Assembly (NCBI GenBank): GCA_019873625.1
Contig: JAIOAW010000013.1
Location: forward strand, 1 to 64,000
Length of the DNA stretch: 64,000 nucleotides
From: Chloroflexota bacterium
GTDB lineage: Bacteria > Chloroflexota > Anaerolineae > UBA1429
Direction: 5' to 3'
Numbering within the stretch: the first letter of the stretch is position 1; each line of letters opens with the position of its first letter. Both the position numbers and the translations under genes were made by a program. Below are positions 1 to 64,000 of the stretch, piece by piece. The notes under the pieces are model-generated. The model ran no database searches and was not told the origin of the DNA. It was given only the letters and a program-made list of their open reading frames with translations.

Positions 1-403
1 CTTGGCCCAGCATAGCACCATCCTCTTTTCCACGCACATCCTTTCCGAGGTGGAGGCCCTGTGCGACCGCGTGATCATCCTCATCAGCGGGCGCGTGCGG
101 GCCGATGCGCGCCTGGCCGACCTCGCGGCCACGCCCGATGCCATTATGGTGCTCGATCACCTGCCGGAGAGGGCCGTTGCCCAGTTGAGGCAACTGGCGG
201 GGGTGACGCGCGTCGAGCGCATAGAAGTGCGCGGCCGCCCGGCCCTTCGCGTGCGTGGGCGTGCCGGCGATGGGGCCGACCTCTGCCCCATCCTATATGA
301 CTTGGCGCGCCGCGAGGGGTGGCCTTTGCGCGAACTCTACCCGCAGGTGCGCACGCTGGAGTCGGTGTTCAACGAACTGGCTACGACAGGGGAGGCAGCC
401 TGA
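1..403 (+). CDS. ABC transporter ATP-binding protein, C-terminal part (5' end outside window)
   Basis: This is the C-terminal 133 residues of a cytoplasmic ABC ATPase; the Walker A, signature and Walker B parts lie upstream of the window. The visible start contains the switch-His region (FSTHILSEVEALCDRVIIL), typical of ABC-2 exporter ATPases of the CcmA/GldA type. The ORF-track Met is only the first in-frame TTG, not a real start. The stop overlaps the next start (TGATG), so it is translationally coupled to the permease/GldG gene, which it presumably energises. The substrate is unknown. Confidence 0.9.
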   Translation, partial: LAQHSTILFSTHILSEVEALCDRVIILISGRVRADARLADLAATPDAIMVLDHLPERAVAQLRQLAGVTRVERIEVRGRPALRVRGRAGDGADLCPILYDLARREGWPLRELYPQVRTLESVFNELATTGEAA

Positions 404-3273
404 TGAGACAGATCGTTGCCATCGCACGCAAAGAGTTAGAGGGTTATTTCGGGTCGCCGATGGCGCTCATCTTTGTGGGCGCCTATCTCGCGGTGACGCT
501 CTTTGTCTTCTTTTGGATGGAGGCCTTTTTCGCGCGCGGCATCGCCGATGTACGCCCCCTCTTTCGATGGACGCCCCTCCTGATGATCTTTCTCGTCGCC
601 GCGCTGACGATGCGCCAGTGGGCCGAAGAGGCGCGCAGCGGCACGTTGGAACTCTTGCTCACCCTGCCCGTCTCGCCGGTGCAGTTGGTGCTGGGCAAGT
701 TCCTAGCGGTGATGGCGCAGGTGGCCGTGGCGCTCGCGCTGACCCTCTTTTTGCCCATCACTGTATCCCTGCTGGGCAACTTGGATTGGGGGCCGGTCGT
801 CGGCGGGTATCTCGCGGCCCTGCTCCTCGCCGCGGCCTATACCGCCGTGGGGCTGTTCGTCTCCTCGCGGACGGATAACCAAATCGTCTCCCTCATCGGG
901 ACGGCGCTCCTGTGCGGCGCGTTGTACCTCGTCGGCTCCGAGGGCGTGGTGGGTTCCCTGGGCGGTGGCTTGGGGAACCTCCTGCGAGCCATCGGCACGG
1001 GGAGCCGCTTCGCGAGCATCGAACGCGGCGTGGTGGACGTGCGCGACCTCGTGTACTACCTCTCTCTGGCGGCGCTCTTCCTAAGCCTGAACGTCCTTTC
1101 CTTGGAGGGCGGCCGCTGGGGGCGGGGAGAGGCCTCGCGGCCCCAGCGTCGCGCGCACCAGCTGGCCTCAGGCCTGCTCGCCGTTAACCTCATCCTGATG
1201 AACGTGTGGCTTTACCCCCTGCGCGGCTTGCGGGTAGATTTGACCGCGCAGCGCCAATACAGCCTCTCGCCGGCCACGCGCAACCTTCTCAAAGGCCTGC
1301 GTGAGCCGCTCCTCATCCGCGGCTACTTTTCCGAAAAGACGCACCCGCTCCTCGCGCCGCTCGTCTCCAACATCCGCGATATGCTCGAGGAATACCGCGT
1401 GGCGGGCGGCGGCAAGGTGCAGGTGGAGGTGCTCGACCCCGCCACCGACCCCGAGAAAGAAAACGAAGCCAACCAGGTCTATGGCATCCGGCCGACGCCC
1501 TTTCAAGTAACTGGCCGCTACGAGACGGCCATCGTGAACGCCTATTTCGATATCCTCATCCGCTATGGAGACCAGAGCGCCACGTTGGGCTTCCGCGATC
1601 TCATCGAGGTGAAGGAGCGGCCCGATGGCACGGTGGACGTGGGCCTGCGCAACCTGGAGTATGACCTGACGAGCGCCATCAAAAAGACGGTGTACGGCTT
1701 CCAAAGTGTGGATAGTGCGTTGGCCTCTTTCGAGGCGCCCGCCGAACTGACCCTCTTTGTCACGCCGAGTAGGCTGCCCTCGACCCTGGCCGATGGGCCG
1801 GAGGTGGTGCGCCGTGTAGCCCAAGAAATCGCCGCCAAGGCGCCCGATAAACTCGTCTACCGCGAGGTGGACCCCACCGCGCCTTCCAGCGGCATCACGC
1901 CCCAGCAGCTCGCCGAAGAGTACGGCATTCAGCCGTTTGCCGCCTCGCTCTTTTCGGCCGAGACCTATTACTTTCACATCATTCTCAAGACGCCCCAAAA
2001 GGTGCAGGCCATCTACCCGAACGATTTGACGGAGGCGAGCGTGCGCCTCGCCGTCGAATCGGCCATCAAGCGCGCCGCGCCGGGGTTCTTGCAGGCCGTG
2101 GGGCTGTGGGTGCCGCCCGATCTCAACGCCCAGGGCGCCTATGGGCAGATGGTGCCACAATCCCTTTCCAGTTGGCAGGCGCTGGATCGCGCTCTGCGCC
2201 AAGAGTATGACGTGCGCTATGTGGACCTGAAAAACCCCGTGGGCGCCGATATCAGCGTGCTCCTGCTCGTGGCGCCGCAGGGCCTGAGCGACCTGGAGCG
2301 TTACCACGTGGATCAGTTCCTGATGCGCGGGGGCACGGTCATCGCGGCGGCGGGGCGCTACGCCGTCACCGAGGATCAGTTCACAGGGGGCTTGGCCCTG
2401 CGCAAACTGGAAAATGGCGTGCAGGACCTCTTGGAAAAGTACGGCCTGCGCGTGGAGGAGAAACTCGTGCTCGACCCCCAAAACGAGCCGTTCCCCGTCT
2501 CGGTGGCGCGGCAGGTGGGCGGGATGCAATTCCAAGAGATTCGCGCCATCAACTATCCCTTCTTTGTGGATGTGCGCAGCGACGGTATGGCCGCGGGGCA
2601 CCCCATCGTGGCCAATTTGCCCGCGGTGACCCTGAACTGGGCCTCGCCCATCACCGTGGATGAGGCAGCTAACAGTGGCCGGCAGGTAACCATCCTCCTG
2701 CAATCCAGCCCGAACTCCTGGACGAGCGCCACGGCCGATATCCAACCCAACTTTTCGCTCTACCCGGAACTCGGTTTTGCCCCGGGCGAGGATAAGGGCC
2801 GCAAAGTGCTCGCCGTGGCCGTGCAGGGCGCGTTTGATTCCGCCTTCAAGGGGCAAACGCCGCCCCAAAGCGAGGAGGGCAAGGCCCCCGAGGCGGCGCC
2901 TATCGAGCGCTCGCCCTCCAACGCGCGGCTTGTGGTCATCGGGAGCGCCGAGTTCCTCGACGATCTCGTCTTTGACCTTTCTTACCGCCTATCCGGAGAC
3001 CGCTACTTGAACAGCCTCAAATTCGTGCAGAACGCCGTGGCCTGGGCCACGGAAGACCAAGAACTTTTGGCCATCCGCGCCAGGGGATCGTATACGCGCG
3101 TCCTTCGGCCGATGTCCAAGGGGGCGGAGCGCTTTTGGGAGGCGGCGAACTATGTCGTAGCGCTTGCCGCGCTCTTGGCTATCGGTATTTGGGGGAGTGG
3201 GCGCAAGCGTTCACAGCGGCCCATCCCCTTGCTCGAGGCGCGCGACGTGGCGAAAGAGGAGGCATCGCGATGA
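403..3273 (+). CDS. ABC-2 type permease fused to GldG-like auxiliary domain
   Basis: A 956-residue membrane protein. I start it at ATG 403, which overlaps the upstream TGA, rather than at the track start 319 inside the previous gene. Residues 1 to about 240 form an ABC-2 permease of GldF type with about six hydrophobic segments (KELEGYFGSPMALIFVGAY opens it). After a further TM helix comes a long extracytoplasmic GldG/ABC_transp_aux region (LTAQRQYSLSPATRNLLKGL). A C-terminal TM helix (YVVALAALLAIGIWG) and a basic tail end the protein. In many bacteria the permease and GldG-like protein are separate, so this is a fusion. It sits between its ATPase and DUF4340 partners and probably forms one exporter complex. 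No motility role is implied. Confidence 0.88.
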   Translation: MRQIVAIARKELEGYFGSPMALIFVGAYLAVTLFVFFWMEAFFARGIADVRPLFRWTPLLMIFLVAALTMRQWAEEARSGTLELLLTLPVSPVQLVLGKFLAVMAQVAVALALTLFLPITVSLLGNLDWGPVVGGYLAALLLAAAYTAVGLFVSSRTDNQIVSLIGTALLCGALYLVGSEGVVGSLGGGLGNLLRAIGTGSRFASIERGVVDVRDLVYYLSLAALFLSLNVLSLEGGRWGRGEASRPQRRAHQLASGLLAVNLILMNVWLYPLRGLRVDLTAQRQYSLSPATRNLLKGLREPLLIRGYFSEKTHPLLAPLVSNIRDMLEEYRVAGGGKVQVEVLDPATDPEKENEANQVYGIRPTPFQVTGRYETAIVNAYFDILIRYGDQSATLGFRDLIEVKERPDGTVDVGLRNLEYDLTSAIKKTVYGFQSVDSALASFEAPAELTLFVTPSRLPSTLADGPEVVRRVAQEIAAKAPDKLVYREVDPTAPSSGITPQQLAEEYGIQPFAASLFSAETYYFHIILKTPQKVQAIYPNDLTEASVRLAVESAIKRAAPGFLQAVGLWVPPDLNAQGAYGQMVPQSLSSWQALDRALRQEYDVRYVDLKNPVGADISVLLLVAPQGLSDLERYHVDQFLMRGGTVIAAAGRYAVTEDQFTGGLALRKLENGVQDLLEKYGLRVEEKLVLDPQNEPFPVSVARQVGGMQFQEIRAINYPFFVDVRSDGMAAGHPIVANLPAVTLNWASPITVDEAANSGRQVTILLQSSPNSWTSATADIQPNFSLYPELGFAPGEDKGRKVLAVAVQGAFDSAFKGQTPPQSEEGKAPEAAPIERSPSNARLVVIGSAEFLDDLVFDLSYRLSGDRYLNSLKFVQNAVAWATEDQELLAIRARGSYTRVLRPMSKGAERFWEAANYVVALAALLAIGIWGSGRKRSQRPIPLLEARDVAKEEASR

Positions 3274-4262
3274 GGACGCTCAAAAAGGGATGGTCTAGCG
3301 TGCTCCCCGCCTGGTGGCGGCGCGAACATACCGCACTGGGGGCGGCGCTCCTTGTGCAGGTAATCCTGGCGGCCATCATCCTTTGGCCACAGCCCGTGGC
3401 GCGCGGCGAGGCCGGGCCGCTCCTCCCGAACTTTAAACCGGAGGAGGTCGCCAAAATCACGATTCGAGATGCCCAAGGGGCCACCCTCGTCCTCGAACGG
3501 CAGGGAGATTGGGTGTTAGCCGATACGGATGGTTTCGCCGCCAAGGCGGAGACGGTGAACGGCTTTTTGAACAAACTGGCCAGCGTGCGCACTGACCGGC
3601 TCGTGGCGCGCACCGAGGCGAGCCAGCGCCAACTGCGCGTGGCCGCCGATGCCTTTGAGCGCGAGGTGACGCTCCAGATGGCCTCGGGGATAACGCAGAC
3701 CCTCTATCTGGGCACCTCGCCCGGCTACGGGGTTACCCACATCCGCCTAGGCGGCCAGGCCGAGACCTACCTTACCGATGCGCTCACCGTGTGGAACGTG
3801 GGCACCGCGCCCTCCTCGTGGGTTGATACGGCCTATGTAAACGTGCCGCAGGAGGAGGCCAAGCGCATCGTCATCCGGAACGCGCAGGGGGAGTTTGCCC
3901 TGGTCAAAAAGGCCGAAAACGCCTGGACCCTCGAGGATTTGGCCGCCGACGAGGCGCTGAACGAGACGTACGTGAACTCGCTCGCCTCGCGGGCGCTCTC
4001 GCTCTATCTGCTCCGCCCCTTGGGCAAGGCGCCGAAGCCCGAATACGGGCTGGATCAGCCCCAGGCCACCGTCTCCATCGAGGCGGGCGAAAAGTCGCTC
4101 GAGTGGGCCATCGGTGCGCGCGGCGGGGATGGGAGTTACGTCGTCAAATCCTCCGCCTCGCCCTATTACGTGCGCGCCTCCGAATACGCCGTGCAGGATT
4201 TCCTCCAGAAATCGCGGGCCGATTTGCTCCAGCCGCCGGCCACGCCCACGCCGGCGAAATAG
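3270..4262 (+). CDS. DUF4340 domain-containing membrane-anchored protein
   Basis: A 330-residue protein. The start at ATG 3270 overlaps the previous stop by 4 nt (ATGA); the longer track ORF begins inside the upstream gene. An N-terminal TM helix (ALGAALLVQVILAAIILW) is followed by an extracytoplasmic region with two related modules (VAKITIRDAQGATLVLERQG and AKRIVIRNAQGEFALVKKAE), the usual repeat of DUF4340. DUF4340 proteins commonly follow GldF/GldG-type ABC genes, as here, and are thought to act as accessory subunits. The exact function is unknown. A strong hairpin follows the stop, so this is the last gene of the operon. Confidence 0.85.
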   Translation: MRTLKKGWSSVLPAWWRREHTALGAALLVQVILAAIILWPQPVARGEAGPLLPNFKPEEVAKITIRDAQGATLVLERQGDWVLADTDGFAAKAETVNGFLNKLASVRTDRLVARTEASQRQLRVAADAFEREVTLQMASGITQTLYLGTSPGYGVTHIRLGGQAETYLTDALTVWNVGTAPSSWVDTAYVNVPQEEAKRIVIRNAQGEFALVKKAENAWTLEDLAADEALNETYVNSLASRALSLYLLRPLGKAPKPEYGLDQPQATVSIEAGEKSLEWAIGARGGDGSYVVKSSASPYYVRASEYAVQDFLQKSRADLLQPPATPTPAK

Positions 4263-4263
4263 C

Positions 4264-4297
4264 GTCAGGCCCCGGCCTAGGCCGGGGCCTGACGTTT
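4264..4297. terminator. Perfect 30-nt palindrome with T-run, shared by convergent units
   Basis: GTCAGGCCCCGGCC and its exact complement form a 30-nt perfect palindrome one base after the DUF4340 stop. GTTTT follows on the + strand. It lies between the DUF4340 gene and the convergent tRNA-Glu and probably ends both transcripts; the T-run is better on the + side. Confidence 0.8.
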
Positions 4298-4300
4298 TGG

Positions 4301-4373
4301 TGCCCCCAAGGGAATTCGAATCCCTGTCGCAGCCTTGAAAGGGCTGTGTCCTAGGCCACTAGACGATGGGGGC
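4301..4373 (-). tRNA. tRNA-Glu (anticodon TTC)
   Basis: The reverse complement reads GCCCCCA...TGGGGGC plus discriminator A, 73 nt. The anticodon arm is CAGCC-CTTTCAA-GGCTG, giving anticodon TTC. The T arm contains GATTCGAAT. CCA is not encoded. A good promoter lies just upstream on the minus strand. Confidence 0.95.
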
Positions 4374-4388
4374 GCTCGAACAAAGGCC

Positions 4389-4417
4389 ATTCTATCATAG
4401 AAGGGCAGGGGGGTCAA
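4389..4417 (-). promoter_or_regulatory. Sigma70-type promoter of tRNA-Glu
   Basis: On the minus strand TTGACC (4412-4417) is separated by 17 nt from TAGAAT (4389-4394). This puts the transcription start about 8 nt before the tRNA 5' end. Confidence 0.7.
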
Positions 4418-4439
4418 GTTTGAGGTGCCTCGCATCAAG

Positions 4440-4473
4440 TTGACGTGCATCATAACGATTTATCGTGTATAAT
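4440..4473 (+). promoter_or_regulatory. Probable promoter of the zinc-ribbon gene
   Basis: A perfect TATAAT (4468-4473) lies about 40 nt before the start codon. The best -35 match, TTGACG at 4440, is 22 nt away, too far for a standard promoter. The -10 is therefore convincing and the -35 is not. Confidence 0.45.
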
Positions 4474-4515
4474 AGATGTATCGTAACCGCCGCACACGAA
4501 AAAGAGAGGTGTCTG

Positions 4516-4998
4516 ATGAAAATCTGGGGGTCCGTTCGCCAAGGGGCCGGTAAACTCGCCTTTGAGGCCGATAAACTGGTCCGCATCAAAAAGCAAGAGG
4601 GGCTTATTTCGGACGCGAACAAAGAGATTCAGGCGAAACTCACTGCCCTTGGGGAGGTGGCCCTAGCGCTTTACCGCGGCGGGGCGCTGAATCAACCACA
4701 AGTTGCCGCCATCGCCGGGGAGATCGCCCAAATCGAAGGGCGCATCGCCCATCTGCAGGCCGAGTTGGAGGCCATCCGGGCTGAAGAGTGGGTGGACCCG
4801 TCCGCTCAAGCCGCGCCGCCGCCACCGCCCGTCTCTGCGCAAACCTACTACAGCCAGCCTTTGGCGCCCGCGGCGCAGTCAGGCGAGCAGCCGCCCGCGC
4901 CGCCCCAAGAGGAGGTTCGCCGTTGTGCAAACTGCGGTGCACCCCTTTCGCCCACGGCGGTATTCTGCTCGGAATGCGGCACGCGCGTCGAACAGTAA
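4516..4998 (+). CDS. Zinc-ribbon protein with N-terminal helical region
   Basis: 160 residues, starting at ATG 4516 after AGAGAGGTG; the track ORF adds 17 residues overlapping the promoter. Residues 1-95 are charged and helical, likely coiled coil. A Pro/Ala-rich linker (about 98-135) leads to a C-terminal zinc ribbon with two CxxC pairs (CANCGAP...CSECGTR). No TM segment is seen. Such zinc_ribbon_2 proteins are widespread and mostly uncharacterised. It is monocistronic, with its own promoter and terminator. Confidence 0.75.
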   Translation: MKIWGSVRQGAGKLAFEADKLVRIKKQEGLISDANKEIQAKLTALGEVALALYRGGALNQPQVAAIAGEIAQIEGRIAHLQAELEAIRAEEWVDPSAQAAPPPPPVSAQTYYSQPLAPAAQSGEQPPAPPQEEVRRCANCGAPLSPTAVFCSECGTRVEQ

Positions 4999-5023
4999 AC
5001 GCACGGCACCCGAATGCCTTCAA

Positions 5024-5077
5024 CCTCCCTGCCCTTACGAGGTGGCCGTCCTCCCCGGATGACAGGGAGGTCTTTTT
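5024..5077 (+). terminator. Rho-independent terminator after zinc-ribbon gene
   Basis: CCTCCCTG (5024-5031) pairs with CAGGGAGG (5063-5070) across a long loop and is followed directly by TCTTTTT. Confidence 0.7.
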
Positions 5078-5128
5078 GCCCCTGTGGAGGGGGCGTGCAT
5101 AAGCGACCTTGAGGAGAACGCCTAAGAT

Positions 5129-6463
5129 ATGACCCTTACGAGCCATCATTTACCGCGCCCGGCTCAACACCAGCCGAATGTACTGCTTCTGCACTGCCAT
5201 GACTTGGGCCGTATGGTGGGGTGCTATGGCGGCAATTCGGCGCAGACGCCCCACCTGGATGCGTTGGCGGCCCAGGGCGCCTTGTTCGACCAGCACTTTG
5301 CCTGCGCCCCTCAGGGTAGCCCTAGCCGCGCCGGGATGTACACCGGCTTGCATCCCAACCGCCACGGCCTGATGGGCCTTTCGAACGAGGGGATTTGGAA
5401 CCTCAGCCCGGAGCACCCCAACCTCGTAACCGTGATGCGCACCATCGGCTACTGGTCGTTGCAGGTGGGGGTGTTTCACATCGGGGTGGAACCCTTCAAC
5501 TATGGGTTCGATGAGAGCCTGCGCCCTCACGGTGCGGATGAAATCGCCCTGGCGGCTATCCATGGCCTCGAAAAGCGCCCGCGCGATCGGCGATTTTTCG
5601 CCGTGGTGGGCTTTTTTGAGGCCCATCGGCCCTATCAGCCCCAAGGCGTCCCCCTGCAAGATCCGGAGACGATCCTCGTCCCACCGTACCTAGTGGATTG
5701 CCCGGAGGGCCGCGAGGAGTTGGTGCGCTTTTTCGGCGAGGTCAACCGGTTAGATTGCGCTGTGGGCCGCATCTTGCAGTGGCTGGATGCCCAAGGCTTG
5801 GCCTCCGATACGCTCGTCATCTTTACCACCGATCACGGCATCGCGATGCCCCTCGCCAAGGGGACGCTTTACGATCCCGGCCTCGAGACCGCGCTCATAA
5901 TGCGTTGGCCGGGGATGATCCCCGAAGGGCGGCGTGTGGAGTGTTTGACGAGCAATGTGGATTTCTTCCCCTCCCTTCTCAGCGCCATCGAAGCGCAGGA
6001 CTTTTTGCCCTTCGGGCTGGATGGTAAGGACTTTTGGCCCGCCGTGGTGGGAGGCGCCTGCCAAGCGCGCACGCAGATCTTTGCCGAGATCACCTGGCAC
6101 GATTTCTATCAACCGATGCGCTGCATCCGCACCGAAACGCACAAACTCATCCGCAACTTTACGCCGGGGGTCGGCCTGTCTATCCCCTCGGATGTGCTCC
6201 TTTCTCCCTTTACGCGCGCCAACCGCGAGGCCCTGCGCAACTGGCCCCGCCCCGAATACGAACTCTATGATCTGGAGCGCGACCCCTTGGAACGGCACAA
6301 CCTGGCCGGCCAGCCCGAAGTGGCCGCCCTGGAGAAGGATCTCCGGGCGCGGTTGCAGAGGCGGCTGGAATATGCCAATGACCCCATCTTGCAGGGGTAT
6401 GTCCAACCGCCCGCAGGGTATGAGCGCATCCTAGAGAAATGGCGCGGGGGCTTGCCGGAATAA
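5129..6463 (+). CDS. Sulfatase-family protein with the formylglycine position replaced by Gly
   Basis: A 444-residue alkaline-phosphatase-superfamily protein of N-sulfoglucosamine/heparan-sulfatase type, with no signal peptide and hence probably cytoplasmic. GAGGAG lies 12 nt before the ATG. Metal-site elements are an N-terminal NVLLLHCHDLGR, FTTDHG with a later Lys, and a C-terminal YELYDLERDPLERHNLA, all typical of the family. The sulfatase signature C/S-x-P-S-R reads GSPSR here. Residue 63, the nucleophile normally matured to formylglycine, is Gly (GGT), one base from Cys TGT. The fold is not in doubt, but classical sulfatase activity is unlikely unless this is a base error. The neighbouring dehydratase gene is convergent. 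Confidence 0.85.
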   Translation: MTLTSHHLPRPAQHQPNVLLLHCHDLGRMVGCYGGNSAQTPHLDALAAQGALFDQHFACAPQGSPSRAGMYTGLHPNRHGLMGLSNEGIWNLSPEHPNLVTVMRTIGYWSLQVGVFHIGVEPFNYGFDESLRPHGADEIALAAIHGLEKRPRDRRFFAVVGFFEAHRPYQPQGVPLQDPETILVPPYLVDCPEGREELVRFFGEVNRLDCAVGRILQWLDAQGLASDTLVIFTTDHGIAMPLAKGTLYDPGLETALIMRWPGMIPEGRRVECLTSNVDFFPSLLSAIEAQDFLPFGLDGKDFWPAVVGGACQARTQIFAEITWHDFYQPMRCIRTETHKLIRNFTPGVGLSIPSDVLLSPFTRANREALRNWPRPEYELYDLERDPLERHNLAGQPEVAALEKDLRARLQRRLEYANDPILQGYVQPPAGYERILEKWRGGLPE

Positions 6464-6481
6464 GCAAGCCCCCGCCGTTTT
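6445..6481 (+). terminator. Terminator overlapping the sulfatase stop
   Basis: CGGGGGCTTGC (6445-6455) and GCAAGCCCCCG (6464-6474) form an 11-bp stem followed by CCGTTTT. The 5' arm lies inside the last codons of the sulfatase gene. It also separates that gene from the convergent dehydratase gene. Confidence 0.85.
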
Positions 6482-6484
6482 GCC

Positions 6485-7684
6485 TTACGAGAGGGCCAGC
6501 GCTTCGCGCCGTGTGATGACCGCCTCATCCAGTTCGATGCCCAAGCCTGGGCGGTTAGGGGGCACGATGTATCCCCCCTCGGGCAGGAGTTTGTGCTTGA
6601 GGAAGACGTTCTCTCGCCAACCGGCCTGAAGGAGCCATTCCTGGATGGGGCACGTGGTGATATCCTCCGAGGCGATGAGGTGCGCCGAGGCGAAACTCCC
6701 GTGGTGCGGGATGACCGGCACCCCGTAGGCCGAGGCCAGCGCACAGATCTTTTTCATCTCGGTGAGGCCGCCCGCCCAGGTGGGGTCAGCCTGCAGGATA
6801 TCCACAGCCCCGGCCTCGAGGAGTTGCTTGATGCCCCAGCGGGTATACTCGTGCTCGCCGCCGGCGATGGCCACCCCGCGTACGGATCGGCGCAACAGCG
6901 CATATTCGCCGATGCGGTCGGCAAGCACAGGCTCCTCAAACCACCACGGGCGGTAAGGGGCGGCGAGTTCGGCCATGCGCAGGGTATAGGGCACGCTCCA
7001 ACTGCTCCAGGCGTCGAACATAATCTCGACATCAGGCCCTACCGCCTCGCGCACCGCGCGGATGAGGTCGAGGTTCTTGCGGGCGCCCGCTTCGCCATCG
7101 GCCGGGCCGTAGCGCACGAACCACTTGGTGGCCGTGAACCCCTGCGCCACCACTTCGGCCGCCCGTTCGGCGGCGCGGGCCGGCTCGGCAGAAAACCCTA
7201 GCATCGAGGCGTAGGCGCGGTTTTTCTCTCGCGTCGGGCCGCCCAACAGAACGTAGACCGGCACGCCCAGCGCCTTGCCCTTGAGGTCCCACAGGGCCAA
7301 GTCCACCTTGCTGATGGCCTGCATCGTCTGCCCTTTGCGCCCGTGGATGGCTAGGCGGTACATTCGGTCCCAGATGCGTTCCACGGCATGCGGGTTTTCT
7401 CCCAAGATGGCCGGCGCCAGTTGCCCGGCGATGATGCGCGCCTCTTCTTCTGAGATGGCGCCGAATAGCCCGCTCAGCCCCTCATCCGTATCCACCCACA
7501 TAAAAATGGATTGCACCTCGTACGGGGGCTTTTGCCCCGCGGTCCGAACGGGGAAATACGGCCCTTCGGCGCGGAAATCCTCATAGATATCCACCGGGCG
7601 AAGTAGGCGATCCTCCGCCAAAGGCCCCTCGAAGGCCCACTTGGCAAAAACGCGTTCGAAGCGAATCCCCGTGATCTTCATCAC
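6485..7684 (-). CDS. Enolase-superfamily (MR/MLE) acid-sugar dehydratase, possibly L-rhamnonate-type
   Basis: A 399-residue cytoplasmic enzyme with the N-terminal capping domain and TIM barrel of the mandelate racemase/muconate lactonizing family. Metal ligands are seen in FDAWSSW, WFEEPV and GGEHEY; a catalytic-type His lies in VIPHHG. The segment TKWFVRYGP resembles rhamnonate/sugar-acid dehydratases, but the substrate cannot be fixed from sequence. Two ATGs start the ORF, preceded by AGGAAGGAG. An HpaI-type aldolase at 52.5 kb could act downstream of such a dehydratase (inference). Single gene, facing away from lexA. Confidence 0.85.
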   Translation of the reverse strand: MMKITGIRFERVFAKWAFEGPLAEDRLLRPVDIYEDFRAEGPYFPVRTAGQKPPYEVQSIFMWVDTDEGLSGLFGAISEEEARIIAGQLAPAILGENPHAVERIWDRMYRLAIHGRKGQTMQAISKVDLALWDLKGKALGVPVYVLLGGPTREKNRAYASMLGFSAEPARAAERAAEVVAQGFTATKWFVRYGPADGEAGARKNLDLIRAVREAVGPDVEIMFDAWSSWSVPYTLRMAELAAPYRPWWFEEPVLADRIGEYALLRRSVRGVAIAGGEHEYTRWGIKQLLEAGAVDILQADPTWAGGLTEMKKICALASAYGVPVIPHHGSFASAHLIASEDITTCPIQEWLLQAGWRENVFLKHKLLPEGGYIVPPNRPGLGIELDEAVITRREALALS

Positions 7685-7916
7685 CCTCTCCTTCCTGGAT
7701 GAGCATCCCCTATGTACAGCCCCGTGAGGCTAACATAGCGGCGGGAGGATGTCAACCCCGTTGTGTGCACGGGGCGATGCGAGGCCCAAGGTCGCCAAGG
7801 GGTGCGCGGCCCTTTACACCCCGCACACGGGAAGGGTTGGCACCCAGCGGCGCTCGCGGGCAGGGAGGCCCGCGCTCCTAAGGTAGGCAAGGTTTGGCAT
7901 CCTCCTCTCATCCCAC
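7685..7916. other. Intergenic region with GC-rich low-complexity segment, no gene seen
   Basis: Between the divergent dehydratase and lexA genes. Several short ORFs exist but have no RBS and read as low-complexity Arg/Pro/Gly peptides. Positions about 7,770-7,890 contain overlapping short inverted repeats (for example GGGCAGGGAGGCCCG) and look like a GC-rich intergenic repeat element. Only one copy lies in this window, so its dispersed nature cannot be shown. Confidence 0.4.
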
Positions 7917-7946
7917 TTGACATAGAACATCTGTTCCTGATATAAT
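7917..7946 (+). promoter_or_regulatory. lexA promoter
   Basis: A perfect TTGACA (7917-7922) and perfect TATAAT (7941-7946) with an 18-nt spacer, 45 nt upstream of the lexA ATG. The spacer holds a LexA box. Confidence 0.9.
7925..7936. promoter_or_regulatory. LexA (SOS) operator between -35 and -10
   Basis: GAACATCTGTTC matches the Gram-positive SOS box GAAC-N4-GTTC exactly and lies in the spacer of the lexA promoter. LexA bound here would block RNA polymerase, giving classic autoregulation. Confidence 0.9.
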
Positions 7947-7991
7947 GGCGGTAGATTCGCAAAGGCCTGTGGGGAAAGGAGCCGAAGAGGT

Positions 7992-8654
7992 ATGAAAGGG
8001 GCAGGCGAACTCAGCAAGCGGCAGAAACGCATCCTCGAAATGATCGAAGCCTATATGGCGGAGTGGGGCTACCCCCCCACCATCCGCGAGATCGGCGATG
8101 CCGTGGGCATTTCGTCCACATCGGTGGTGAGTTACAACCTCAAAGTGCTCCAACGCAAGGGCTACCTGGAACGCAGCCCCGAGGTCTCGCGAGGGCTGCG
8201 CCTGATGCGCGAGGAAGAGGAAGAACAGCCTGCCGCCTCTCGCGCGCTGACTATCCCCCTCCTAGGCACGATTGCCGCTGGCGAGCCGATCCCCGTGCCA
8301 GATAGCGACTTTTCGCCCACCGATTATGAAGAGATTGCCGTCCCGCCGGACCTCGTCTCTAACCCAGAGGGGGTGTATGCCTTGCAGGTCAAGGGAGATT
8401 CGATGATTGACGCCCTCATCCACGATGGGGATATCGTCATCCTGCGGCACCAGCGCACGGCGGAAAACGGCGATATGGTGGCCGCTTGGATCAAAGACGA
8501 GCGTTCCACCACGCTCAAACGCTTCTATCGAGAGCGCGGCCAACCCCTGGTGCGCCTGCAGCCGGCCAACCCGTATATGGAGCCGATTTACGTACACCCT
8601 GCCAACTTGGAAATTCACGGCAAGGTCATTGGCGTCATTCGCCGCCTGGATTGA
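7992..8654 (+). CDS. lexA: LexA repressor
   Basis: 220 residues. The N-terminal winged helix (RQKRILEMIEAYMAEWGYPP through TSVVSYNLKVLQRKGYL, about residues 10-60) binds SOS boxes. The C-terminal S24 serine-protease domain has the Ala96-Gly97 self-cleavage site (TIAAGEP), nucleophile Ser137 (GDSMID) and general-base Lys176 (TTLKRF). RecA-stimulated self-cleavage would derepress the SOS regulon. AAAGGAG and GAAGAGG lie ahead of the ATG, and a consensus LexA box sits in its promoter. Single gene ended by a strong terminator. Confidence 0.97.
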   Translation: MKGAGELSKRQKRILEMIEAYMAEWGYPPTIREIGDAVGISSTSVVSYNLKVLQRKGYLERSPEVSRGLRLMREEEEEQPAASRALTIPLLGTIAAGEPIPVPDSDFSPTDYEEIAVPPDLVSNPEGVYALQVKGDSMIDALIHDGDIVILRHQRTAENGDMVAAWIKDERSTTLKRFYRERGQPLVRLQPANPYMEPIYVHPANLEIHGKVIGVIRRLD

Positions 8655-8708
8655 TTCCTCCCCCGGTACAACGCGCAGGGCGTTGTCTATCGCCTTTTGC
8701 CCAGAAAA

Positions 8709-8743
8709 TTCCCCCGCCTCTCACGGCGGGGGAAGACTTTTTT
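8709..8743 (+). terminator. lexA terminator
   Basis: TTCCCCCGCC pairs with GGCGGGGGAA across a 6-nt loop, followed by GACTTTTTT. Confidence 0.9.
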
Positions 8744-8790
8744 GGCGTAACGGGGTTATAAGGATAGACTATGCCCCCGAAGGAGTGAGG

Positions 8791-9726
8791 ATGCTCAAGA
8801 CCAAAGTCATCTTGAACCCGCTTGCAGGGCGAGGTTATGCGGGCGCCATCTCTTCGAAGGTGCGCCGAACCCTATCGAGCTTGGGCGTGCCCTTTGACTA
8901 TGTGGAGACGGAATACGCCGGCCACGCCGTGCTGCTGGCCCGGCAGGCCGTCCGCGAAGGGTATGAGCGGATCATCGCGGTGGGCGGAGATGGCACGGCC
9001 CACGAGATCATCAATGGGATGATGGAAGAGGCCAATGGCGCTTTCACGGGGTGCCTGGGGTGCATCCCGGCCGGCTCGGGGAACGATTTCGCCGTGATGA
9101 ACGGGGTGCCCACCAGTGTGGAGGCAGCCTGTGCGCTGATCGCTTCAGGCGCAAGCGCCCCTGTGGATTTGGGCAAGATCACCCTCGATGGCACCATCAC
9201 GCGCTATTTCGATAACACCGTAGGCGTGGGGTTCGACGGCCTGGTGGCCAAGGAGACGCGCCGGCTAACTCACCTGCGCGGGTTGGCGCTCTATCTCCCC
9301 GTGGTGCTCAAGACGATCTTTATCACGATGCAGTCTCCCCACGTGGCCCTAGCCATTGACGACCGCCTTTTCGATATGCGCACGGTGATGATCTCGACCT
9401 GCAACGGCCCCCGCCAGGGAGGAGGGTTCTTGATGGCCCCCTACGCGCGCTATGACGATGGCTTGCTCGACGTCATCGTCGCCGAGACGCTCCCTCGTTT
9501 GGAGATGCTCGCCCTCGTGCCCCGCTTCCTCAAAGGCACACACCTTCGCCACAAAAAGATCGCCGCCTACCAAGGGCGGCGCGTCCTCATCGCCTCCGAT
9601 GACATCCTGCACGTCCATGTGGATGGCGAAATCCTGGCCGAAGAGGTGCACCGCGTCGAAATCGAGGTGGTGCCCCAATGCCTGCGGATGATCCGCCCGG
9701 CCGCTTCCGTGCCCAGCAAGGAATAA
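8791..9726 (+). CDS. YegS/DgkB-family lipid kinase
   Basis: 311 residues, starting at ATG 8791 after AAGGAGTGAGG; the track ORF runs back through lexA in another frame. It has the diacylglycerol-kinase catalytic domain with an N-terminal NPLAGRG-type phosphate loop, the GGDGTAHEIINGMM motif, and PAGSGNDFA. The C-terminal beta-sandwich ends in VDGEIL. It probably phosphorylates diacylglycerol or a related membrane lipid with ATP at the inner face of the membrane; the exact lipid is unknown. Length is normal for the family (about 300). Confidence 0.92.
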   Translation: MLKTKVILNPLAGRGYAGAISSKVRRTLSSLGVPFDYVETEYAGHAVLLARQAVREGYERIIAVGGDGTAHEIINGMMEEANGAFTGCLGCIPAGSGNDFAVMNGVPTSVEAACALIASGASAPVDLGKITLDGTITRYFDNTVGVGFDGLVAKETRRLTHLRGLALYLPVVLKTIFITMQSPHVALAIDDRLFDMRTVMISTCNGPRQGGGFLMAPYARYDDGLLDVIVAETLPRLEMLALVPRFLKGTHLRHKKIAAYQGRRVLIASDDILHVHVDGEILAEEVHRVEIEVVPQCLRMIRPAASVPSKE

Positions 9727-9750
9727 CCTGCACACCCTTTGCGAAAGAGA

Positions 9751-9782
9751 CATCGGGTGGTGACCTGCATCACCACCCGATG
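9751..9782. terminator. Hairpin between convergent lipid kinase and MacB-like genes
   Basis: CATCGGGTGGTGA and TCACCACCCGATG form a 13-bp perfect stem with a 6-nt loop. Flanking T-runs are weak on both sides, so it may terminate by Rho-independent means only partly. Confidence 0.65.
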
Positions 9783-9784
9783 GG

Positions 9785-11026
9785 CTATTCATAGCGCAGG
9801 GCCTCGATGGGGTTGAGGTTGGCGGCGCGGCTCGCGGGGTAGATGCCAAAGAATAGCCCCACCGCGAGCGAGGAGCCGAAGGCCAAGGCCACCGCTTTGG
9901 CCGAGACGAAGGCTGTAAAGGTACCCAGCGAATTCACGATGCGCGACACCCCCCAGCCAAAGGCAATCCCCACCAGCCCGCCCAAGATGCTCAACACGGT
10001 GGATTCCACGAGGAATTGGCCGAGGATGTCGCGGCGGCGCGCCCCCACGGCCTTGCGGATGCCAATTTCTCGCGTGCGCTCCGTCACGGAAACGAGCATA
10101 ATGTTCATAATGCCGATGCCCCCCACCAAGAGCGAGATGCTCGCGATGGCCCCCAAAAAGATGGTGAGGATGTTCGTAATCTGGTTAAGCACGCCGAGGA
10201 TATCCTGCTGAGAGGCGACGGTGAAATCGTCCTCGTCGAACTCGATGCGGTGGCGTTGGCGCAACGTCCAGGTGATCTCCTCGATGGCCGAATCAATGCT
10301 CTGCTCGTCCACCGCGGAGACGTTGATAAGGTCCACCGTGCGCCCTTGGGCCGAAAGGAAGCGCCCCCCATACAGGCGTTGATGCGCCGTGGAAAGGGGC
10401 ACGATGGCGATGAGGTCTCGCGAGCCGCCGCCAAAGCCTTGGCCACCCTTTTTCTCTAAAACGCCGATGACTTGAAATTGGATGTTGCTGACGCGCACGG
10501 TTTGCCCAAGCGCGACCTCGGCATCGCCGGCCAAGCGCTCAGCCGCTTCCCACCCCAAGACGACGACGCGCGCCGCGGCCGTCTCATCCTGGGGGGTGAT
10601 GAAATCGCCATAGGCGGGCACCGCATTGCGGACGAACTGATACTCCGGTGTGGTGCCAATAAGTGTTACATTCACCGTCTCGCTCCCCAGCGAGACGGTG
10701 GCGGTGCGGTTGATCTCCGGGGCCACCGCCGCCACGTGCGGCAGGCGCGCGGGGTCGTCGAGCGCCTGGGCATCTTGGCGGGTGAGCGGGGTATAGCGCG
10801 TCACGCGGGATTGGGTGTTCGAAATTTGCCCTGGGAAGACAAAGATGAGGTTAGACCCGATGCTCTGGATTTGGGTGGTAATCGCGCGTTGAGCGCCCTC
10901 GCCCACCGAGAGGAGCGCGATGACCGCGCCCGTGCCGATGATGATGCCGAGCATCGTCAGGCCAGCGCGCATTTTGTTGCTGCCCAGGCTGCGCAGGGCC
11001 ATACGGATGGATTCCCATAGGGTCAT
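9785..11026 (-). CDS. MacB/FtsX-family ABC transporter permease
   Basis: 413 residues. There is one N-terminal TM helix (MLGIIIGTGAVIALLSVGEG), a large extracytoplasmic MacB-type domain (about residues 45-280), and three C-terminal TM helices within the FtsX domain (GAIASISLLVGGIGIMNIML onwards). MacB-type systems are mechanotransmission exporters, not classical importers, and move peptides, lipoproteins or drugs. The start overlaps the ATPase stop by 4 nt. It is the last gene of a YIP1-MFP-ATPase-permease operon. In E. coli MacB the ATPase and permease are fused; here they are separate. Confidence 0.92.
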   Translation of the reverse strand: MTLWESIRMALRSLGSNKMRAGLTMLGIIIGTGAVIALLSVGEGAQRAITTQIQSIGSNLIFVFPGQISNTQSRVTRYTPLTRQDAQALDDPARLPHVAAVAPEINRTATVSLGSETVNVTLIGTTPEYQFVRNAVPAYGDFITPQDETAAARVVVLGWEAAERLAGDAEVALGQTVRVSNIQFQVIGVLEKKGGQGFGGGSRDLIAIVPLSTAHQRLYGGRFLSAQGRTVDLINVSAVDEQSIDSAIEEITWTLRQRHRIEFDEDDFTVASQQDILGVLNQITNILTIFLGAIASISLLVGGIGIMNIMLVSVTERTREIGIRKAVGARRRDILGQFLVESTVLSILGGLVGIAFGWGVSRIVNSLGTFTAFVSAKAVALAFGSSLAVGLFFGIYPASRAANLNPIEALRYE

Positions 11027-11751
11027 CGTAGCGCCTCCTCGCCCTGCCGTAAGACGCCCGGCGCGAAGCGTTGATGAGTTACCTTTTCATCGGCCACCAG
11101 GGCGCCATCGTGCAGGCGGATGATGCGGCGGGTGTACTCAGCGATCTCGGGCGCATGGGTGACGTAAACGATCGTGATGCCCCGTTCTAGGTTCAGTCGC
11201 TGAAAGATGGCGATGATCTCCAGGCCGGTTTTCGAATCCAGGTTGCCGGTGGGTTCGTCGGCCAGGATGATATCCGGCTCGTTGACGAGCGCCCGGGCGA
11301 TGGCTACACGTTGCTGTTCACCGCCCGAAAGTTCGTTCGGCTTGTGGTGGGCGCGCTCGGCCAGGCCCACGGCCTTCAAGGCCTCGAGGGCCTTTTGCCG
11401 GCGCCCGCGCGCCCCGGCGTAGATGAGGGGCAACTCCACATTATCGAGCGCGTTGGTGCGCCTCAAGAGGTTATAGTTCTGAAAGACGAACCCAATCTGC
11501 CGATTGCGAATGTAAGCCAGTTGATCATCCGAGACGCGAGAGACGTCTCGCCCGGCCAAGAGATAGCGCCCCGAAGTGGGCTGGTCGAGGCAGCCCAAGA
11601 TGTTCATCAACGTGCTCTTGCCCGAACCCGAAGGCCCCATAATGGCCGTCAGTTCGCCGGATTCGATGCCCAACGTGACATTGCAGAGCGCCCGCACACG
11701 CACGTCTCCCATGCGGTATTCTTTGCAGATATCCTCCAGTTCGATGAGCAT
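11023..11751 (-). CDS. MacB/LolD-type ABC transporter ATP-binding protein
   Basis: 242 residues from ATG 11751. I prefer this start because GGAGG lies 6 nt upstream and it sits one base past the previous stop; the track start at 11772 is a GTG inside the previous gene. Walker A (GPSGSGKST), signature (LSGGEQQR), Walker B ([14 protein letters not shown]) and H-loop (YVTHAPE) are all present. It powers the adjacent permease, on the cytoplasmic face. Confidence 0.94.
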
Positions 11752-11752
11752 C

Positions 11753-13225
11753 TCACCCTCCAAAGGGGCCACCCGAAAAGACGTTCTCTCGCTGGACGGT
11801 CGTTACCACTTCTTGCCCCTCTTCAAGACCGGCCAAAACCTCGGTAACCTCTGCATTAGAGACGCCCACCTGCACGTTGATGCGTTTGGGCACGCCGTTC
11901 TCGACCACCTCGACATAGATGCCATCCTTATCGCGCCGCAGGGCGCGGTTCGGCACGAGGAGCACGTTCTCTTTGGTCTCGACGACGATATCCAAGACGG
12001 CCGTCATCATCGGCCGCAGGGGCAGGTCTTGCGCATCGAGATCCACCCGCACATCATACGTGACGATGCCTTGGGCGCTGGTGCCGCTCAGGCTGATGCG
12101 CCCCACCGTGCCCGAAAGGGGCATATTGGGGAAGGCGTCCAGCGAGACGTGTACCGGTTGCCCCACCCGCAGCCGGCCGATTTCCGATTCGTCAATTGCT
12201 ACTTTGATATAGTATTTGGTGGGGCTGATGAGCGTGCCCACGGGCGCCCCTGGCGAGACGAGATCACCCACGCGGGGTGCCCAGGTGGCTAAAACGCCCG
12301 CGGCCGGCGCGCGGAGTTCCAGGTCTCGCAGGCGCTTGCGGGCCACCTCCACGTTGAGGCGCGCCTGTTCGACCTGGGCTTGGGCAATGGCGATATCCTC
12401 CGGCGAGGCCCCTTTGGCGAGGCGCTCCCGATCTACCTCCGCCCGGCGCACTTGGGCGCGGGCCGATTCCAACTGGGCCAAGGCTTGGGAAAGTTGCGCC
12501 TGGGCCGCGTTGATTTCCGTCTGCTTAGGGCCGGCGCGAAGTTGCTCCAACTGGAGTTGGGCGATGCGCACGCTTTCCTCTAGCCGCTGGACGGTAGCCT
12601 GGGCGTTATCGCAATCGGATTGGGGCACGCCGAACCGGACGCGACCACAGATGGCATCGCGCTGGCTTTGGGCGCCCCATAGGGAGTTCTTGGCCTCTTC
12701 GACGCGGCGCTCGGCGATGGCAATATCTTCCGCCGAGGCGCCCGCCTTGACGCGTTCCAGGTTCGCCTGTGCCGCCGCCACGGAGGCCTCGGCCGATTTG
12801 ACGCCCGCCTCGGCAATCTGCACGGCCACATCGGCCGCGGCGAGGTCTTCAGGAGAAGGCCCCGCTTGCACCTTGGCGAACTGCGCTTCGCTGACGCGCA
12901 AGGCAGCCTCCGCCTGCTTGAGGGCGAGTTCCAGGTCGCCGGCATCCAAACGAGCGAGCACCTGATCGGCCTCGACTGGGTCCCCTTCCTTCACGAGGAC
13001 TTCGGCTACGCGGCCGCTTGTGCTAAAAACAAGGGTCTGCGACCATTCGGCGGCCACATTCCCCGTGGCGCTGACTACGGCCTCGATGGAGCCGCGCGTG
13101 ACGGGGGCCGTCCGTAAAGAGGCCGTGGGTTGGGCCTGCCGTTTGGCCATCTGCCGGGAATACAGCCAATATCCGCCAGCAATCACCGCGATGACGAGCA
13201 CGATGGTGATAATCCGTTTCATCAT
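11753..13225 (-). CDS. MacA/HlyD-family membrane fusion protein
   Basis: 490 residues from ATG 13225, with GAGGGAG upstream; the longer track start is unsupported. An N-terminal TM anchor (IITIVLVIAVIAGGYWLYS) precedes a biotinyl-lipoyl-like half (VAEVLVKEGDPVEADQVLARL). A very long Ala/Glu/Gln-rich alpha-hairpin (about residues 100-310, with three AGxSxEDIAIAE-like repeats) follows, then the second lipoyl half and beta-barrel domains. It is the adaptor of the MacB-like exporter. The repeated SPEDLAAAD/SAEDIAIAE/SPEDIAIAQ segments suggest hairpin lengthening by duplication. Confidence 0.92.
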   Translation of the reverse strand: MMKRIITIVLVIAVIAGGYWLYSRQMAKRQAQPTASLRTAPVTRGSIEAVVSATGNVAAEWSQTLVFSTSGRVAEVLVKEGDPVEADQVLARLDAGDLELALKQAEAALRVSEAQFAKVQAGPSPEDLAAADVAVQIAEAGVKSAEASVAAAQANLERVKAGASAEDIAIAERRVEEAKNSLWGAQSQRDAICGRVRFGVPQSDCDNAQATVQRLEESVRIAQLQLEQLRAGPKQTEINAAQAQLSQALAQLESARAQVRRAEVDRERLAKGASPEDIAIAQAQVEQARLNVEVARKRLRDLELRAPAAGVLATWAPRVGDLVSPGAPVGTLISPTKYYIKVAIDESEIGRLRVGQPVHVSLDAFPNMPLSGTVGRISLSGTSAQGIVTYDVRVDLDAQDLPLRPMMTAVLDIVVETKENVLLVPNRALRRDKDGIYVEVVENGVPKRINVQVGVSNAEVTEVLAGLEEGQEVVTTVQRENVFSGGPFGG

Positions 13226-13250
13226 AAGAACTCCCTCAAACAAGGTACTG

Positions 13251-13982
13251 TTACGAACCCATCAAACGCCGGGTGAAAGAGGCGCTGATGGCTACAGGCG
13301 CTAGTTTCAAGGCCGCAAAAAGGAGCCACACCGACAGGGCCATCACGCCCGCCTTGCGCCGCGTGAGGCCCGTGGCGGCCGCCAGCCCCACCGCCAGGAG
13401 GACGAGATGCCACAACACAAAGGGGTCCACCTGGGCAAGAAAAGCGTACCAAAGGTTGCGGCTGTCGGCGAGCCAATCTCCCGAGGCCACCAAGAACGAT
13501 AACCCTTCGTAGGGAACGATTTGCCGATGCCACAAGATGAGGATAGCCTGCAAAACGTTGCGCGCCAAAAAGGGCCAAGCGCTCCACACGACGGCGGCAA
13601 AGACCTTCTGCCACGGCCCTCGGTACCCCAGGGCGAGCGCGCTGAGGTGAAGAATCCCCGCGCGGAGGAGCCAACCCAGGGCGAGCGACACGCTTCCCAA
13701 ACCGATGGCCGAGAGGAGATAGCGCGGTACGGTCATTATGCCGCGCTCGCGGGCCAGCGCGAGTTGCTCCTCCGAAAGGGGTGTGTTGAGGCGCGCGAGG
13801 GTCTCGTTCAAACGCTCGTTGGCCAATTTCACCTGGTAGGGTGCCGAAACCCAAGCAAGCGCGGCCAGGCTCACAATGAGCAAAAGCGCCGGCAGCCACC
13901 AAGAACGCGGCCTCTCGGCCACCTCTTGAAAGGCCTCGCCGGGGCGATCAATCATCTTGAGCGCGATGGAAACCGCTTTCAT
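13251..13982 (-). CDS. YIP1-domain integral membrane protein
   Basis: 243 residues with about five hydrophobic segments and the N-terminal VSIALKMIDRPGEAFQEVAE typical of bacterial YIP1-family proteins. The function is unknown. It is the first gene of the MacAB-like operon, 25 nt ahead of the fusion-protein start, which suggests an accessory role for the exporter in the membrane. Confidence 0.75.
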   Translation of the reverse strand: MKAVSIALKMIDRPGEAFQEVAERPRSWWLPALLLIVSLAALAWVSAPYQVKLANERLNETLARLNTPLSEEQLALARERGIMTVPRYLLSAIGLGSVSLALGWLLRAGILHLSALALGYRGPWQKVFAAVVWSAWPFLARNVLQAILILWHRQIVPYEGLSFLVASGDWLADSRNLWYAFLAQVDPFVLWHLVLLAVGLAAATGLTRRKAGVMALSVWLLFAALKLAPVAISASFTRRLMGS

Positions 13983-13998
13983 ATGCGCCTCTTCTCGA

Positions 13999-14019
13999 AT
14001 AGTTAGCCTGCCTAACTAT
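13999..14019. promoter_or_regulatory. Inverted repeat, candidate operator of the YIP1/MacAB-like operon
   Basis: ATAGTTAG-CCTGC-CTAACTAT: 8-bp perfect arms, 5-nt spacer, lying between the predicted -10 and the YIP1 start codon. This is a typical place for a repressor site. The regulator is not in the window as far as I can tell. Confidence 0.55.
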
Positions 14020-14031
14020 GCTAAACAGGAT

Positions 14032-14060
14032 ATTATAGGCAATCGGGGCAGCCCCCCAAA
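14032..14060 (-). promoter_or_regulatory. Promoter of the YIP1/MacAB-like operon
   Basis: On the minus strand a perfect TATAAT (14032-14037) has a weak -35 (TTTGGG) 17 nt away. Transcription would start just before the ATAGTTAG inverted repeat. Confidence 0.5.
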
Positions 14061-14073
14061 TCGTCGGTTCGCT

Positions 14074-14101
14074 TTGAAAGCCGGTTCCATGGCGCTATAA
14101 T
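14074..14101 (+). promoter_or_regulatory. Promoter of the cysteine desulfurase operon
   Basis: TTGAAA (14074-14079), 16-nt spacer, perfect TATAAT (14096-14101), 28 nt before the start codon. It diverges from the YIP1-operon promoter. Confidence 0.7.
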
Positions 14102-14129
14102 GAGAGAAACCCTTCCCTAGGAGCGTGCG

Positions 14130-15287
14130 GTGATCTATTTCGATAACGCGGCGACCTCTTGGCCCAAGCCACCCTGCGTGGGCGAGGCGATGATGCGCTT
14201 TATGCAAGAGGCGGGGGTCAACCCGGGCCGTGGGTCTTATCACTTGGCCATTGAGGCCGGGCGAACCGTCTATCGGGCGCGGGAGGCGGTAGCCCGCCTG
14301 GTAAATGCCTCGAACCCTTTGCGCGTGGTGTTCACAGCGAACGTTACGGAGGCGCTCAATTTGGCCTTGCGGGGCCTCTTGCGGCCTGGCCAACACGTGG
14401 TGACGAGCGGCATTGAGCACAATGCCGTGATGCGCCCCCTGCGCGCCTTAGAACGTGAGGGCGTTTCCATCACCGTGGTGCCCTGCTCGCCGACGGGCCT
14501 TTTGGACCCCGCCGACGTGCGCGCCGCCCTCCGGCCGGAGACGGCCCTCGTCGCCCTCAACCACGCCTCGAATGTGATCGGCACGATCACGCCCATCGCC
14601 GAGGTGGGGGCCATCGCCCACGAGCACGGCATCCCCTTCTTGGTGGATACGGCCCAAACCGCCGGCGTTGTGCCCCTCGATATGGCCGCGATGCAGATTG
14701 ATCTCCTCGCCTTCACTGGCCACAAGGCGCTCTTAGGGCCGATGGGCACGGGCGGCCTCGTCCTGGCCGAAGGGTTCGATGAGGCCCGTTTGGAACCGCT
14801 CATCCGTGGGGGCACCGGCTCCAACTCCGAATGGGAAGAACAGCCTTCCTTCCTGCCCGATAAATACGAGAGCGGCACGCCGAACGCCGTGGGCCTGGCG
14901 GGGCTGGAGGCCAGCGTCCATTGGGTGCTCGCGCGCGGGGTAGAGACCATCCGCGCCCACGAGCAAGTCCTCACGGCCCTTTTGTTGGATGGCCTTGCCG
15001 AAATCCCCGGCGTGATCGTTTACGGCCCACGCGACCCAGCCCAGCAGGTCGCTACCGTCTCTTGGAACATCGCGGGGATGGACCCTGGCGAGGTGGGATT
15101 GCGGCTGGAGGAGGAATATGGCATCCTCTGCCGCGTGGGGTTGCACTGTTCGCCCGCTGCGCACCGCACCATCGGCACGTTCCCCACAGGCACGGTGCGC
15201 TTTGGCCTGGGCGCGATGAATACCCAAGAAGAGGTGCTGGAGGCCATCAAGGCCGTCTATGCACTCGCCAAGGAGGCGCGATGCTAA
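14130..15287 (+). CDS. Cysteine desulfurase-family protein (class V aminotransferase)
   Basis: 385 residues with a GTG start after AGGAG. It is a PLP enzyme that removes sulfur (or selenium) from Cys/Sec to give an enzyme persulfide. The opening YFDNAATSWPKP, PLP-Lys199 (FTGHKALLGP), and catalytic Cys340 in GLHCSPAAHRTIG are all visible. The next gene, a DUF3343 Se/S carrier, overlaps its end by 7 nt. That pairing points to sulfur or selenium delivery for RNA or cofactor modification rather than general Fe-S assembly; this is inference. Confidence 0.9.
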   Translation: MIYFDNAATSWPKPPCVGEAMMRFMQEAGVNPGRGSYHLAIEAGRTVYRAREAVARLVNASNPLRVVFTANVTEALNLALRGLLRPGQHVVTSGIEHNAVMRPLRALEREGVSITVVPCSPTGLLDPADVRAALRPETALVALNHASNVIGTITPIAEVGAIAHEHGIPFLVDTAQTAGVVPLDMAAMQIDLLAFTGHKALLGPMGTGGLVLAEGFDEARLEPLIRGGTGSNSEWEEQPSFLPDKYESGTPNAVGLAGLEASVHWVLARGVETIRAHEQVLTALLLDGLAEIPGVIVYGPRDPAQQVATVSWNIAGMDPGEVGLRLEEEYGILCRVGLHCSPAAHRTIGTFPTGTVRFGLGAMNTQEEVLEAIKAVYALAKEARC

Positions 15288-15505
15288 GCCAATTCTGCGT
15301 TCTTTTGGTGCCCAGCACGAGTTACGCCGTGCGCGCTGAGAACCTCTTGGCGCGGGCCGGCATCGAGGCCAAACTCATCCCCGTGCCGCGCAAGTTCAGT
15401 TCCAACTGCGGCACCTGCCTGCGCATCGCCCGCGAAGACCTCGAGCGCGCCCTGGAGGTCCTCAAAAAGGGCAAACTCGAGCCGGAGGCCGTGCACGACC
15501 TGTAG
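15281..15505 (+). CDS. DUF3343 putative Se/S carrier protein
   Basis: 74 residues from ATG 15281, overlapping the desulfurase stop by 7 nt; the track shows it only as the end of a longer ORF. It is a small single-domain protein of the DUF3343 (Se/S carrier-like) family. A conserved pair of Cys lies in SSNCGTCLRIA, suited to carrying persulfide sulfur or selenium from the upstream enzyme. The coupling makes a functional pair very likely. Confidence 0.82.
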   Translation: MLSQFCVLLVPSTSYAVRAENLLARAGIEAKLIPVPRKFSSNCGTCLRIAREDLERALEVLKKGKLEPEAVHDL

Positions 15506-15524
15506 GCTCCCGCACGGCCTCCGG
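15482..15524 (+). terminator. Hairpin overlapping the DUF3343 stop
   Basis: CCGGAGGCCGTGC pairs over 13 bp with GCACGGCCTCCGG. Only a weak CCCTTTG follows, so termination efficiency is uncertain. Confidence 0.45.
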
Positions 15525-15543
15525 TCGCCCCTTTGCCCCACGG

Positions 15544-16632
15544 CTAGAGAGCGCTCACCTGGAAGACCGAAGATTTCAACCAATCGGGGTTGATGGTAAC
15601 GCCCCATCCCGGCCCAGAGGGGATCATCACCTTGCCATCCACCACCTCAAGCGCCGGTTCGTAAAGGCCCTCGGCCCACGGCGTCGGTTCGATGGAATAC
15701 TCGATGTACGGCCCCGCGTTGGGCAGGGCACCCATCATATGGAGCGTAAAGACGGTTACCATAGAAAGGTTCGCCGAATGGGGCACCACGGGCATCCCCA
15801 CTCGTTCGGCCATCGCTGCCGCCTGCAGGGCACGCGTTAGCCCGCCGATGTAGCAGATATCCGGCTGGGCGATATCCACAGCGTGCATCCAGGTGATGCG
15901 CTTCCACTGGTTGAGGTCGTAATCCTGCTCGCCGCCCGCCACGGGCATCTTCAAGAAGCGCGTAACCTCGGTCGTCCACTCCAACTCCCAGTAGGGGCAA
16001 GGCTCCTCAAAGTGGCCGATGCGGTATTCCTCGAGCATCCGCCCCACCTCGATGGCCTTGCGCGGCGTGTAGCACGAGTTCCCATCTACGAGGATGGTTA
16101 CCTCATCTCCCAGGGCCTTGCGCACCGTGGGGATGAGCGCCTCGGTGCGGCCGGGCCATTCGTCGCGGTCGTGCCCGTTCACCGAGCCGATGCGCACCTT
16201 GAAGGCGCCGAACCCGTACTTTTCGCGGAGCGCCACCAGGCGTTCCGCCTCGGCCTCCGGCGTGATGTCGCGCTGCATCGAGGAGCCATAGGCCGGGAAG
16301 GGCCTGGGCACGCCGCCCAATAGTTCGCACACGCTTTTGCCCTCCACCTTACCCCGCAAATCCCAAAGGGCCGTATCCAGGCCGGCCAGGGCGCGGCACA
16401 CATAGGAGCCGGGGAACTTGTAGGTGCCCTCGATGATCCGTTGGCAGAGGCTCGCCGTATCGAGGGCCTCTTGCCCAAGGGCGAGCGGCGCCACCTGGCG
16501 ATGGAGCACAAGGGCCGAGATATCCGCGTGATACGGCGAGATCTGCCCCCACCCCTCGGCACCCTCTTCGGTGAGGACGCGCACAAACGCCACCTGCTCT
16601 CGGCTGTATGATTCGATCCGCTGGATCTTCAT
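15544..16632 (-). CDS. Enolase-superfamily (MR/MLE) dehydratase/isomerase
   Basis: 362 residues with the family layout: capping domain, then a TIM barrel. Catalytic and metal residues are seen in FKVRIGS (Lys-x-Arg), ILVDGNS, FEEPCP, AGGEQD and VPHSAN. GGGAGAATG precedes the ATG by a normal distance. It is one of three divergent paralogs in the window and probably acts on a sugar acid, but the substrate is not determined. It is divergent from the hybrid kinase, with no partner gene next to it. Confidence 0.85.
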   Translation of the reverse strand: MKIQRIESYSREQVAFVRVLTEEGAEGWGQISPYHADISALVLHRQVAPLALGQEALDTASLCQRIIEGTYKFPGSYVCRALAGLDTALWDLRGKVEGKSVCELLGGVPRPFPAYGSSMQRDITPEAEAERLVALREKYGFGAFKVRIGSVNGHDRDEWPGRTEALIPTVRKALGDEVTILVDGNSCYTPRKAIEVGRMLEEYRIGHFEEPCPYWELEWTTEVTRFLKMPVAGGEQDYDLNQWKRITWMHAVDIAQPDICYIGGLTRALQAAAMAERVGMPVVPHSANLSMVTVFTLHMMGALPNAGPYIEYSIEPTPWAEGLYEPALEVVDGKVMIPSGPGWGVTINPDWLKSSVFQVSAL

Positions 16633-16759
16633 AGGTCATTCTCCCTCGTGTGGTTGCAGTTCTTTTAGCGCGAGAAAGCTGCTTCGTCAAAGGGATTGAG
16701 GATTCTCCAGAGGGGCCAAAGAATGTATACTGTAAATAGCGATGTGCAAGGAGGGCCAT

Positions 16760-18952
16760 ATGTCTACCCCTAAACCTTCAGCGACTTTCGAAGAGGTTTC
16801 GCCGCTCGATGATGAAGAACTCATCCAGAACTTTGTCGCAGCGACAAGCCTTGGCGTCCTATGCGCCAGTTACATTGGGATGATCTTTTCTTTGCAGGAC
16901 ATTTTCCGCTATGGCATCGTCTTTATCATTTTTCTGGCGACGTTTCTTCTCTTCCTTCTCGCCTTCTTGATGCGCCACAGGCAAATTCTCATACCTTGCC
17001 TCATCTACCTCCTTGCGCCGCCGCTGTGTACCTACCTTTTGCTCATCACGACGAGAAACCCTCTATATGCTTATGTCGCTCCTATCGCGGCGATTATGAC
17101 GTTCCAGATTTCTTCGCGGCTTGGGCTGCTCGCCCTTTTGATCAATACGCTGGCGCTCTTCCTTGGCCTGCCCAGAGGATACCTCTTTCACCCAGCCTAT
17201 GCCCTCCTTTGGGTATCGGCGGGCATCGAGTTCGTTTCCACCAATGGCCGAATGACAGTGCTTCAATGGGCCTGGAATAGCCAAGAACGCGCCAAACAAC
17301 TTATGGCTCAGTTACACAACGAAAGGGGTGAACTCAACCGTACGATGGAGGCCCTCACCGAGGCGACGCGCCGCCTCCAACGGATGAACCAAGAGCTCAA
17401 AGTGGCGCGCCAGGAGGCGGACGAGGCTCGTGCGATGAAAGAGCAATTTGTCGCCAACGTGAGCCACGAATTGCGTACCCCTCTCAACCTCATCTTGGGA
17501 TTTGTGGAGATTATGTACTTGAATCCCGAAACCTACCAGGGGGTCATCTGGACGCCCGAACTCGTCAACGATATCCGCGAGGTATATCGAGCAAGCCGGC
17601 ACCTTCAAGCACTTGTAGAGGACGTGCTCGACCTTTCCCGCATCGATGCCCTACGGCTCCCCCTATTCCGAGAGATACAGCCGATACAGCCCATCATAGA
17701 AGAAGCACTGACTACGCTTGCGCCCCTCCTAAAACAGCGTGGTCTTTCATGGGAAGTACACTATGACGAAGACCTGCCCCAAGTCTTTATAGATCGCACC
17801 CGGATACGCCAGGTGATGATCAATATTCTCAACAACGCGGCACGGTTTACGGATAAGGGGGGCGTTACGGTCTTTGTAAGGCAAGAAGAGGAATGCGTTC
17901 ATATAAGCGTATCTGATACGGGAATGGGCATCCCGCCGGATAAACTGGAGGTGATCTTTGAAGAATTTCGGCAGGCTGACCCCAGCCTCAAAGGGCGTGG
18001 GGGAGCCGGCCTGGGCCTTGCCCTAAGCCGTCGTTTCATCCAACTGCACGGCGGGCGTATGTGGGCAGAGAGCCAAGTAGGCCAAGGGACCACAGTGCAT
18101 TTCACCATTCCCCTGCCCGGCTCAAGCAGTGAGTTCGCCCCGCTCGAATATCGGCCGATGCGCATATTGCCCAATGAGCAATCCTCCTCTGTAATCATTG
18201 TGGACGCGGATGCTTCTTTGGCCGATATGCTCAAGCGATATCTAGGCGATCGGCGCGTTCTCTGGGCGCGCGATATCGTTCAGGCCGAGCGCCTCGTCGA
18301 GCGCGAGCACCCTGGGGCGGTCATCGTGAATATGCTGCCTCTGGATGACGATTCCCATTGGCTGGATGTTACGGGGCCTCTCTTTCGCCGTTACAACGTC
18401 CCGATCATTCGCTGCTCGATACCCAGCCCCAGTTGGTTTCAGACCTTGACGGGTATGGACGAGTGCCTTACCAAACCGATTTCATCGAGCGACCTAGAGC
18501 GTGTCCTTGCAACACACTGCCCTGAGGCCAGGACGATCTTGGTGATCGATGATGATACGGGCTTTGTCGCGTTGATGGAGCGTATGCTCAGGACGATCGC
18601 CCCCAATGCACGAATCCTCAGCGCCTATTCGGGCGCTCAGGGAGTGTGCTTAGCCAGCAGCGAGCAGCCGGACCTCATCCTCTTGGATTTGGCTATGCCA
18701 GAGATGGATGGTTTTGAGGTTATGGAGCGGCTGAGGCAAGACGATTCCCTTAAGGGTACAAAAATCGTCGGCGTGACGGCTACAAGTTATGCAGAAGAAG
18801 CGCTCGCGCGCAAAGGGGAACGCCTCACGTTGCTTCAGCCTAGGGGCCTTGCTACGGGGAATTGGGTGGCTATCTTGAACACGCTCTTACAGCATGTTCG
18901 GCCCGACTATGTCTCTGAAGAGGCTGCGCGCGAGAGCACCCGTAACAGTTGA
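16760..18952 (+). CDS. Hybrid membrane histidine kinase with two receiver domains
   Basis: 730 residues from ATG 16760, after AAGGAGGG. Residues about 25-165 hold six TM segments, then a coiled coil. A HisKA domain follows with phospho-accepting His236 (NVSHELRTPLN), and HATPase_c with N, G1 and G2 boxes (NILNNAARF, DTGMGIP, GAGLGLAL). Two receiver domains follow. The first has Asn524 where the phospho-Asp belongs (VIVNMLP) and is probably dead. The second has an intact Asp643 (LLDLAMPEMDG). No recognisable sensor domain outside the membrane is seen. The 3' end overlaps the convergent response-regulator gene by 46 nt. Confidence 0.88.
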   Translation: MSTPKPSATFEEVSPLDDEELIQNFVAATSLGVLCASYIGMIFSLQDIFRYGIVFIIFLATFLLFLLAFLMRHRQILIPCLIYLLAPPLCTYLLLITTRNPLYAYVAPIAAIMTFQISSRLGLLALLINTLALFLGLPRGYLFHPAYALLWVSAGIEFVSTNGRMTVLQWAWNSQERAKQLMAQLHNERGELNRTMEALTEATRRLQRMNQELKVARQEADEARAMKEQFVANVSHELRTPLNLILGFVEIMYLNPETYQGVIWTPELVNDIREVYRASRHLQALVEDVLDLSRIDALRLPLFREIQPIQPIIEEALTTLAPLLKQRGLSWEVHYDEDLPQVFIDRTRIRQVMINILNNAARFTDKGGVTVFVRQEEECVHISVSDTGMGIPPDKLEVIFEEFRQADPSLKGRGGAGLGLALSRRFIQLHGGRMWAESQVGQGTTVHFTIPLPGSSSEFAPLEYRPMRILPNEQSSSVIIVDADASLADMLKRYLGDRRVLWARDIVQAERLVEREHPGAVIVNMLPLDDDSHWLDVTGPLFRRYNVPIIRCSIPSPSWFQTLTGMDECLTKPISSSDLERVLATHCPEARTILVIDDDTGFVALMERMLRTIAPNARILSAYSGAQGVCLASSEQPDLILLDLAMPEMDGFEVMERLRQDDSLKGTKIVGVTATSYAEEALARKGERLTLLQPRGLATGNWVAILNTLLQHVRPDYVSEEAARESTRNS

Positions 18953-20109
18953 GCGCGATCTACGGGTTTGTGTAAAAAGGAATCCGCTCCCAAAGCGGCT
19001 GAGAGGTCGGGGTCGTTGATGATAGAGCAAACGATGATCTTGGCGTTACGCCCTTCTTCCGTATTGCGAAGGGCCTGCAACCCTTCCCAACCATCCTGAT
19101 CAGGCATCATAATATCCAGAAGGATGATATGAGGACAAAGTTCTTGGACCATCGTGAGGGCCTCTTGGATGCTTTTGGCCCCGTATACCCGATAAGGCTC
19201 CCCTTGAAGATAGCGCCGAAAGAGGGCGATCAGCCCTTCATTATCATCCACCACAAGGACGATGCGATCCGGCGCGGCGTTCAACGAGAAAGCCAAGCGG
19301 ACTTGCCCGCCCGGCAACTCCTGGCGTTGTAACGGCGCCTGGAGCGAAAAGAGAATTTGTTGCGCGACGGCATAAGGCCCCGCAGCCTCCAGGTTTTCCT
19401 CTGTAACAGCGGGGTGATAGGAGAAGATGATCTCTACGCCGGCCGGCGAAGCCCCTACACTCACCGAGACTTGGGAATCCCGATGGTATTGCACAACGTG
19501 GCTCAAGAGGTTGATGAGCGCCTGACGGGCCATCATTCGATTGGCCGTTACCAACGTGTAGCCGGCGGGTGGTTCAAAATGAAGAGTAATCCCCCGCCGT
19601 TCTGCCAAAGGTTGAACGACCTGGATGGCCTCCTCTACCAATTCCACAGGCGAGAAGCGCTGCTCGCCAGCCACAGAAAGCCGTTCGACCTCATCGCGAA
19701 GGCGCGCAAACGGTTTCGAAAGGCCATTTTCTGGGGCTAGGTCTCCCGTCTCGGCCGAAAGGAGAATCTCTCCAATGGCTTGAGCGCCCCTTTGAAGTAG
19801 GCGGTAGGCCTGGCGTTCGCTGATCCCCAATTGCATAGCGATGGAGATGATGCTCTGCTTGGCGATGGCATAGCGATAGACGACCTGATAACACTGGGCG
19901 GCAAGGCTATCCGCAGAGATATGGGGGCCTGGGTCGAGCGATTCGATGGCCAAGCGCAGCATACGCCGCAGCAACTGCCCTCGAGAAACGGCGGAGGCAC
20001 GGGCAAGGAACGGCACCTCTTGGGTGAGGGGGTGCGTCTCCAGATATGCTGGATCATCCAGGTGCGCGAGGGCGCTGCGGACGGCTAGCGCGATATCCGA
20101 TTGTTCCAT
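18907..20109 (-). CDS. Response-regulator-like protein: HTH-like N-terminus, degenerate ATPase, C-terminal receiver
   Basis: 400 residues. Residues about 75-110 contain a helix-turn-helix-like segment (SIAMQLGISERQAYRLLQRG). Residues about 150-285 resemble a histidine-kinase ATPase domain (RQALINLLSHVVQY as N-box, LAFSLN at the end) but lack a clear DxGxG box and any HisKA His. A normal receiver follows, with Asp in IILLDIMMPDQDG. Having the receiver last, after a dead ATPase-like domain, is unusual. It probably works with the convergent hybrid kinase, which it overlaps tail to tail by 46 nt. Output mode is unknown. Confidence 0.7.
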   Translation of the reverse strand: MEQSDIALAVRSALAHLDDPAYLETHPLTQEVPFLARASAVSRGQLLRRMLRLAIESLDPGPHISADSLAAQCYQVVYRYAIAKQSIISIAMQLGISERQAYRLLQRGAQAIGEILLSAETGDLAPENGLSKPFARLRDEVERLSVAGEQRFSPVELVEEAIQVVQPLAERRGITLHFEPPAGYTLVTANRMMARQALINLLSHVVQYHRDSQVSVSVGASPAGVEIIFSYHPAVTEENLEAAGPYAVAQQILFSLQAPLQRQELPGGQVRLAFSLNAAPDRIVLVVDDNEGLIALFRRYLQGEPYRVYGAKSIQEALTMVQELCPHIILLDIMMPDQDGWEGLQALRNTEEGRNAKIIVCSIINDPDLSAALGADSFLHKPVDRAQLLRVLSRAASSET

Positions 20110-20325
20110 GAAACTTTCCGTCAGAAGATGTCAAAAGTGGGCGGTCATTCGGGTGCCAAGTTGCTAAAATAATAGTATGGGTGGTGGGTATCGTCAACCG
20201 GGTTCCCACACACCTCGGCGTTCGCATAGGCACGCTTTGACGAGAAAGGAGGAAAAGACCGCCATTCATTCACGCCGCTCTTGGTTGTTCCGCTAGGCTC
20301 GAGAATTGAGGGAGGAGATTGATCC

Positions 20326-21753
20326 ATGCAAGCGAAGACTTTTAAGCGTCGCGATTTTATCCGGGCAGCCGCATTGGCCGCCACAGGGGTTTTGGCAGCC
20401 GCTTGCCAACCCAAAGTCGTTGAGGTCGAAAAGGTCGTCAAAGAGACGGTCGTCGTCGCAGGCACTCCGCAAGTGGTCGAGAAGGTCGTCAAAGAGGTCG
20501 TCAAAGAGACGGTGGTCGTCGAGAAAAAGGTCGAAGTGCCTGCCAAAGGCATCAAGATCCAGATGTACCACGCGTGGCACCGCGCTATCGCTGGCCCCGT
20601 CATTGAGCCGATGGTGCGCGAGTTTGAGCAGACGCACCCGGGCATTTTCATCGCGCTGACGGGCGCCGTTCCCGCTGAACTCGGCCCTATGATTATGGCC
20701 GCCGTAGCCGCGGGCACGCCGCCGAGCATCACCTGGGGAAGTTTTGGGCCCTTGGTAAGAGCACAAGCGGTAGTACCTGTTGACGACTACATCACCAAGT
20801 ATGGTTACGAGAAGGATAAATTATATCCATACTTGGTGGAGGCCTATACGATCAAAGGCAAACTCATGGCGATGCCAGTGGAAAACTCTTCCGTTTCATA
20901 CTGGTATCACAACCCCCTCCTTGAGAAAGCTGGTTTGGACAAACCTAAATCAGACTGGGATTGGAATGACCTTGCTGAATATGGCCGGAAACTAACCATT
21001 GTAGAGGGCGGAGTGCCCGTCCAATATGGCCTTGTTCAGCACATGAACAAACATTATTATTTCCTCACACTTCTGTACCAGTTGGGCGGTTCATTCCTTA
21101 CTGAAGATCTCACCAAGCCCGCTTTCAACTCCGAAGCGGGAGTCAAGGCATTGACGTGGATTGCAGACCGCGTTCTGAAAGACAAGTCGGTGCCACCTCC
21201 GGGAGGCGGGTTCGAAAACGGCTTCGTTTCATTGAAATACGCTATGGCTTTTGACGGCCCTTGGCGCTTCGGAAACTACGTCAATGAACTGAAACTAGAT
21301 CTCGAAACGGTCATTCATCCCACAGGCCCCGATACTGGTCGCCAAGATACGATCGTGTATGGCGGCACTTTGCAGCTGATGAAGACGACCCCCGAAGAGC
21401 AAGATGCGGCTTTCCAGTTCTTGGCGTGGTTCCTAAGCAAAGATAATAATGCTCGTTGGGCTGTAGAAACCGGCTATTTGCCCGTTCGCACTGATTCGGC
21501 CGAAACGCCCAAATACAAAGATTTTCTGGCCGGTCAAGGCAAAGTGATGGCCTCCTTCCTGGAAGGGTTCAAGTATGGCCATCTGCGCGAAGGAAGCGTG
21601 GTGCTGCCCAAGTACGGAGACATGACCACAATCTTCAATGACGAGTGTTGGGACCGGGTCATGCTGGGCGAGCGAACGGTCGAAGAGGGTCTTGCCGCGG
21701 CGGAAAAGGCGATCCTCGCGGATAAGACGCTGTTTGAACGCATTGACCTGTAA
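20326..21753 (+). CDS. ABC sugar transporter substrate-binding lipoprotein
   Basis: 475 residues. The N-terminus combines a twin-Arg-like RRDFIRA and a lipobox (LAAAC, Cys at about residue 26), so it is a membrane-anchored lipoprotein, perhaps Tat-exported. A VEKVVKETVVV-type linker, common in Chloroflexota binding proteins, follows. The rest is a family 1 (MalE/UgpB-like) solute-binding fold. GGGAGGAG lies ahead of the ATG. Two MalF/MalG-type permeases follow, with no ATPase gene, so a shared MsmX-type ATPase elsewhere is likely. The ligand is probably a sugar or oligosaccharide. Confidence 0.92.
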   Translation: MQAKTFKRRDFIRAAALAATGVLAAACQPKVVEVEKVVKETVVVAGTPQVVEKVVKEVVKETVVVEKKVEVPAKGIKIQMYHAWHRAIAGPVIEPMVREFEQTHPGIFIALTGAVPAELGPMIMAAVAAGTPPSITWGSFGPLVRAQAVVPVDDYITKYGYEKDKLYPYLVEAYTIKGKLMAMPVENSSVSYWYHNPLLEKAGLDKPKSDWDWNDLAEYGRKLTIVEGGVPVQYGLVQHMNKHYYFLTLLYQLGGSFLTEDLTKPAFNSEAGVKALTWIADRVLKDKSVPPPGGGFENGFVSLKYAMAFDGPWRFGNYVNELKLDLETVIHPTGPDTGRQDTIVYGGTLQLMKTTPEEQDAAFQFLAWFLSKDNNARWAVETGYLPVRTDSAETPKYKDFLAGQGKVMASFLEGFKYGHLREGSVVLPKYGDMTTIFNDECWDRVMLGERTVEEGLAAAEKAILADKTLFERIDL

Positions 21754-21770
21754 AAGACGTTTCGACGTAA

Positions 21771-21798
21771 GCCCTGCCGAGGTTAACCTCGGCAGGGC
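21771..21798 (+). other. Intercistronic 28-nt perfect palindrome after the binding-protein gene
   Basis: GCCCTGCCGAGGTT and its complement form a stem with no T-run. Such hairpins between a binding-protein gene and its permeases usually stabilise the upstream mRNA, so that the binding protein is made in excess. Confidence 0.7.
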
Positions 21799-21820
21799 AC
21801 CTCCCTTGGAAAGGACAATA

Positions 21821-22753
21821 ATGACTACTCGCACTGGCACTATTGAGCGAAAGGGATGGACAAACTTCCAGGACTGGCTTTCGCGAAAGGAAGAGATAAT
21901 ATCAGGGTATGCTTTCCTTTTACCTACCTTGATAAGCGTGCTGATTTTCGTTGTTTTTCCCGTTTTTTTCTCGTTTTACATTAGCTTCCACAAGTACGAT
22001 TACCTATCGGCGGAGCGCCCTTTTGTGGGATTTGATAACTATGTCCGCCTTTTTACGAGCGAGAAATTCTGGCAGACGCTTGCCAACACTGCACGTTACG
22101 CATTGGCCATTGTGCCGCTAAATCTTATTGTCGCCCTCGGCCTCGCACTTCTCATCAACCGCCATATTCCTGCAATCAATGTGTTTCGAACTGCTTATTT
22201 TAGTCCAGTGGTCACCTCAAGCGTGGCCGTCGCTATGATTTGGTCTTGGATTTTCGACCCGGGATTTGGGCTTTTGAACCATCTCTTGCGTCTCGTAGGA
22301 CTTCAACCCCAATTGTGGCTTGGGAGCCCCAAATGGGCAATCTGGTGCTTAGTTTTTATGGCCACATGGAATGGCGCGGGTTACAATATGATGATCTTCC
22401 TGGCAGGCCTTCAGGGCATCTCGCAAGAGTATTATGATGCCGCTACAGTGGATGGAGCAAATAGTTTCCAGCGTTTTATTCACATCACTTGGCCGTTACT
22501 CAGCCCCACAACCTTTTTCGTTGTGATTACAGGGTTCATCGGAGCTCTTCAGGTATTCGATCAAGTGTTTGTTCTCACTAAAGGAGGGCCTGCTGGTTCA
22601 ACAAGAACGATTGTATACTATCTGTGGGAGCAAGGGTTCCAGTATTTTGATATGGGCTTTGCAAGCGCTTTGGCTTACGTCTTGTTCGCGCTTATTTTCA
22701 TCCTCACCCAAATTAACTGGCGCTTTGGCAGCCGACTTGTCCACTATCAATAA
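21821..22753 (+). CDS. ABC sugar transporter permease, MalF/UgpA type
   Basis: 310 residues from ATG 21821, preceded by GGAAAGGA; the track ORF begins inside the previous gene. It has six TM helices and the EAA loop (YYDAATVDGANSFQRFIHIT) that docks the ATPase. It pairs with the next permease to form the channel for the substrate delivered by the lipoprotein. Base composition is a little more AT-rich than the neighbouring genes, as expected for a membrane protein. Confidence 0.93.
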   Translation: MTTRTGTIERKGWTNFQDWLSRKEEIISGYAFLLPTLISVLIFVVFPVFFSFYISFHKYDYLSAERPFVGFDNYVRLFTSEKFWQTLANTARYALAIVPLNLIVALGLALLINRHIPAINVFRTAYFSPVVTSSVAVAMIWSWIFDPGFGLLNHLLRLVGLQPQLWLGSPKWAIWCLVFMATWNGAGYNMMIFLAGLQGISQEYYDAATVDGANSFQRFIHITWPLLSPTTFFVVITGFIGALQVFDQVFVLTKGGPAGSTRTIVYYLWEQGFQYFDMGFASALAYVLFALIFILTQINWRFGSRLVHYQ

Positions 22754-22770
22754 AAGGTTTGGGAGGCTGA

Positions 22771-23622
22771 ATGAAAAGAGTTATTCCTCTTAAGGTGCGC
22801 CTTGCGCAGGCCGCCAAGTTGTTTCTTATTTACATAGTCCTCTGTGCAATAGCGGTTATCATGATCGGACCATTCTTGTGGATGGTTTCGACAGCCGTCA
22901 AACCGCTGCAAGAAGTGTACGTTTACCCTCCCAAGATTATTCCTTCCCGACTGTCCCTTGAGAACCTCCGCGAAGTGATGCGGATCATCCCTATTTTTCG
23001 CTATCTCCTGAACACAGCCTATCTCGCAGTGGTGGGAACAGCTCTCCAATTGCTCATTGCCTCGATGGCTGCCTATGCATTTGCACGGCTCAACTTCCCA
23101 GGGCGAGATACCATTTTTTTCCTTTTCCTCGGCACTATGATGATTCCCGGGGCTGTCACGATGATCCCCACGTTTATCATTATGAAAGTTTTCGGTTGGA
23201 TGGATAGTTACAATGCCATCATCATTCCCAGTATGGCCAGCGCCTTCGGCACATTCCTTCTTCGCCAGTTTTTCCTGACGATCCCGAACGAACTCGAGGA
23301 TGCCGCTCGCATTGACGGCGCAGGCCGGGTGCGATTCTATCTCACTATTCTATTACCACTATCTATTCCCGCCATGGTGACGTTAGGCATTTTCAACTTT
23401 CTCGGGCGTTGGAATGCGTTTATGTGGCCTTTGCTCATCCTGCGCACCAAGACCAAGTTCCCCATCCAACTGGGATTGGCTATGTTTCGCAGCGAGTGGA
23501 CGCAAAGTACCCACCTTATGATGACGGCCACGACCATTTCCGTCATCCCCCTTCTTATCGTCTTTGTAGCCGCACAGAAATACTTTGTGCAAGGCGTGGT
23601 GCTCTCTGGCCTGAAAGGCTGA
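22771..23622 (+). CDS. ABC sugar transporter permease, MalG/UgpE type
   Basis: 283 residues, six TM helices, EAA loop ELEDAARIDGAGRVRFYLTI. It begins 17 nt after the first permease and follows GGGAGG. It is the second half of the transmembrane channel. Confidence 0.93.
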   Translation: MKRVIPLKVRLAQAAKLFLIYIVLCAIAVIMIGPFLWMVSTAVKPLQEVYVYPPKIIPSRLSLENLREVMRIIPIFRYLLNTAYLAVVGTALQLLIASMAAYAFARLNFPGRDTIFFLFLGTMMIPGAVTMIPTFIIMKVFGWMDSYNAIIIPSMASAFGTFLLRQFFLTIPNELEDAARIDGAGRVRFYLTILLPLSIPAMVTLGIFNFLGRWNAFMWPLLILRTKTKFPIQLGLAMFRSEWTQSTHLMMTATTISVIPLLIVFVAAQKYFVQGVVLSGLKG

Positions 23623-23647
23623 ATATAGGTTACGGAAAGGAGTTTCG

Positions 23648-24712
23648 ATGATTAACGGCAAGATCGCTGTCGGCATCGTGGGTGCGGGGCACATTACGAA
23701 TCAGCGCCACATCCCAAACTTCCGAGAGGCGGGTGCAGAAGTCGTCGCCTTAGCCGATGTCGCTGAAGGACGCGCGGCGCGTATGGCTGCCAAGTGGGAT
23801 ATCCCCCATGCCTTCACGGATTACCGGGAGATGCTCGCTCTCCCCGAGATTGACGCGATTTCTATTTGTGTGCCGCCTTTTGTCCACAAAGAGGTGGCCC
23901 TTGCGGCCTTTGAGGCGGGCAAACATGTTTATCTGGAAAAGCCCCCGGCTATGAACGAGGCCGAGATGATCGAAATCGTGAAGGCAGGCCGGCAGGCCGG
24001 GAAGCTCCTTATGGCCGGTTCCAATTCGGTTTATTGGAACCGCACTCAAGCTCTCAAGAAAATGATTGATGCGGGCGACTTGGGCGAGATCTATCTCGTC
24101 AAAAGCCTCGGGGCGGGTCGAAGGCACATCCCACGGGGATGGTTCCGCATCAAACGGCTGGCGGGCGGCGGCGTCGGCATGGATGGAGGCTCACACACGA
24201 TTGACCGCATTCTGTATCTCCTCAACACGCCCAAACCCGTCTCGGTGATCGCCCAGACGTATGACAAATTTGCTGACTATGTCCCCAAAGCCAGTTACTT
24301 GGCCATTGACATCGAAGAAGGCACCCAAACGGATGTACCTCGTGCCGATGTCGAGGATACGGTCGTGGCCTTTATTCAGTTCGACAATGGCTGCACCTTT
24401 ATGATGGAGAACGCCTGGGCGGCGAACATCTCGGGCGGAGGTGGTACTTGGATGTACGGTACGAAGGCGGGCGTTTCCCTTAACCCCTTCACCGTTTACA
24501 GCGAAACGCCGCAGGGCATCCTCACGGATATTACGCCCGTTGTGCCCGAAGGGCCGCAAACTCATGTGGAAGCGTTAAGCCATTTTGTCACGTGCATCCG
24601 CGAAGGGCGCGAGACGGAAAGCCCCGGCGAGCGAAGTATTGTCACGATGCGCATCTTGGATGCCATCTACAAATCTGCCTCGATGGGTGGGCGTGAAGTT
24701 CGGCTGGATTAG
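23648..24712 (+). CDS. Gfo/Idh/MocA-family NAD(P)-dependent oxidoreductase
   Basis: 354 residues. The N-terminal Rossmann domain opens VGIVGAGHITNQRHIP and contains the family Glu-Lys-Pro motif (VYLEKPPAM). The C-terminal alpha/beta domain carries DGGSHTIDRILYL with the usual catalytic His. It is likely to oxidise or reduce a sugar or inositol derivative. It sits 25 nt behind the importer permeases and 20 nt before a sugar isomerase, so it probably acts on the imported substrate. Confidence 0.9.
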   Translation: MINGKIAVGIVGAGHITNQRHIPNFREAGAEVVALADVAEGRAARMAAKWDIPHAFTDYREMLALPEIDAISICVPPFVHKEVALAAFEAGKHVYLEKPPAMNEAEMIEIVKAGRQAGKLLMAGSNSVYWNRTQALKKMIDAGDLGEIYLVKSLGAGRRHIPRGWFRIKRLAGGGVGMDGGSHTIDRILYLLNTPKPVSVIAQTYDKFADYVPKASYLAIDIEEGTQTDVPRADVEDTVVAFIQFDNGCTFMMENAWAANISGGGGTWMYGTKAGVSLNPFTVYSETPQGILTDITPVVPEGPQTHVEALSHFVTCIREGRETESPGERSIVTMRILDAIYKSASMGGREVRLD

Positions 24713-24732
24713 GCAAAAAACTAGGAGGAAAG

Positions 24733-25536
24733 ATGTTCAAAACGGGCGTCATCACAGCCAGTTGGGTTATGGAGATTAATGACTACCAGCATGCCCCGTG
24801 GCCTGAGTTAGTCCAAAAGCACTGGGAAAAGTTCGGTTATGACGAATTGGACGCGCTTTTGGGGCGCATCGCCAAAATGGGTTTCGGCTATGTAGAACTA
24901 TGGATCGGCCATACCGGCGATATGTGCCGCACAGCGCTCTGGAAAGGCAAAACCCCTGGCGATATCGTCAAACTGTTCGACAAGCACGGCCTCAAGATCG
25001 CCTCATTTTGCCCAGGGGGGATTGGGAAGGATACCGAAGCCGAGCCGATTTTCGAATTTGCCAAGGGGCTTGGTGTCTCGATGGTTACCGGCTGGATGGG
25101 GCCTCAGCCCGAATGGTGGCCCACGATGGTTTCTTACCTCGAGCGGTACGATATGCGCTACGGCATCGAGCCCCATGGGCCAGAGTATTCCATCGCCACT
25201 CCGGAGCAGATTAACGCGGCTTGTGCGCTTTCGCCACGCCTTGGCGCTTGCCCTGATACGGGCGTCTTCGTCCACCAAGGCGTGGATGCCGTTGAAGGGG
25301 TGAGGGCCATCTTACCGCATGTCATCCACACGCACCTAAAGGGGTTCAACAAGGCCCAAAATCGCTCCTGCGCGCCCGGCGACGATGATATCGGCCTGGA
25401 TCAGGTGGTGCGGATGCTGAGAGATAGCAACTATCAGGGCGTGTATTCCCTCGAATACGAGATAGATCACAACCCTGATGCGGAATTGAAACGTTCGCTC
25501 GAGTGGATGTTGGGCATTCTGAACGAGAAAAAGTAA
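24733..25536 (+). CDS. Sugar phosphate isomerase/epimerase (xylose isomerase-like TIM barrel)
   Basis: 267 residues with the AP-endonuclease-2/xylose-isomerase-like fold. Metal-binding candidates lie in YGIEPHGPEYS, CPDTGVFVHQG, HTHLKGFN and a C-terminal YSLEYEID. Probable sugar isomerase or epimerase acting with the upstream oxidoreductase; substrate unknown. It is the last gene of the importer operon, before a strong terminator. GGAGGAAAG precedes the ATG. Confidence 0.87.
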   Translation: MFKTGVITASWVMEINDYQHAPWPELVQKHWEKFGYDELDALLGRIAKMGFGYVELWIGHTGDMCRTALWKGKTPGDIVKLFDKHGLKIASFCPGGIGKDTEAEPIFEFAKGLGVSMVTGWMGPQPEWWPTMVSYLERYDMRYGIEPHGPEYSIATPEQINAACALSPRLGACPDTGVFVHQGVDAVEGVRAILPHVIHTHLKGFNKAQNRSCAPGDDDIGLDQVVRMLRDSNYQGVYSLEYEIDHNPDAELKRSLEWMLGILNEKK

Positions 25537-25549
25537 TATGCCCCCCTTG

Positions 25550-25591
25550 CGGTGCCCCGAGGCGTGACAAACCCTCGGGGCACCGTATTTT
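25550..25591 (+). terminator. Terminator of the sugar importer operon
   Basis: CGGTGCCCCGAGG pairs with CCTCGGGGCACCG (13 bp) and is followed by TATTTT. A second small hairpin (GCCCTC/GAGGGC) lies 15 nt further on, before the convergent defence operon. Confidence 0.9.
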
Positions 25592-25618
25592 CCCTTTTGC
25601 GCGCCCTCCAGAGGGCCT

Positions 25619-28600
25619 TTACTCCCTCCCGAACACCTGGGGGTAGCGCCGAATCTGCTCTCGCAGGTCCTGATCATAACGGATGACGATCACCTGGTAA
25701 CCCCTCCTGCGTAAAGCATCTCGCAAAGACTCGTCTTGGGCGCGTTGAGCCGGTTCATCGTGGACGGCGCCATCGCAAAAAACGCAGATATCCGGCTCAT
25801 AGAAGAAATCGGGCCTGCAATGTGGGTCAACGAGTTGTCGCTGGGCATCGTCAGGCAGGCGGAACCTGCCCTGGGCAAGGACGTCGAGAAAACGCCTCTC
25901 CAAATCCGAGCGTGCGTCGGTAAGGGCGCGTAGCCAAGCCCACTGCTCCTCCCAAGACCTTCCGCCAACCCGAGGCAGTGTGCGGCTGTGGGCGATGCCC
26001 AAAAGGATGTCGCGTATCCGGTGGCGGTTCAGAGATAGGGCATCGGCCTGGTTGCTGAAACTCAAAAGGCATTCATAACAGGCCGCGTAACAATCCGGCT
26101 TCTGGTCGCTCCCTTGCTCATCATAGTGGATGCGCCGAAGGGCGGCTTGTGCGACCTGCGCCAAGGCATTGGCCTCTTCCACGAGGCGGCGCAATACGCC
26201 GCTTCCCCCCTCCGACGTTTCGTAGAGCAAAATGGCACGATTCTCCCCTTCGCCTAGGCATTCGGTGGCAAGTTCATCCTCCTCCAGTTGATAAACCTCT
26301 TCCAGCCCCCTCTGCAAGGCATATTGCAGCGTCGCCTCGATCGTTCTATCCGCGAAAAGATCCGGGACGACCGGGCGAATGAGAAGAAGGTTTTGCGTGA
26401 TCTGCACGGCCAGGTTCACGGTTTGCAGGTGTTTCTGCCCTTGAAGAAATGGGGGCTGCAGTGCGTCGCTCAATGCGATTTGACCACTCTCGAAATCCAC
26501 CTTAAAGCCGGAGGTTCGCGCAGCACGCCACCCCCGGTTAATCCGCAAGATCGTTGCTGCAGGCCCGTAGATGAGCCTCCACACAGCCTGCCCGTCAATG
26601 ACGACATCCGCCTCCTGCCGGCGCATCCCTTCTCCCTCCGGAGCGAATTGATAATACGTTTGGAGATCATAGCCATGCCTGCGGCGCTCCTCCTCATCGG
26701 AGGTGATGCGTTCCCGCCGACGCGTCTTGACGTTTGGCATATCGAGGAGGAGGGCGAGAACGCTGTTGGAGGCGTCGAAAAGGGCGTTGCAGGCTGGGCA
26801 ACGGTCAAAAGAAGGGTCGCAAAAGGTGCCACAGGTGTTGCACAGGCGCCTTCTTGTCAGCCGATCCTCCAACCCACCGGGCGGCGCCTGAAAGGCAATG
26901 ACCTCCCATTTGGCCCCTTCGTGGTAGAGGATGTTGCCCGGCGCGAACTCGCGCAGGGCCAAAAACCTAGGTCGCGCGATAAATTCGCCCTCCTTTCCGC
27001 GAGGCACCCAGGCACGGACGGGCAGCGCCGGAAAGTTATACCCAGGCAAAAAGCCTTCGCTCGCCAAGTAGCGATATGGGTAGAAATCCCCCTCTTCGCG
27101 CTGCACATCGATCTGCAGCAGGAGATTGCGTTGCCGTAACGCCTCCTGTTGGCGACGCAGCGCTTCGGCTTGGTCATCCTTTTTGCGGGCCGTGCACACT
27201 GCTTGCTGAGCCTCTTGGAGTTGGCCCATTGCCGCACGATACAGTTCGCGCCAGCGGTCGAAGGCGCGATCAAACTCCCGCGGGGCCTCTTGCAGCACAC
27301 GCCCAATCCAATCCTCAGTGAACCACGGCGTGGCATGCAATATGGCCATATCGGCTTGGAGGACTTGGCGCATTCTCTCGGCTAAGCGTTCTTGCACCCA
27401 CGGCCTAAGGCGGATCGCATCCGCCACCTCTTCCCGAAGTGGGAGGTCGTTTTGGGTCGTATCCAACACGTTTTCGATGGACCGCCCCAAAGAGAGGCGA
27501 ATCTCCCCGAGCCACATCGCGTGGAGGTGCGCCCGCAAAAGGGTTTCGTTGGCCAAATCCAGTTTCGGGGGGTGTACGCTGCCGGCTACCATCTCGTGGC
27601 GGTTCCGGAAGAAATACTGGTCGTGCGGGCTGAACGCGCCGCAATAGGTAAAAATAAGCCCTGCCTGCCCCTGGCGCCCGGCGCGGCCGCTGCGTTGGGC
27701 ATAGTTTGCGGGCGTGGGCGGCACGTTCCGCATATGGACGATATCCAAATCGGCAATGTCAATGCCGAGTTCCATCGTGGGCGAGCAAACCAGGTACGGG
27801 AGCCGCCGGCCCAATTCGCTTTCTTTGGTCATATCGCTCTTTTCCCAGCGGAACCGCCTTTCGCGGCGTTCGCGTTCGCCGGGGGCCACCACTTGGGCCG
27901 TATGCTCGCGGGCCTCGAGTTTGGCCAATTCTTCTACGGAGCCTTGGTAGAACTGCTGCAAGAACGCATTCACGGGGCGCTGAGTGCCCGCATAGGCCTC
28001 ATGTTTCACGCGGCGAGTGTAAAGCGGATCCATCGGGGGAGCCTGCCCCTCCCCATATCGCCAAACGAGGCAGGAGGCGTCGAGTTGATAACGAATGGCT
28101 TCCCCCGAGGCATTCGCTCGGACCAGCAGCCCGTGCTCGACAAGCCGCTGAAGGATATGCTCCATCACCCCGCGGTAATCAGCCGAGCCGATGCCCAGTT
28201 CCCTCATCAAAAAGCGGCCCAAGGCGCTTCGTTCGCTGAGGCTGAACCCCTCCGTTGGCTTGGCCGATTGGCCCCATTGGAAATAGTTGGCCGGCCTCAA
28301 TTCCTGCGTATCGGGATCTAGCCCCCAGAAATCGTTCAGATGCTGATCGCAAAGGCGGCGCAGCCGATCCTGCTCCTCCTCTGTAAGCACGCGCGTATGG
28401 ATGGCCAACTTGCGGCGGAAATGATCCAAAATCACCCGCAAAAGGCGTTGGCGATCTTCCGGGTGCCTTTGTGCCATAGGGTGCCCAGCCCATGCGTGCT
28501 CATCGCGGCCAAGTTCCTCCAGACCGCGGTAGGCAATGTGCAACAGGCCCAATTCCTCCAGGTTGGGCTGAGTAACCCGCCAGCCGCGCCGCAGGTCTTC

Positions 28601-30682
28601 ATACAGGCGATATTCGGTGAGAGAGGTGAACGTCTTCCACACCTCTCGGGCGGCCTCGGTCTCAGGGTTGAGGTCAGGGTTTTGGGCAATATCTCGCAAG
28701 GTGAACCCTTTGCGCATCTCTTCGACAACGGCCTGGGCTATGCGGTCCGCCGTGAGGCCTGCCTTTTCCTTCTTGAGCGCCGCCACGAGGGATGTGCGCA
28801 CGGCCGCCAAGTGGATAAAATCGTTAAAGTGGCCCGCTTGAAGCGCGGCGTCTTGCCGATTATCGGTAAAGGTGAGCAGTTTATCCTGGGCCGCACGCAG
28901 CCGCGCCGCATGCCGGAGCAGCGACGTGCTCAGCATCGTGGTGGCGCTTGTACGCGCCTCGCTGGAGAGCGAGGCTAACTTGCGGAATTCCTCTTCGCGG
29001 CGCGTATAGAATTCGCCGCAGTTCAGGCAGAGCGCAAACGGCTCAGGTTGATACCACACTTTGACAGCACCTGCCACTTCCCCCGCGAAGAACCGCCCAT
29101 CGGGCCTTGCCCAATAGGCCTTGGGGATGCGCTCGCGATAGTCGGGTTTGAGGCGCCCTTTGCCATCTCGCCATTCCTCAGGCAACAGGTCTTGGCTCCA
29201 GTCGTTCTCCTCCGGGGCAAGCATCACATAGCCCGCCGCCGCACTCCCCTCCACCCCCACGCCTTGGGGCAGAAACCGATCTTCCACCTGGAGGACGTGA
29301 TAGTACTCCTGGCCGCACTGGCGGCAGAACCGCAAGGGGAAAAAGATCTTGTCTTCGCCCGTCTGTACTTCCCCGCCCAGGGTGAGCGCGCGCCGGTCGG
29401 CTGGCTCCAGCGTGGCCGAGACCGTGCGCCCTTGGGCGATGAATTGGTGCAGTTTGAAGGCAAAGGCCCGGGTGCCGTCCTCGCGCATCAAACGGCCGCC
29501 CACACTCAGCCACTCGCGAAGCCGCTCGACGCACTGCTCTTGAGGGGCGCCCGTCCATTCGGCGAGCTGGCCCGCCGCCTCGGCCAGCGTCTGCGGGATG
29601 CGCCGGCGGTACCCCCCTTCGCCATCCGGTTCGAGGCCGAACGTGTGTTCAATCCACCGAGAGAGGGGGTGCCGCCGGTATGCCTCAAGGGAGGCAGGCG
29701 GAGGATCCTCCAGCGCCTGGCGCAGTTCCTCCGCCGCAGGCTCTCCCCCCTCCGTGAATGGCTCGAGCGTCTCCTCGATGATATCCTCCTCGCCAAAGGG
29801 GTGCCCAAAAAGCCGCGCGGCGAAATCGGCCACGGCCTGGCGGCGTTCTGCGGGGCTAGCCTGGCGCGAGGCGATCATCGTGGCAGAAGTGCCCACGTGC
29901 ACCACATCGGGCGCGGCCGCGCACTCTTTGAGGCGGCGGATGAGCATCGCCACATCGGCCCCTTGCCGCCCACGGTAGGTATGCAGTTCATCAAACACGA
30001 GGAAATGCAGGCCGCCCTTCTCTTTATCGAGAAATTGCCGATCCTCCGGGCGCACGAGGATCAACTCGGCCATCATATAGTTCGTCAGGAGGATATGTGG
30101 CGGTTGGGCGCGCATCGCGTGGCGTTCTTCTTCGCTCGTCTCGCCGGTGTAACGGGCAAAGGTCACCGGGAACTCTCGCCCTGTGCGCTCTTGATAGCCC
30201 CTTTTGAGCATCTCGAGCGCTTGCAGTTGCGAGTTGACCAAGGCATTCATCGGGTAAACGATGAGCGCGACCGTCTGACCGGCCGCAAGGCCTTGGCGCA
30301 GAATGTATTCCACAATGGGCAAAAAGTAGCAGAGGCTTTTGCCCGAGCCAGTGCCGCTCGTAACCACGTAACTCTTGCCGCGCAGGGCCTTCTCGAGCGA
30401 TTGGGCCTGGTGTTGATAGAGCCGATACGGCTCGCCCTGCGGCGTGCAAAAGGCGCGCGCCGCCTCGCGATGCAAAAGCCCTCGGCGGGCCAGATCTTCC
30501 ACCGTGGGGCCGCGCTTGTAGGAGGGGCTGAGTTGCAGAAGGAAATCCGGCCAGAGGGCGGCCTCCTCGCTCAAGGTGCGATCCACATACTCGCGGATGC
30601 GCCCATCGGCGATGGTGTGAAAGGCCCGTACAAAATCCGCGTAATCGGCCAAGGCAGTAGAATGGAGGGTAAAAATGGTCAT
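25619..30682 (-). CDS. DrmA/DruE-like DEAD-box helicase with DUF1998 and C-terminal nuclease-like domain
   Basis: 1,687 residues. It is an SF2 helicase of the COG1205 (MrfA/YprA-like) group: Walker A SGTGSGKS (109-116), DELH box (FDELHTYRGRQG), TSAT, and a C-lobe ending RSGRAGRQGQAG. A Cys cluster (CNTCGTFCDPSFDRCPACN, about 1,285) and DUF1998 with CYAACYECLLSF (about 1,530) follow. The last 90 residues resemble a Vsr/DUF559-type PD-(D/E)XK nuclease (RPDFFYEPDICVFCDGAVH). It is the third gene of a probable antiphage operon, 15 nt after the methyltransferase, with GGAG before the ATG. No separate drmB or drmC lies downstream. It may combine roles split among DISARM subunits (inference). Confidence 0.85.
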   Translation of the reverse strand: MTIFTLHSTALADYADFVRAFHTIADGRIREYVDRTLSEEAALWPDFLLQLSPSYKRGPTVEDLARRGLLHREAARAFCTPQGEPYRLYQHQAQSLEKALRGKSYVVTSGTGSGKSLCYFLPIVEYILRQGLAAGQTVALIVYPMNALVNSQLQALEMLKRGYQERTGREFPVTFARYTGETSEEERHAMRAQPPHILLTNYMMAELILVRPEDRQFLDKEKGGLHFLVFDELHTYRGRQGADVAMLIRRLKECAAAPDVVHVGTSATMIASRQASPAERRQAVADFAARLFGHPFGEEDIIEETLEPFTEGGEPAAEELRQALEDPPPASLEAYRRHPLSRWIEHTFGLEPDGEGGYRRRIPQTLAEAAGQLAEWTGAPQEQCVERLREWLSVGGRLMREDGTRAFAFKLHQFIAQGRTVSATLEPADRRALTLGGEVQTGEDKIFFPLRFCRQCGQEYYHVLQVEDRFLPQGVGVEGSAAAGYVMLAPEENDWSQDLLPEEWRDGKGRLKPDYRERIPKAYWARPDGRFFAGEVAGAVKVWYQPEPFALCLNCGEFYTRREEEFRKLASLSSEARTSATTMLSTSLLRHAARLRAAQDKLLTFTDNRQDAALQAGHFNDFIHLAAVRTSLVAALKKEKAGLTADRIAQAVVEEMRKGFTLRDIAQNPDLNPETEAAREVWKTFTSLTEYRLYEDLRRGWRVTQPNLEELGLLHIAYRGLEELGRDEHAWAGHPMAQRHPEDRQRLLRVILDHFRRKLAIHTRVLTEEEQDRLRRLCDQHLNDFWGLDPDTQELRPANYFQWGQSAKPTEGFSLSERSALGRFLMRELGIGSADYRGVMEHILQRLVEHGLLVRANASGEAIRYQLDASCLVWRYGEGQAPPMDPLYTRRVKHEAYAGTQRPVNAFLQQFYQGSVEELAKLEAREHTAQVVAPGERERRERRFRWEKSDMTKESELGRRLPYLVCSPTMELGIDIADLDIVHMRNVPPTPANYAQRSGRAGRQGQAGLIFTYCGAFSPHDQYFFRNRHEMVAGSVHPPKLDLANETLLRAHLHAMWLGEIRLSLGRSIENVLDTTQNDLPLREEVADAIRLRPWVQERLAERMRQVLQADMAILHATPWFTEDWIGRVLQEAPREFDRAFDRWRELYRAAMGQLQEAQQAVCTARKKDDQAEALRRQQEALRQRNLLLQIDVQREEGDFYPYRYLASEGFLPGYNFPALPVRAWVPRGKEGEFIARPRFLALREFAPGNILYHEGAKWEVIAFQAPPGGLEDRLTRRRLCNTCGTFCDPSFDRCPACNALFDASNSVLALLLDMPNVKTRRRERITSDEEERRRHGYDLQTYYQFAPEGEGMRRQEADVVIDGQAVWRLIYGPAATILRINRGWRAARTSGFKVDFESGQIALSDALQPPFLQGQKHLQTVNLAVQITQNLLLIRPVVPDLFADRTIEATLQYALQRGLEEVYQLEEDELATECLGEGENRAILLYETSEGGSGVLRRLVEEANALAQVAQAALRRIHYDEQGSDQKPDCYAACYECLLSFSNQADALSLNRHRIRDILLGIAHSRTLPRVGGRSWEEQWAWLRALTDARSDLERRFLDVLAQGRFRLPDDAQRQLVDPHCRPDFFYEPDICVFCDGAVHDEPAQRAQDESLRDALRRRGYQVIVIRYDQDLREQIRRYPQVFGRE

Positions 30683-30697
30683 AGAGGACTCCTCTTT

Positions 30698-33600
30698 CTA
30701 TGCACCCACCGCTGGATGGGGTTTGCGCCCATCGCCGCTGGCCTCGCCTTTTACCAAGCGTTCCCAGGCCTCTAGGATGAGGCGCCGCGTGCGATATTCG
30801 CCGTATTCGCGCATCTCCTTTTCCTTCAGGGCGCGGAAGGTCTCGCTAGGGAAGTCGCTCTTGGCGGAGCGCGCCGCGTACCCTTGCGGGTCGAGCGGAT
30901 CTTCCACCTCCTCCCAGGGGTCTAGGATATCCGCCAATTCCTTTTCCGTCAGGTCGGCCGGGTCCAGGATGTAGCGCAGTTGCTTGCGCGTCAAGCCATA
31001 AAGGCGGGCATAGTAGGCGTCCAACTCGGCGCGCAACACGGCGCGGCGGGCCTCATCCCAAAGGAAGGGAGGAAGGCCCTCACCCCCTGGCACCCCCTCT
31101 CCCAAGGCGTTGGGAGGATAGCCCTCACCCCCTTGCTCCCCCTCTCCCAACGCCTTGGGAGAGGGGGAGAGGAGAGGCCCCTTACCCCCTGTCTCCCTCT
31201 CCCCCAGCCGACTGGGAGAGGGGGCCGGGGGGCGAGATCCCCTGTTCTCCAGCCACTGCTGGTGCAGGCGGTGTTGAAGGGTCGTGCCATCGCCCAGGGG
31301 CATGGCGGCCGCTTCGCGCCAAAGGTCATCGGCAAAGGGCTTGAGGTCCCAGGCGGTGTAGGCAAGTTCCAACACCCGTGGGAGGATGAAGGCGAGGTCC
31401 TGCGGCCCGTAGGCCGAGGGGGGAAGGACGGGAAGTTGACGCAAGATGAACATGCTAAGCGAAACGCCCCCAATCTTTTGTCTCGTAACAAAGTCGAACA
31501 CGAGGCTGTCGAAATTGGCAAGACAAGCCGCAGCATCAAGAGCAGAGCGTTGACGGCCGAAGAAAACCAAAGGTGCCCCGTCGCTCACTCCCACCCTCGG
31601 CATTAGGCTGAAAATCGCCGTGCGCTCATCCGTCGCCCGCGCCACTTTGCGGAAGCCCACCAGCCAGCGGCGCTTCCAGCCTTGCAGGCGCTGCGCCACC
31701 TCGGTCGCGGGCACCCAGTACCAGGGCTGGGCGACGAAGGTCGGGTCGGCATGTTGGGCCTCGGAGGGCCTGGGCAACTGCGTGCTGGAGCGATCTGTCA
31801 CGCCCTCGTAGGTGCCGTAGCGGTGGTCGTAATGCCAGATCATCTTGGCCTCATAGAGGGGGAGGAAGAGGTCCTCACCCCCTGGCTCCCCCTCTCCCAA
31901 GGTGTTGGGGGGAAGGCCCTCACCTCCTTGCTCCTCCTCTCCCAAGGTGTTGGGAGAGGGGAATGGAGGATAGCCCTCACCCCCTGTCTTCCCCTCTCGC
32001 AAGGTGTTGGGAGAGGGGATCGGGGGATGGCCCTCACCCCCTTGCTCCCCCTCTCGCAAGGTGTTGGGAGAGGGGATCGGGGGATGGCCCTCACCCCCTT
32101 GCTCCCCCTCTCCCAAGGCGTTGGGAGAGGGGGCCGGGGGGTGAGGGCCACTGCCCCCCGTGTTGGGAGAGGGGGCCGGGGGGTGAGGGCCACTGCCCCC
32201 CGTGTTGGGAGAGAGGGCTAGGGGGTGAGGGCCGCTATCCCCTGCGTTGGGAGAGGGGGCCGGGGGGTGAGGGCGAGGCCCCAAGAGGGCCTCGGCAATG
32301 CGCTCGAGAACCCGGTCAATGTGGGAGAGCACTTCATCGTTCGTAAAGCGGATGACGCGCACGCCATAGTGGCGCAAGATTTGTTCCCGCGATTGATCCC
32401 GCTCCCTCTGCGAGGGTTCTCGGTGCACTGCACCGTCTATCTCGATGACCAGGCGGGCCTCATCGCAGTAAAAATCGGCGATGAACGGGCCGATGGGGTG
32501 CTGGCGGCGGAACTTTTTGCCCAACAGTTGGCGGTTGCGCAGGCACATCCACAGGAATGCTTCGGCCGTGGTAGCCTGGCGCCGCAGAAGCCGCGCACCC
32601 TCGACCAATGCGCGGATCGTCCGGCGCGACACTCTGATCTCACCCCCTTGCTCCCCTTCTCGCAGGGCGTTGGGAGGATAGCCCTCACCCCCTGTCTTCC
32701 CCTCTCCCAAGGTGTTGGGAGAGGGGATCGGGGGATGGCCCTCACCCCCTTGCTCCCCCTCTCCCAAGGCGTTGGGAGAGGGGGCCGGGGGATGGCCCTC
32801 ACCCTCTGTCTTCCCCTCTCCCAGTCGGCTGGGAGAGGGGGTCGGGGGGTGAGGGCCACCAGAAGCCGGCCGCACAAAGCGGTTGCCGCGGAGCACGTAG
32901 CCCGCCTGTTCCAATTGCTCCCGCGTGCGGAAAAGATGAGAATCGTTGGCCATATCGAACATTCTCAAGAAGCGCACGCCCCAAGGGTTGGCGGCATCTA
33001 CCTCACCCCCAATCTCCCTCTCTCCCAAGGTATTGGGAGAAAGGGTCGGAGACTGGCCCTCACCCCTTGTCTTCCCCTCTCCCAAGGCGTTGGGAGAGGG
33101 GAATGGGGGATGGCCCTCACCCCCTTGCTCTCCCTCTCCCAGCCGGCTGGGAGAGGGGGTCGGGGGGTGAGGGCCTTCCCTTACCAGGACAGGCACCCGG
33201 TTGTAAATGGCGCGGGTCAGGTCGGCATCCTGCCGGGTGCGGAAGATGGGCACCGTCAATGTGTTCGGGTTAAGGCGCTCGATATCCCCACGCCCCAAGG
33301 TAAAGACGCGGCGTGGATCGCGTAGGTGTTCAGCGCGGGTGCAGAAAAAGGCGAAGGCCATTTCCTCACCCCCTTTCTCCCCCTCTCCCAGTCGCCTTGG
33401 AGGAGGAGACGGAAGGCGCCCCTCACCCCCTGTTTCCCCCGCTCCCAACGCCTTGGGAGAGGGGGCTGGGAGGCGTCCCTCACCCCCTGTTTCCCCCTCT
33501 CCCAGTCGTCTTGGAGAGGGGGACGGAAGGCGTCCCTCACCCCCTGTTTCCCCCTCTCCCAGTCGTCTTGGAGAGGGAGACGGAAGGCGCCCCTCACCCC

Positions 33601-36600
33601 CTTTCTCCCCCTCTCCCAGTCGTCTTGGAGAGGGGGCTGGGAGGCGTCCCTCACCCCCTGTTTCCCCCTCTCCCAGTCGTCTTGGAGAAGGAGACGGAAG
33701 GCGCCCCTCACCCCCTTTCTCCCCCTCTCCCAACGCCTTGGGAGAGGGGGCTGGGGGGTGAGGGCCACCGCGCAGGGTGAGCAAACAGAACTTGTAACTG
33801 CGATGTACGTCCGGGAAAATGCCTTCGCGGTTCTCAAAATCGAACAGACTGGCCAGCTGACCCTTTGTTACCAAATTCGCAAAAAAGTATTTGTTCGTAT
33901 CATCCGTGGCGATGCCCGTCGGCACGATGACCCCTGCGCGCCCCTGGGGGTTGAGCAGGGCGCGCATCCGCTCAGCAAATACCGAATAAGTGTTAATATC
34001 TCCTCGCCCGGTAAGGGGGTACTGCCCACTCCCGCGCAAGAAGCGGCTCGTGCTTTCGGCGATGTGCAGGGCTCCTCGATATTCATTCCAAAGCGCCGGG
34101 TTCTTCCGCTCAAGTTGTGCGATGAGGCGCTTGCGCGCGGCGGCGTTGGGCGCAAGGGCGATCTGCGCGTCGCGCGAAGCGAAAAACTCTTGCTCTTGCA
34201 GTTTGATGCGCTCCCACGGTGGGTTGCCCAAGATGACATCAAACCCGCCGCGGGCGGTCGCCCCCTCCCCCCCTACCTCCCCCTCTCCCAACGCCTTGGG
34301 AGAGGGGGCCGGGGGGTGAGGGCCACCGTCCAACGCCTTGGGAGGGGGGGCCGGGGGGTGAGGGCCACCGTCCAACGCCTTGGGAGAGGGGGCCGGGGGG
34401 TGAGGGCCCCGCGCGAACACTTCGGGGAATTCGAGCGACCAATGGAAAAAGCGCAACGTCTGGGCGAGCACCTCCGCCCGGGCCAAAACCTGCTTGGGAA
34501 CGGACTGCTCTGCCAAGGCGCGGCGCACCACGCCGGTGGTGATGCCGCTCAGCCCCAAGCCCCCTTCTTGTGCCGCAGGGGCGAAGGATTGGAAGAAGGC
34601 CGCCACCCATAGGTCGCACGCCTCTTTCAAACGCGCCCAGTTCGAATCTTGGGCGCGCCGGGCATAGAGCGCATGCTTCTTGCGGATTTCCTCGGGCGAA
34701 TCATCGGGGATGGCCTCCAACTGCCAACCCAGCCGAGCCAATTGGCCCGTGGGGTCCTGGCGTTGTTCCAGAATCAAGGGCAGTTGCCCGGCGCGCTCTT
34801 GGCGGTTCTGGTTCCTCAAGCGCGTGGCCGTCGCCTTATCCTCCCCTTGCAGCGCCGTAAAGGCCTCATCGGGCAGGCCCTCTTTGAGGACGCTCATATC
34901 GAACACGCCCACGAGCGAATCTCCACATTTGATGCGGTGTTCGAGGAAGGTCAGCGGCTTGCCCTCCGCATGAGATTCGAGCCAAAGCGCCACCTGGGCG
35001 AGTTCTACGGCGAGGGGATTTTTGTCCACACCGTAGATACAGTGGGCCACTACGTCGCGGACGGCCTCGCGCACGCGCTCGGGGGCCGGTTCGTCCTCGC
35101 CTGTGCGGAGGCGGGCCAATTCCTTGCCCAAGCGACGGGCCGCCGCCAAAAGAAAATGGCCAGAGCCACAGGCTGGGTCGCACACTTTGATAGAGAGGAG
35201 GGCTTGCTCCTTTTCCGCCGCCGTCTTGGCTCGGCTTAGGCGCTCTGCGATCACGGGTTCAAGCGCACTGCGGATCAACTCGGCCACGAGTTGCGGCGGC
35301 GTGTAGTATGACCCGGTGGACTTGCGCTCTGAGCCAGGGGCAAGGTCAAACGTAAGGCGGCCCAACGCCTTCTCTTGGATGTGAGGGTGAAAGTCGAGCA
35401 GGCTTTCGTACACGGACCCTAATTCTTCGGTATCTAGCGCGGCATAGTTCACACGGCGGGCTTGGGCTGAGGCGCTCTCCTGGTAATAGGCCAAGTGCCG
35501 GAAGGCCCCCAGCAGGCGCCGATTCGTGATGAGCGCTTCATCCAGGGCCAGGCTTTCAAACAATTCCCCATTCAACGGCGACGTGCCGAGCAAAGCGGCC
35601 ATTTTTTCATCGCGCAGGATGTGCCAGAGGGCGCGCAACGAGAGCCAGATATCCACATCGTCCGTATAGGCGGCATAGTTATCGGCCAGGCGGCGCAGCC
35701 GCGTGACGCCGTAATGTTCCAGATAGATAGGGTCTCGGCTGATGATTCCGCGCTCTTCGGAGACGAGGAGGAAGAGAAAGCGATACACCAACCGCAAGAG
35801 TTCGCGGTAGAAGGCCGCCGCGCCGTTCTCGCGCACCCAGGCCCGCAGAGATTGGCTCCCCTCATGCTCCAAGAAACCGTTGCCCAATTCGCGCAGGCAT
35901 TGCTCCACACCCTCGCGCAAGTGTTCGCGCACCCGGCCGCCTTGCTCCACAGAGAAACGGTAATACTGCTCAAGCCAACATTCGTCGGGCCGGCCATCCC
36001 CTCTGGGCAAACGCGTGCGGTGCAACAGGCGGTAAAGGAGGACGAAATCGTCAAACCGCTCCTCTTCAATGAGGGCCTCTATATCGAATTCCACATACGC
36101 CTGGCGGCGCACATAGGTGGAATTGCGCAAAAGGCGCACGATGCGCCCGTTGGTCACCAGGCCCCAAAGTGCTTCGCTGCGGTTGAGGTACTCTTGCACC
36201 AGGGCATGCGGAGAAAGGCGCGGCCGGCTGGAAGGGGCCAGGCGCCCCAAATCTTGCCGGTAGCCGACGATGTGTACAGGCGGCGCGAACTCGCCCTCGC
36301 CGGCACGGTGCGAAATGGCGAACGATAGCCCACCCACCTCGTACGCGCGGGGGTTGTAACGCAACTCGTAGCCCAACAGGTTAAAGAAGGGGATCATCCA
36401 CATAACGCGCGTATCCGTCGTGGCCGAATCCTCTTCTGGCAACCTTGCCAGGCGGTTTTTGAAGATGCGCCACTGGGCACGGACCTCTTGAAACGTCTGT
36501 GCGGCCTCATCCGTCACACTGCGCCGCCCTTCGAGGCCAAAATCGCGTGGGGTTTGCCCAGGCAGGCTCCCATTGGCCAGTGCCTCAAAGAGATCGGGGC

Positions 36601-36643
36601 TAAATAAACCACCTTCGATGCGCAAACTGGGGAAGACGTTCAT
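30698..36643 (-). CDS. Adenine-N6 DNA methyltransferase (DrmMI/PglX-like) interrupted in frame by repeat arrays and an endonuclease domain
   Basis: 1,981 residues from ATG 36643, which overlaps the SNF2 stop by 4 nt (ATGA), with GGGAGG upstream. It has an N-terminal alpha/beta region, an SAM-binding motif DPACGSGHFLL (about 490), catalytic NPPW (about 805) and a C-terminal target-recognition/helical part. The body matches Eco57I/PglX/DrmMI-type m6A methylases, which normally run about 1,200-1,400 residues. The excess of roughly 600 residues is six runs of PHPPAPSPxxLGEGExGGEG-like repeats plus a whole DUF559 endonuclease. All lie between conserved blocks, and the reading frame is intact. It is probably the self-marking enzyme of the defence operon; activity with the inserts is uncertain. 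Confidence 0.88.
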   Translation of the reverse strand: MNVFPSLRIEGGLFSPDLFEALANGSLPGQTPRDFGLEGRRSVTDEAAQTFQEVRAQWRIFKNRLARLPEEDSATTDTRVMWMIPFFNLLGYELRYNPRAYEVGGLSFAISHRAGEGEFAPPVHIVGYRQDLGRLAPSSRPRLSPHALVQEYLNRSEALWGLVTNGRIVRLLRNSTYVRRQAYVEFDIEALIEEERFDDFVLLYRLLHRTRLPRGDGRPDECWLEQYYRFSVEQGGRVREHLREGVEQCLRELGNGFLEHEGSQSLRAWVRENGAAAFYRELLRLVYRFLFLLVSEERGIISRDPIYLEHYGVTRLRRLADNYAAYTDDVDIWLSLRALWHILRDEKMAALLGTSPLNGELFESLALDEALITNRRLLGAFRHLAYYQESASAQARRVNYAALDTEELGSVYESLLDFHPHIQEKALGRLTFDLAPGSERKSTGSYYTPPQLVAELIRSALEPVIAERLSRAKTAAEKEQALLSIKVCDPACGSGHFLLAAARRLGKELARLRTGEDEPAPERVREAVRDVVAHCIYGVDKNPLAVELAQVALWLESHAEGKPLTFLEHRIKCGDSLVGVFDMSVLKEGLPDEAFTALQGEDKATATRLRNQNRQERAGQLPLILEQRQDPTGQLARLGWQLEAIPDDSPEEIRKKHALYARRAQDSNWARLKEACDLWVAAFFQSFAPAAQEGGLGLSGITTGVVRRALAEQSVPKQVLARAEVLAQTLRFFHWSLEFPEVFARGPHPPAPSPKALDGGPHPPAPPPKALDGGPHPPAPSPKALGEGEVGGEGATARGGFDVILGNPPWERIKLQEQEFFASRDAQIALAPNAAARKRLIAQLERKNPALWNEYRGALHIAESTSRFLRGSGQYPLTGRGDINTYSVFAERMRALLNPQGRAGVIVPTGIATDDTNKYFFANLVTKGQLASLFDFENREGIFPDVHRSYKFCLLTLRGGPHPPAPSPKALGEGEKGGEGRLPSPSPRRLGEGETGGEGRLPAPSPRRLGEGEKGGEGRLPSPSPRRLGEGETGGEGRLPSPSPRRLGEGETGGEGRLPAPSPKALGAGETGGEGRLPSPPPRRLGEGEKGGEEMAFAFFCTRAEHLRDPRRVFTLGRGDIERLNPNTLTVPIFRTRQDADLTRAIYNRVPVLVREGPHPPTPSPSRLGEGEQGGEGHPPFPSPNALGEGKTRGEGQSPTLSPNTLGEREIGGEVDAANPWGVRFLRMFDMANDSHLFRTREQLEQAGYVLRGNRFVRPASGGPHPPTPSPSRLGEGKTEGEGHPPAPSPNALGEGEQGGEGHPPIPSPNTLGEGKTGGEGYPPNALREGEQGGEIRVSRRTIRALVEGARLLRRQATTAEAFLWMCLRNRQLLGKKFRRQHPIGPFIADFYCDEARLVIEIDGAVHREPSQRERDQSREQILRHYGVRVIRFTNDEVLSHIDRVLERIAEALLGPRPHPPAPSPNAGDSGPHPLALSPNTGGSGPHPPAPSPNTGGSGPHPPAPSPNALGEGEQGGEGHPPIPSPNTLREGEQGGEGHPPIPSPNTLREGKTGGEGYPPFPSPNTLGEEEQGGEGLPPNTLGEGEPGGEDLFLPLYEAKMIWHYDHRYGTYEGVTDRSSTQLPRPSEAQHADPTFVAQPWYWVPATEVAQRLQGWKRRWLVGFRKVARATDERTAIFSLMPRVGVSDGAPLVFFGRQRSALDAAACLANFDSLVFDFVTRQKIGGVSLSMFILRQLPVLPPSAYGPQDLAFILPRVLELAYTAWDLKPFADDLWREAAAMPLGDGTTLQHRLHQQWLENRGSRPPAPSPSRLGERETGGKGPLLSPSPKALGEGEQGGEGYPPNALGEGVPGGEGLPPFLWDEARRAVLRAELDAYYARLYGLTRKQLRYILDPADLTEKELADILDPWEEVEDPLDPQGYAARSAKSDFPSETFRALKEKEMREYGEYRTRRLILEAWERLVKGEASGDGRKPHPAVGA
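31074..31238. repeat. Palindromic repeat array A (about 3 units)
   Basis: Tandem copies of a roughly 57-bp GC-rich imperfect palindrome: CCCTCACCCCC...CTCCCAA, short loop, TTGGGAG...GGGTGAGGG. Read on the minus strand it encodes RPPAPSPSRLGERETGGKG-like units. It lies near the C-terminal end of the methyltransferase, after QQWLENRG. One unit carries an internal deletion. Confidence 0.9.
31872..32274. repeat. Palindromic repeat array B (about 8 units)
   Basis: The longest array. It contains full 57-bp units and shortened ones (NTGGSG type), in frame with the methyltransferase. It directly borders the 3' end of the nested endonuclease domain and rejoins the host protein just before LPLYEAKMIWHYDHR. 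Confidence 0.9.
32275..32640 (-). other. DUF559/Vsr-like endonuclease domain nested inside the methyltransferase gene
   Basis: About 122 codons, in frame, between arrays C and B. The domain opens RRTIRALVEGARLLRRQATT, then FLWMCLRNRQLLGKKFRRQH, IADFYCDEARLVIEIDGAVH, and YGVRVIRFTNDEVL. These are the full set of blocks of free-standing DUF559 proteins (about 115-130 residues, PD-(D/E)XK/Vsr fold), with the Asp and Glu-x-Asp metal residues intact. DUF559 is not a normal part of DrmMI/PglX proteins. Repeats on both sides suggest it arrived together with the arrays. There is no Met or RBS at its start, so it is made only as part of the host protein, unless initiation occurs internally. Confidence 0.85.
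32639..32856. repeat. Palindromic repeat array C (about 4 units)
   Basis: Same 57-bp family, lying upstream (in coding sense) of the nested endonuclease. Coding units read PHPPTPSPSRLGEGKTEGEG and variants. The last unit before the endonuclease is shortened to YPPNALREGEQGGE. Confidence 0.9.
32999..33174. repeat. Palindromic repeat array D (about 3 units)
   Basis: Same family, inserted between PVLVREG and ANPWGVRFLRMFDMAND of the methyltransferase. Its last unit is the most diverged (QSPTLSPNTLGEREIGGE). Confidence 0.9.
33363..33768. repeat. Palindromic repeat array E (about 7 units)
   Basis: A very regular tandem array with a 57-nt period. Several consecutive units (RLPSPSPRRLGEGETGGEG) are nearly identical, which indicates recent amplification. 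It is inserted between YKFCLLTLRGG and MAFAFFCTRAEHLRDPRR. Each unit on the coding strand has four closely spaced G-runs (3, 5, 5, 3). Confidence 0.92.
34257..34411. repeat. Palindromic repeat array F (about 3 units)
   Basis: Same family, inserted just before the catalytic block: host sequence runs LEFPEVFARG, then array, then RGGFDVILGNPPW. Two units are shortened (PKALDGG) and one is full length. Confidence 0.9.
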
Positions 36644-39510
36644 TCCGCACCTCCCACGGGGAGCAAGACGACCATACCCAGCAAATCCACCGGCCATTGA
36701 GGGCGAACGGTCAGCGGCCGCGCACGTTCCCCCACCGCCTGGCGGACCCGCTTGTGCGCTTCGGCTAATTCTTCAGCGCGGCGAGCGATGTGCGGCTCCA
36801 CCATCTTTTGCAGGCTTTCGGGGCCGTATATGCTCAGTTCTTGGGCGAGGAGGGCTTTTTTCTGTTCGCGGTCGAGGTTCGAGCCAGGTGTTGCTGCCGT
36901 CAAGAGGCGCAGGGCCTCCTCATCGGCCAGCCAACGCGGTTCGGAGGCTCTCCCCTGGTACCCCAATACGCGCACCTCCTCGAGTAAGAGCGGGGCGCGG
37001 GACGGCTCTTCGAGGAGGTAGCGCACGCGCAAGAGGAGTAACACCGTCCGCCGCGTCACCTCACGCGTTATCATCGCACCGCAGCGCGCAGCACGCGCTT
37101 CTCCCCCTTTGATGAGCGCCTCTTCGAACAAAAAGCGCGCCAGCGCCGCCACAAAGGGGTGGTTCCGCCCCAGATACTCGGCCCCCTCCGGCGTGGGCGA
37201 AAGGAAACTGACCCTCCAAGCCCCCTCTTTGCTTTTGGGGAGCGCAGAACACACCGCCTCGGGGCATTCGGGCGGCACGGGGTTGACTACGATGCGAAAC
37301 ACGCCCGTTGCCTTTTCCTTTTCCATCGGGAGGCCCACGCGTCGCGTCGCCTCGCGGACAAAAGATTCCACGGCCCCCGGGTCTCCCAAGACGGTGTCAG
37401 CCGCCTCTAACTCGCGCCGCACCTCCTCCGGCTTGAGGGTGCGCTGGGCAAACCGCGTGCGGGTTATCCGTTCGCGCTTTGCGTCGTTTTCCCAACGGCG
37501 GTGCAACTTGACGGCATCTGGCACATCCCAGCTCAGGGTCAATTGTCGGGAATCTTTTCGGCCATAGCCCCGCAGGAACAAGGCGTTCAGCACGGCCTCC
37601 GTCACGGTCTCGCTTTCCTCAGGCACGGGCACGTAGGTTCCCAAGGTCCGGTAAATCTCGCGGGCCTTGTTCAAGAGGACGTCAATGACGACGCCATCTA
37701 CTGGGTTATCTTGCCCATAATAACGCACAGCCTTCACTTTGGGCGCCGTCTGGCCGTAGCGATCCACCCGGCCTTCACGCTGTTCTAGGCGGTTGGGGTT
37801 CCAGGGCAGATCGTAATGGATGGCCGCCGTGAACTTTTCCTGAAGGTTGATGCCTTCTGAAAGGCAATCTGTGGCCACGAGCACACGGGGCGCCTCGGTG
37901 CGAATCTCCGCAATGCGATTGCGACGTTCGTCATCCCCCTGCCGACCCGTGATGCACACGACTTGCGCCGCAGATTGTTCACTAGCCAAATGGCTGCGCA
38001 AGGCGTTGGCTACATACTCCGCGGTGGCTACATAGCGGCACCAGACAATAGGATGATACCTTTCGACGAGCAGTTCCGAAACGATTCTGAGAAGGCTCGC
38101 CAGTTTCGTATCTTGCCCCTTCTCAACGATTGCGCTGGCCAAACGCGCCAGTTCGCGCAACGCCCTGCGCTCGTCTTCGGCGATGCCGCGGTCGCCCCCT
38201 TCGGGAGACGAAGGCGGAGGTTCATCTTCGGTGCGATCTTGGTCTGATTCAAAGATAAAACCGCGAAAATCGATCTCGTCCTCGGCTTCGGGTTCGCCGA
38301 GGGCTTGCCGGCGGGTCTCCAAGGCCGCAAGGGCCGCGGCTGGGCTGGACATCACGCAACGCAGCAAGGCGAGGGCACCCCAGTAGCGTACGCGGCGTTT
38401 GCGTTCTTCCAGTTTTTGCCCGGTGCGTACGATTTCGGCGCAAAAATCGTACGTCTTCTCAAAAAGGGCGCGGTAGGCTGGCGACAGTTGATAAGTCCTA
38501 TCAACCGCTTCGCGCTCGGGGAAGCAGTGATCGCCTTCCCAATAGTGCTCGATATCCTTTCGGGTCCGCTGGACAAAATGCCTTGCCAGTTCCCTCACTT
38601 GAGATTCACGCAGGTCATTCATATCCCATTCTGCAAAGCGCGGGTTCAGAAGGCCCAAAAGCGAACGGAAGGCCTGTTCAACGCCGCTATGTGGCGTGGC
38701 CGTGAGGAGGATGACGTGCCGCCCACTGTCTTGAGCCGCTGCGCACAAGAACTCGTAGCGCTGCTGCTGGCTCTTTTGGGTGGCCTGCGCTACCCCATGG
38801 GCCTCATCCACAATGAGTAGATCGGGCGGATCCAAAAGAAAGGCGTGCCGATTCCGTTCGCTCTTGACATAGTCTATGCTGATCACCTGGATGGGATAGT
38901 GCTGATAGATCGTCTGCAACGGCGGTTTGGCGCGCTCCAACTGGCCTACGGTGCCAGAACGGACGACGACCGCCTCGAGATTGAACTTTTCGCGCAACTC
39001 CTTGGCCCACTGATCGCACAGATAGGGTGGGCACAACACGGCCATACGCTTGATTTCGCGGCGCTCCCACAGTTCGCGCGCGATCAGGAGGGCTTCGATC
39101 GTTTTGCCAACACCCACATCATCGGCGATGAACAAACGCACCGGGCTGAGGCGCAGGGCCATCAAGAGAGGCACGAATTGGTAGGTGCGCGGACGGATGG
39201 ATATCTTGCCGAGAGAACGCAGGGGCGCCGCCCCTTCGCGTAACATCAACCGTGCCGCTTGCCATAACAGATAGGTACTCTCTCGAAAAGTCGCATCGGA
39301 CACGTCCTCCGCCCTAGGCAAAGGGAAACTCGCCGCTTGGGGGCGCTCTTCAGGCAACGTATAGGCCAGTAGATCCGTAATGCCTCTGTGCAGGGCTATG
39401 GCATCGTCGGTGGCACCTGTGAGCGGTCGGAGGAGATAAAGGGCGTCATCCTCATGGGGCAGCAGCACCCAATATCGGTTGCGTACTTGGACAATGGTGC
39501 CTGGTTGCAT
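36640..39510 (-). CDS. SNF2-family helicase/translocase, DrmD-like
   Basis: 956 residues, starting at ATG 39510 after GAGAGG. An N-terminal region leads to the RecA-like lobes: Walker A DDVGVGKTIEALL (about 130-141), DEAH-type IVDEAHGVAQ, TATPHSG, and the C-lobe EGINLQEKFTAAIHYDLPWN with RLEQREGRVDRYGQ. A C-terminal helical region follows. It is the first gene of the defence operon, coupled to the methyltransferase by an ATGA overlap. DrmD of DISARM class 1 has this family and this position. It is probably a DNA translocase without strand separation; its role in immunity is inferred from context. Confidence 0.87.
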   Translation of the reverse strand: MQPGTIVQVRNRYWVLLPHEDDALYLLRPLTGATDDAIALHRGITDLLAYTLPEERPQAASFPLPRAEDVSDATFRESTYLLWQAARLMLREGAAPLRSLGKISIRPRTYQFVPLLMALRLSPVRLFIADDVGVGKTIEALLIARELWERREIKRMAVLCPPYLCDQWAKELREKFNLEAVVVRSGTVGQLERAKPPLQTIYQHYPIQVISIDYVKSERNRHAFLLDPPDLLIVDEAHGVAQATQKSQQQRYEFLCAAAQDSGRHVILLTATPHSGVEQAFRSLLGLLNPRFAEWDMNDLRESQVRELARHFVQRTRKDIEHYWEGDHCFPEREAVDRTYQLSPAYRALFEKTYDFCAEIVRTGQKLEERKRRVRYWGALALLRCVMSSPAAALAALETRRQALGEPEAEDEIDFRGFIFESDQDRTEDEPPPSSPEGGDRGIAEDERRALRELARLASAIVEKGQDTKLASLLRIVSELLVERYHPIVWCRYVATAEYVANALRSHLASEQSAAQVVCITGRQGDDERRNRIAEIRTEAPRVLVATDCLSEGINLQEKFTAAIHYDLPWNPNRLEQREGRVDRYGQTAPKVKAVRYYGQDNPVDGVVIDVLLNKAREIYRTLGTYVPVPEESETVTEAVLNALFLRGYGRKDSRQLTLSWDVPDAVKLHRRWENDAKRERITRTRFAQRTLKPEEVRRELEAADTVLGDPGAVESFVREATRRVGLPMEKEKATGVFRIVVNPVPPECPEAVCSALPKSKEGAWRVSFLSPTPEGAEYLGRNHPFVAALARFLFEEALIKGGEARAARCGAMITREVTRRTVLLLLRVRYLLEEPSRAPLLLEEVRVLGYQGRASEPRWLADEEALRLLTAATPGSNLDREQKKALLAQELSIYGPESLQKMVEPHIARRAEELAEAHKRVRQAVGERARPLTVRPQWPVDLLGMVVLLPVGGAE

Positions 39511-39621
39511 AGGCTGTACCTCTCGAGAGGATTTTGGGGCTAATTACCTGGTGTGCCTCGTGCATTGGGTATGATGAGGCTATCGGCCTGCGGAGGCGGA
39601 ACATCTCGACACCGTGCGGAC

Positions 39622-39651
39622 ATTGTAGCCAAGAGGAAAGGCACCCGTCAA
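39622..39651 (-). promoter_or_regulatory. Promoter of the defence operon
   Basis: Minus strand: TTGACG (39646-39651), 18-nt spacer, TACAAT (39622-39627). It gives a leader of about 105 nt before the SNF2 start. No other strong promoter is seen downstream, so the three genes are probably one transcript. Confidence 0.7.
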
Positions 39652-39772
39652 TCGGATTCTTTGCTGCGCTTGTTTTTCTCTCTATACCCTGCGCGCAGGG
39701 CCTTCTGGATACGACCCCAAAGGTAGGCAAGGCCGAGGAAGTTTCCCGGTACCGCAAGGGGCACCAAAAACA

Positions 39773-39801
39773 TTGACGCGCCCCATTTGCCATGCTATAC
39801 T
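39773..39801 (+). promoter_or_regulatory. Promoter of the RRM protein gene
   Basis: TTGACG (39773-39778), 17-nt spacer, TATACT (39796-39801). Confidence 0.75.
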
Positions 39802-39807
39802 TGCACC

Positions 39808-40023
39808 ACACTGTGGCCTCGCAGGCGAGCAGGGCGCTTGGTGTGGCCCCGCGAGTCTGGCGCTCTGAGCAGATCGGCTGTGTCCTTGCCCGCTTCTCGT
39901 TGTGAGTAGTTCGGGGTGTGGAAGGGTGGCGGGTTGCTAACCCTCCAAGGCTCAATCTCGATGTGGCGCGGAGCACGTCCAGATTCACGCATTCGCTTTG
40001 ATTTGACGAGTCCGGAGGGGAGA
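39808..40023 (+). other. Long 5' leader of the RRM gene
   Basis: About 216 nt of transcribed leader before the RRM start, with no convincing ORF. Together with the region 39,511-39,772 it makes up the roughly 500-nt gap between divergent genes. Long leaders are common on cold-shock-type RNA-binding protein mRNAs, but no known riboregulator was recognised here. Confidence 0.4.
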
Positions 40024-40308
40024 ATGGCAAAGAGGCTTTATGTTGGCAACCTGCCCTACAGCATGACGGATGCCGAGTTGCAGGAGGTGTTTGCGCGGGT
40101 GGGCGGCGTGGTGGATGCCACCGTGGTGATGGATCGCGAGACGGGGCGTTCCCGCGGCTTTGGTTTCGTCGAGATGGTTGACGATGCCACGGCGGATGCC
40201 GCCGTCCAGCAGCTCAACGGCGCCCAAGTGGGGGGCCGAACCCTGCGCGTCGCAGAGGCCAACCCTCGGCCTGCACGCGGGGCGCGCGAAGGAAGGGGAG
40301 AGCGGTAG
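40024..40308 (+). CDS. RRM-domain RNA-binding protein
   Basis: 94 residues from ATG 40024, after GGAGGGGAGA; the track ORF extends back into the leader. A single RNA recognition motif has RNP2 (LYVGNLPY) and RNP1 (RGFGFVEM) intact, followed by a short Arg/Gly-rich tail. It resembles the small Rbp proteins of cyanobacteria and Chloroflexota, which bind RNA and are often cold-induced. Single gene with its own promoter and terminator. Confidence 0.93.
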   Translation: MAKRLYVGNLPYSMTDAELQEVFARVGGVVDATVVMDRETGRSRGFGFVEMVDDATADAAVQQLNGAQVGGRTLRVAEANPRPARGAREGRGER

Positions 40309-40328
40309 ATCTACCCCTTGAAAAGGGC

Positions 40329-40373
40329 ACGGCCCGGAGACTGCCCCTGCCAGCCTCCGGGCCGTGTTGTTTT
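40329..40373. terminator. Terminator between the RRM and L25 genes
   Basis: ACGGCCCGGAG pairs with CTCCGGGCCGT (11 bp), followed by GTTGTTTT on the + strand. It touches the stop of the convergent L25 gene and may serve both. Confidence 0.85.
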
Positions 40374-41026
40374 CAGCGTTCGGAGCGTTCTTCAGAGGGA
40401 TGCGCGGGTTCCTTGCGAGCCGGGGCCTCCGCAGAGGGTTGCGCTTCTTCCTCCGCCGCTTCTTCCTCATGGATGCGCGGCGCCAAGACGCGTACGATTT
40501 CCGCCTCGGGCGGGGTGAGCACCGTCACCCCCGGCGGCAAGGGCACATCCCCCACCCGGATGACATCCCCGTAATCCTTTAGCGAGGAGACGTCCACCGC
40601 GATCTCTTCTGGCAAATCTCGCGGCAGACACTCGACCTCAACTTCGCTCAGGAGATGGCTCAGGATGCCACCTTTTTCCGTAGCCGGCGCATGCCCCACC
40701 AAGGCGATGGGCACGGCGCTGGTGAGCGGCTGATCTTGTAAGACGCGGAAAAAGTCTACATGGAGTATGGCGCCCGTAACGGGGTGGCGCTGCACCTCGC
40801 GGATGAGGGCCGTCTCCTGGGTCCCATCGATCTCCAGCGTAAAGAGATGGGCCGTGCCCACGGCCTGGAGCACGCGCTGAAGGTCAAAGGCATTGCACCG
40901 CAGTTTCAGTGGAGAAAAGCGAGGGCCGTAAAGCACCGCCGGAATTTGCCCCATGCGCCGCAGGGCGCGCGGTTTCTGATCGGCCGTGCGAGTAAACGCG
41001 GTCAACGTGACGTTCTGGTCGCTCAT
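40373..41026 (-). CDS. rplY: 50S ribosomal protein L25 (CTC-type, long form)
   Basis: 217 residues from ATG 41026; a GTG at 41032 is an equally placed alternative start and the SD (GGGAGGTG) does not decide. The N-terminal L25 domain that binds 5S rRNA (about 1-90: TADQKPRALRRMGQIPAVLYG) is followed by the TL5/CTC C-terminal beta domain (about 95-185). A Glu/Ala-rich acidic tail ends the protein. It is transcribed alone from a good promoter. Confidence 0.92.
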   Translation of the reverse strand: MSDQNVTLTAFTRTADQKPRALRRMGQIPAVLYGPRFSPLKLRCNAFDLQRVLQAVGTAHLFTLEIDGTQETALIREVQRHPVTGAILHVDFFRVLQDQPLTSAVPIALVGHAPATEKGGILSHLLSEVEVECLPRDLPEEIAVDVSSLKDYGDVIRVGDVPLPPGVTVLTPPEAEIVRVLAPRIHEEEAAEEEAQPSAEAPARKEPAHPSEERSER

Positions 41027-41129
41027 CGGCACATCACCTCCCGATAGGATAGGGCAAACGGGCGCTGCGCGCCGTTTGCCCGCTATGCTCTACGTTCGGC
41101 CCCTTCCGATGAAGCCGTCGAACAAAGAT

Positions 41130-41157
41130 ATTCTACCCTTTGCCTATAATGTGTCAA
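41130..41157 (-). promoter_or_regulatory. Promoter of the L25 gene
   Basis: Minus strand: perfect TTGACA (41152-41157), 16-nt spacer, TAGAAT (41130-41135). Confidence 0.75.
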
Positions 41158-41173
41158 AAGTCGGAGGGGAGGC

Positions 41174-41329
41174 ATGGTGACGAGCCTCTTTGGCCCGGTA
41201 GGTAATCCCAGCCTCTTGGCGATCGTAAGCCTCCTAACGGGGCGTATCGGGGATGGGGAAGGCGCGGCAGAGGGCCAGCGTCTCTTCGCGCACCTTATGG
41301 AGGATCGCCTCGTCCTCGATATGGCGTAG
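41174..41329 (+). CDS. Possible small ORF antisense to the glyA 3' end
   Basis: 51 codons, too short for the ORF track. The ATG is preceded by a near-ideal GGAGGGGAGGC, and a TATAAT lies at 41145-41150 without a clear -35. The product (opening [20 protein letters not shown]) matches no family I know. Two thirds of it overlaps glyA in antisense, so its codons may simply reflect glyA. The strong SD is the only reason to list it. Confidence 0.25.
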
Positions 41330-42532
41330 GACCTCCGCGATGAGCCGCGCCACCCGGCGCATCTCCTCAGGGCCAAAGCCACGGGTCGTTACGGCCGGGG
41401 TGCCCAGGCGAATGCCGCTCGTGATGAGGGGAGGCCTGGTGTCAAAGGGGATGGCGTTCTTGTTGCAGGCGATGCCCGCTTCTTCTAGGCGCTGAGCGGC
41501 CTGGCGCCCCTCGAGGCCCCAAGCGCCCACATCCACCAGCAAGAGGTGGTTATCCGTCCCACCCGAGACGATGCGCATCCCTTGGGCCTGCAATTCGGCC
41601 GCGAGGGCTTGCGCATTCTCGACCACGCGCTTTTGGTAAGCCACAAAGGAAGGTTCCATCGCCTCTTTCAAAGCCACGGCCTTGGCCGCGATGACGTGCA
41701 TCAACGGCCCGCCCTGGATGCCCGGGAAAACGGCCCGATCCACCTGTTTGGCCAGGGCCTTTTTGCAGAGGATCAACCCTCCGCGCGGGCCGCGCAGGGT
41801 CTTGTGGGTGGTCGTGGTGACGATATCCGCCACGGGGATGGGCGAGGGATGCACCCCGGCCGCTACCAATCCGGCGATGTGCGCCATATCCACCATCAGA
41901 TAGGCCCCCACGCGGTCGGCAATGGCCCGCATCCGCTCAAAATCTATGATCCGTGGGTAGGCGCTGGCGCCCGCGACGATGAGTTTGGGGCGCACCTCCA
42001 GGGCTTGAGCCTCCAGGGCATCGTAATCAATTTGCTCCGTCTCGCGGCTCACGCCATAGTGATAGAAGGCATAGTCTCGCGAGGTGACGCTCAAACGGTG
42101 GCCGTGGGTCAAGTGTCCGCCGTGGGCCAGGTCCATCGCCAAGACGCGATCTCCAAGCGACAAAACGGCCATATAGGCAGCCGCGTTGGCCTGAGACCCG
42201 CTGTGCGGCTGAACGTTGACGTGTTCCGCGCCGAAAAGGGCCTTGGCCCGTTCGATGGCCAGGCGTTCTACCGCGTCCACATATGCGCAGCCCCCATACC
42301 AGCGTTGGCCGGGGTAGCCTTCGGCGTACTTGTTCGTGAGCACCGAGGCCTGCGCCTCGCGCACGGCGCGGCTGGCATAGTTTTCCGAGGCGATGAGTTC
42401 GATCGTCTCCTGTTGGCGGCGCTCTTCTTCCGCGAGCGCCCGCATCACCTCGGGATCCTGTTGGGCGAGTGCGCCAAAAAGGGGAAGGTCTATCGCCTTT
42501 TCCCAAGGGTCTCGCGTGGGAGAACTGGGCAT
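41234..42532 (-). CDS. glyA: Serine hydroxymethyltransferase
   Basis: 432 residues, normal length. This PLP enzyme interconverts serine plus tetrahydrofolate with glycine plus methylene-THF in the cytosol. Visible marks are [38 protein letters not shown], the PLP-Lys motif [14 protein letters not shown], and a C-terminal [15 protein letters not shown]. It has its own promoter with a structured 160-nt leader, suggesting control in the 5' UTR. Confidence 0.97.
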
Positions 42533-42693
42533 CCAAACCTCCGTTTGCCAAAAGAAAACGGCTCACCCCGCCAAAAACCGCCCAAAGGCATGGGATAGAG
42601 CCGCTATTTGCTCGCCTTGTCGCACTCGGACCGCTCTCATCGTTGAGCGAGCCTTCACTGGCAGGCTGACCACCCGGCAACCCTCAACCCTGC
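42533..42693 (-). ncRNA. Structured 5' leader of glyA, class not recognised
   Basis: Between the glyA -10 and its ATG. On the minus strand the RNA can form GTTGAG...CTCAAC enclosing GCCT...AGGC, followed by AGAGC...GCTCT. The segments GGGTTGCCGGGTGGTCAG and GATGAGAGCGGTCCGAG are dense and GC-rich, as in riboswitch aptamers. They do not match the ZTP, glycine, THF-I or SAM-I consensus as I know them in this orientation. Confidence 0.35.
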
Positions 42694-42722
42694 ATTATAG
42701 GCGCGGCGGGCCTAGGGGCAAA
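42694..42722 (-). promoter_or_regulatory. glyA promoter
   Basis: Minus strand: TTTGCC (42717-42722), 17-nt spacer, perfect TATAAT (42694-42699). Confidence 0.6.
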
Positions 42723-42804
42723 ATGGCCCCATAGAAGGGCGCAGACGCGCTATGGCGCGCAAGCCGAGAGGCCCGAGCGCGAGGTAGGCGCCCCAAACGC
42801 CCCC

Positions 42805-44007
42805 TTATACGCGGCGCTTTTGGCCCAGCCACAACAGGCCCCCCAGGAGGATGAGCAAAAAGCCCGCAAGGCCAAGTGCCCCCAGGCGGATGGCCCGCCA
42901 CATAGGCCACAGCGCGGCGCTCGGCGCACCCCGATCCTCCGCCCGCTCTATCGGGGCTTCTGCCGTCGGCTGAGTGGGTTGGGGGGCGAAGGCGATTTCT
43001 GCCGGCGTTGGAGAGGCCATCCCTTCTGTGGAGACAGAAGGGGTGGGGCTTGACATCGGCTCCGGCGGCGTTGCGGTGGGGAGAATCGCCATCGCCAAGG
43101 CCGCACTTTCGGTCGGGGTGCTCGTCGGCTCCGGCGAAGGGCTTGGCACCGGCCCCCGCTGGAGAGTGCTCGGCTCGAAGGGCGGCGTCGCTTTCAATTC
43201 GGCAGGCCCCACCGCGAGCGCCGGAGCGCCTTCGGCGCCGGCTCCGCCCCTCCCGCTTTCGGCACCCCCGCCGCTCCCACCCGCACCGCCCATACCGGCG
43301 CCCCCTTGTGCGCTGGGGAAGGCCGCCACCGCCGGCGCGCTGGGCGGGGTGATTTCGACAAAGGTGGGAGCCTCCGGCGTAGGCGTTAGCGGAAGGCCTG
43401 TCGGCGTGGGCAGGGCGGCTCCTTGGGGCGCCGCCATACGCGCCACGGGCGCCTGAATTTCGGCGGTGGGCGTAAGAGTCGCGGGGGCCTTGGCCAGCGC
43501 CAGGGCCGCCGTCGGCGGCGGGGGCGTCATCGAAGGGGCCAAAGTAGGGGTCTGCTGTGGGGTGGCCTGCGCAGCCTTTTGAGCGCCGTAGCCGCCCTCT
43601 TGCGCTGTGGGTGCGGCCACATGCTCGGCGGGCCTAGCCGGCAAGGTGAGAAGGCCGCTCGTGAGCAGGGCATCCGCGCTCAAGAGCACGGCCAACACCA
43701 CCGAAACGGCCACGGCCGCAGTGCGAAGGGCGCCGAACGCCATTTGCCACTGCCGATAGCGCGCTTGCCGGCGCTGAGCGGAGGGCGGCAGAACAAACGA
43801 AACGGGAGGCTGCACAGCGGGCACGCGCCGCAAGAGGGCCACCGTCTGCCTCAAGGTGTGAAGAGATTGGCGGCACTCGGCGCACTCGGCCAAATGTCGT
43901 TCGAGGCGCGCCTTGTGGTCGAGGGGCATCTCGCCATCGAGGTACGCCGAGAGGTTCTCTTGTGCCCAGGTGTGGTCGCGGCGCGAGCGCCGTCGCGTGA
44001 ACATCAT
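42805..44007 (-). CDS. Anti-sigma factor with zinc-finger (zf-HC2/ASD) domain
   Basis: 400 residues. The N-terminal anti-sigma domain has the HLAECAECRQSL (His-x3-Cys-x2-Cys) zinc site at about residues 38-45. A TM helix follows at about residues 92-115, then a roughly 240-residue Pro/Thr/Ala/Gly-rich extracytoplasmic region (TPTPEAP, GGAGGSGGG). A second TM helix (LGALGLAGFLLILLGGLLWL) and a short basic tail end the protein. It begins 65 nt after the ECF sigma gene and would hold that sigma at the membrane. The long low-complexity outer segment may sense the cell surface or be a protease target (inference). Confidence 0.85.
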   Translation of the reverse strand: MMFTRRRSRRDHTWAQENLSAYLDGEMPLDHKARLERHLAECAECRQSLHTLRQTVALLRRVPAVQPPVSFVLPPSAQRRQARYRQWQMAFGALRTAAVAVSVVLAVLLSADALLTSGLLTLPARPAEHVAAPTAQEGGYGAQKAAQATPQQTPTLAPSMTPPPPTAALALAKAPATLTPTAEIQAPVARMAAPQGAALPTPTGLPLTPTPEAPTFVEITPPSAPAVAAFPSAQGGAGMGGAGGSGGGAESGRGGAGAEGAPALAVGPAELKATPPFEPSTLQRGPVPSPSPEPTSTPTESAALAMAILPTATPPEPMSSPTPSVSTEGMASPTPAEIAFAPQPTQPTAEAPIERAEDRGAPSAALWPMWRAIRLGALGLAGFLLILLGGLLWLGQKRRV

Positions 44008-44072
44008 AAGCGGTATATCCTCTTGGAGTGTATTCCAGTCACCGAACCGTTTGCCTCCCCCAAACGCTCCAT

Positions 44073-44663
44073 TTACTCGTCATAAAGACGGAACCCCGCC
44101 GGCAAAAGTTCCCGATGGGCCAGCAAAAAATCCCTTAGTTTGGCACGCCCCCGGCTCAAGCGAGATTTGACCGTTCCCAAGTTGAGCGAGAGGGCCTGGG
44201 CAATTTCGGCGTAATCTAGCCCTTCGATGTCGCTCAAAACCACCACCATCCGCTGATCTTCCGGCAAGGTCTGGAGGGCCTTCTGGATGAGCCTCTGGAT
44301 ATCGAGGCGGTCGAGGTGTTCTTCGGGCGTCTCGTGGTCATCCTCCATAAGGCCACTGTGCTCGTCGTCTTCGATGAGGTCATCAATAGGGGTGGTGGGG
44401 CGGCGCTGCTGGTGCCGCAGGGCATCATAACTGCAATTCGTCACGATGCGCACCAGCCAGGCGCGGAAGGACCCTCCGCGAAAACTCGGGAGCGCCTCAA
44501 AGGCGTGCAAAAAAGCATCCTGCGTGGCGTCCATCGCGCGGTCGGCATCGCCCAGGATGCGGTAAGCGATGTTATAGATATTCTGCTGATAGGCCACCAC
44601 CAAGCGGTTGTAGGCGTGAACGTCTCCCCGTTGGGCGGCCTCGATCAGCCGGTGCTCATCCAT
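44073..44663 (-). CDS. ECF-family RNA polymerase sigma factor
   Basis: 196 residues from ATG 44663 (MDEHRLIEAAQRGD is a typical ECF start); an in-frame TTG at 44696 is the alternative. Region 2 (NRLVVAYQQNIYNIAYRILG, ATQDAFLHAF) binds core polymerase and the -10. Region 4 (LPEDQRMVVVLSDIEGLDYAEIA, LGTVKSRLSRGRAKLRD) binds the -35. It is RpoE/SigW-like. It sits directly before its zinc anti-sigma factor, presumably in one operon. Confidence 0.93.
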   Translation of the reverse strand: MDEHRLIEAAQRGDVHAYNRLVVAYQQNIYNIAYRILGDADRAMDATQDAFLHAFEALPSFRGGSFRAWLVRIVTNCSYDALRHQQRRPTTPIDDLIEDDEHSGLMEDDHETPEEHLDRLDIQRLIQKALQTLPEDQRMVVVLSDIEGLDYAEIAQALSLNLGTVKSRLSRGRAKLRDFLLAHRELLPAGFRLYDE

Positions 44664-44725
44664 AGGTTCGGCCCGTTCTTTCGGGATCTTGGTCAACGGC
44701 TCTTGCGAGGGCCATCTGGCGAAAC

Positions 44726-44754
44726 TTGACGGGAGGGCGCGAACGTTCTATACT
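44726..44754 (+). promoter_or_regulatory. Promoter of tRNA-Leu
   Basis: TTGACG (44726-44731), 17-nt spacer, TATACT (44749-44754), ending 12 nt before the tRNA. Confidence 0.8.
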
Positions 44755-44765
44755 TGAGTTTGTGA

Positions 44766-44849
44766 GCCGAAGTGGCGGAATGGTATACGCGGTGGTCTCA
44801 AAAACCATTGGAGGTTTGCTCCGTGTGGGTTCGATTCCCACCTTCGGCA
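44766..44849 (+). tRNA. tRNA-Leu (anticodon CAA)
   Basis: 84 nt with acceptor GCCGAAG/CTTCGGC, anticodon arm GTGGT-CTCAAAA-ACCAT (anticodon CAA), a class II long variable arm, and T arm GGTTCGATTCC. The discriminator is A; CCA is not encoded. Confidence 0.95.
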
Positions 44850-44917
44850 CTATCGTAATCGGAAACTGCCCTTTTGACAAACATCCGAGGGCGCGACCTC
44901 GAACGGAAGGGAATGAA

Positions 44918-44955
44918 GGGGCTGCTCCCGATGGCGGGAGAGGCCCCATTTCTTT
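44918..44955 (+). terminator. Terminator or attenuator between tRNA-Leu and aldolase
   Basis: GGGGCTGCTCCCG pairs with CGGGAGAGGCCCC (one mismatched spot), followed by ATTTCTTT. It ends 40 nt before the aldolase start, so it may attenuate read-through into that gene. Confidence 0.55.
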
Positions 44956-44994
44956 GCCGAATTGCGGCTAGAACCTTGAAAGGAGTTGGGAATT

Positions 44995-45915
44995 ATGCCA
45001 CTTGTTACGAGCAAAGAGATGCTTTGGGCCGCCCTAGAAGGGCACTTTGCGGTGGGCGCTTTCAACGCCAACAATATGGAACAGGTGCAGGCCATCATAG
45101 ATGCCGCCGTCGAGGAACACGCCCCGGTCATCCTCCAGGTGAGCCAAGGGGCCATCCGCTATGCGGGCCTCAACTTTGCGGCGGCGATGGTCAAGGCCGC
45201 CGCGGCCGATGCGGATGTGCCCGTGGTGCTGCATCTTGACCACGGCACCGATTTCGCCCAGAACGTGCGCTGCCTGCGCGCTGGCTTTACCTCCCTGATG
45301 TACGATGGCTCTAAGGAGCCATTCGAGGTGAACGTGGCCAATACGCGGCGCATCGTCGAGATTGCGGATATCGTGGGCATCCCGGTGGAGGCGGAACTCG
45401 GCCGCGTGCTCCAGGCGACGGATGGCGCCACGGAGGAGGAGATCGAGGCCGCCAAGACGGATCCCGCCCAGGCGCGCGAGTTCGTCGAGCGCACGGGGTG
45501 CAGTTCGTTGGCCGTGGCCATCGGTTCGGTGCACGCGATGAAGACGGCCGAGGCCGAACTGGATATCGAGCGCCTCAAGAAACTCCGCGCGGCCGTCAAC
45601 ATCCCCTTTGTGCTCCACGGTTCGAGCGGCGTCAAAGAGGAGAGCGAAGTCGAGGCGATCCAATACGGCATCTGCAAGATCAACGTGGCGACGATGCTCA
45701 ACCAGGCCTTCACGCGGGGCCTTTTGGAGGCGATTCAGGAAGATCCTGAGAACGTGGACCCCCGCAAATGGCTCATCAAGTCGCGCGAGGCCGTCAAAGA
45801 GGTGGTGCGCCACAAGATTCGCCTCTTTGGTTCCAGCGGCAAGGTGACGGCGAGCGGTTTCGTCAGCCCCAAGACGGTGCACCGCGGCGTGCACATCGGC
45901 GGCACTGAGGAGTAA
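44995..45915 (+). CDS. fba: Class II fructose-bisphosphate aldolase
   Basis: 306 residues from ATG 44995 (AAAGGAG upstream). This is a Zn-dependent aldolase cleaving fructose-1,6-bisphosphate, or a close sugar such as tagatose-1,6-bisphosphate, in glycolysis/gluconeogenesis. Family marks are AFNANNMEQVQAI, zinc-binding HLDHGTD, SLMYDGS, VEAELGRVLQ, FVLHGSSGV and INVATMLNQAF. Length is normal. Single gene with a strong terminator. Confidence 0.94.
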   Translation: MPLVTSKEMLWAALEGHFAVGAFNANNMEQVQAIIDAAVEEHAPVILQVSQGAIRYAGLNFAAAMVKAAAADADVPVVLHLDHGTDFAQNVRCLRAGFTSLMYDGSKEPFEVNVANTRRIVEIADIVGIPVEAELGRVLQATDGATEEEIEAAKTDPAQAREFVERTGCSSLAVAIGSVHAMKTAEAELDIERLKKLRAAVNIPFVLHGSSGVKEESEVEAIQYGICKINVATMLNQAFTRGLLEAIQEDPENVDPRKWLIKSREAVKEVVRHKIRLFGSSGKVTASGFVSPKTVHRGVHIGGTEE

Positions 45916-45925
45916 CGGTCAAGCA

Positions 45926-45961
45926 AAGCGCCCCGGTCATCAGGCCGGGGCGCTTTTTTTG
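45926..45961 (+). terminator. Aldolase terminator
   Basis: AAGCGCCCCGG and CCGGGGCGCTT form an 11-bp stem followed by an unbroken T-run. Confidence 0.93.
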
Positions 45962-46927
45962 TTACGACAAGGTGCCTAACCCTTTGAGATAATGGTGCAC
46001 CCAACGGAGTTTGTGCTCCCAGTGGGCCTCGACGGCGGCGTGGTTGTGGTAGCGGTATACCTTCATCTCTTTGGGGGCACGGATCTTGTTATAGACCGCA
46101 TAGACACTGGAGGGCGGGCAAATATCATCCTGTAGGCCCACGTCCATCAACACGGGGCACTGGATGCGCCGGGCCAGGTTCAGGTTATCGAAATAACTGA
46201 GCGTGCGCCACACCCGTTCCTCGCGGTCGGGGTATTTCATCAGGTATTCGGCGATTTCCAGATAGGGGTGCCGCACGGCCACTTCTACAGCCCGCTGAAA
46301 ATGGCAGAGATAAGGCACCTCCGGCACGGCAACCTTGGGGCGGCCGTCCAGCGCGGCCACGGCGAGCGTCAGCCCGCCGCCCTGGCTCACGCCCATAATG
46401 CCGATATGCTCGGCATCCACCTCCGGCCGAGAGGCCACCACGTCGAGCGCCCGCACGCAATCCATATACACGCCGCGGTAGTAATATTCCTCCGGGTCTA
46501 GGATGCCCTGGGTCATCCAGCCGCGAACGTGTCCGCTCGAATAGGGGCCGGGGTCCGTGCTCTCACCCGATTGGCCGCGCACGTCCACGGCGAGCACGGC
46601 ATAGCCCTGTAAGGCCCACACGAGGTAAGGCGCCACTTCGGATTTCGACCCGCTGTACCCATGGTACTGCACAAGCGCCGGGTATGGCCCTGGCCCGTCG
46701 GGGGCGATATACCAGGCCGCGATGCGCGCCCCGCGCCAGCCATCGTAGCGCACGTCATACACCCGTGCGCCCAGCACGGGGTAGTCAAACGGCGTCCATT
46801 GGATGTTCAGGGGCGTGCGCGCGTTCTCGGCGAGCGTTCGCTCCCAAAAGGCGTCGAAATCGGGCTGGGCCGTGAGCGGCGGATCATAGACGACGAGTTC
46901 CTCTAGGGGTTTATCATATAGGGGCAT
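45962..46927 (-). CDS. Acetyl xylan esterase / cephalosporin-C deacetylase (CE7-like)
   Basis: 321 residues from ATG 46927 (MPLYDKPLEEL, with GGAGAGGAT upstream); the track start adds 19 residues lying in the promoter. It is an alpha/beta hydrolase of the AXE1/CE7 family. It has an RGQSGES loop, nucleophile Ser in GVSQGGG, an acid in GLQDDICPP, and a catalytic His near YHNHAAVEAH. It removes acetyl groups from short xylo-oligosaccharides and is usually cytoplasmic; no signal peptide is seen. This fits the hemicellulose theme of the region. Confidence 0.9.
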   Translation of the reverse strand: MPLYDKPLEELVVYDPPLTAQPDFDAFWERTLAENARTPLNIQWTPFDYPVLGARVYDVRYDGWRGARIAAWYIAPDGPGPYPALVQYHGYSGSKSEVAPYLVWALQGYAVLAVDVRGQSGESTDPGPYSSGHVRGWMTQGILDPEEYYYRGVYMDCVRALDVVASRPEVDAEHIGIMGVSQGGGLTLAVAALDGRPKVAVPEVPYLCHFQRAVEVAVRHPYLEIAEYLMKYPDREERVWRTLSYFDNLNLARRIQCPVLMDVGLQDDICPPSSVYAVYNKIRAPKEMKVYRYHNHAAVEAHWEHKLRWVHHYLKGLGTLS

Positions 46928-46955
46928 CGCATCCTCTCCAAAAGGGGTTGGCGAG

Positions 46956-46984
46956 AGGATAGCCGGTGAAAAATGGATTGTCAA
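46956..46984 (-). promoter_or_regulatory. Promoter of the acetyl esterase gene
   Basis: Minus strand: perfect TTGACA (46979-46984), 17-nt spacer, TATCCT (46956-46961). The rest of this roughly 230-nt intergenic region is AT-rich, with TATTATAGTATAG at 47,041 as a possible + strand -10. Confidence 0.7.
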
Positions 46985-47161
46985 TTTAGCAAGGCAGATG
47001 CTGGGGCCAAAAGAGAATTATCGTTTTCGCCATAAAGCACTATTATAGTATAGCCCACGCTGTCATAACCTGTGGTTGAGACCTGTGCATTTTGCACATT
47101 TTTCTTGCTCAGTTCGCATCGCTTCAAGGATAATAGATATCCACAGCAAGGTCAGGGTGCT

Positions 47162-49060
47162 ATGGCTTACATCCGAACAAAGGTACCTCTTGTTGGGGCA
47201 TTGCTCTTTGTGAGCGTTGTTTATGCGTCGAGCCTCCAGACTTCCATCGGGGCTTCCAATGACCCCTTTCCGGATCCAAAAGGGCTTGTGGGGCCTTTAA
47301 TGGATGACTCGGGGGAGTTCGTGGTAGCGTGGCACACTTGGGGCGTGGCTCATCCACCCGGCTACCCGTTCCTAAATTTGACGGCCAACCTCTTGACGCG
47401 ACTTTTCGGCCTATTGGGCGCAAACCCTGTTACAGCGGCCAGTCTTATTTCCTATACCTTTGGGGTATTGACCTTGGCTATGATTGCCTGGCCTATTTAC
47501 CAGGAACGAAAAGATGGCTGGGGGGCTGGAGCAGCGATTTTGCTCCCGGCATTTGGCCAAATGATGTGGCTCTATTCCTGCGTTGCCGAAGTCTGTACTT
47601 TTGCCCTTTTTCTAGGGTTTGGAGCAATCGCCCTTGCTCTCGCACTGAGCGAACGTCCAAGCCGAAATCTGGCTCTTGGACTTGGATTTTTGGTTGGGCT
47701 GGCATTTGGGCATCATCGAACCCTTGCCCTTCTTATCCCCTCTATTGTGGTGGCCGCTTGGCCTGCACGTCGCTTGGGGTGGAAAACGTGGTTGGGGGCA
47801 TTGGGCATGGCAATTCTTTCGTTTGGTGTATACGCTTATCTTCCCATCGTTTCGATAGCAGGCTCTCCATGGGTATATGGCCGACCACCGCAAACCCTTG
47901 AAGGGTTTCTAGATGCCTTCTTGACCCGGGAATACAGTGGGCAACTTACGCTGGTTGATGTTGCCCACTTTGGAACAGCACTTAAAGAGCGAGCCTATTT
48001 TCTCGCGCGAGAGATGACCTGGCTCGGACTTGCACTCGGTTGTGTTGGGCTGGGTATTGCGTTGGCTAATCAAAAAACTCGGCATTATGCTATAGTATTC
48101 AGTATCATTCCGACACTCTACTTTTTGCTGCCGATTAGTCAAAATCTTATTGTTACAATCCATCTGCCCATTCTAATGGCGAGCCTTGCCTTCGCAAGCC
48201 TGTGGGGCATAAGTTTTACCGCTACAAAAGCCTATGTCCGCTGGGTGCAAGTTTTGGCAACTTTTTTGGTCGTGGGTCAAATGTTTGTTCATCATCAAAG
48301 CCATGTTCTTGCTTATACGCGAGACCCTTTAGGCGAACGAATTGTCGCTGCTGTAGCCGCGCTGGAAGAAGAGCACCCCACCATCATCGAGGTGTGGGGG
48401 CCACGGTACTATGCCTTGGCTTACGGCAAATGGGCCAGCAAAGAACTCGCCTCGATCCGCTTGCTCGATGGGCGCAACCGATTGGAGGTGCTCTCGACCG
48501 TGGGGGACCTTCCCCCCGTGCTCTATACGACGGAAGCCGCGCTTTACCTCTATGGCCCCGAGGTGTGGGCCGAACGGTTGGGCAGCCCCGTGGCCCTCGA
48601 ATCGGCCGGCGATGGCCTGGTGGCCATCCGCCGTGCGCCGCGCCTAGCCGATGTTGCCCCTTCACCCGGCGCGCTGACCGACGTGGAGATCGCGCTGGAT
48701 AGCGCCTCCGCTTGGTTCACCGCAGAGGGCGACGTGCGCCTCACCCTCGAATGGCGTGCCTTGCGCCGCCCAATGGTGGATTATAATGTCTTTGTGCATA
48801 TATACGGTTTGCCCACCGAGGGCAACGTTGAGCAATTGCTTGCCCAAGGAGACCGCCGGCACCCGGTGTATGGGTTCTACCCCACGTCGCAATGGTCTGT
48901 GGGAGAACGGGTACGCGATGATTACCGTATCCCACTCCCCAAGGGGAGCCGGCCGACGAACGTTCAACTGGGCCTGTATCTCATCAGACCGGAGGGCGGG
49001 TTTGATAACCGGGCCATTTGGAACGTCCCAGTCGAGTGGGCTGCGCCGGGCAGGGAGTGA
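47162..49060 (+). CDS. DUF2723-family membrane glycosyltransferase-like protein
   Basis: 632 residues from ATG 47162; the track start at 47072 lies in AT-rich leader. The N-terminal 400 residues have about ten TM helices. The acidic/aromatic loops DDSGEFVVAWHTWGVAHPPGY and CVAEVCTFAL are typical of DUF2723 (TMEM260/protein O-mannosyltransferase-like, GT-C fold). The C-terminal 230 residues are soluble and extracytoplasmic. It probably transfers sugar from a lipid donor at the outer face. The first two thirds are clearly more AT-rich than the last third; the change falls near 48,340. Confidence 0.8.
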   Translation: MAYIRTKVPLVGALLFVSVVYASSLQTSIGASNDPFPDPKGLVGPLMDDSGEFVVAWHTWGVAHPPGYPFLNLTANLLTRLFGLLGANPVTAASLISYTFGVLTLAMIAWPIYQERKDGWGAGAAILLPAFGQMMWLYSCVAEVCTFALFLGFGAIALALALSERPSRNLALGLGFLVGLAFGHHRTLALLIPSIVVAAWPARRLGWKTWLGALGMAILSFGVYAYLPIVSIAGSPWVYGRPPQTLEGFLDAFLTREYSGQLTLVDVAHFGTALKERAYFLAREMTWLGLALGCVGLGIALANQKTRHYAIVFSIIPTLYFLLPISQNLIVTIHLPILMASLAFASLWGISFTATKAYVRWVQVLATFLVVGQMFVHHQSHVLAYTRDPLGERIVAAVAALEEEHPTIIEVWGPRYYALAYGKWASKELASIRLLDGRNRLEVLSTVGDLPPVLYTTEAALYLYGPEVWAERLGSPVALESAGDGLVAIRRAPRLADVAPSPGALTDVEIALDSASAWFTAEGDVRLTLEWRALRRPMVDYNVFVHIYGLPTEGNVEQLLAQGDRRHPVYGFYPTSQWSVGERVRDDYRIPLPKGSRPTNVQLGLYLIRPEGGFDNRAIWNVPVEWAAPGRE

Positions 49061-49138
49061 ACCGTTGTGCACTTTTCCTGTGGCGTTGCCTGAGGTGCCC
49101 TATGGGGTAGGATGGGCAAAGACGATGGGAGGTGACAG

Positions 49139-50734
49139 ATGATTCAAACGCGCAATGCGGAGATTCTCCGGCGAACGGTGGCCGAGTGGGCGCTTCAGAG
49201 CGAGCGCACCTATGCCGAACCCTTTGCCGATGTAGACGTAACGGGCACGTTCTATGGGCCTTCGGGCCAGGTGTTTCAAATGCCTGCCTTTTATGACGGA
49301 GGGAACACCTGGCGCCTGCGCTTTAACCCGCCGGAGGCGGGCGCGTGGCGGCTCGTCGTCTCCTCAAAGCCTCGGGATGCCGGCCTAGAAGGGGAACTCG
49401 CCTTTACCGTGGGGCCGAACGAGGTGCGCGGTTTCGCCAAAGCCACCCCCGGCGAGGCGTGGGGTTGGCATTACGAAAACGGCGAGCCAATCTTTTACCT
49501 AGGAGATACGGTCTATAACCTCTTTGGTATGGCCCATTGCGGCGCCGATGTCGAGTCGTTCCTCGAACGCCGCGCGGCCCAAGGGTTCAACCTCCTCCGC
49601 GTGCGCGTGCCCGTCAGCCCCTTTCATCCGCCGGAGGGCTACAGCCATTGGCAGACGCGGCGCACCTGGCCCTGGGGCGGGAGCGAGCAGAAACCCGTCT
49701 TTTCGCGTTTCAACCTGGAATACTTGGCCACGGTGGATCGCGTCATCCAAAAGGCAGAGGCCTTGGGGCTGGGCCTCGAGGTGATTATGGAGGCTTGGGG
49801 GTTCGAATTCCCCTTCAATCGGCGCGACCTCTTTGTGCCTGAATGGGAAGAACTCTGGCTCAAATACCTCATCGCCCGCTATGATGCCTATACCTGCGTG
49901 CACATCTGGACCCTGATGAACGAATACGAGTTCTACCCTGATGGGGATTGGCGCTATAACCCCGTGGCCGACCGTTGGGCCATGCGTATGGCGCGGTGGG
50001 TCAAGGCGAACGCACCCCACGGCCATGCTGTGGCCGTGCATAATGGCCCGCGCCTGCCCCCCTTTGCCGAGCGGTTTGCGCGCGACCCAGGGGCGATTGA
50101 CGCGATAATGTTCCAAGAATGGGGTGCGCGGGATGCGGAAAACGGTTGGCTGGCGACGGGCATCGAGGAGGTCATTGGCCAATCGCTGGCCGGCTGGAAG
50201 GGATCGGCCGTCTTTGCCGAGTGGGGCTATGAGCGCAATCCCGCCTTCCCGCCGAATATTCCCAGCCACATCTATTGCGACCGCCACCATACCCGCCGGG
50301 GCGCGTGGCGTGGCGCGTTCTGCGCCTTGGGTATCATCCACGGGTTTGAGAATTCGTGGGGGCCATTCCTGAATCTTGATGAGGACCAACCTGGCCTCGA
50401 TGACCTCTTGGTCGTCCGGCGATTTTTCACCCAGGTGGTGCCCTTTGCGCGGCTACGGCCAGCGCCGGAACTCCTGGCGGCGGGCGAGACGTATGCGCCG
50501 GGGCATCGGCCGCTCGTCTTGGCCTCTCGGGAGGGCGACCTCGTCGCGGCCTATTTGCCGGCTGGGGGAGCAGTGCACCTCTCGCTACCCGCCGGGAAGG
50601 AATATCGCGCCACCTGGTTTGACCCTGTAACGGGCGAGGAAGCCCCTGCCGAGGGCGAAAATGGGCATTACCGGGCGCCCCAGGCCGTGTTCGAAGGGCG
50701 CTCCAAAGATTGGGCCTTGGTGCTTCGTGCCTAA
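49139..50734 (+). CDS. DUF4038/DUF5060 glycoside hydrolase (GH140-like)
   Basis: 531 residues with no signal peptide. Residues 1-95 form the DUF5060 beta domain (WALQSERTYAEPFADVDV). Residues about 100-430 form a TIM barrel of the DUF4038 type, with the likely acid/base Glu in WTLMNEYEFYPDGDW and nucleophile Glu in VFAEWGYERN. The last 90 residues are a beta domain often labelled putative collagen-binding. Related GH140 enzymes cleave apiose from rhamnogalacturonan II; the true substrate here is unknown. GGGAGGTG lies just before the ATG. Confidence 0.85.
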   Translation: MIQTRNAEILRRTVAEWALQSERTYAEPFADVDVTGTFYGPSGQVFQMPAFYDGGNTWRLRFNPPEAGAWRLVVSSKPRDAGLEGELAFTVGPNEVRGFAKATPGEAWGWHYENGEPIFYLGDTVYNLFGMAHCGADVESFLERRAAQGFNLLRVRVPVSPFHPPEGYSHWQTRRTWPWGGSEQKPVFSRFNLEYLATVDRVIQKAEALGLGLEVIMEAWGFEFPFNRRDLFVPEWEELWLKYLIARYDAYTCVHIWTLMNEYEFYPDGDWRYNPVADRWAMRMARWVKANAPHGHAVAVHNGPRLPPFAERFARDPGAIDAIMFQEWGARDAENGWLATGIEEVIGQSLAGWKGSAVFAEWGYERNPAFPPNIPSHIYCDRHHTRRGAWRGAFCALGIIHGFENSWGPFLNLDEDQPGLDDLLVVRRFFTQVVPFARLRPAPELLAAGETYAPGHRPLVLASREGDLVAAYLPAGGAVHLSLPAGKEYRATWFDPVTGEEAPAEGENGHYRAPQAVFEGRSKDWALVLRA

Positions 50735-50765
50735 GGGGAGATTGCCCTCCGCTTGGGCCTTGATC

Positions 50766-50794
50766 CAAAAGGCCGGGGGAATCACCCCCCGGCC
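50766..50794 (-). terminator. Terminator of the NAD-dependent epimerase gene
   Basis: On the minus strand GGCCGGGGGG and CCCCCGGCC form a stem followed by TTTT. The 5' arm overlaps the last codons of the epimerase gene. Confidence 0.8.
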
Positions 50795-51786
50795 ATAGCC
50801 CGCCTTTGCACGGCGATGAGGTGATCCATCATCGCGTTGACCCGTTCGTTTACGATGTGCCGGCGCTCGGGGTCGGCGTCATGCCAGGCGATGGATTGGG
50901 CAATCCCCTCGGCAAAGCGCACTTTGGCCCGGTATTCCGGCACAAAGCGCTTGATCTTGCTGTTATCGAAGACGAGGCTGTAGGCCTTGTCTCCATAGAG
51001 GCCGGCGGTGAGATCGGGGTAGAGGGCCGCGATGGTCTCTGTGGGGACGTGCACAATCTCGATTTCTGGGCAGCCGGCGGCCCGCCCGATGGTGCGATAG
51101 ATTGCCTCCCAGGTGAGCACCTCGTCGCTCGTGATGTGAAAGGCCTCGCCCAAAGCCTCCTGCAAGCCGAACAGCCCGACGAACCCCACGGCAAAATCGC
51201 TGGCGTGGGTCATCACCCACAGGGTTTGGCCATCCCCTTGGCAGACGATGGGCAACCCCTTGCGCATACGGTAGACCACGGTATAGCCGTGCCCGCCCAC
51301 CGAGCAGGGAATCCACGTCGGCCCGTAGGTATATGAGGGGCGCACGATGGTCATAGGGAAGGCCCGTTCGCGATAGGCCTGCACGAGCCTATCCTCGCAG
51401 GCGATCTTGAGGCGGGCGTATTCCCAATAGGGGTTGCGCAGCGGCGTGGATTCGGTGACGATGTAATGGCTGGGCGGCCTTTGGTAGGCGCTCGCCGTGC
51501 TGATAAAGATGTACTGCCCCACCTGGCCGGAGAACGCGGCGATGTCGAGGGCCACCTCCTCGGGGGTGTAGCCGACAAAATTCGCCACCACGTCGAAATG
51601 GCGTTTCGCGGCCTCTTCGAGGAGGGCGCGGTCGTGGCGGTCTCCGATCAGCGTGTGCACGCGGGGGTCGAGTTCCTCATTCCGCGTGCCGCGGTTGAGC
51701 ACGGTGACGTCGTAGCCCTTGGCCAAGGCGCGCTCGACGCAGGCCGTGCTGATATTCCCCGTTCCTCCGATGAACAAGACGCGCAT
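50782..51786 (-). CDS. NAD(P)-dependent epimerase/dehydratase (extended SDR)
   Basis: 334 residues from ATG 51786 (GGAGG nearby); the track start adds 26 residues without an RBS. The Rossmann start is VLFIGGTGNISTACVE. The catalytic Tyr-x3-Lys appears as YARLK, with Ser in ISTASAY. The family includes sugar-nucleotide epimerases and CSP41-like proteins. Position among carbohydrate genes suggests sugar metabolism; the exact reaction is unknown. Confidence 0.88.
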   Translation of the reverse strand: MRVLFIGGTGNISTACVERALAKGYDVTVLNRGTRNEELDPRVHTLIGDRHDRALLEEAAKRHFDVVANFVGYTPEEVALDIAAFSGQVGQYIFISTASAYQRPPSHYIVTESTPLRNPYWEYARLKIACEDRLVQAYRERAFPMTIVRPSYTYGPTWIPCSVGGHGYTVVYRMRKGLPIVCQGDGQTLWVMTHASDFAVGFVGLFGLQEALGEAFHITSDEVLTWEAIYRTIGRAAGCPEIEIVHVPTETIAALYPDLTAGLYGDKAYSLVFDNSKIKRFVPEYRAKVRFAEGIAQSIAWHDADPERRHIVNERVNAMMDHLIAVQRRAMAGG

Positions 51787-51815
51787 CGCCACAAACCTCC
51801 CGTTGATGTGCAGGT

Positions 51816-51844
51816 ACTTTAGCAAAAGAGGCAAAGGATGCCAA
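51816..51844 (-). promoter_or_regulatory. Promoter of the epimerase gene
   Basis: Minus strand: TTGGCA (51839-51844), 17-nt spacer, TAAAGT (51816-51821). Confidence 0.5.
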
Positions 51845-51877
51845 GGCTGTTCGCACAACCCCAACCCTTCAAAGGGG

Positions 51878-51906
51878 TTGACGGGCTAGGGCAGGAAGGG
51901 TACATT
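51878..51906 (+). promoter_or_regulatory. Promoter of the nitroreductase gene
   Basis: TTGACG (51878-51883), 17-nt spacer, TACATT (51901-51906). Confidence 0.65.
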
Positions 51907-51937
51907 GAGGATGCATCTCGATGAGAAGGAGGGACGT

Positions 51938-52459
51938 ATGAAGCCTTTAGCCATCCCCAATCTCTTTGCGCGGCGGAGCATCCGTTCCTTTACGCCGGAG
52001 CCGCTAACGCCCGAGCACATTGAAACGCTCCTGCAAGCGGCGATGGCCGCGCCCTCGGCGGGGAACCGCAAACCCTGGCACTTTATCGCCGTGACCGATG
52101 CTGAGGTGCGCGCCAAACTGGCCGAATCTCACCCCTACGCCAAGATGGTGGCCCACGCGCCTTTGTGCATCGTGCCGTGCGGCGAGCCGGGCGTGGCCTA
52201 CCCCACGGTGCCGGAGTTCTGGATTCAGGATTTGGCAGCGGCCTGCGAGAACATCCTCCTCGCAGCGGTGGGGTTGGGGCTAGGGGGCGTGTGGTGCGGC
52301 GTCTATCCCATTTTGGAGCGCGTCCAGGCGGCGAGGAGCATCCTGGGCGTGCCCGATCACATCATCCCCTTCGCCTTTTTGGCGATTGGGCACCCCGCGG
52401 AGCACCGCGAGCCGCGCACGCAGTATGACCCGGCGCGCGTGCACTATGATCGCTGGTAA
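51938..52459 (+). CDS. Nitroreductase-family FMN enzyme
   Basis: 173 residues from ATG 51938, after AAGGAGGG. It has the short nitroreductase fold: RRSIRSFTPEPLT and AAMAAPSAGNRKPWHFIAVT bind FMN phosphate, and AVGLGLGGVWCGVYP completes the site. Such enzymes use NAD(P)H to reduce nitro, quinone or flavin-like substrates; the substrate is not predictable. It is 45 nt upstream of the aldolase gene and may be cotranscribed with it. Confidence 0.92.
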   Translation: MKPLAIPNLFARRSIRSFTPEPLTPEHIETLLQAAMAAPSAGNRKPWHFIAVTDAEVRAKLAESHPYAKMVAHAPLCIVPCGEPGVAYPTVPEFWIQDLAAACENILLAAVGLGLGGVWCGVYPILERVQAARSILGVPDHIIPFAFLAIGHPAEHREPRTQYDPARVHYDRW

Positions 52460-52504
52460 CGCTTTGGGCGAACTTCGCCTCACATCAAGAATGGAGCAAA
52501 CAAT

Positions 52505-53335
52505 ATGGGTGGAATCGGCATCAACAAGGTTGCCCGGAATCCGGTCAAGGTCAAACTGCATAGCGGCCAGCCGGCGGTAGGCACGTGGCTTTCGCTCTGC
52601 TCGCCCGTGGCGGCGGAGATGATGGCCTCCGTCGGGTGGGATTGGCTCGTGGTGGATGTGGAGCATAGCCCCGTTGGGTTCGAGACGATGGTCAACTGCT
52701 TTCGGGCCATCCAACTCGGCGGCGCTGCGCCTATGGCGCGCGTCCCTTGGAACGACACGGTTTGGATTCAGCGGACGCTCGACGCGGGCGCCTTCGGCCT
52801 GGTGGTGCCTATGGTGAACTCGGCGGAGGATGCGCGCGCCGCCGTGGCCAATATGAAATATGCTACCCTGGGCCAGCGCAGTTATGGGGGCAGCCGCGTG
52901 GCGCCCTATGTGGAGGGAGATTACCTCAAATGGGCGCAGGAGAACATCGCCGTCATCGTGATGATCGAGACGATGGAGGCCGTGGAGCGGGCTGAGGAGA
53001 TCCTCTCCGTGGAGGGCGTAGATGGCTGTTTCATCGGCCCGAGCGACCTGGCGCTCTCGATGGGCGTGGGGTTAGGGGATATCGGTCCGGGCACGCCGCA
53101 CGAAGAGGCCATTCAACGGGTCCTCCAGGCGGGCAAGAAGGTGGGCGTGGCCGTGGGCAAGCACTGCTACGATGCGGAAGAGGTGAATACGCGCATTGCC
53201 CAGGGGTTCCAATTCTTGGCCTTGGCAAGCGACGCCCGCTTTATGATGAAAGAGGCGCAGGCCCAGTTCAAGGCTTTACGGCTGGAAGGGGGCGCCGCCC
53301 CGAGCGGGGCCGAGGGCAAGGGGCGCATTTATTAG
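52505..53335 (+). CDS. HpcH/HpaI-family aldolase
   Basis: 276 residues. It is a metal-dependent class II pyruvate aldolase of the HpaI/RhmA/GarL group. Marks are VVDVEHSPVGFETM, RVPWNDTVWIQRTLDAGAFG, VPMVNSAEDARAAV and CFIGPSDLALSMG, which provide the Arg, Glu and Asp metal-site residues. It would cleave 2-keto-3-deoxy sugar acids to pyruvate and an aldehyde. That is the step after the MR/MLE dehydratases found three times in the window; the link is inferred. A GGAG lies before the ATG. Confidence 0.92.
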   Translation: MGGIGINKVARNPVKVKLHSGQPAVGTWLSLCSPVAAEMMASVGWDWLVVDVEHSPVGFETMVNCFRAIQLGGAAPMARVPWNDTVWIQRTLDAGAFGLVVPMVNSAEDARAAVANMKYATLGQRSYGGSRVAPYVEGDYLKWAQENIAVIVMIETMEAVERAEEILSVEGVDGCFIGPSDLALSMGVGLGDIGPGTPHEEAIQRVLQAGKKVGVAVGKHCYDAEEVNTRIAQGFQFLALASDARFMMKEAQAQFKALRLEGGAAPSGAEGKGRIY

Positions 53336-53356
53336 GCGCACCTTTGATCTTCCATT

Positions 53357-53401
53357 GCCGCAAGGAGGGCGACGGAGATCGCCTTCCTTGCGGCGCGTTT
53401 T
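53357..53401 (+). terminator. Terminator of the aldolase gene
   Basis: GCCGCAAGGAGGGCGA pairs with TCGCCTTCCTTGCGGC (one G-T/G-G spot) followed by GCGTTTT. It abuts the stop of the convergent chrA gene. Confidence 0.85.
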
Positions 53402-54590
53402 AGAAGGGCACCAGGCTCAACAGCCACCCCGCTATGGCCCCGCCCAAAACGAGCCATGCGCTGTTGACCTTCCAACGGAAGGCCAGGGCGAGCGCGATGA
53501 GCGCGATGAGGCCGGCGTGCCAATCTCTCACGGAGGCGAAGGCTAATTTGACGCCCGCCGAGGCCATCAGCCCGATGGAGCACACGTTGATGGCATCCAA
53601 AAAGGCGCTGAGCCACCCAAAGCGGCGAACGTGCGGCGCAAAACGCGTGAGGAGGAAGACGAGCGCGAAGGAGGGGAGGAACATCCCCAAGGTGGCCACG
53701 CCCGCGCCCGAAAAGCCATGCAACAGGTAGCCGATAAAGGTCGCCGTGGAGGTCAACGGGCCGGGCGTGAGTTGGCCTGCGGCGATGGCATCGAGGAGTT
53801 GGGGATAGGTGAGCCATTGGAGATCGCGCACTAGCCCCCCCTCGAGAAAGGCGATGAGCACGTAGCCCGTCCCATAAAGAATCGAGCCGATTTTCAGGAA
53901 AAAGAGGCCAATCTGCCATAGAGAGGCATTAGCCCCTGCTCCGGCCAGGAGCACACCAAGGCCCGAGCCGATGGGCAGGAGCCAGCCTTTACGCTTCGTG
54001 GGGCCGCTTTGGTCCGCGTGGGGCGTTGCCTCAGGGCCGGCCTTGCGCTGGCCCTTCGCGAGGAGGAGCCAGGCCATACCGAGGATGCCCCCGCCAAAGA
54101 GGAGGGCGATCTCATCGCCGCCGGCCAGTGAGGCCGCGAGCACCACCAGGCCGAGCAAGCCCAGCCGCCACCCCTTGACGGCCCTCTGACCCAGCCGGCC
54201 TACGGCCACGATGAGCGCAGCGAGCACCGCCGGCTTGATGCCCTGTAAGAAAGGTGCGGCGGCGGGCAAGGCCCCTAGGCGCACGTAGAGGATGCCCAAA
54301 AGGAGGCTGCACACCACCCCCGGCAAGATGAACCCCGCCCCGGCCAAAAAGAACCCTGGCCAACCGCCGCGGATATAGCCGAGGTGGATGGCCAATTCTG
54401 CCGCGTTCGGCCCAGGGATGAGGTTCGTGAGGCCTACGAGGTCCAAAAAGCGGTCGCGATCCAGCCAACGGCGGCGCGTAACTGTCTCATCCTCCATCAT
54501 AGCGATGGTGACGGCTGGCCCGCCAAACCCCGTGAAGCCTAGGCGGAAGAATAGGGAGGCGATTTCGCGAAGGTAGCGCGGAGGCCTCAC
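53400..54590 (-). CDS. chrA: ChrA-type chromate transporter
   Basis: 396 residues from GTG 54590. The track start 54689 lies inside the hicA remnant and adds 33 residues with no family match; neither start has a well-placed RBS. It is the two-domain CHR family: each half carries the FxxxGxxxFGG-type motif (LGFTGFGGPAV; then KIGSILYGTGYVLIAF) and a PGP motif (NLIPGPNAAE and QLTPGPLTSTA). About ten TM helices are predicted. ChrA exports chromate by proton exchange; many homologs have unproven substrates. Convergent with the aldolase gene. Confidence 0.88.
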   Translation of the reverse strand: MRPPRYLREIASLFFRLGFTGFGGPAVTIAMMEDETVTRRRWLDRDRFLDLVGLTNLIPGPNAAELAIHLGYIRGGWPGFFLAGAGFILPGVVCSLLLGILYVRLGALPAAAPFLQGIKPAVLAALIVAVGRLGQRAVKGWRLGLLGLVVLAASLAGGDEIALLFGGGILGMAWLLLAKGQRKAGPEATPHADQSGPTKRKGWLLPIGSGLGVLLAGAGANASLWQIGLFFLKIGSILYGTGYVLIAFLEGGLVRDLQWLTYPQLLDAIAAGQLTPGPLTSTATFIGYLLHGFSGAGVATLGMFLPSFALVFLLTRFAPHVRRFGWLSAFLDAINVCSIGLMASAGVKLAFASVRDWHAGLIALIALALAFRWKVNSAWLVLGGAIAGWLLSLVPF

Positions 54591-54642
54591 GCTAGATGAA
54601 ACGTCCTCTCGAGGCGGTGCGGCGCTCTTTGCGCTCCGCTGG

Positions 54643-54846
54643 TCAGCGACCCTCCCGCGATCTCTGATCCGTTGATGGCTTCTTGCCATGAATGCCCGCT
54701 AACTCCAGAAAACGCTTATAACTCAAGCCGGCCTGCTTGAGGATACTTCTCAGCGTTCCCCAGGGAATTTCAGATTTGCCCCCTGCGACGATGGCCACGG
54801 TGTGAGTGCTATCGTCCTGTTTCAGAGCGAACGCTTGGTGGCTTCC
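54643..54846 (-). pseudogene. hicA toxin remnant (5' end lost)
   Basis: About 67 codons match the C-terminal two thirds of HicA mRNA interferases: the catalytic-type Gly-Ser-His (CGSHQAF), then IPWGTLRSILKQAGLSYKRFLELAG. The usual first 20-25 residues are missing; upstream, the sequence switches directly to an unrelated acetyltransferase fragment in another frame. No hicB antitoxin gene is next to it. It is therefore a decayed toxin-antitoxin relic. Confidence 0.7.
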
Positions 54847-54970
54847 ACATACACCAGCAGGAACGGCAGACGGGGTCTGGCTGAAAAAGCGCCTCCATAT
54901 CGGCCCAACGTTCCGGCGTGAGGGGGTATATGGCGACCGCGCGGCCATCGAGGGTGAATTGGGCGTTCAT
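54809..54970 (-). pseudogene. GNAT acetyltransferase N-terminal remnant, truncated into hicA
   Basis: 53 codons with a good start (AGGAGG before ATG 54970). The product opens MNAQFTLDGRAVAIYPLTPE and runs through ALF...CRSCWCMW, the well-known beginning of a GNAT-family acetyltransferase. Family similarity stops after CWCMW (about 54,845), exactly where hicA similarity begins in the +1-shifted frame. The reading frame then ends at a TAG. This is a deletion fusion of two broken genes. Confidence 0.6.
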
Positions 54971-54991
54971 CTCGCCTCCTGGCCAGGGCGG

Positions 54992-55028
54992 GGAGGGGGC
55001 ATAGGCCCGCTGTGCCTATGCCCCCTCC
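54992..55028. terminator. Strong hairpin after the oxidoreductase operon
   Basis: GGAGGGGGCATAGGC and GCCTATGCCCCCTCC form a 15-bp perfect stem with a 7-nt loop, 5 nt past the oxidoreductase stop. There is no T-run on either side; probably a transcript-end or mRNA-stabilising structure. Confidence 0.6.
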
Positions 55029-55033
55029 GATCG

Positions 55034-56035
55034 TTAGGCAAAGCGGTACTCGCGCCCCTCGCGGGCGGCGATATACATCCCCTCCATCAGTTCGGTCAGG
55101 TTGCGGCCGTCTTCCACGGTGATCGTCATCGGCGTATCGTGCAAGATGGCGCTGATCCATTGATCCATCGGGTGGGGCAGGGCCTCGGGCAGTTTCTCCA
55201 CGCGGATCAACCCCTGGACGCCTTCTGGGTCGAGCAGGGTGCTGGAGAGGATGACCCCGCCGAACGGATCGCGCCCCACGTAGCCCTCGGTGCCATAAAT
55301 CTCGATGGGGCGCGGGCCGCGCCGCTGAACCCAAGAGCATTCCAGCACGCCCAGCGCACCCGATTCGAACTCGACGACCACAGCCGAGTTATCGTCAATG
55401 GGGTAATTGTTCGTCAAGTTGTTGATCTTGGCGACCACGCTCTTGGGTTTGCCCATAAACCAGCGCATCACATCCACAATGTGGCAACCCAGGTCGAACA
55501 TCGCGCCGCCGCCGGCTAACTCGGCATCGGCAAACCAGGCACTGCCCCCTTTGAACCATTTGTCGAGGCCCCCGGCGTGGGCGATGCGGGCGCGCATCAG
55601 GGTCACCTGGCCGAGCCAACCCTTGTCAAGCACCTGGCGCATAAAAAGCGTCTCCGGTGTGGTGCGCGAGGGGAGCGAGATCATAAACTTGACCCCCGCC
55701 TTGTGCACGGCCTGGACGATCTCCTCGGCATCTTTGAGGGCGATGGTGAGCACCTTTTCGGTATAAACGTGCTTTTTGTGCTCCAAGGCCGCCTTGATCA
55801 CCCACGGGTGATCTTTGCTCACCGCGTCCACCACCACCGCCTCGACGCCGGGCCAACGGAGCGCCTCTTCGAGGTTGGGCGTCCACGGGGCGCCCCAGCG
55901 TTCGCTAGCGGCGCGGCCGCGCTCGGGGTCGTCATCCCAAATGCAGCGAATCTCCGCCTCGGGATGGTTGGCCACGCGCTGGGCATAGCCGTTGGCGTGG
56001 ACGTGGGCAAAACTGAGCATACATACGCCGAGCAT
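55034..56035 (-). CDS. Gfo/Idh/MocA-family oxidoreductase
   Basis: 333 residues. The Rossmann domain opens MLGVCMLSFAHVHANGYAQR, which lacks the usual GxGxxG but keeps the fold pattern. The family Glu-Lys appears as VYTEKVLT. The C-terminal domain carries the DLGCHIVDVMRWFMG catalytic-His segment. It starts 18 nt after the preceding paralog in the same operon. It is probably a second sugar oxidoreductase step; the weak nucleotide loop makes the cofactor uncertain. Confidence 0.85.
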   Translation of the reverse strand: MLGVCMLSFAHVHANGYAQRVANHPEAEIRCIWDDDPERGRAASERWGAPWTPNLEEALRWPGVEAVVVDAVSKDHPWVIKAALEHKKHVYTEKVLTIALKDAEEIVQAVHKAGVKFMISLPSRTTPETLFMRQVLDKGWLGQVTLMRARIAHAGGLDKWFKGGSAWFADAELAGGGAMFDLGCHIVDVMRWFMGKPKSVVAKINNLTNNYPIDDNSAVVVEFESGALGVLECSWVQRRGPRPIEIYGTEGYVGRDPFGGVILSSTLLDPEGVQGLIRVEKLPEALPHPMDQWISAILHDTPMTITVEDGRNLTELMEGMYIAAREGREYRFA

Positions 56036-56053
56036 AACACAATCCTTTCTCGT

Positions 56054-57115
56054 TTAGAATGTCGGAACGTTCACGGCGACCTCGCGGCCACCGACGGCGG
56101 CGGAATCAATCAGCCCTTGGATGATGACGTTCGTCAAAATCATCTTTTCGGGCGGGAGCGGCGAGGGTTTGCCCTCGCGGATGGCCTCCGCAAAGGCGAG
56201 GTTCTCCAGGCGAAAGAGTTCATCCCCTTGCGGCGTGGGGATGCCCTCGATGACGCTGTTGACGAGGACGCCCGCCTCTTGATGAAAGACGGTGAGCGGC
56301 TCCAGTTTCAGCCCGGCCTTGGTGCCCAAAAAGAACGTGGGGCCGAGGGTATCCATATGCATCATCCAGCACGTCTTGAAGACGAGCACGGCGCCGTTTT
56401 CAAAGCGCACCCAGGCCACGCCGAAATCCTCCACGGTAACGTCTTCGGGGTTCCAGCGCGCCCAAGGGGTGTAAAGGAGCGGCTCGGAGAGTTTGCTCAA
56501 ATAGTTATTCGCGATGCCCGAGACGGAGATGGGCTTGGGCCAGCCCATCAGGTACAGGGCGTCAAACAGGCAGTAGACGCCGATATCCGCTGTGGCGCCG
56601 ATGCCGGCCGTCTCCTTCTTGATAAAGGTGCGGCCGGGGTTCCCCTTGCGGCGCGAGGCCACCGTCTCGGCGTAATAGATATCGCCCAGTTTGCCCGTAT
56701 CCACGATGGATTTGGCCGCCACGATGTGCGGGGCAAAGAGGTTTTTCATCGCCACCATAAGGATTTTGCCCGTCTCAAAGGCGGCGCGCGTCATCGCGGT
56801 GGCATCCTCCAGGGTGGCGGCCATAGGCTTTTCTACCAAGACGTGCTTGCCAGCATAAAGGGCATCTACCGTGGGCTGGCGGTGGGCCTGGTTGAAAGTG
56901 CAGACGTTGACGGCCTCGATATCCTCCTTGGCGAGCATCTCGTGGTAATCCTCATACACGTGGGGGATGCCCCAACGTTGGGCCGTCTGCTCGGCGCGTT
57001 CGCGGGAGATATCTGCCACGGCCACCACCTCGATGCTCTCCTGGTTTTGGAGGGCGCGCAGGTGCGCCTGGGCGATGCCGCCCGCCCCAATGAACCCAAC
57101 TCTGATCTTGCGCAT
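56054..57115 (-). CDS. Gfo/Idh/MocA-family oxidoreductase
   Basis: 353 residues. A canonical N-terminus (VGFIGAGGIAQAHLRAL), the EKP motif (VLVEKPMAA) and a C-terminal DIGVYCLFDALYLMG segment are present. GAGGAG precedes the ATG. It lies 44 nt downstream of the GH5 gene, with a small intercistronic hairpin (CCCCCG/CGGGGG) between, and 18 nt ahead of another family member. The operon order suggests it oxidises the sugar released by the GH5 enzyme (inference). Confidence 0.9.
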   Translation of the reverse strand: MRKIRVGFIGAGGIAQAHLRALQNQESIEVVAVADISRERAEQTAQRWGIPHVYEDYHEMLAKEDIEAVNVCTFNQAHRQPTVDALYAGKHVLVEKPMAATLEDATAMTRAAFETGKILMVAMKNLFAPHIVAAKSIVDTGKLGDIYYAETVASRRKGNPGRTFIKKETAGIGATADIGVYCLFDALYLMGWPKPISVSGIANNYLSKLSEPLLYTPWARWNPEDVTVEDFGVAWVRFENGAVLVFKTCWMMHMDTLGPTFFLGTKAGLKLEPLTVFHQEAGVLVNSVIEGIPTPQGDELFRLENLAFAEAIREGKPSPLPPEKMILTNVIIQGLIDSAAVGGREVAVNVPTF

Positions 57116-57159
57116 TGTCCTCGCTCCTCAAACAGAATGCCCCCGTCTATAACGGGGGA

Positions 57160-58167
57160 TTAGTAACGCTGCAAGAGGTTCAGCAAGGGCCGATCCAGCG
57201 CATGGCCGTGCCAATCTTCATAGGCCACGTCGGCCCGGCCCGAATCGAGCACGCCAAAAGGCCCGCGCAAGTTCCACAAGGCCCAGCCGATGTTGGCCGC
57301 CTTGAGAATCTGGAGCACCTCCTCCAGCCACCGCAAAACGACGTTATGTGGCGTGTACTGGTAGGCGCCGCCTTCCCCGCAGTGCACGCCCACCCCCTGT
57401 TGGGCGAGGGCGATCCAAGGGGCATACAGGGCCTCCAAGTCGGCGCGCCCCCAGGGGCGGCCATTGTGCAGGGCGCCCGGCCAGGTGGGCACCACGGTGT
57501 TATCCACGGTAGAAACCCAGTTCGCCTTGTAATGCGTAAGGCCCATCGGGTCATAGGCCCGGCAAGATTGCGCCACGCCCTCCAGATCGGCGAGTTCCGG
57601 GCAGGGGAGGCGGCCATAGGCCAGGCCATCCAAGAGGATGAGGCGCTGGGAATCTATGGCGCGGATGGCCGTCACCGCCGTGCGCATCACGCGCTCGTGG
57701 CGCTCGCGCGTCAACCCGCCTTGGCCGAGGGCGCCCGGCTCGTTTACGAGGTTGAAACTGAGCCGTGAGGAGGGGATGCCCCGGTAACGCTCCGCCAACG
57801 TCTGCCAGTGGAGGCAGAAGGCGTCCAAAGCGGTTTGGTCGGCCCAGAGGTTGAAGGGTTCTTGGCGCTCGCGGTTGACGGAATAGCCCGGCGCGCGGTG
57901 AAAATTGAGGCAAACGTGCAGGCCGTACCGCTCGCCCAAGCAAACGGCGCGGTCAATTTTGGCCAGGCCTTCCTCGAGGAGGGTGAACGGATCGTGAGGG
58001 GCAGTCCAGAGGGTGTAGCACATCGGCAGGCGCACAAAGTCAAAGCCCCATTCGGCGATCCAGCGAAAATCCTCTTCTTGCCAATCGCCCGTGGAGCGCG
58101 TAGTGAACATCTCTAAAAGGTTAAAGCCGCGCCAGCGCGGCAAAACCGTTTGGGTGAGCATAGGCAT
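57160..58167 (-). CDS. GH5-type glycoside hydrolase (cellulase-like)
   Basis: 335 residues without a signal peptide; GGAGG lies 5 nt before ATG 58167. TIM barrel with the GH5 acid/base Glu in SFNLVNEPG (about residue 141) and nucleophile Glu in VHCGEGGAY (about 262). RGFNLLEMF at the start and CLNFHRAPGY also match the family. It probably acts inside the cell on imported oligosaccharides. First gene of an operon with two oxidoreductases, transcribed from a palindromic divergent control region. Confidence 0.88.
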   Translation of the reverse strand: MPMLTQTVLPRWRGFNLLEMFTTRSTGDWQEEDFRWIAEWGFDFVRLPMCYTLWTAPHDPFTLLEEGLAKIDRAVCLGERYGLHVCLNFHRAPGYSVNRERQEPFNLWADQTALDAFCLHWQTLAERYRGIPSSRLSFNLVNEPGALGQGGLTRERHERVMRTAVTAIRAIDSQRLILLDGLAYGRLPCPELADLEGVAQSCRAYDPMGLTHYKANWVSTVDNTVVPTWPGALHNGRPWGRADLEALYAPWIALAQQGVGVHCGEGGAYQYTPHNVVLRWLEEVLQILKAANIGWALWNLRGPFGVLDSGRADVAYEDWHGHALDRPLLNLLQRY

Positions 58168-58197
58168 TTATGCCTCCGAAAGGATTTGACGACGGGG

Positions 58198-58226
58198 AGC
58201 ATAAACCCAGCGGGTCGGGATGTCAA
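58198..58226 (-). promoter_or_regulatory. Promoter of the GH5 operon
   Basis: Minus strand: perfect TTGACA (58221-58226), 17-nt spacer, TATGCT (58198-58203). The -35 is the left arm of the palindrome at 58221-58239. Confidence 0.7.
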
Positions 58227-58239
58227 CTTATGGTTGACA
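58221..58239. promoter_or_regulatory. Palindromic operator containing both divergent -35 boxes
   Basis: TGTCAACTTATGGTTGACA: 7-bp perfect arms around TTATG. Each arm is a consensus -35 for one direction. A dimeric regulator bound here would cover both promoters at once. Confidence 0.7.
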
Positions 58240-58263
58240 AGGTGCATAAGGCAGGAGGATAAT
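58234..58263 (+). promoter_or_regulatory. Promoter of the third MR/MLE dehydratase gene
   Basis: Perfect TTGACA (58234-58239), 18-nt spacer, GATAAT (58258-58263). The -35 is the right arm of the palindrome. Confidence 0.7.
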
Positions 58264-58287
58264 GGCGCCAATTGGCAAGGAGGCACT

Positions 58288-59403
58288 ATGAAGATTACCG
58301 CTCTAGAGACGCTTGTCTTGCGCTATCCTCAAGCGGCGCCTGGCCAGGGCCGCGCCGACGCCCAGCATCGCTTCGGAGGCGGGGCGGGGGTGGCCATCCG
58401 CCTCCAAAGCGACGTGGGGATTACGGGGCACGGCTATGTGGGGTTGGGCGTTTCTGCGCCCGCCGCAGAGGCCATCCAAGCGCTTATCGAGGGCCTTTTG
58501 GCGCCGGTTCTCATCGGCGAGGACCCGTTCTTCCCTCGCCGCCTGCGCGATCGCCTTTGGCACGAGGTGGAATATGTGGGCGTGGAAGGGATCGCCCATT
58601 TTGCCCTGACGGCACTGGATGCCACCCTGTGGGATATGATGGCGCGGGCGCTCCGCGTGCCGGGTTGGCACCTCTTGGGGGCCTGCCGAGACCGCATCCC
58701 CGCCTATGCCATGGTGGGCTGGTATTACGAGGACGACGAGGCGCTTGACAAGTTCAAGCGGGCCATTGCCGAAGCGCTGGAAGATGGTATGACGGCCATC
58801 AAGATCAAAGTGGGGCGCGGCCCCTTGGAGGAGGATGTGCGGCGCATCGAGGCGGCGCGCGCCCTTTTGGGCCAAGAGGGCCTCCTGATGGTGGATGCCA
58901 ACCAGGTGCTCAGCCGCAACGAGGCCTTACGCCGAGGGCGCGCGTATGAGGCGTTGGGCTGCCACTGGTTTGAGGAACCCCTTCGCCCCCATGATAAAGA
59001 GGGCTATGCCCTGCTGTGCGCCGAGTTGGATATCCCCATCGCGGCGGGAGAGAACGAGTACACGAAATACCATGTGCAGGAACTCTTGCGACTGAACGCC
59101 TGCGATATCCTCCAGCCCGATTGCCGCCGCACCGGCGGCCCCAGCGAATGGATGGAGATCGCCGGCCTGGCCGCGGCCTGCCACGTCCCCATCGCCAGCC
59201 ACGGCGGAGATGGCGTGACGACGCACCTCCTGATGGCCACACCCACGGCCATTTGGTGTGAGACGGGCGGCAAGCCCAAAGGCCCAGGGCATTTTGTAGA
59301 CCAGGCGCGCATCGAGGATGGCTACGTCTATGCCCCGGAGGGGGTGGGGTTCGGCATGGAACTCCGCGAGGAGGTCATCGAACGGTACGGCGTGAGGCGA
59401 TAA
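58288..59403 (+). CDS. Enolase-superfamily (MR/MLE) dehydratase/racemase
   Basis: 371 residues from ATG 58288, after AAGGAGG; the track ORF's first 46 codons cross the promoter. The acid/base and metal residues are seen in AIKIKVGRG (Lys-x-Lys), MVDANQ, FEEPL, AAGENEY and ASHGGDG. The Lys-x-Lys plus His set is the mandelate-racemase type, used for sugar-acid dehydration or epimerisation. It shares a control region with the divergent GH5/oxidoreductase operon, so they probably serve one pathway. Confidence 0.88.
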   Translation: MKITALETLVLRYPQAAPGQGRADAQHRFGGGAGVAIRLQSDVGITGHGYVGLGVSAPAAEAIQALIEGLLAPVLIGEDPFFPRRLRDRLWHEVEYVGVEGIAHFALTALDATLWDMMARALRVPGWHLLGACRDRIPAYAMVGWYYEDDEALDKFKRAIAEALEDGMTAIKIKVGRGPLEEDVRRIEAARALLGQEGLLMVDANQVLSRNEALRRGRAYEALGCHWFEEPLRPHDKEGYALLCAELDIPIAAGENEYTKYHVQELLRLNACDILQPDCRRTGGPSEWMEIAGLAAACHVPIASHGGDGVTTHLLMATPTAIWCETGGKPKGPGHFVDQARIEDGYVYAPEGVGFGMELREEVIERYGVRR

Positions 59404-59409
59404 GAAACC

Positions 59410-59940
59410 TTACCTTTTCAGTTCTACACCCCGAATCTCAAAATACGGCACCGTCCGCTCCTGCGTGGAACCGGGGCAGCCGATTGGCCCCTGAAAGATG
59501 CGGATGTACCCCTCGAAAAGGCGCACCGTCTCGGCGTCATACATACGCAGGCCTTCGGGCCAGGTAAAGGCGATGGTGGCGACGATCATCTGGCCCTCGG
59601 CATCCACAAATCGTTGGCGTTCGTCCAACCCGACATAACCCGGGCAGAGGGGGAGCGTGGCCATAATCACGCCGCGCCCCTCCAGGCGCACGAATTGGTC
59701 GCGAAAGCGTTCGGGGGCCTGCAAAATCTCTGGCAAAGAGGCGATGTGTTCTCCCCCTGGGCTGGGCACGGGCGAAGGCACACGAGTTGGCTCAGGTGTG
59801 GGGCGAGCCGTAGCCTGGGGAGACGAGGCGGGCACGGGCGTTGACGAAGGAGTTCGCGCGGCGCCAAAGGGCGGCGGTGCACAGGCCGCCAGCAAGAGGA
59901 AGGAGATCACAATAAGCCAGCGCGCAAGGTACCTGACCAT
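59410..59940 (-). CDS. Lipoprotein of unknown function
   Basis: 176 residues from ATG 59940 (GGGAGG upstream). A signal peptide ends in lipobox LLLAAC (Cys about residue 20), then a roughly 45-residue Pro/Ser/Thr-rich linker. The C-terminal domain (about residues 65-176) contains RFRDQFVRLEGRGVIM, as in OB-fold-like small domains, and two Cys (LCPGYV, IGCPGS) that could pair. No known family recognised. It should be anchored outside the membrane. Tail-to-tail with the dehydratase gene. Confidence 0.7.
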   Translation of the reverse strand: MVRYLARWLIVISFLLLAACAPPPFGAARTPSSTPVPASSPQATARPTPEPTRVPSPVPSPGGEHIASLPEILQAPERFRDQFVRLEGRGVIMATLPLCPGYVGLDERQRFVDAEGQMIVATIAFTWPEGLRMYDAETVRLFEGYIRIFQGPIGCPGSTQERTVPYFEIRGVELKR

Positions 59941-60015
59941 AAAGCCTCCCTCCCTATGCCATATGGGCATCAGGATCCATCCGCCGAGAACACTGCCCGG
60001 CGGATGGCCTTCACT

Positions 60016-60234
60016 CTATCGCGAGGGGTTTTTCACAGGATATCCGATCTCCTCGAGCACGGCTTTGGCCTTGGCGAGCGCCTCATCGTTTTCCACGGCA
60101 AGGGTGATGATCTTCTCTTGGACGTTGACTTCTACCCGCGAGAGGCCTTCAATCGGCCGTAGGGCGCGCTGGATGGCCATCGCGCAGTGCTGGCAAGAGA
60201 TATCGGGCGCATAGAGTTGAACTGTTTTGCCCAT
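60016..60234 (-). CDS. Heavy-metal-associated (HMA) domain protein, copper-chaperone-like
   Basis: 72 residues forming a single HMA domain. The metal-binding pair is Cys-Gln-His-Cys in APDISCQHCAMAIQRAL. Its size matches CopZ-type soluble chaperones, which hand Cu(I) to P-type ATPases. The usual M-x-CxxC Met is replaced (DIS before the first Cys), so metal preference is uncertain. AAGGAGG precedes the ATG. No CopA gene is in the window. Confidence 0.85.
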   Translation of the reverse strand: MGKTVQLYAPDISCQHCAMAIQRALRPIEGLSRVEVNVQEKIITLAVENDEALAKAKAVLEEIGYPVKNPSR

Positions 60235-60456
60235 CGGGGCCTCCTTATGATGATGCTGAATACCTTACCCCCGTATCAACGCCCACTATAATCCCAAGGG
60301 GATGGCCCTGTCAAAGAAGGCCTTTGAAAGGGGGAATAAGACCTTTTCCCCTCTTTGGAGAAACCCTGGATGCGCCGCTGGGCGATTTTTGACAGGCCGG
60401 CGCATTACGTTTACTCTGATATCGCCTGATCATTGTGGCCGTAGGGGAGGCGAAAT

Positions 60457-61434
60457 ATGCCCAAAGGAGTTGTCGAAGGACCTGCCCAACGGATCGAGAC
60501 AGGCCCCACGCAACTGCGAGACCATATCCGCGAACTGGAGATCGAAGTGGCGGCCCTGCGCCGCGGCCAGGGAGATTTTCTGCGCATTTTGCGCCTGCGC
60601 GATATGGTGGAGGACGAACTGCGCGCCCTGAGCGCGGCGGGCATTGACGTGCGCCCCGAACGCACACGGGTGGAATCGGTGGATAATATGCTCTCGAACA
60701 AGGCGAGCATTGCAGCGCGCCACCTCGTGGCGCTCTCTCCCGCCGCGGAGGCGCGGCGCCAAGAGCGGCCACCCCAGGAGCGCTGGTGGTGGTACCTCGA
60801 TTCCATCTGGGCCGAACGGCTGCGCAAACGCCTCATCCGCTTCAGCCTCATCTTTATCGCGCTGGTGGTGCTCGTGGTGGGAGTGGATTACGCGATGAAG
60901 CGCTTCTCCCGCCTCAGCCCGGCGGAGCGGTTGGCCAACCAGCATATCGCCTCAGGCGAGCAGTTGCTCTACCTCGGCGATTATGAAAAGGCCATCCCCG
61001 AGTTCGAACAGGCCGTGGCGATTTTGCCGAACCGCTTCGACCTCTACATCTCGCTCGGCATTCTATACGAAGAGACGGGCCGCCAAGCCGAAGGGCAAGC
61101 CGCTTTGGAACGCGCTCAACAACTCGCGCCCGATCGGGGAACGTACCTGATCGCCTATGCACGCATCTTGAGCGCCGTGAACCGGCTGGACGAGGCCCTA
61201 GCCGCAGCGGACGAGGCCATCTCCCTCAAGCCCAATTCCGCCGAGGCCTATCTCATCCGTGCGGGCGTCTATGAGGCGCAGAACGAGGTGGAAAAGGCCC
61301 TTGCCGACCTCGAAAAGGCTTCGGATTTGGCGCGCGCCCAGAATCAGAACGCGCTCTACGTCTTGGCGCGCACCCGTATGGGCATGCTGATGCAAAGAGG
61401 CCCCGACCTTGGCTTCCCTGGGGCGGGGCAATAG
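60457..61434 (+). CDS. TPR-repeat membrane protein
   Basis: 325 residues, with GGGGAGG before the ATG. The N-terminal 100 residues are charged and helical (coiled coil likely). One TM helix lies at about 130-147 (LIFIALVVLVVGVDYAM). The C-terminal 170 residues hold about four TPR units (EQLLYLGDYEKAIPEFEQAV; ILYEETGRQAEGQAALERAQ; ARILSAVNRLDEALAAADEA; AGVYEAQNEVEKALADLEKA). It probably scaffolds protein contacts outside the membrane; partners unknown. Confidence 0.82.
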   Translation: MPKGVVEGPAQRIETGPTQLRDHIRELEIEVAALRRGQGDFLRILRLRDMVEDELRALSAAGIDVRPERTRVESVDNMLSNKASIAARHLVALSPAAEARRQERPPQERWWWYLDSIWAERLRKRLIRFSLIFIALVVLVVGVDYAMKRFSRLSPAERLANQHIASGEQLLYLGDYEKAIPEFEQAVAILPNRFDLYISLGILYEETGRQAEGQAALERAQQLAPDRGTYLIAYARILSAVNRLDEALAAADEAISLKPNSAEAYLIRAGVYEAQNEVEKALADLEKASDLARAQNQNALYVLARTRMGMLMQRGPDLGFPGAGQ

Positions 61435-61453
61435 CCCTTCCGGGGGCAAGAGG

Positions 61454-61858
61454 CTAGCCCTTTTTGAGCGCCTCCACCGCCCGCTCGATGCGATCTACCT
61501 TCAGGATGATATGTGCCTCGTTGGAAGAGGGCACGCCATAGGCGTAACTGTATTCGATGTTCACGTGGGCGTTGGCGAGCGGCTTGAGCACCTGCTCGAC
61601 AAAGGCCCCCGGCTCGTTGGGGATGACCACCTCGATCACATTCGTGATGGAGCAGGTTAGCCCCGCATCGCGGATGACCTCCAGCGCCCGCTTGGGCCGA
61701 TCGACCAAGAGATGCACGATGCCGAAATCCGAGGCATCTACGATATTGTGCGCGATGAGGTTGATGTTCGCCTCGGCGAGCACGTTGAGGAGGTACAGCA
61801 ACCGCCCAGGGCGGTTCTCCAAAAAGGCCGAGACCTGCTGCAACTGTTTGATATCCAT
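61454..61858 (-). CDS. Tandem ACT-domain protein
   Basis: 134 residues with two ACT domains (about 8-65, QVSAFLENRPGRLLYLLNVL; and about 72-134, VIEVVIPNEPGAFVEQVLKP), the amino-acid-binding module. No enzyme domain is present. Such proteins often follow phenylacetate-CoA ligase genes, as here (38 nt gap), and may sense aromatic or branched amino acids. GGAGGAG lies before the ATG. Confidence 0.87.
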   Translation of the reverse strand: MDIKQLQQVSAFLENRPGRLLYLLNVLAEANINLIAHNIVDASDFGIVHLLVDRPKRALEVIRDAGLTCSITNVIEVVIPNEPGAFVEQVLKPLANAHVNIEYSYAYGVPSSNEAHIILKVDRIERAVEALKKG

Positions 61859-61896
61859 ATCTCCTCCTCTGGGTGTCGGCGCGCCTCAGACGCACA

Positions 61897-63231
61897 TCAC
61901 TCGGGCGAGGCAGGGCGCTCGCCGGTTCCATAGACGTCGCGCTTGTCAATGACCCGCTTGGCCTTGCCCATACTCCGCTCGATGGAGTGCGGCTCCACGA
62001 GTTTGACCCGCGCGTGGATGCCAAGCGTCTCGCGGATTTCGGTCTCGATTTGGCTCTGCAACCCCCGCAGGTGGCCGATGTCATCGGCAAAGATCGCTTC
62101 CGAAACCTCCACCCAGACCTCCAGATCGTCCATCGCGCCGTGCGTGCGATCTACGAGGATCACATAGTGTGGCTGGACGCCCTCTACCTGCAAGAGGACG
62201 CTCTCGATTTGCGAGGGGAAGACGTTCACCCCGCGCACGATGAGCATATCGTCCGTGCGGCCGGAGACCTTTTCCATCCGCGCCAAGGTGCGGCCGCACG
62301 GGCACGGCTCGGGGTTGAGCCGGGTGATATCCCCCGTGCGGTAGCGCAAGAGGGGCAGGGCCTCTTTGGTAAGGGGCGTGATGACGAGTTCGCCCTTTTC
62401 CCCGTAGGGGAGGGGTTCCTCCGTTTGCGGGTCAATGATCTCGACGAGAAAGTGATCCTCATTGATGTGCAGGCCAGAGTGGTAAGCGCACTCGCCGGAG
62501 ACGCCCGGCCCGATGATCTCGCTCAGGCCGTACGTGTCGTAAGGGTCAATCCCCAGGCGGGTTTGGATTTCGCGGCGCATACTCTCCGTCCACGGTTCGG
62601 CGCCATGGATGCCGATGCGCAGTTTCGTCTGGCGCAAATCCACGCCCATCTCCTCGGCCTGCTCGGCGATATAAATGGCATAAGAGGGCGTGCAGACAAA
62701 GACGGTTACGTCGAAATCTTGGATGAGCATAATCTGCCGCTTGGTGTTCCCCGCCGAGACGGGCACCACGGTCGCACCTAGGTGCTCCGCGCCATAGTGC
62801 CACCCCAACCCGCCGGTAAACAGGCCGTAGCCCATTGAAATCTGCACCGTGTCCTCATCCGTCACGCCGGCGGCGGCCAGGTTGCGGGCGCAGACCTCTT
62901 TCCAGACCTCCATATCGCCCCGCGTATAGGCCACTACGGTGGGCTTGCCGGTGGTGCCGCTCGAGGCATGGATGCGCACGATCTCTTGGCGCGGCACGGC
63001 CAAAAGGCCGAAAGGATAATTATCGCGAAAATCGGCCTTGCGCGTGAAGGGGAGCAAGCGCAAATCGGCCAGAGATTTGATGTGCTCGGGGCGCAGGCCC
63101 CTGTCTCGGAACCTCTGCCGATAGAGCGGCACGCCCTCATAGGCCCGCCGCACTTGCCGCACCAAAAGTTCGCCCTGCAGGGCCTCGAGTTCGGAACGGG
63201 GCATCGTTTCACGTTCGCGGTTCCAGATCAT
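61897..63231 (-). CDS. paaK: Phenylacetate-CoA ligase
   Basis: 444 residues, normal length. It is an AMP-forming ligase making phenylacetyl-CoA (or another aryl-CoA) from the acid, ATP and CoA. Motifs: P-loop [50 protein letters not shown] and C-terminal [16 protein letters not shown]. Between a LivF-type ABC ATPase and an ACT protein, it fits a unit for aromatic or branched-chain amino-acid breakdown via aryl-pyruvates; this is inference. RBS GAGGAGAG. Confidence 0.93.
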
Positions 63232-63276
63232 CGCTCTCTCCTCTAAGGTAACTGTAGCGTAGAGTCAAGCGCCCTG

Positions 63277-64000
63277 TCAACTTACGCCCCCAAGGTAGGC
63301 ACTGCGAATCTGCGGCGAGGCCAAAATCTCCTGCGGCGTGCCCTCCGCCACGATGCGCCCCGTCTCCATAATGTAGGCGCGTTGGGCGATGCGCAACGCA
63401 GCGTAGGCGTCTTGCTCGACGAGGAGGATCGTCACGCCCTGCGCCTGGAGTTGGCGAAGGGTTTGCAGAATCTCACGCACCAGGTTCGGGGCCAGGCCGA
63501 TAGAGGGTTCATCCAGCAAGAGGAGTTGCGGCTCGGCCATCAGGGCGCGGCCAATGGCCAACATCTGCTGCTCGCCGCCGCTCAGGCTCCCCGCCATTTG
63601 GCGTTGGCGCTCTTCCAACTGGGGAAAGAGGTCAAACACCCGCCGCAAGCGGGCCTGCACCTCCGGCCGGCGGGCCAGCCAACCCATAGGCGCAAGGAGG
63701 TGGCGCAGGCTCCTGCGGTGGTGAAGATACCCGCCCAGAAGGAGGTTATCCAGCACGGTCATCGAGCCGAGCAACTGCCGCCCCTCGGGGATGAGCGAGA
63801 TGCCCCTCTGCGCCACGCGCGAGGGGGGCAGCCCATCCAGCCGGGCGCCGTTCCAAAGGATGGTCCCCTCGATGGGAGGATGGAGGCCGGCGATGGCCCG
63901 CAGGAGGCTGCTCTTGCCCGCGCCGTTTGGCCCCAAAACGGCCACGATTTCTTCGGGCGCTACAGCCAAAGAGACCTCTCGCACGGCGCGGACGCGCCCG
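63277..64000 (-). CDS. livF: Branched-chain amino acid ABC transporter ATP-binding protein, LivF-type (5' end outside window)
   Basis: The visible 240 residues include Walker A (GPNGAGKSS), signature LSGGEQQM, Walker B LLLLDEPSIGLAP and H-loop LVEQDAY, with the SLIPEGRQLLGSMTVLDNL segment typical of LivF. The track GTG at 63984 is internal: RVRAVREVSL upstream is in frame and matches family N-termini, so about 15-20 residues are cut off by the window edge. It ends 46 nt before paaK. LivF works with LivG, LivH, LivM and a binding protein, presumably encoded beyond the edge. Confidence 0.92.
   Translation of the reverse strand, partial: GRVRAVREVSLAVAPEEIVAVLGPNGAGKSSLLRAIAGLHPPIEGTILWNGARLDGLPPSRVAQRGISLIPEGRQLLGSMTVLDNLLLGGYLHHRRSLRHLLAPMGWLARRPEVQARLRRVFDLFPQLEERQRQMAGSLSGGEQQMLAIGRALMAEPQLLLLDEPSIGLAPNLVREILQTLRQLQAQGVTILLVEQDAYAALRIAQRAYIMETGRIVAEGTPQEILASPQIRSAYLGGVS

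What the first reader, a model, noticed from the sequence alone, without database searches (positions are those of the whole stretch)
31074..34411. Six in-frame palindromic repeat arrays carrying a DUF559 endonuclease inside one methyltransferase gene: a possible mobile unit that inserts into coding sequence
Seen directly: one ORF of 1,981 codons contains six arrays (about 28 units, 57-nt period) of a GC-rich palindrome. All are in frame and lie between conserved methyltransferase blocks. Arrays C and B flank a complete DUF559/Vsr-like nuclease domain with its metal residues. Known: DUF559 proteins have a PD-(D/E)XK/Vsr-type fold and usually stand alone. Inference: repeat plus endonuclease travel together, with the nuclease nicking or cutting at target sites and the repeats copied in by repair. 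This would be analogous in logic to REP/RAYT or homing systems, but without transposase or intein splicing. A period of 57 (3 x 19) keeps the host frame open.
Basis: partly seen in the sequence, partly recalled or inferred. Interest (0 to 1): 0.9.

Follow-up and report, generated by a model that had tools for sequence, protein, structure and literature searches.

The report
Mobile palindrome-nuclease element inserted inside genes
A bacterial DNA-methylating enzyme gene has been invaded, without breaking its reading frame, by copies of a tiny selfish DNA element made of a small DNA-cutting enzyme (DUF559) between palindromic end repeats; relatives of this element occur across many bacterial phyla and I found no earlier description of it as a mobile element.

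Summary
A 1999-aa Eco57I/DrmMI-like methyltransferase gene carries about 28 palindromic units in six in-frame arrays, with an intact DUF559 (Vsr-fold) nuclease domain between two of them. Array-free homologues (70-74% identical) show that the arrays sit in five linkers. The proposed link between repeat and nuclease is real and general. In 301 Chloroflexota genomes, 41 of 92 stand-alone DUF559 genes have hairpins within about 230 bp on both sides, against 8 of 672 control genes. A scan of other phyla gives 12-fold enrichment. Ends are CCC(Y)nCCC palindromes, sometimes with 50-90 bp terminal inverted repeats. In one genome about 11 short elements share these ends and are internally deleted DUF559 elements; several are flanked by 7-bp direct duplications (NNYTARN), the pattern of non-autonomous copies. 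Palindrome sequence follows the nuclease clade rather than the host genome. The same unit is inserted in frame in methionine synthase (empty, palindrome-only and full states) and in several methyltransferase families. Four of twelve palindrome-bearing genomes checked, the window's own included, have no RAYT transposase. I conclude that DUF559 plus cognate palindromic ends is a mobile element that works like REP/RAYT but with an unrelated nuclease. That DUF559 itself catalyses movement is inferred, not shown.

The parts
30698..36697 (-). Host gene: Eco57I / DrmMI-like DNA adenine methyltransferase carrying the insertions (probable start at 36643)
   Evidence: array-free homologues 70-74% identical
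34253..34408 (-). Array 1 (3 units), in the linker LEFPEVFA | GGFDVILGNPPW
33365..33769 (-). Array 2 (7 units), in the linker CLLTLR | MAFAFF
33002..33178 (-). Array 3 (3 units), in the linker VPVLVRE | NPWGVRFL
32639..32860 (-). Array 4 (4 units), just upstream of DUF559, in the linker GNRFVRPAS | LFLPLYEAK
32285..32602 (-). DUF559 (PF04480) nuclease domain, Vsr / I-Bth0305I fold, D43, E54, D56, H60 intact
31874..32278 (-). Array 5 (8 units), just downstream of DUF559
31073..31237 (-). Array 6 (3 units), in the linker WLENRG | PPFLW

Best explanation
The methyltransferase gene has been invaded by a compact mobile element. The element is a small Vsr-fold (DUF559) nuclease gene bracketed by cognate palindromic end units (here CCCTCACCCC-N-CCCCTCTCCC-loop-GGGAGAGGGG-N-GGGGTGAGGG); the ends also spread alone or as inverted pairs (REP/REPIN-like) and as internally deleted copies. 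Shown: nuclease and palindromes co-occur as one bounded unit in unrelated places; deleted derivatives have multiplied; the unit inserts in frame in loops of working genes; the nuclease is under purifying selection. Inferred: DUF559 recognises its cognate ends, makes a staggered or nicking cut at them and at a short target (NNYTARN with a 7-bp duplication in one family), and host repair completes insertion. In-frame survivors are kept because the units can be read through in the host frame and because frame-breaking insertions are lost; the tandem arrays then grow and shrink by slippage or recombination.
For: (1) Hairpins lie at 3-6 per kb within 200 bp of DUF559, on both sides, against about 0.25 per kb beyond 750 bp; both-sided hairpins at 41/92 stand-alone DUF559 genes versus 8/672 other genes in the same loci. 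(2) The same in at least 10 phyla, 2.56 versus 0.215 per kb; named cases in Deinococcus, cyanobacteria and Sphingomonas. (3) Same-genome copies are alike only between the ends, in unrelated flanks. (4) G111: shared inverted ends on DUF559 copies and on about 11 copies of 250-307 bp that are internal deletions of the DUF559 element, with 7-bp NNYTARN duplications (0 of 1881 mismatched pairings as good). (5) Ends dispersed without the nuclease in G168, G128 and the window's own genome. (6) Palindrome similarity tracks nuclease identity between genomes but is low between divergent nucleases of one genome (0.82 versus 0.51, P 6e-6). (7) MetH linker in empty, palindrome-only and full states. (8) Palindrome-rich genomes are DUF559 genomes (mean 34 versus 4.9). 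(9) dN/dS mostly 0.06-0.24, including MetH-embedded copies.
Against: No biochemical or mobility data. Clear target duplications were found in one family only (G111); G168 units show none. Hairpins were not detected within 250 bp of 33 of 122 DUF559 genes, so some copies are decayed, too imperfect for the detector, or not of this kind. PD-(D/E)XK-fold enzymes are not known to join strands, so the joining step must be left to the host or to another enzyme. The genome-level correlation is not corrected for phylogeny, and part of the co-divergence reflects orthologous insertions.
Confidence: 0.7

Rival explanations
1. Homing-type hitchhiking: the palindromes are an independent REP family, and DUF559 is a free-standing homing endonuclease that cuts palindromes and is copied into them by recombination, so the ends are target rather than part of the element.
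For: DUF559 is a sequence and fold relative of I-Bth0305I (HMM E 1e-5, Foldseek 2e-4). Palindromes greatly outnumber DUF559 genes in most genomes.
Against: G111 copies have long shared inverted ends outside the hairpin, internally deleted derivatives and target duplications; same-genome copies share identical outer ends in unrelated flanks; palindrome type follows the nuclease clade.
Confidence: 0.17
2. The palindromes are ordinary REPs moved by a Y1/HUH RAYT transposase, and DUF559 is an unrelated passenger.
For: GTAG-tagged REPs have been reported in Chloroflexi and REPs can lie inside coding regions (PMC3733652). Eight of twelve genomes checked do contain Y1_Tnp genes.
Against: The window's genome, G111, G101 and G133 have no Y1_Tnp at all. 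Flanks of 25 Y1_Tnp genes from the same genomes hold no CCCYYYCC palindromes. DUF559 flanks are enriched 12- to 20-fold.
Confidence: 0.05
3. DUF559 in the methyltransferase is the cleavage domain of a fused restriction-modification enzyme, and the repeats are flexible linkers.
For: Many in-frame hosts are DNA methyltransferases: Eco57I, MmeI, Type ISP, DUF1156, N6_N4.
Against: Insertion points differ even within one family (three sites in DUF1156 proteins). Methionine synthase is also a host. Homologues without DUF559 are common. Most DUF559 genes stand alone. Four linkers of the window gene have arrays but no nuclease.
Confidence: 0.05
4. DUF559 is a Vsr-type mismatch-repair enzyme and the palindromes are merely terminators or regulatory hairpins around small genes.
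For: Caulobacter VsrA (DUF559) is proposed to act in very-short-patch repair (PMC12907096), and the fold matches Vsr.
Against: Other small genes in the same loci show both-sided hairpins in only 4/364 cases. The hairpin sequence class is shared across phyla. The hairpins occur inside coding sequence in frame. Internally deleted derivatives exist.
Confidence: 0.03

Closest known systems
REP/REPIN sequences with RAYT (TnpA-REP) transposases
   Same: Dispersed short palindromes, often as inverted pairs, associated with one small nuclease gene that is itself flanked by the palindromes; many more repeats than enzyme genes; REPs occasionally inside genes (PMC3733652)
   Different: The enzyme is a Vsr-fold DUF559 protein, not a Y1 HUH enzyme; no RAYT in the window genome; palindromes are CCC(Y)nCCC..GGG(R)nGGG with CCCTCAC- or ACCTA-type outer ends
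EDxHD / Vsr-like homing endonucleases (I-Bth0305I, PDB 3r3p)
   Same: Sequence and fold relatives of DUF559; selfish logic; DUF559 also found inside inteins
   Different: Here bracketed by cognate palindromic or inverted ends, with non-autonomous derivatives and many insertion sites; no intron or intein in the window gene
Rickettsia palindromic elements (RPE)
   Same: Palindromic elements inserted in frame in many protein genes (PMC10969869, PMC3733652)
   Different: No nuclease was mentioned for RPEs in the passages read; here a nuclease gene travels in the element, in different phyla and with a different palindrome
Insertion sequences and their MITEs
   Same: Terminal inverted repeats, target duplications and internally deleted copies (G111)
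   Different: No DDE, HUH or serine/tyrosine transposase seen within the ends; the only protein is a roughly 120-aa Vsr-fold nuclease; whole element about 500-630 bp

Membership tests
REP/RAYT (REPIN) | Y1/HUH tyrosine transposase (PF01797) associated with the palindromes | tested here: not met
   None in the window genome, G111, G101 or G133; 0 of 25 Y1_Tnp flanks carry these palindromes
REP/RAYT (REPIN) | Dispersed palindromes, often in inverted pairs, far more numerous than enzyme genes | tested here: met
Homing endonuclease, EDxHD/Vsr-like | Homology to I-Bth0305I / Vsr nuclease fold with conserved acidic residues | tested here: met
Homing endonuclease, EDxHD/Vsr-like | Cleavage of the cognate empty allele followed by gene conversion | not testable with these tools
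   needs biochemistry or crosses
DNA transposon / IS with MITEs | Terminal inverted repeats, target duplications and internally deleted copies | tested here: met
   G111 family; inverted ends also in G128 and Deinococcus; duplications not seen in G168
DNA transposon / IS with MITEs | Encodes a transposase of a known class between the ends | tested here: not met
   Only DUF559 lies between the G111 ends in the copies examined
Rickettsia palindromic element | In-frame insertion of a palindromic unit in many unrelated protein genes | tested here: met
   Methyltransferases and MetH
Rickettsia palindromic element | Sequence membership in an RPE family | not tested
   no RPE sequences compared
Intein | Splicing domains around the nuclease | tested here: not met
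   No intein domain in the window protein; present in L145 and L131
Type IIG restriction-modification fusion | Conserved nuclease domain at a fixed position in the methyltransferase family | tested here: not met
   Array- and DUF559-free homologues are common; insertion points vary

The most novel reading that the evidence does not exclude
A phylum-crossing class of minimal mobile elements is driven by a lone Vsr-fold (DUF559) nuclease that recognises cognate palindromic ends. It spreads REP-like repeats and internally deleted copies through genomes, and inserts in frame into host genes without any splicing. It would explain a large share of the CCCTCTCCC- and CCCCCAATT-type repeats of Chloroflexota and cyanobacteria.
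Probability: 0.62. Interest if true: 0.92.

Novelty: categorically new. Interest (0 to 1): 0.86.

Why it matters
Short palindromic repeats are abundant in bacterial genomes, and outside RAYT-bearing lineages what spreads them is largely unexplained. If DUF559, a common domain still labelled of unknown function, is the mobiliser, it gives function to a widespread family, defines mobile elements of about 0.5 kb built on a PD-(D/E)XK-type nuclease, and supplies a source of in-frame linker insertions in proteins, including an enzyme as central as methionine synthase. The cognate pairing of nuclease clade with palindrome sequence makes it testable at once in vitro.

Tried and rejected
A profile scan of genome contigs with the diverse alignment failed because no stretch was conserved enough; a single-protein scan worked. 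The viral collection gave one distant hit with that query. The idea that the repeat is stop-free in all six frames was tested and is not generally true: several arrays have stops in some frames, so in-frame placement looks like selection rather than an inherent property. DUF559 relics between palindromes elsewhere in the own genome: none convincing. RAYT as mobiliser: absent from the window genome. Fused restriction enzyme: rejected because insertion sites vary. Literature: no paper found links DUF559 to palindromic repeats, but only open-licence papers are searchable and the I-Bth0305I paper is not held.
Full report
1. What is there. The window contains, on the minus strand, one open frame of 1999 codons (30698-36697). 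Its conserved parts are an Eco57I/DrmMI-type DNA methyltransferase, and residues 1366-1471 are a DUF559 domain (E 1.4e-33). Six arrays, about 28 units in all, of a GC-rich palindrome (CCCCTCTCCCAA-N4-TTGGGAGAGGGG within a 57-nt unit) lie at 31073-34408, every one in the host frame. The genome carries 99 such palindromes, with 2 matches for the reversed-pattern control. Aligning the protein with array-free homologues of 70-74% identity (G037, G146, G118) shows five insertion points, each a variable linker between conserved blocks such as LEFPEVFA | GGFDVILGNPPW and GNRFVRPAS | LFLPLYEAK. The latter linker holds array-DUF559-array. A homologue in G158 carries DUF559 in the same linker (L167).

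2. Both DUF559 genes of this genome behave alike. The genome has only two. The second lies in frame inside an unrelated methyltransferase of the Type ISP kind (the family is named from its relative L092) and is directly followed by another palindromic array of a different sequence, CCTTCCCC-gcaagc-GGGGAAGG.

3. The association is general. Of 301 Chloroflexota genomes, 142 have DUF559. Around the 122 best hits, exact GC-rich hairpins occur at 3.2-4.1 per kb in the 200 bp upstream and 5.7 per kb in the first 100 bp downstream, against about 0.25 per kb farther away. Nearly all are CCC(Y)nCCC..GGG(R)nGGG palindromes. For stand-alone genes, 41 of 92 have hairpins within about 230 bp on both sides; among 672 other genes in the same loci 8 do, and among small ones 4 of 364. 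Palindrome counts average 34 in DUF559-positive and 4.9 in DUF559-negative genomes (not phylogeny-corrected). A scan of other phyla (Acidobacteria, Alpha- and Betaproteobacteria, Bacteroidota, Clostridia, Calditrichota and others) gives 2.56 versus 0.215 hairpins per kb. Named plasmid cases include Deinococcus proteolyticus, where about 50-bp inverted ends flank DUF559, and cyanobacteria and Sphingomonas.

4. It is a bounded unit that moves. Copies within one genome match only between the ends and lie in unrelated flanks (L071/L074, L084/L102). In G111 the ends are terminal inverted repeats whose inner part is the palindrome. The same ends bound about 11 elements of 250-307 bp that are internally deleted versions of the DUF559 element: element bases 53-163, 186-245 and 510-593 are kept, and most of the nuclease gene is lost. 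Six of 13 G111 elements have exact 7-bp flanking duplications of the form NNYTARN; none of 1881 mismatched pairings does as well. No other gene was seen between the ends in the copies examined. In G168, G128 and the window's genome the end units are dispersed alone or as inverted pairs in unrelated flanks. G168 units show no clear duplication.

5. Nuclease and palindrome are matched. Between genomes, similarity of the flanking palindromes rises with nuclease identity; divergent nucleases in one genome have dissimilar palindromes (mean 0.51, against 0.82 for similar nucleases in different genomes; P 6e-6). Part of this is shared ancestry of orthologous insertions. On the DUF559 tree the palindrome label is scattered over the whole family, and in-frame insertion arose several times.

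6. In-frame insertion without splicing. Methionine synthase of one family shows three states at the linker EADIDEIINR | HEIAVHTLNN: empty, palindrome only, and palindrome-DUF559-palindrome. Other in-frame hosts are mostly DNA methyltransferases: DUF1156 at three different sites, MmeI, Type ISP, N6_N4. DUF559 copies, including those inside MetH, are under purifying selection (dN/dS mostly 0.06-0.24). A separate clade is the nuclease of inteins.

7. The enzyme. The predicted structure (pLDDT 86) matches PDB 3hrl, the homing endonuclease I-Bth0305I (3r3p) and E. coli Vsr. PMC9403480 also places DUF559 with the EDxHD homing family. Caulobacter VsrA, a DUF559 protein, causes DNA damage in cells lacking a methyltransferase (PMC12907096).

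8. Mechanism and rivals. The best reading is a minimal mobile element: DUF559 recognises its cognate ends, cuts there and at a short target, and the host completes insertion. Co-mobility, non-autonomous derivatives and in-frame insertion are shown by sequence; catalysis by DUF559 is inferred. RAYT as mobiliser is disfavoured: the window genome and three others with these elements have none, and RAYT flanks lack these palindromes. A homing gene landing in pre-existing palindromes is the strongest rival but does not explain the G111 derivatives.

9. Novelty. It works like REP/RAYT and, in coding sequence, like Rickettsia palindromic elements, but fails the defining RAYT test. No described mobile element built on DUF559 was found, within the limits of an open-licence library.

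Noticed in passing
L131, L145, L146, L152: DUF559 sits as the nuclease domain inside inteins of N6_N4-type DNA methyltransferases; these form one supported clade of DUF559
   Followed up: partly
L081, L121, L123, L129, L147, L197, L199, L204, L210, L217: Methionine synthase (MetH) carries the palindrome-DUF559-palindrome unit in frame between the folate and cobalamin domains; relatives are empty or have the palindrome alone
   Followed up: yes
L200, L202, L203, L207, L215, L216 (MetH linker): Other repeat-like peptides (QVDTxTGTQVD; GTGLAPVQGAGASPAPT) occupy the same MetH linker, so this linker accepts unrelated small inserts
   Followed up: no
L057, L060, L085, L143; L394 (Synechocystis sp. 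B12 plasmid): DUF1156 methyltransferase genes are hit repeatedly by DUF559 units at different sites and in different phyla; in Synechocystis the gene is split
   Followed up: partly
window 25619-39510: The methyltransferase is flanked by a DruE/MrfA-like helicase and a DpdE/DrmD-like SNF2 helicase, which looks like a defence operon
   Followed up: partly
window 25619-26000 (-): The C-terminus of the 1687-aa helicase (PDFFYEPDICVFCDGAVHDEP...RRRGYQVIVIRYDQDL) looks like a further Vsr/DUF559-like nuclease domain
   Followed up: no
L389, L390: Cyanobacterial repeats CCCCCTAAATCCCCCAATTCTGGGGGACTT flank DUF559 genes on Pseudanabaena and Picosynechococcus plasmids
   Followed up: partly
L393: A DUF559 unit lies inside the pnt transhydrogenase operon of a Sphingomonas plasmid, flanked by inverted CCTCCCCG palindromes
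   Followed up: no
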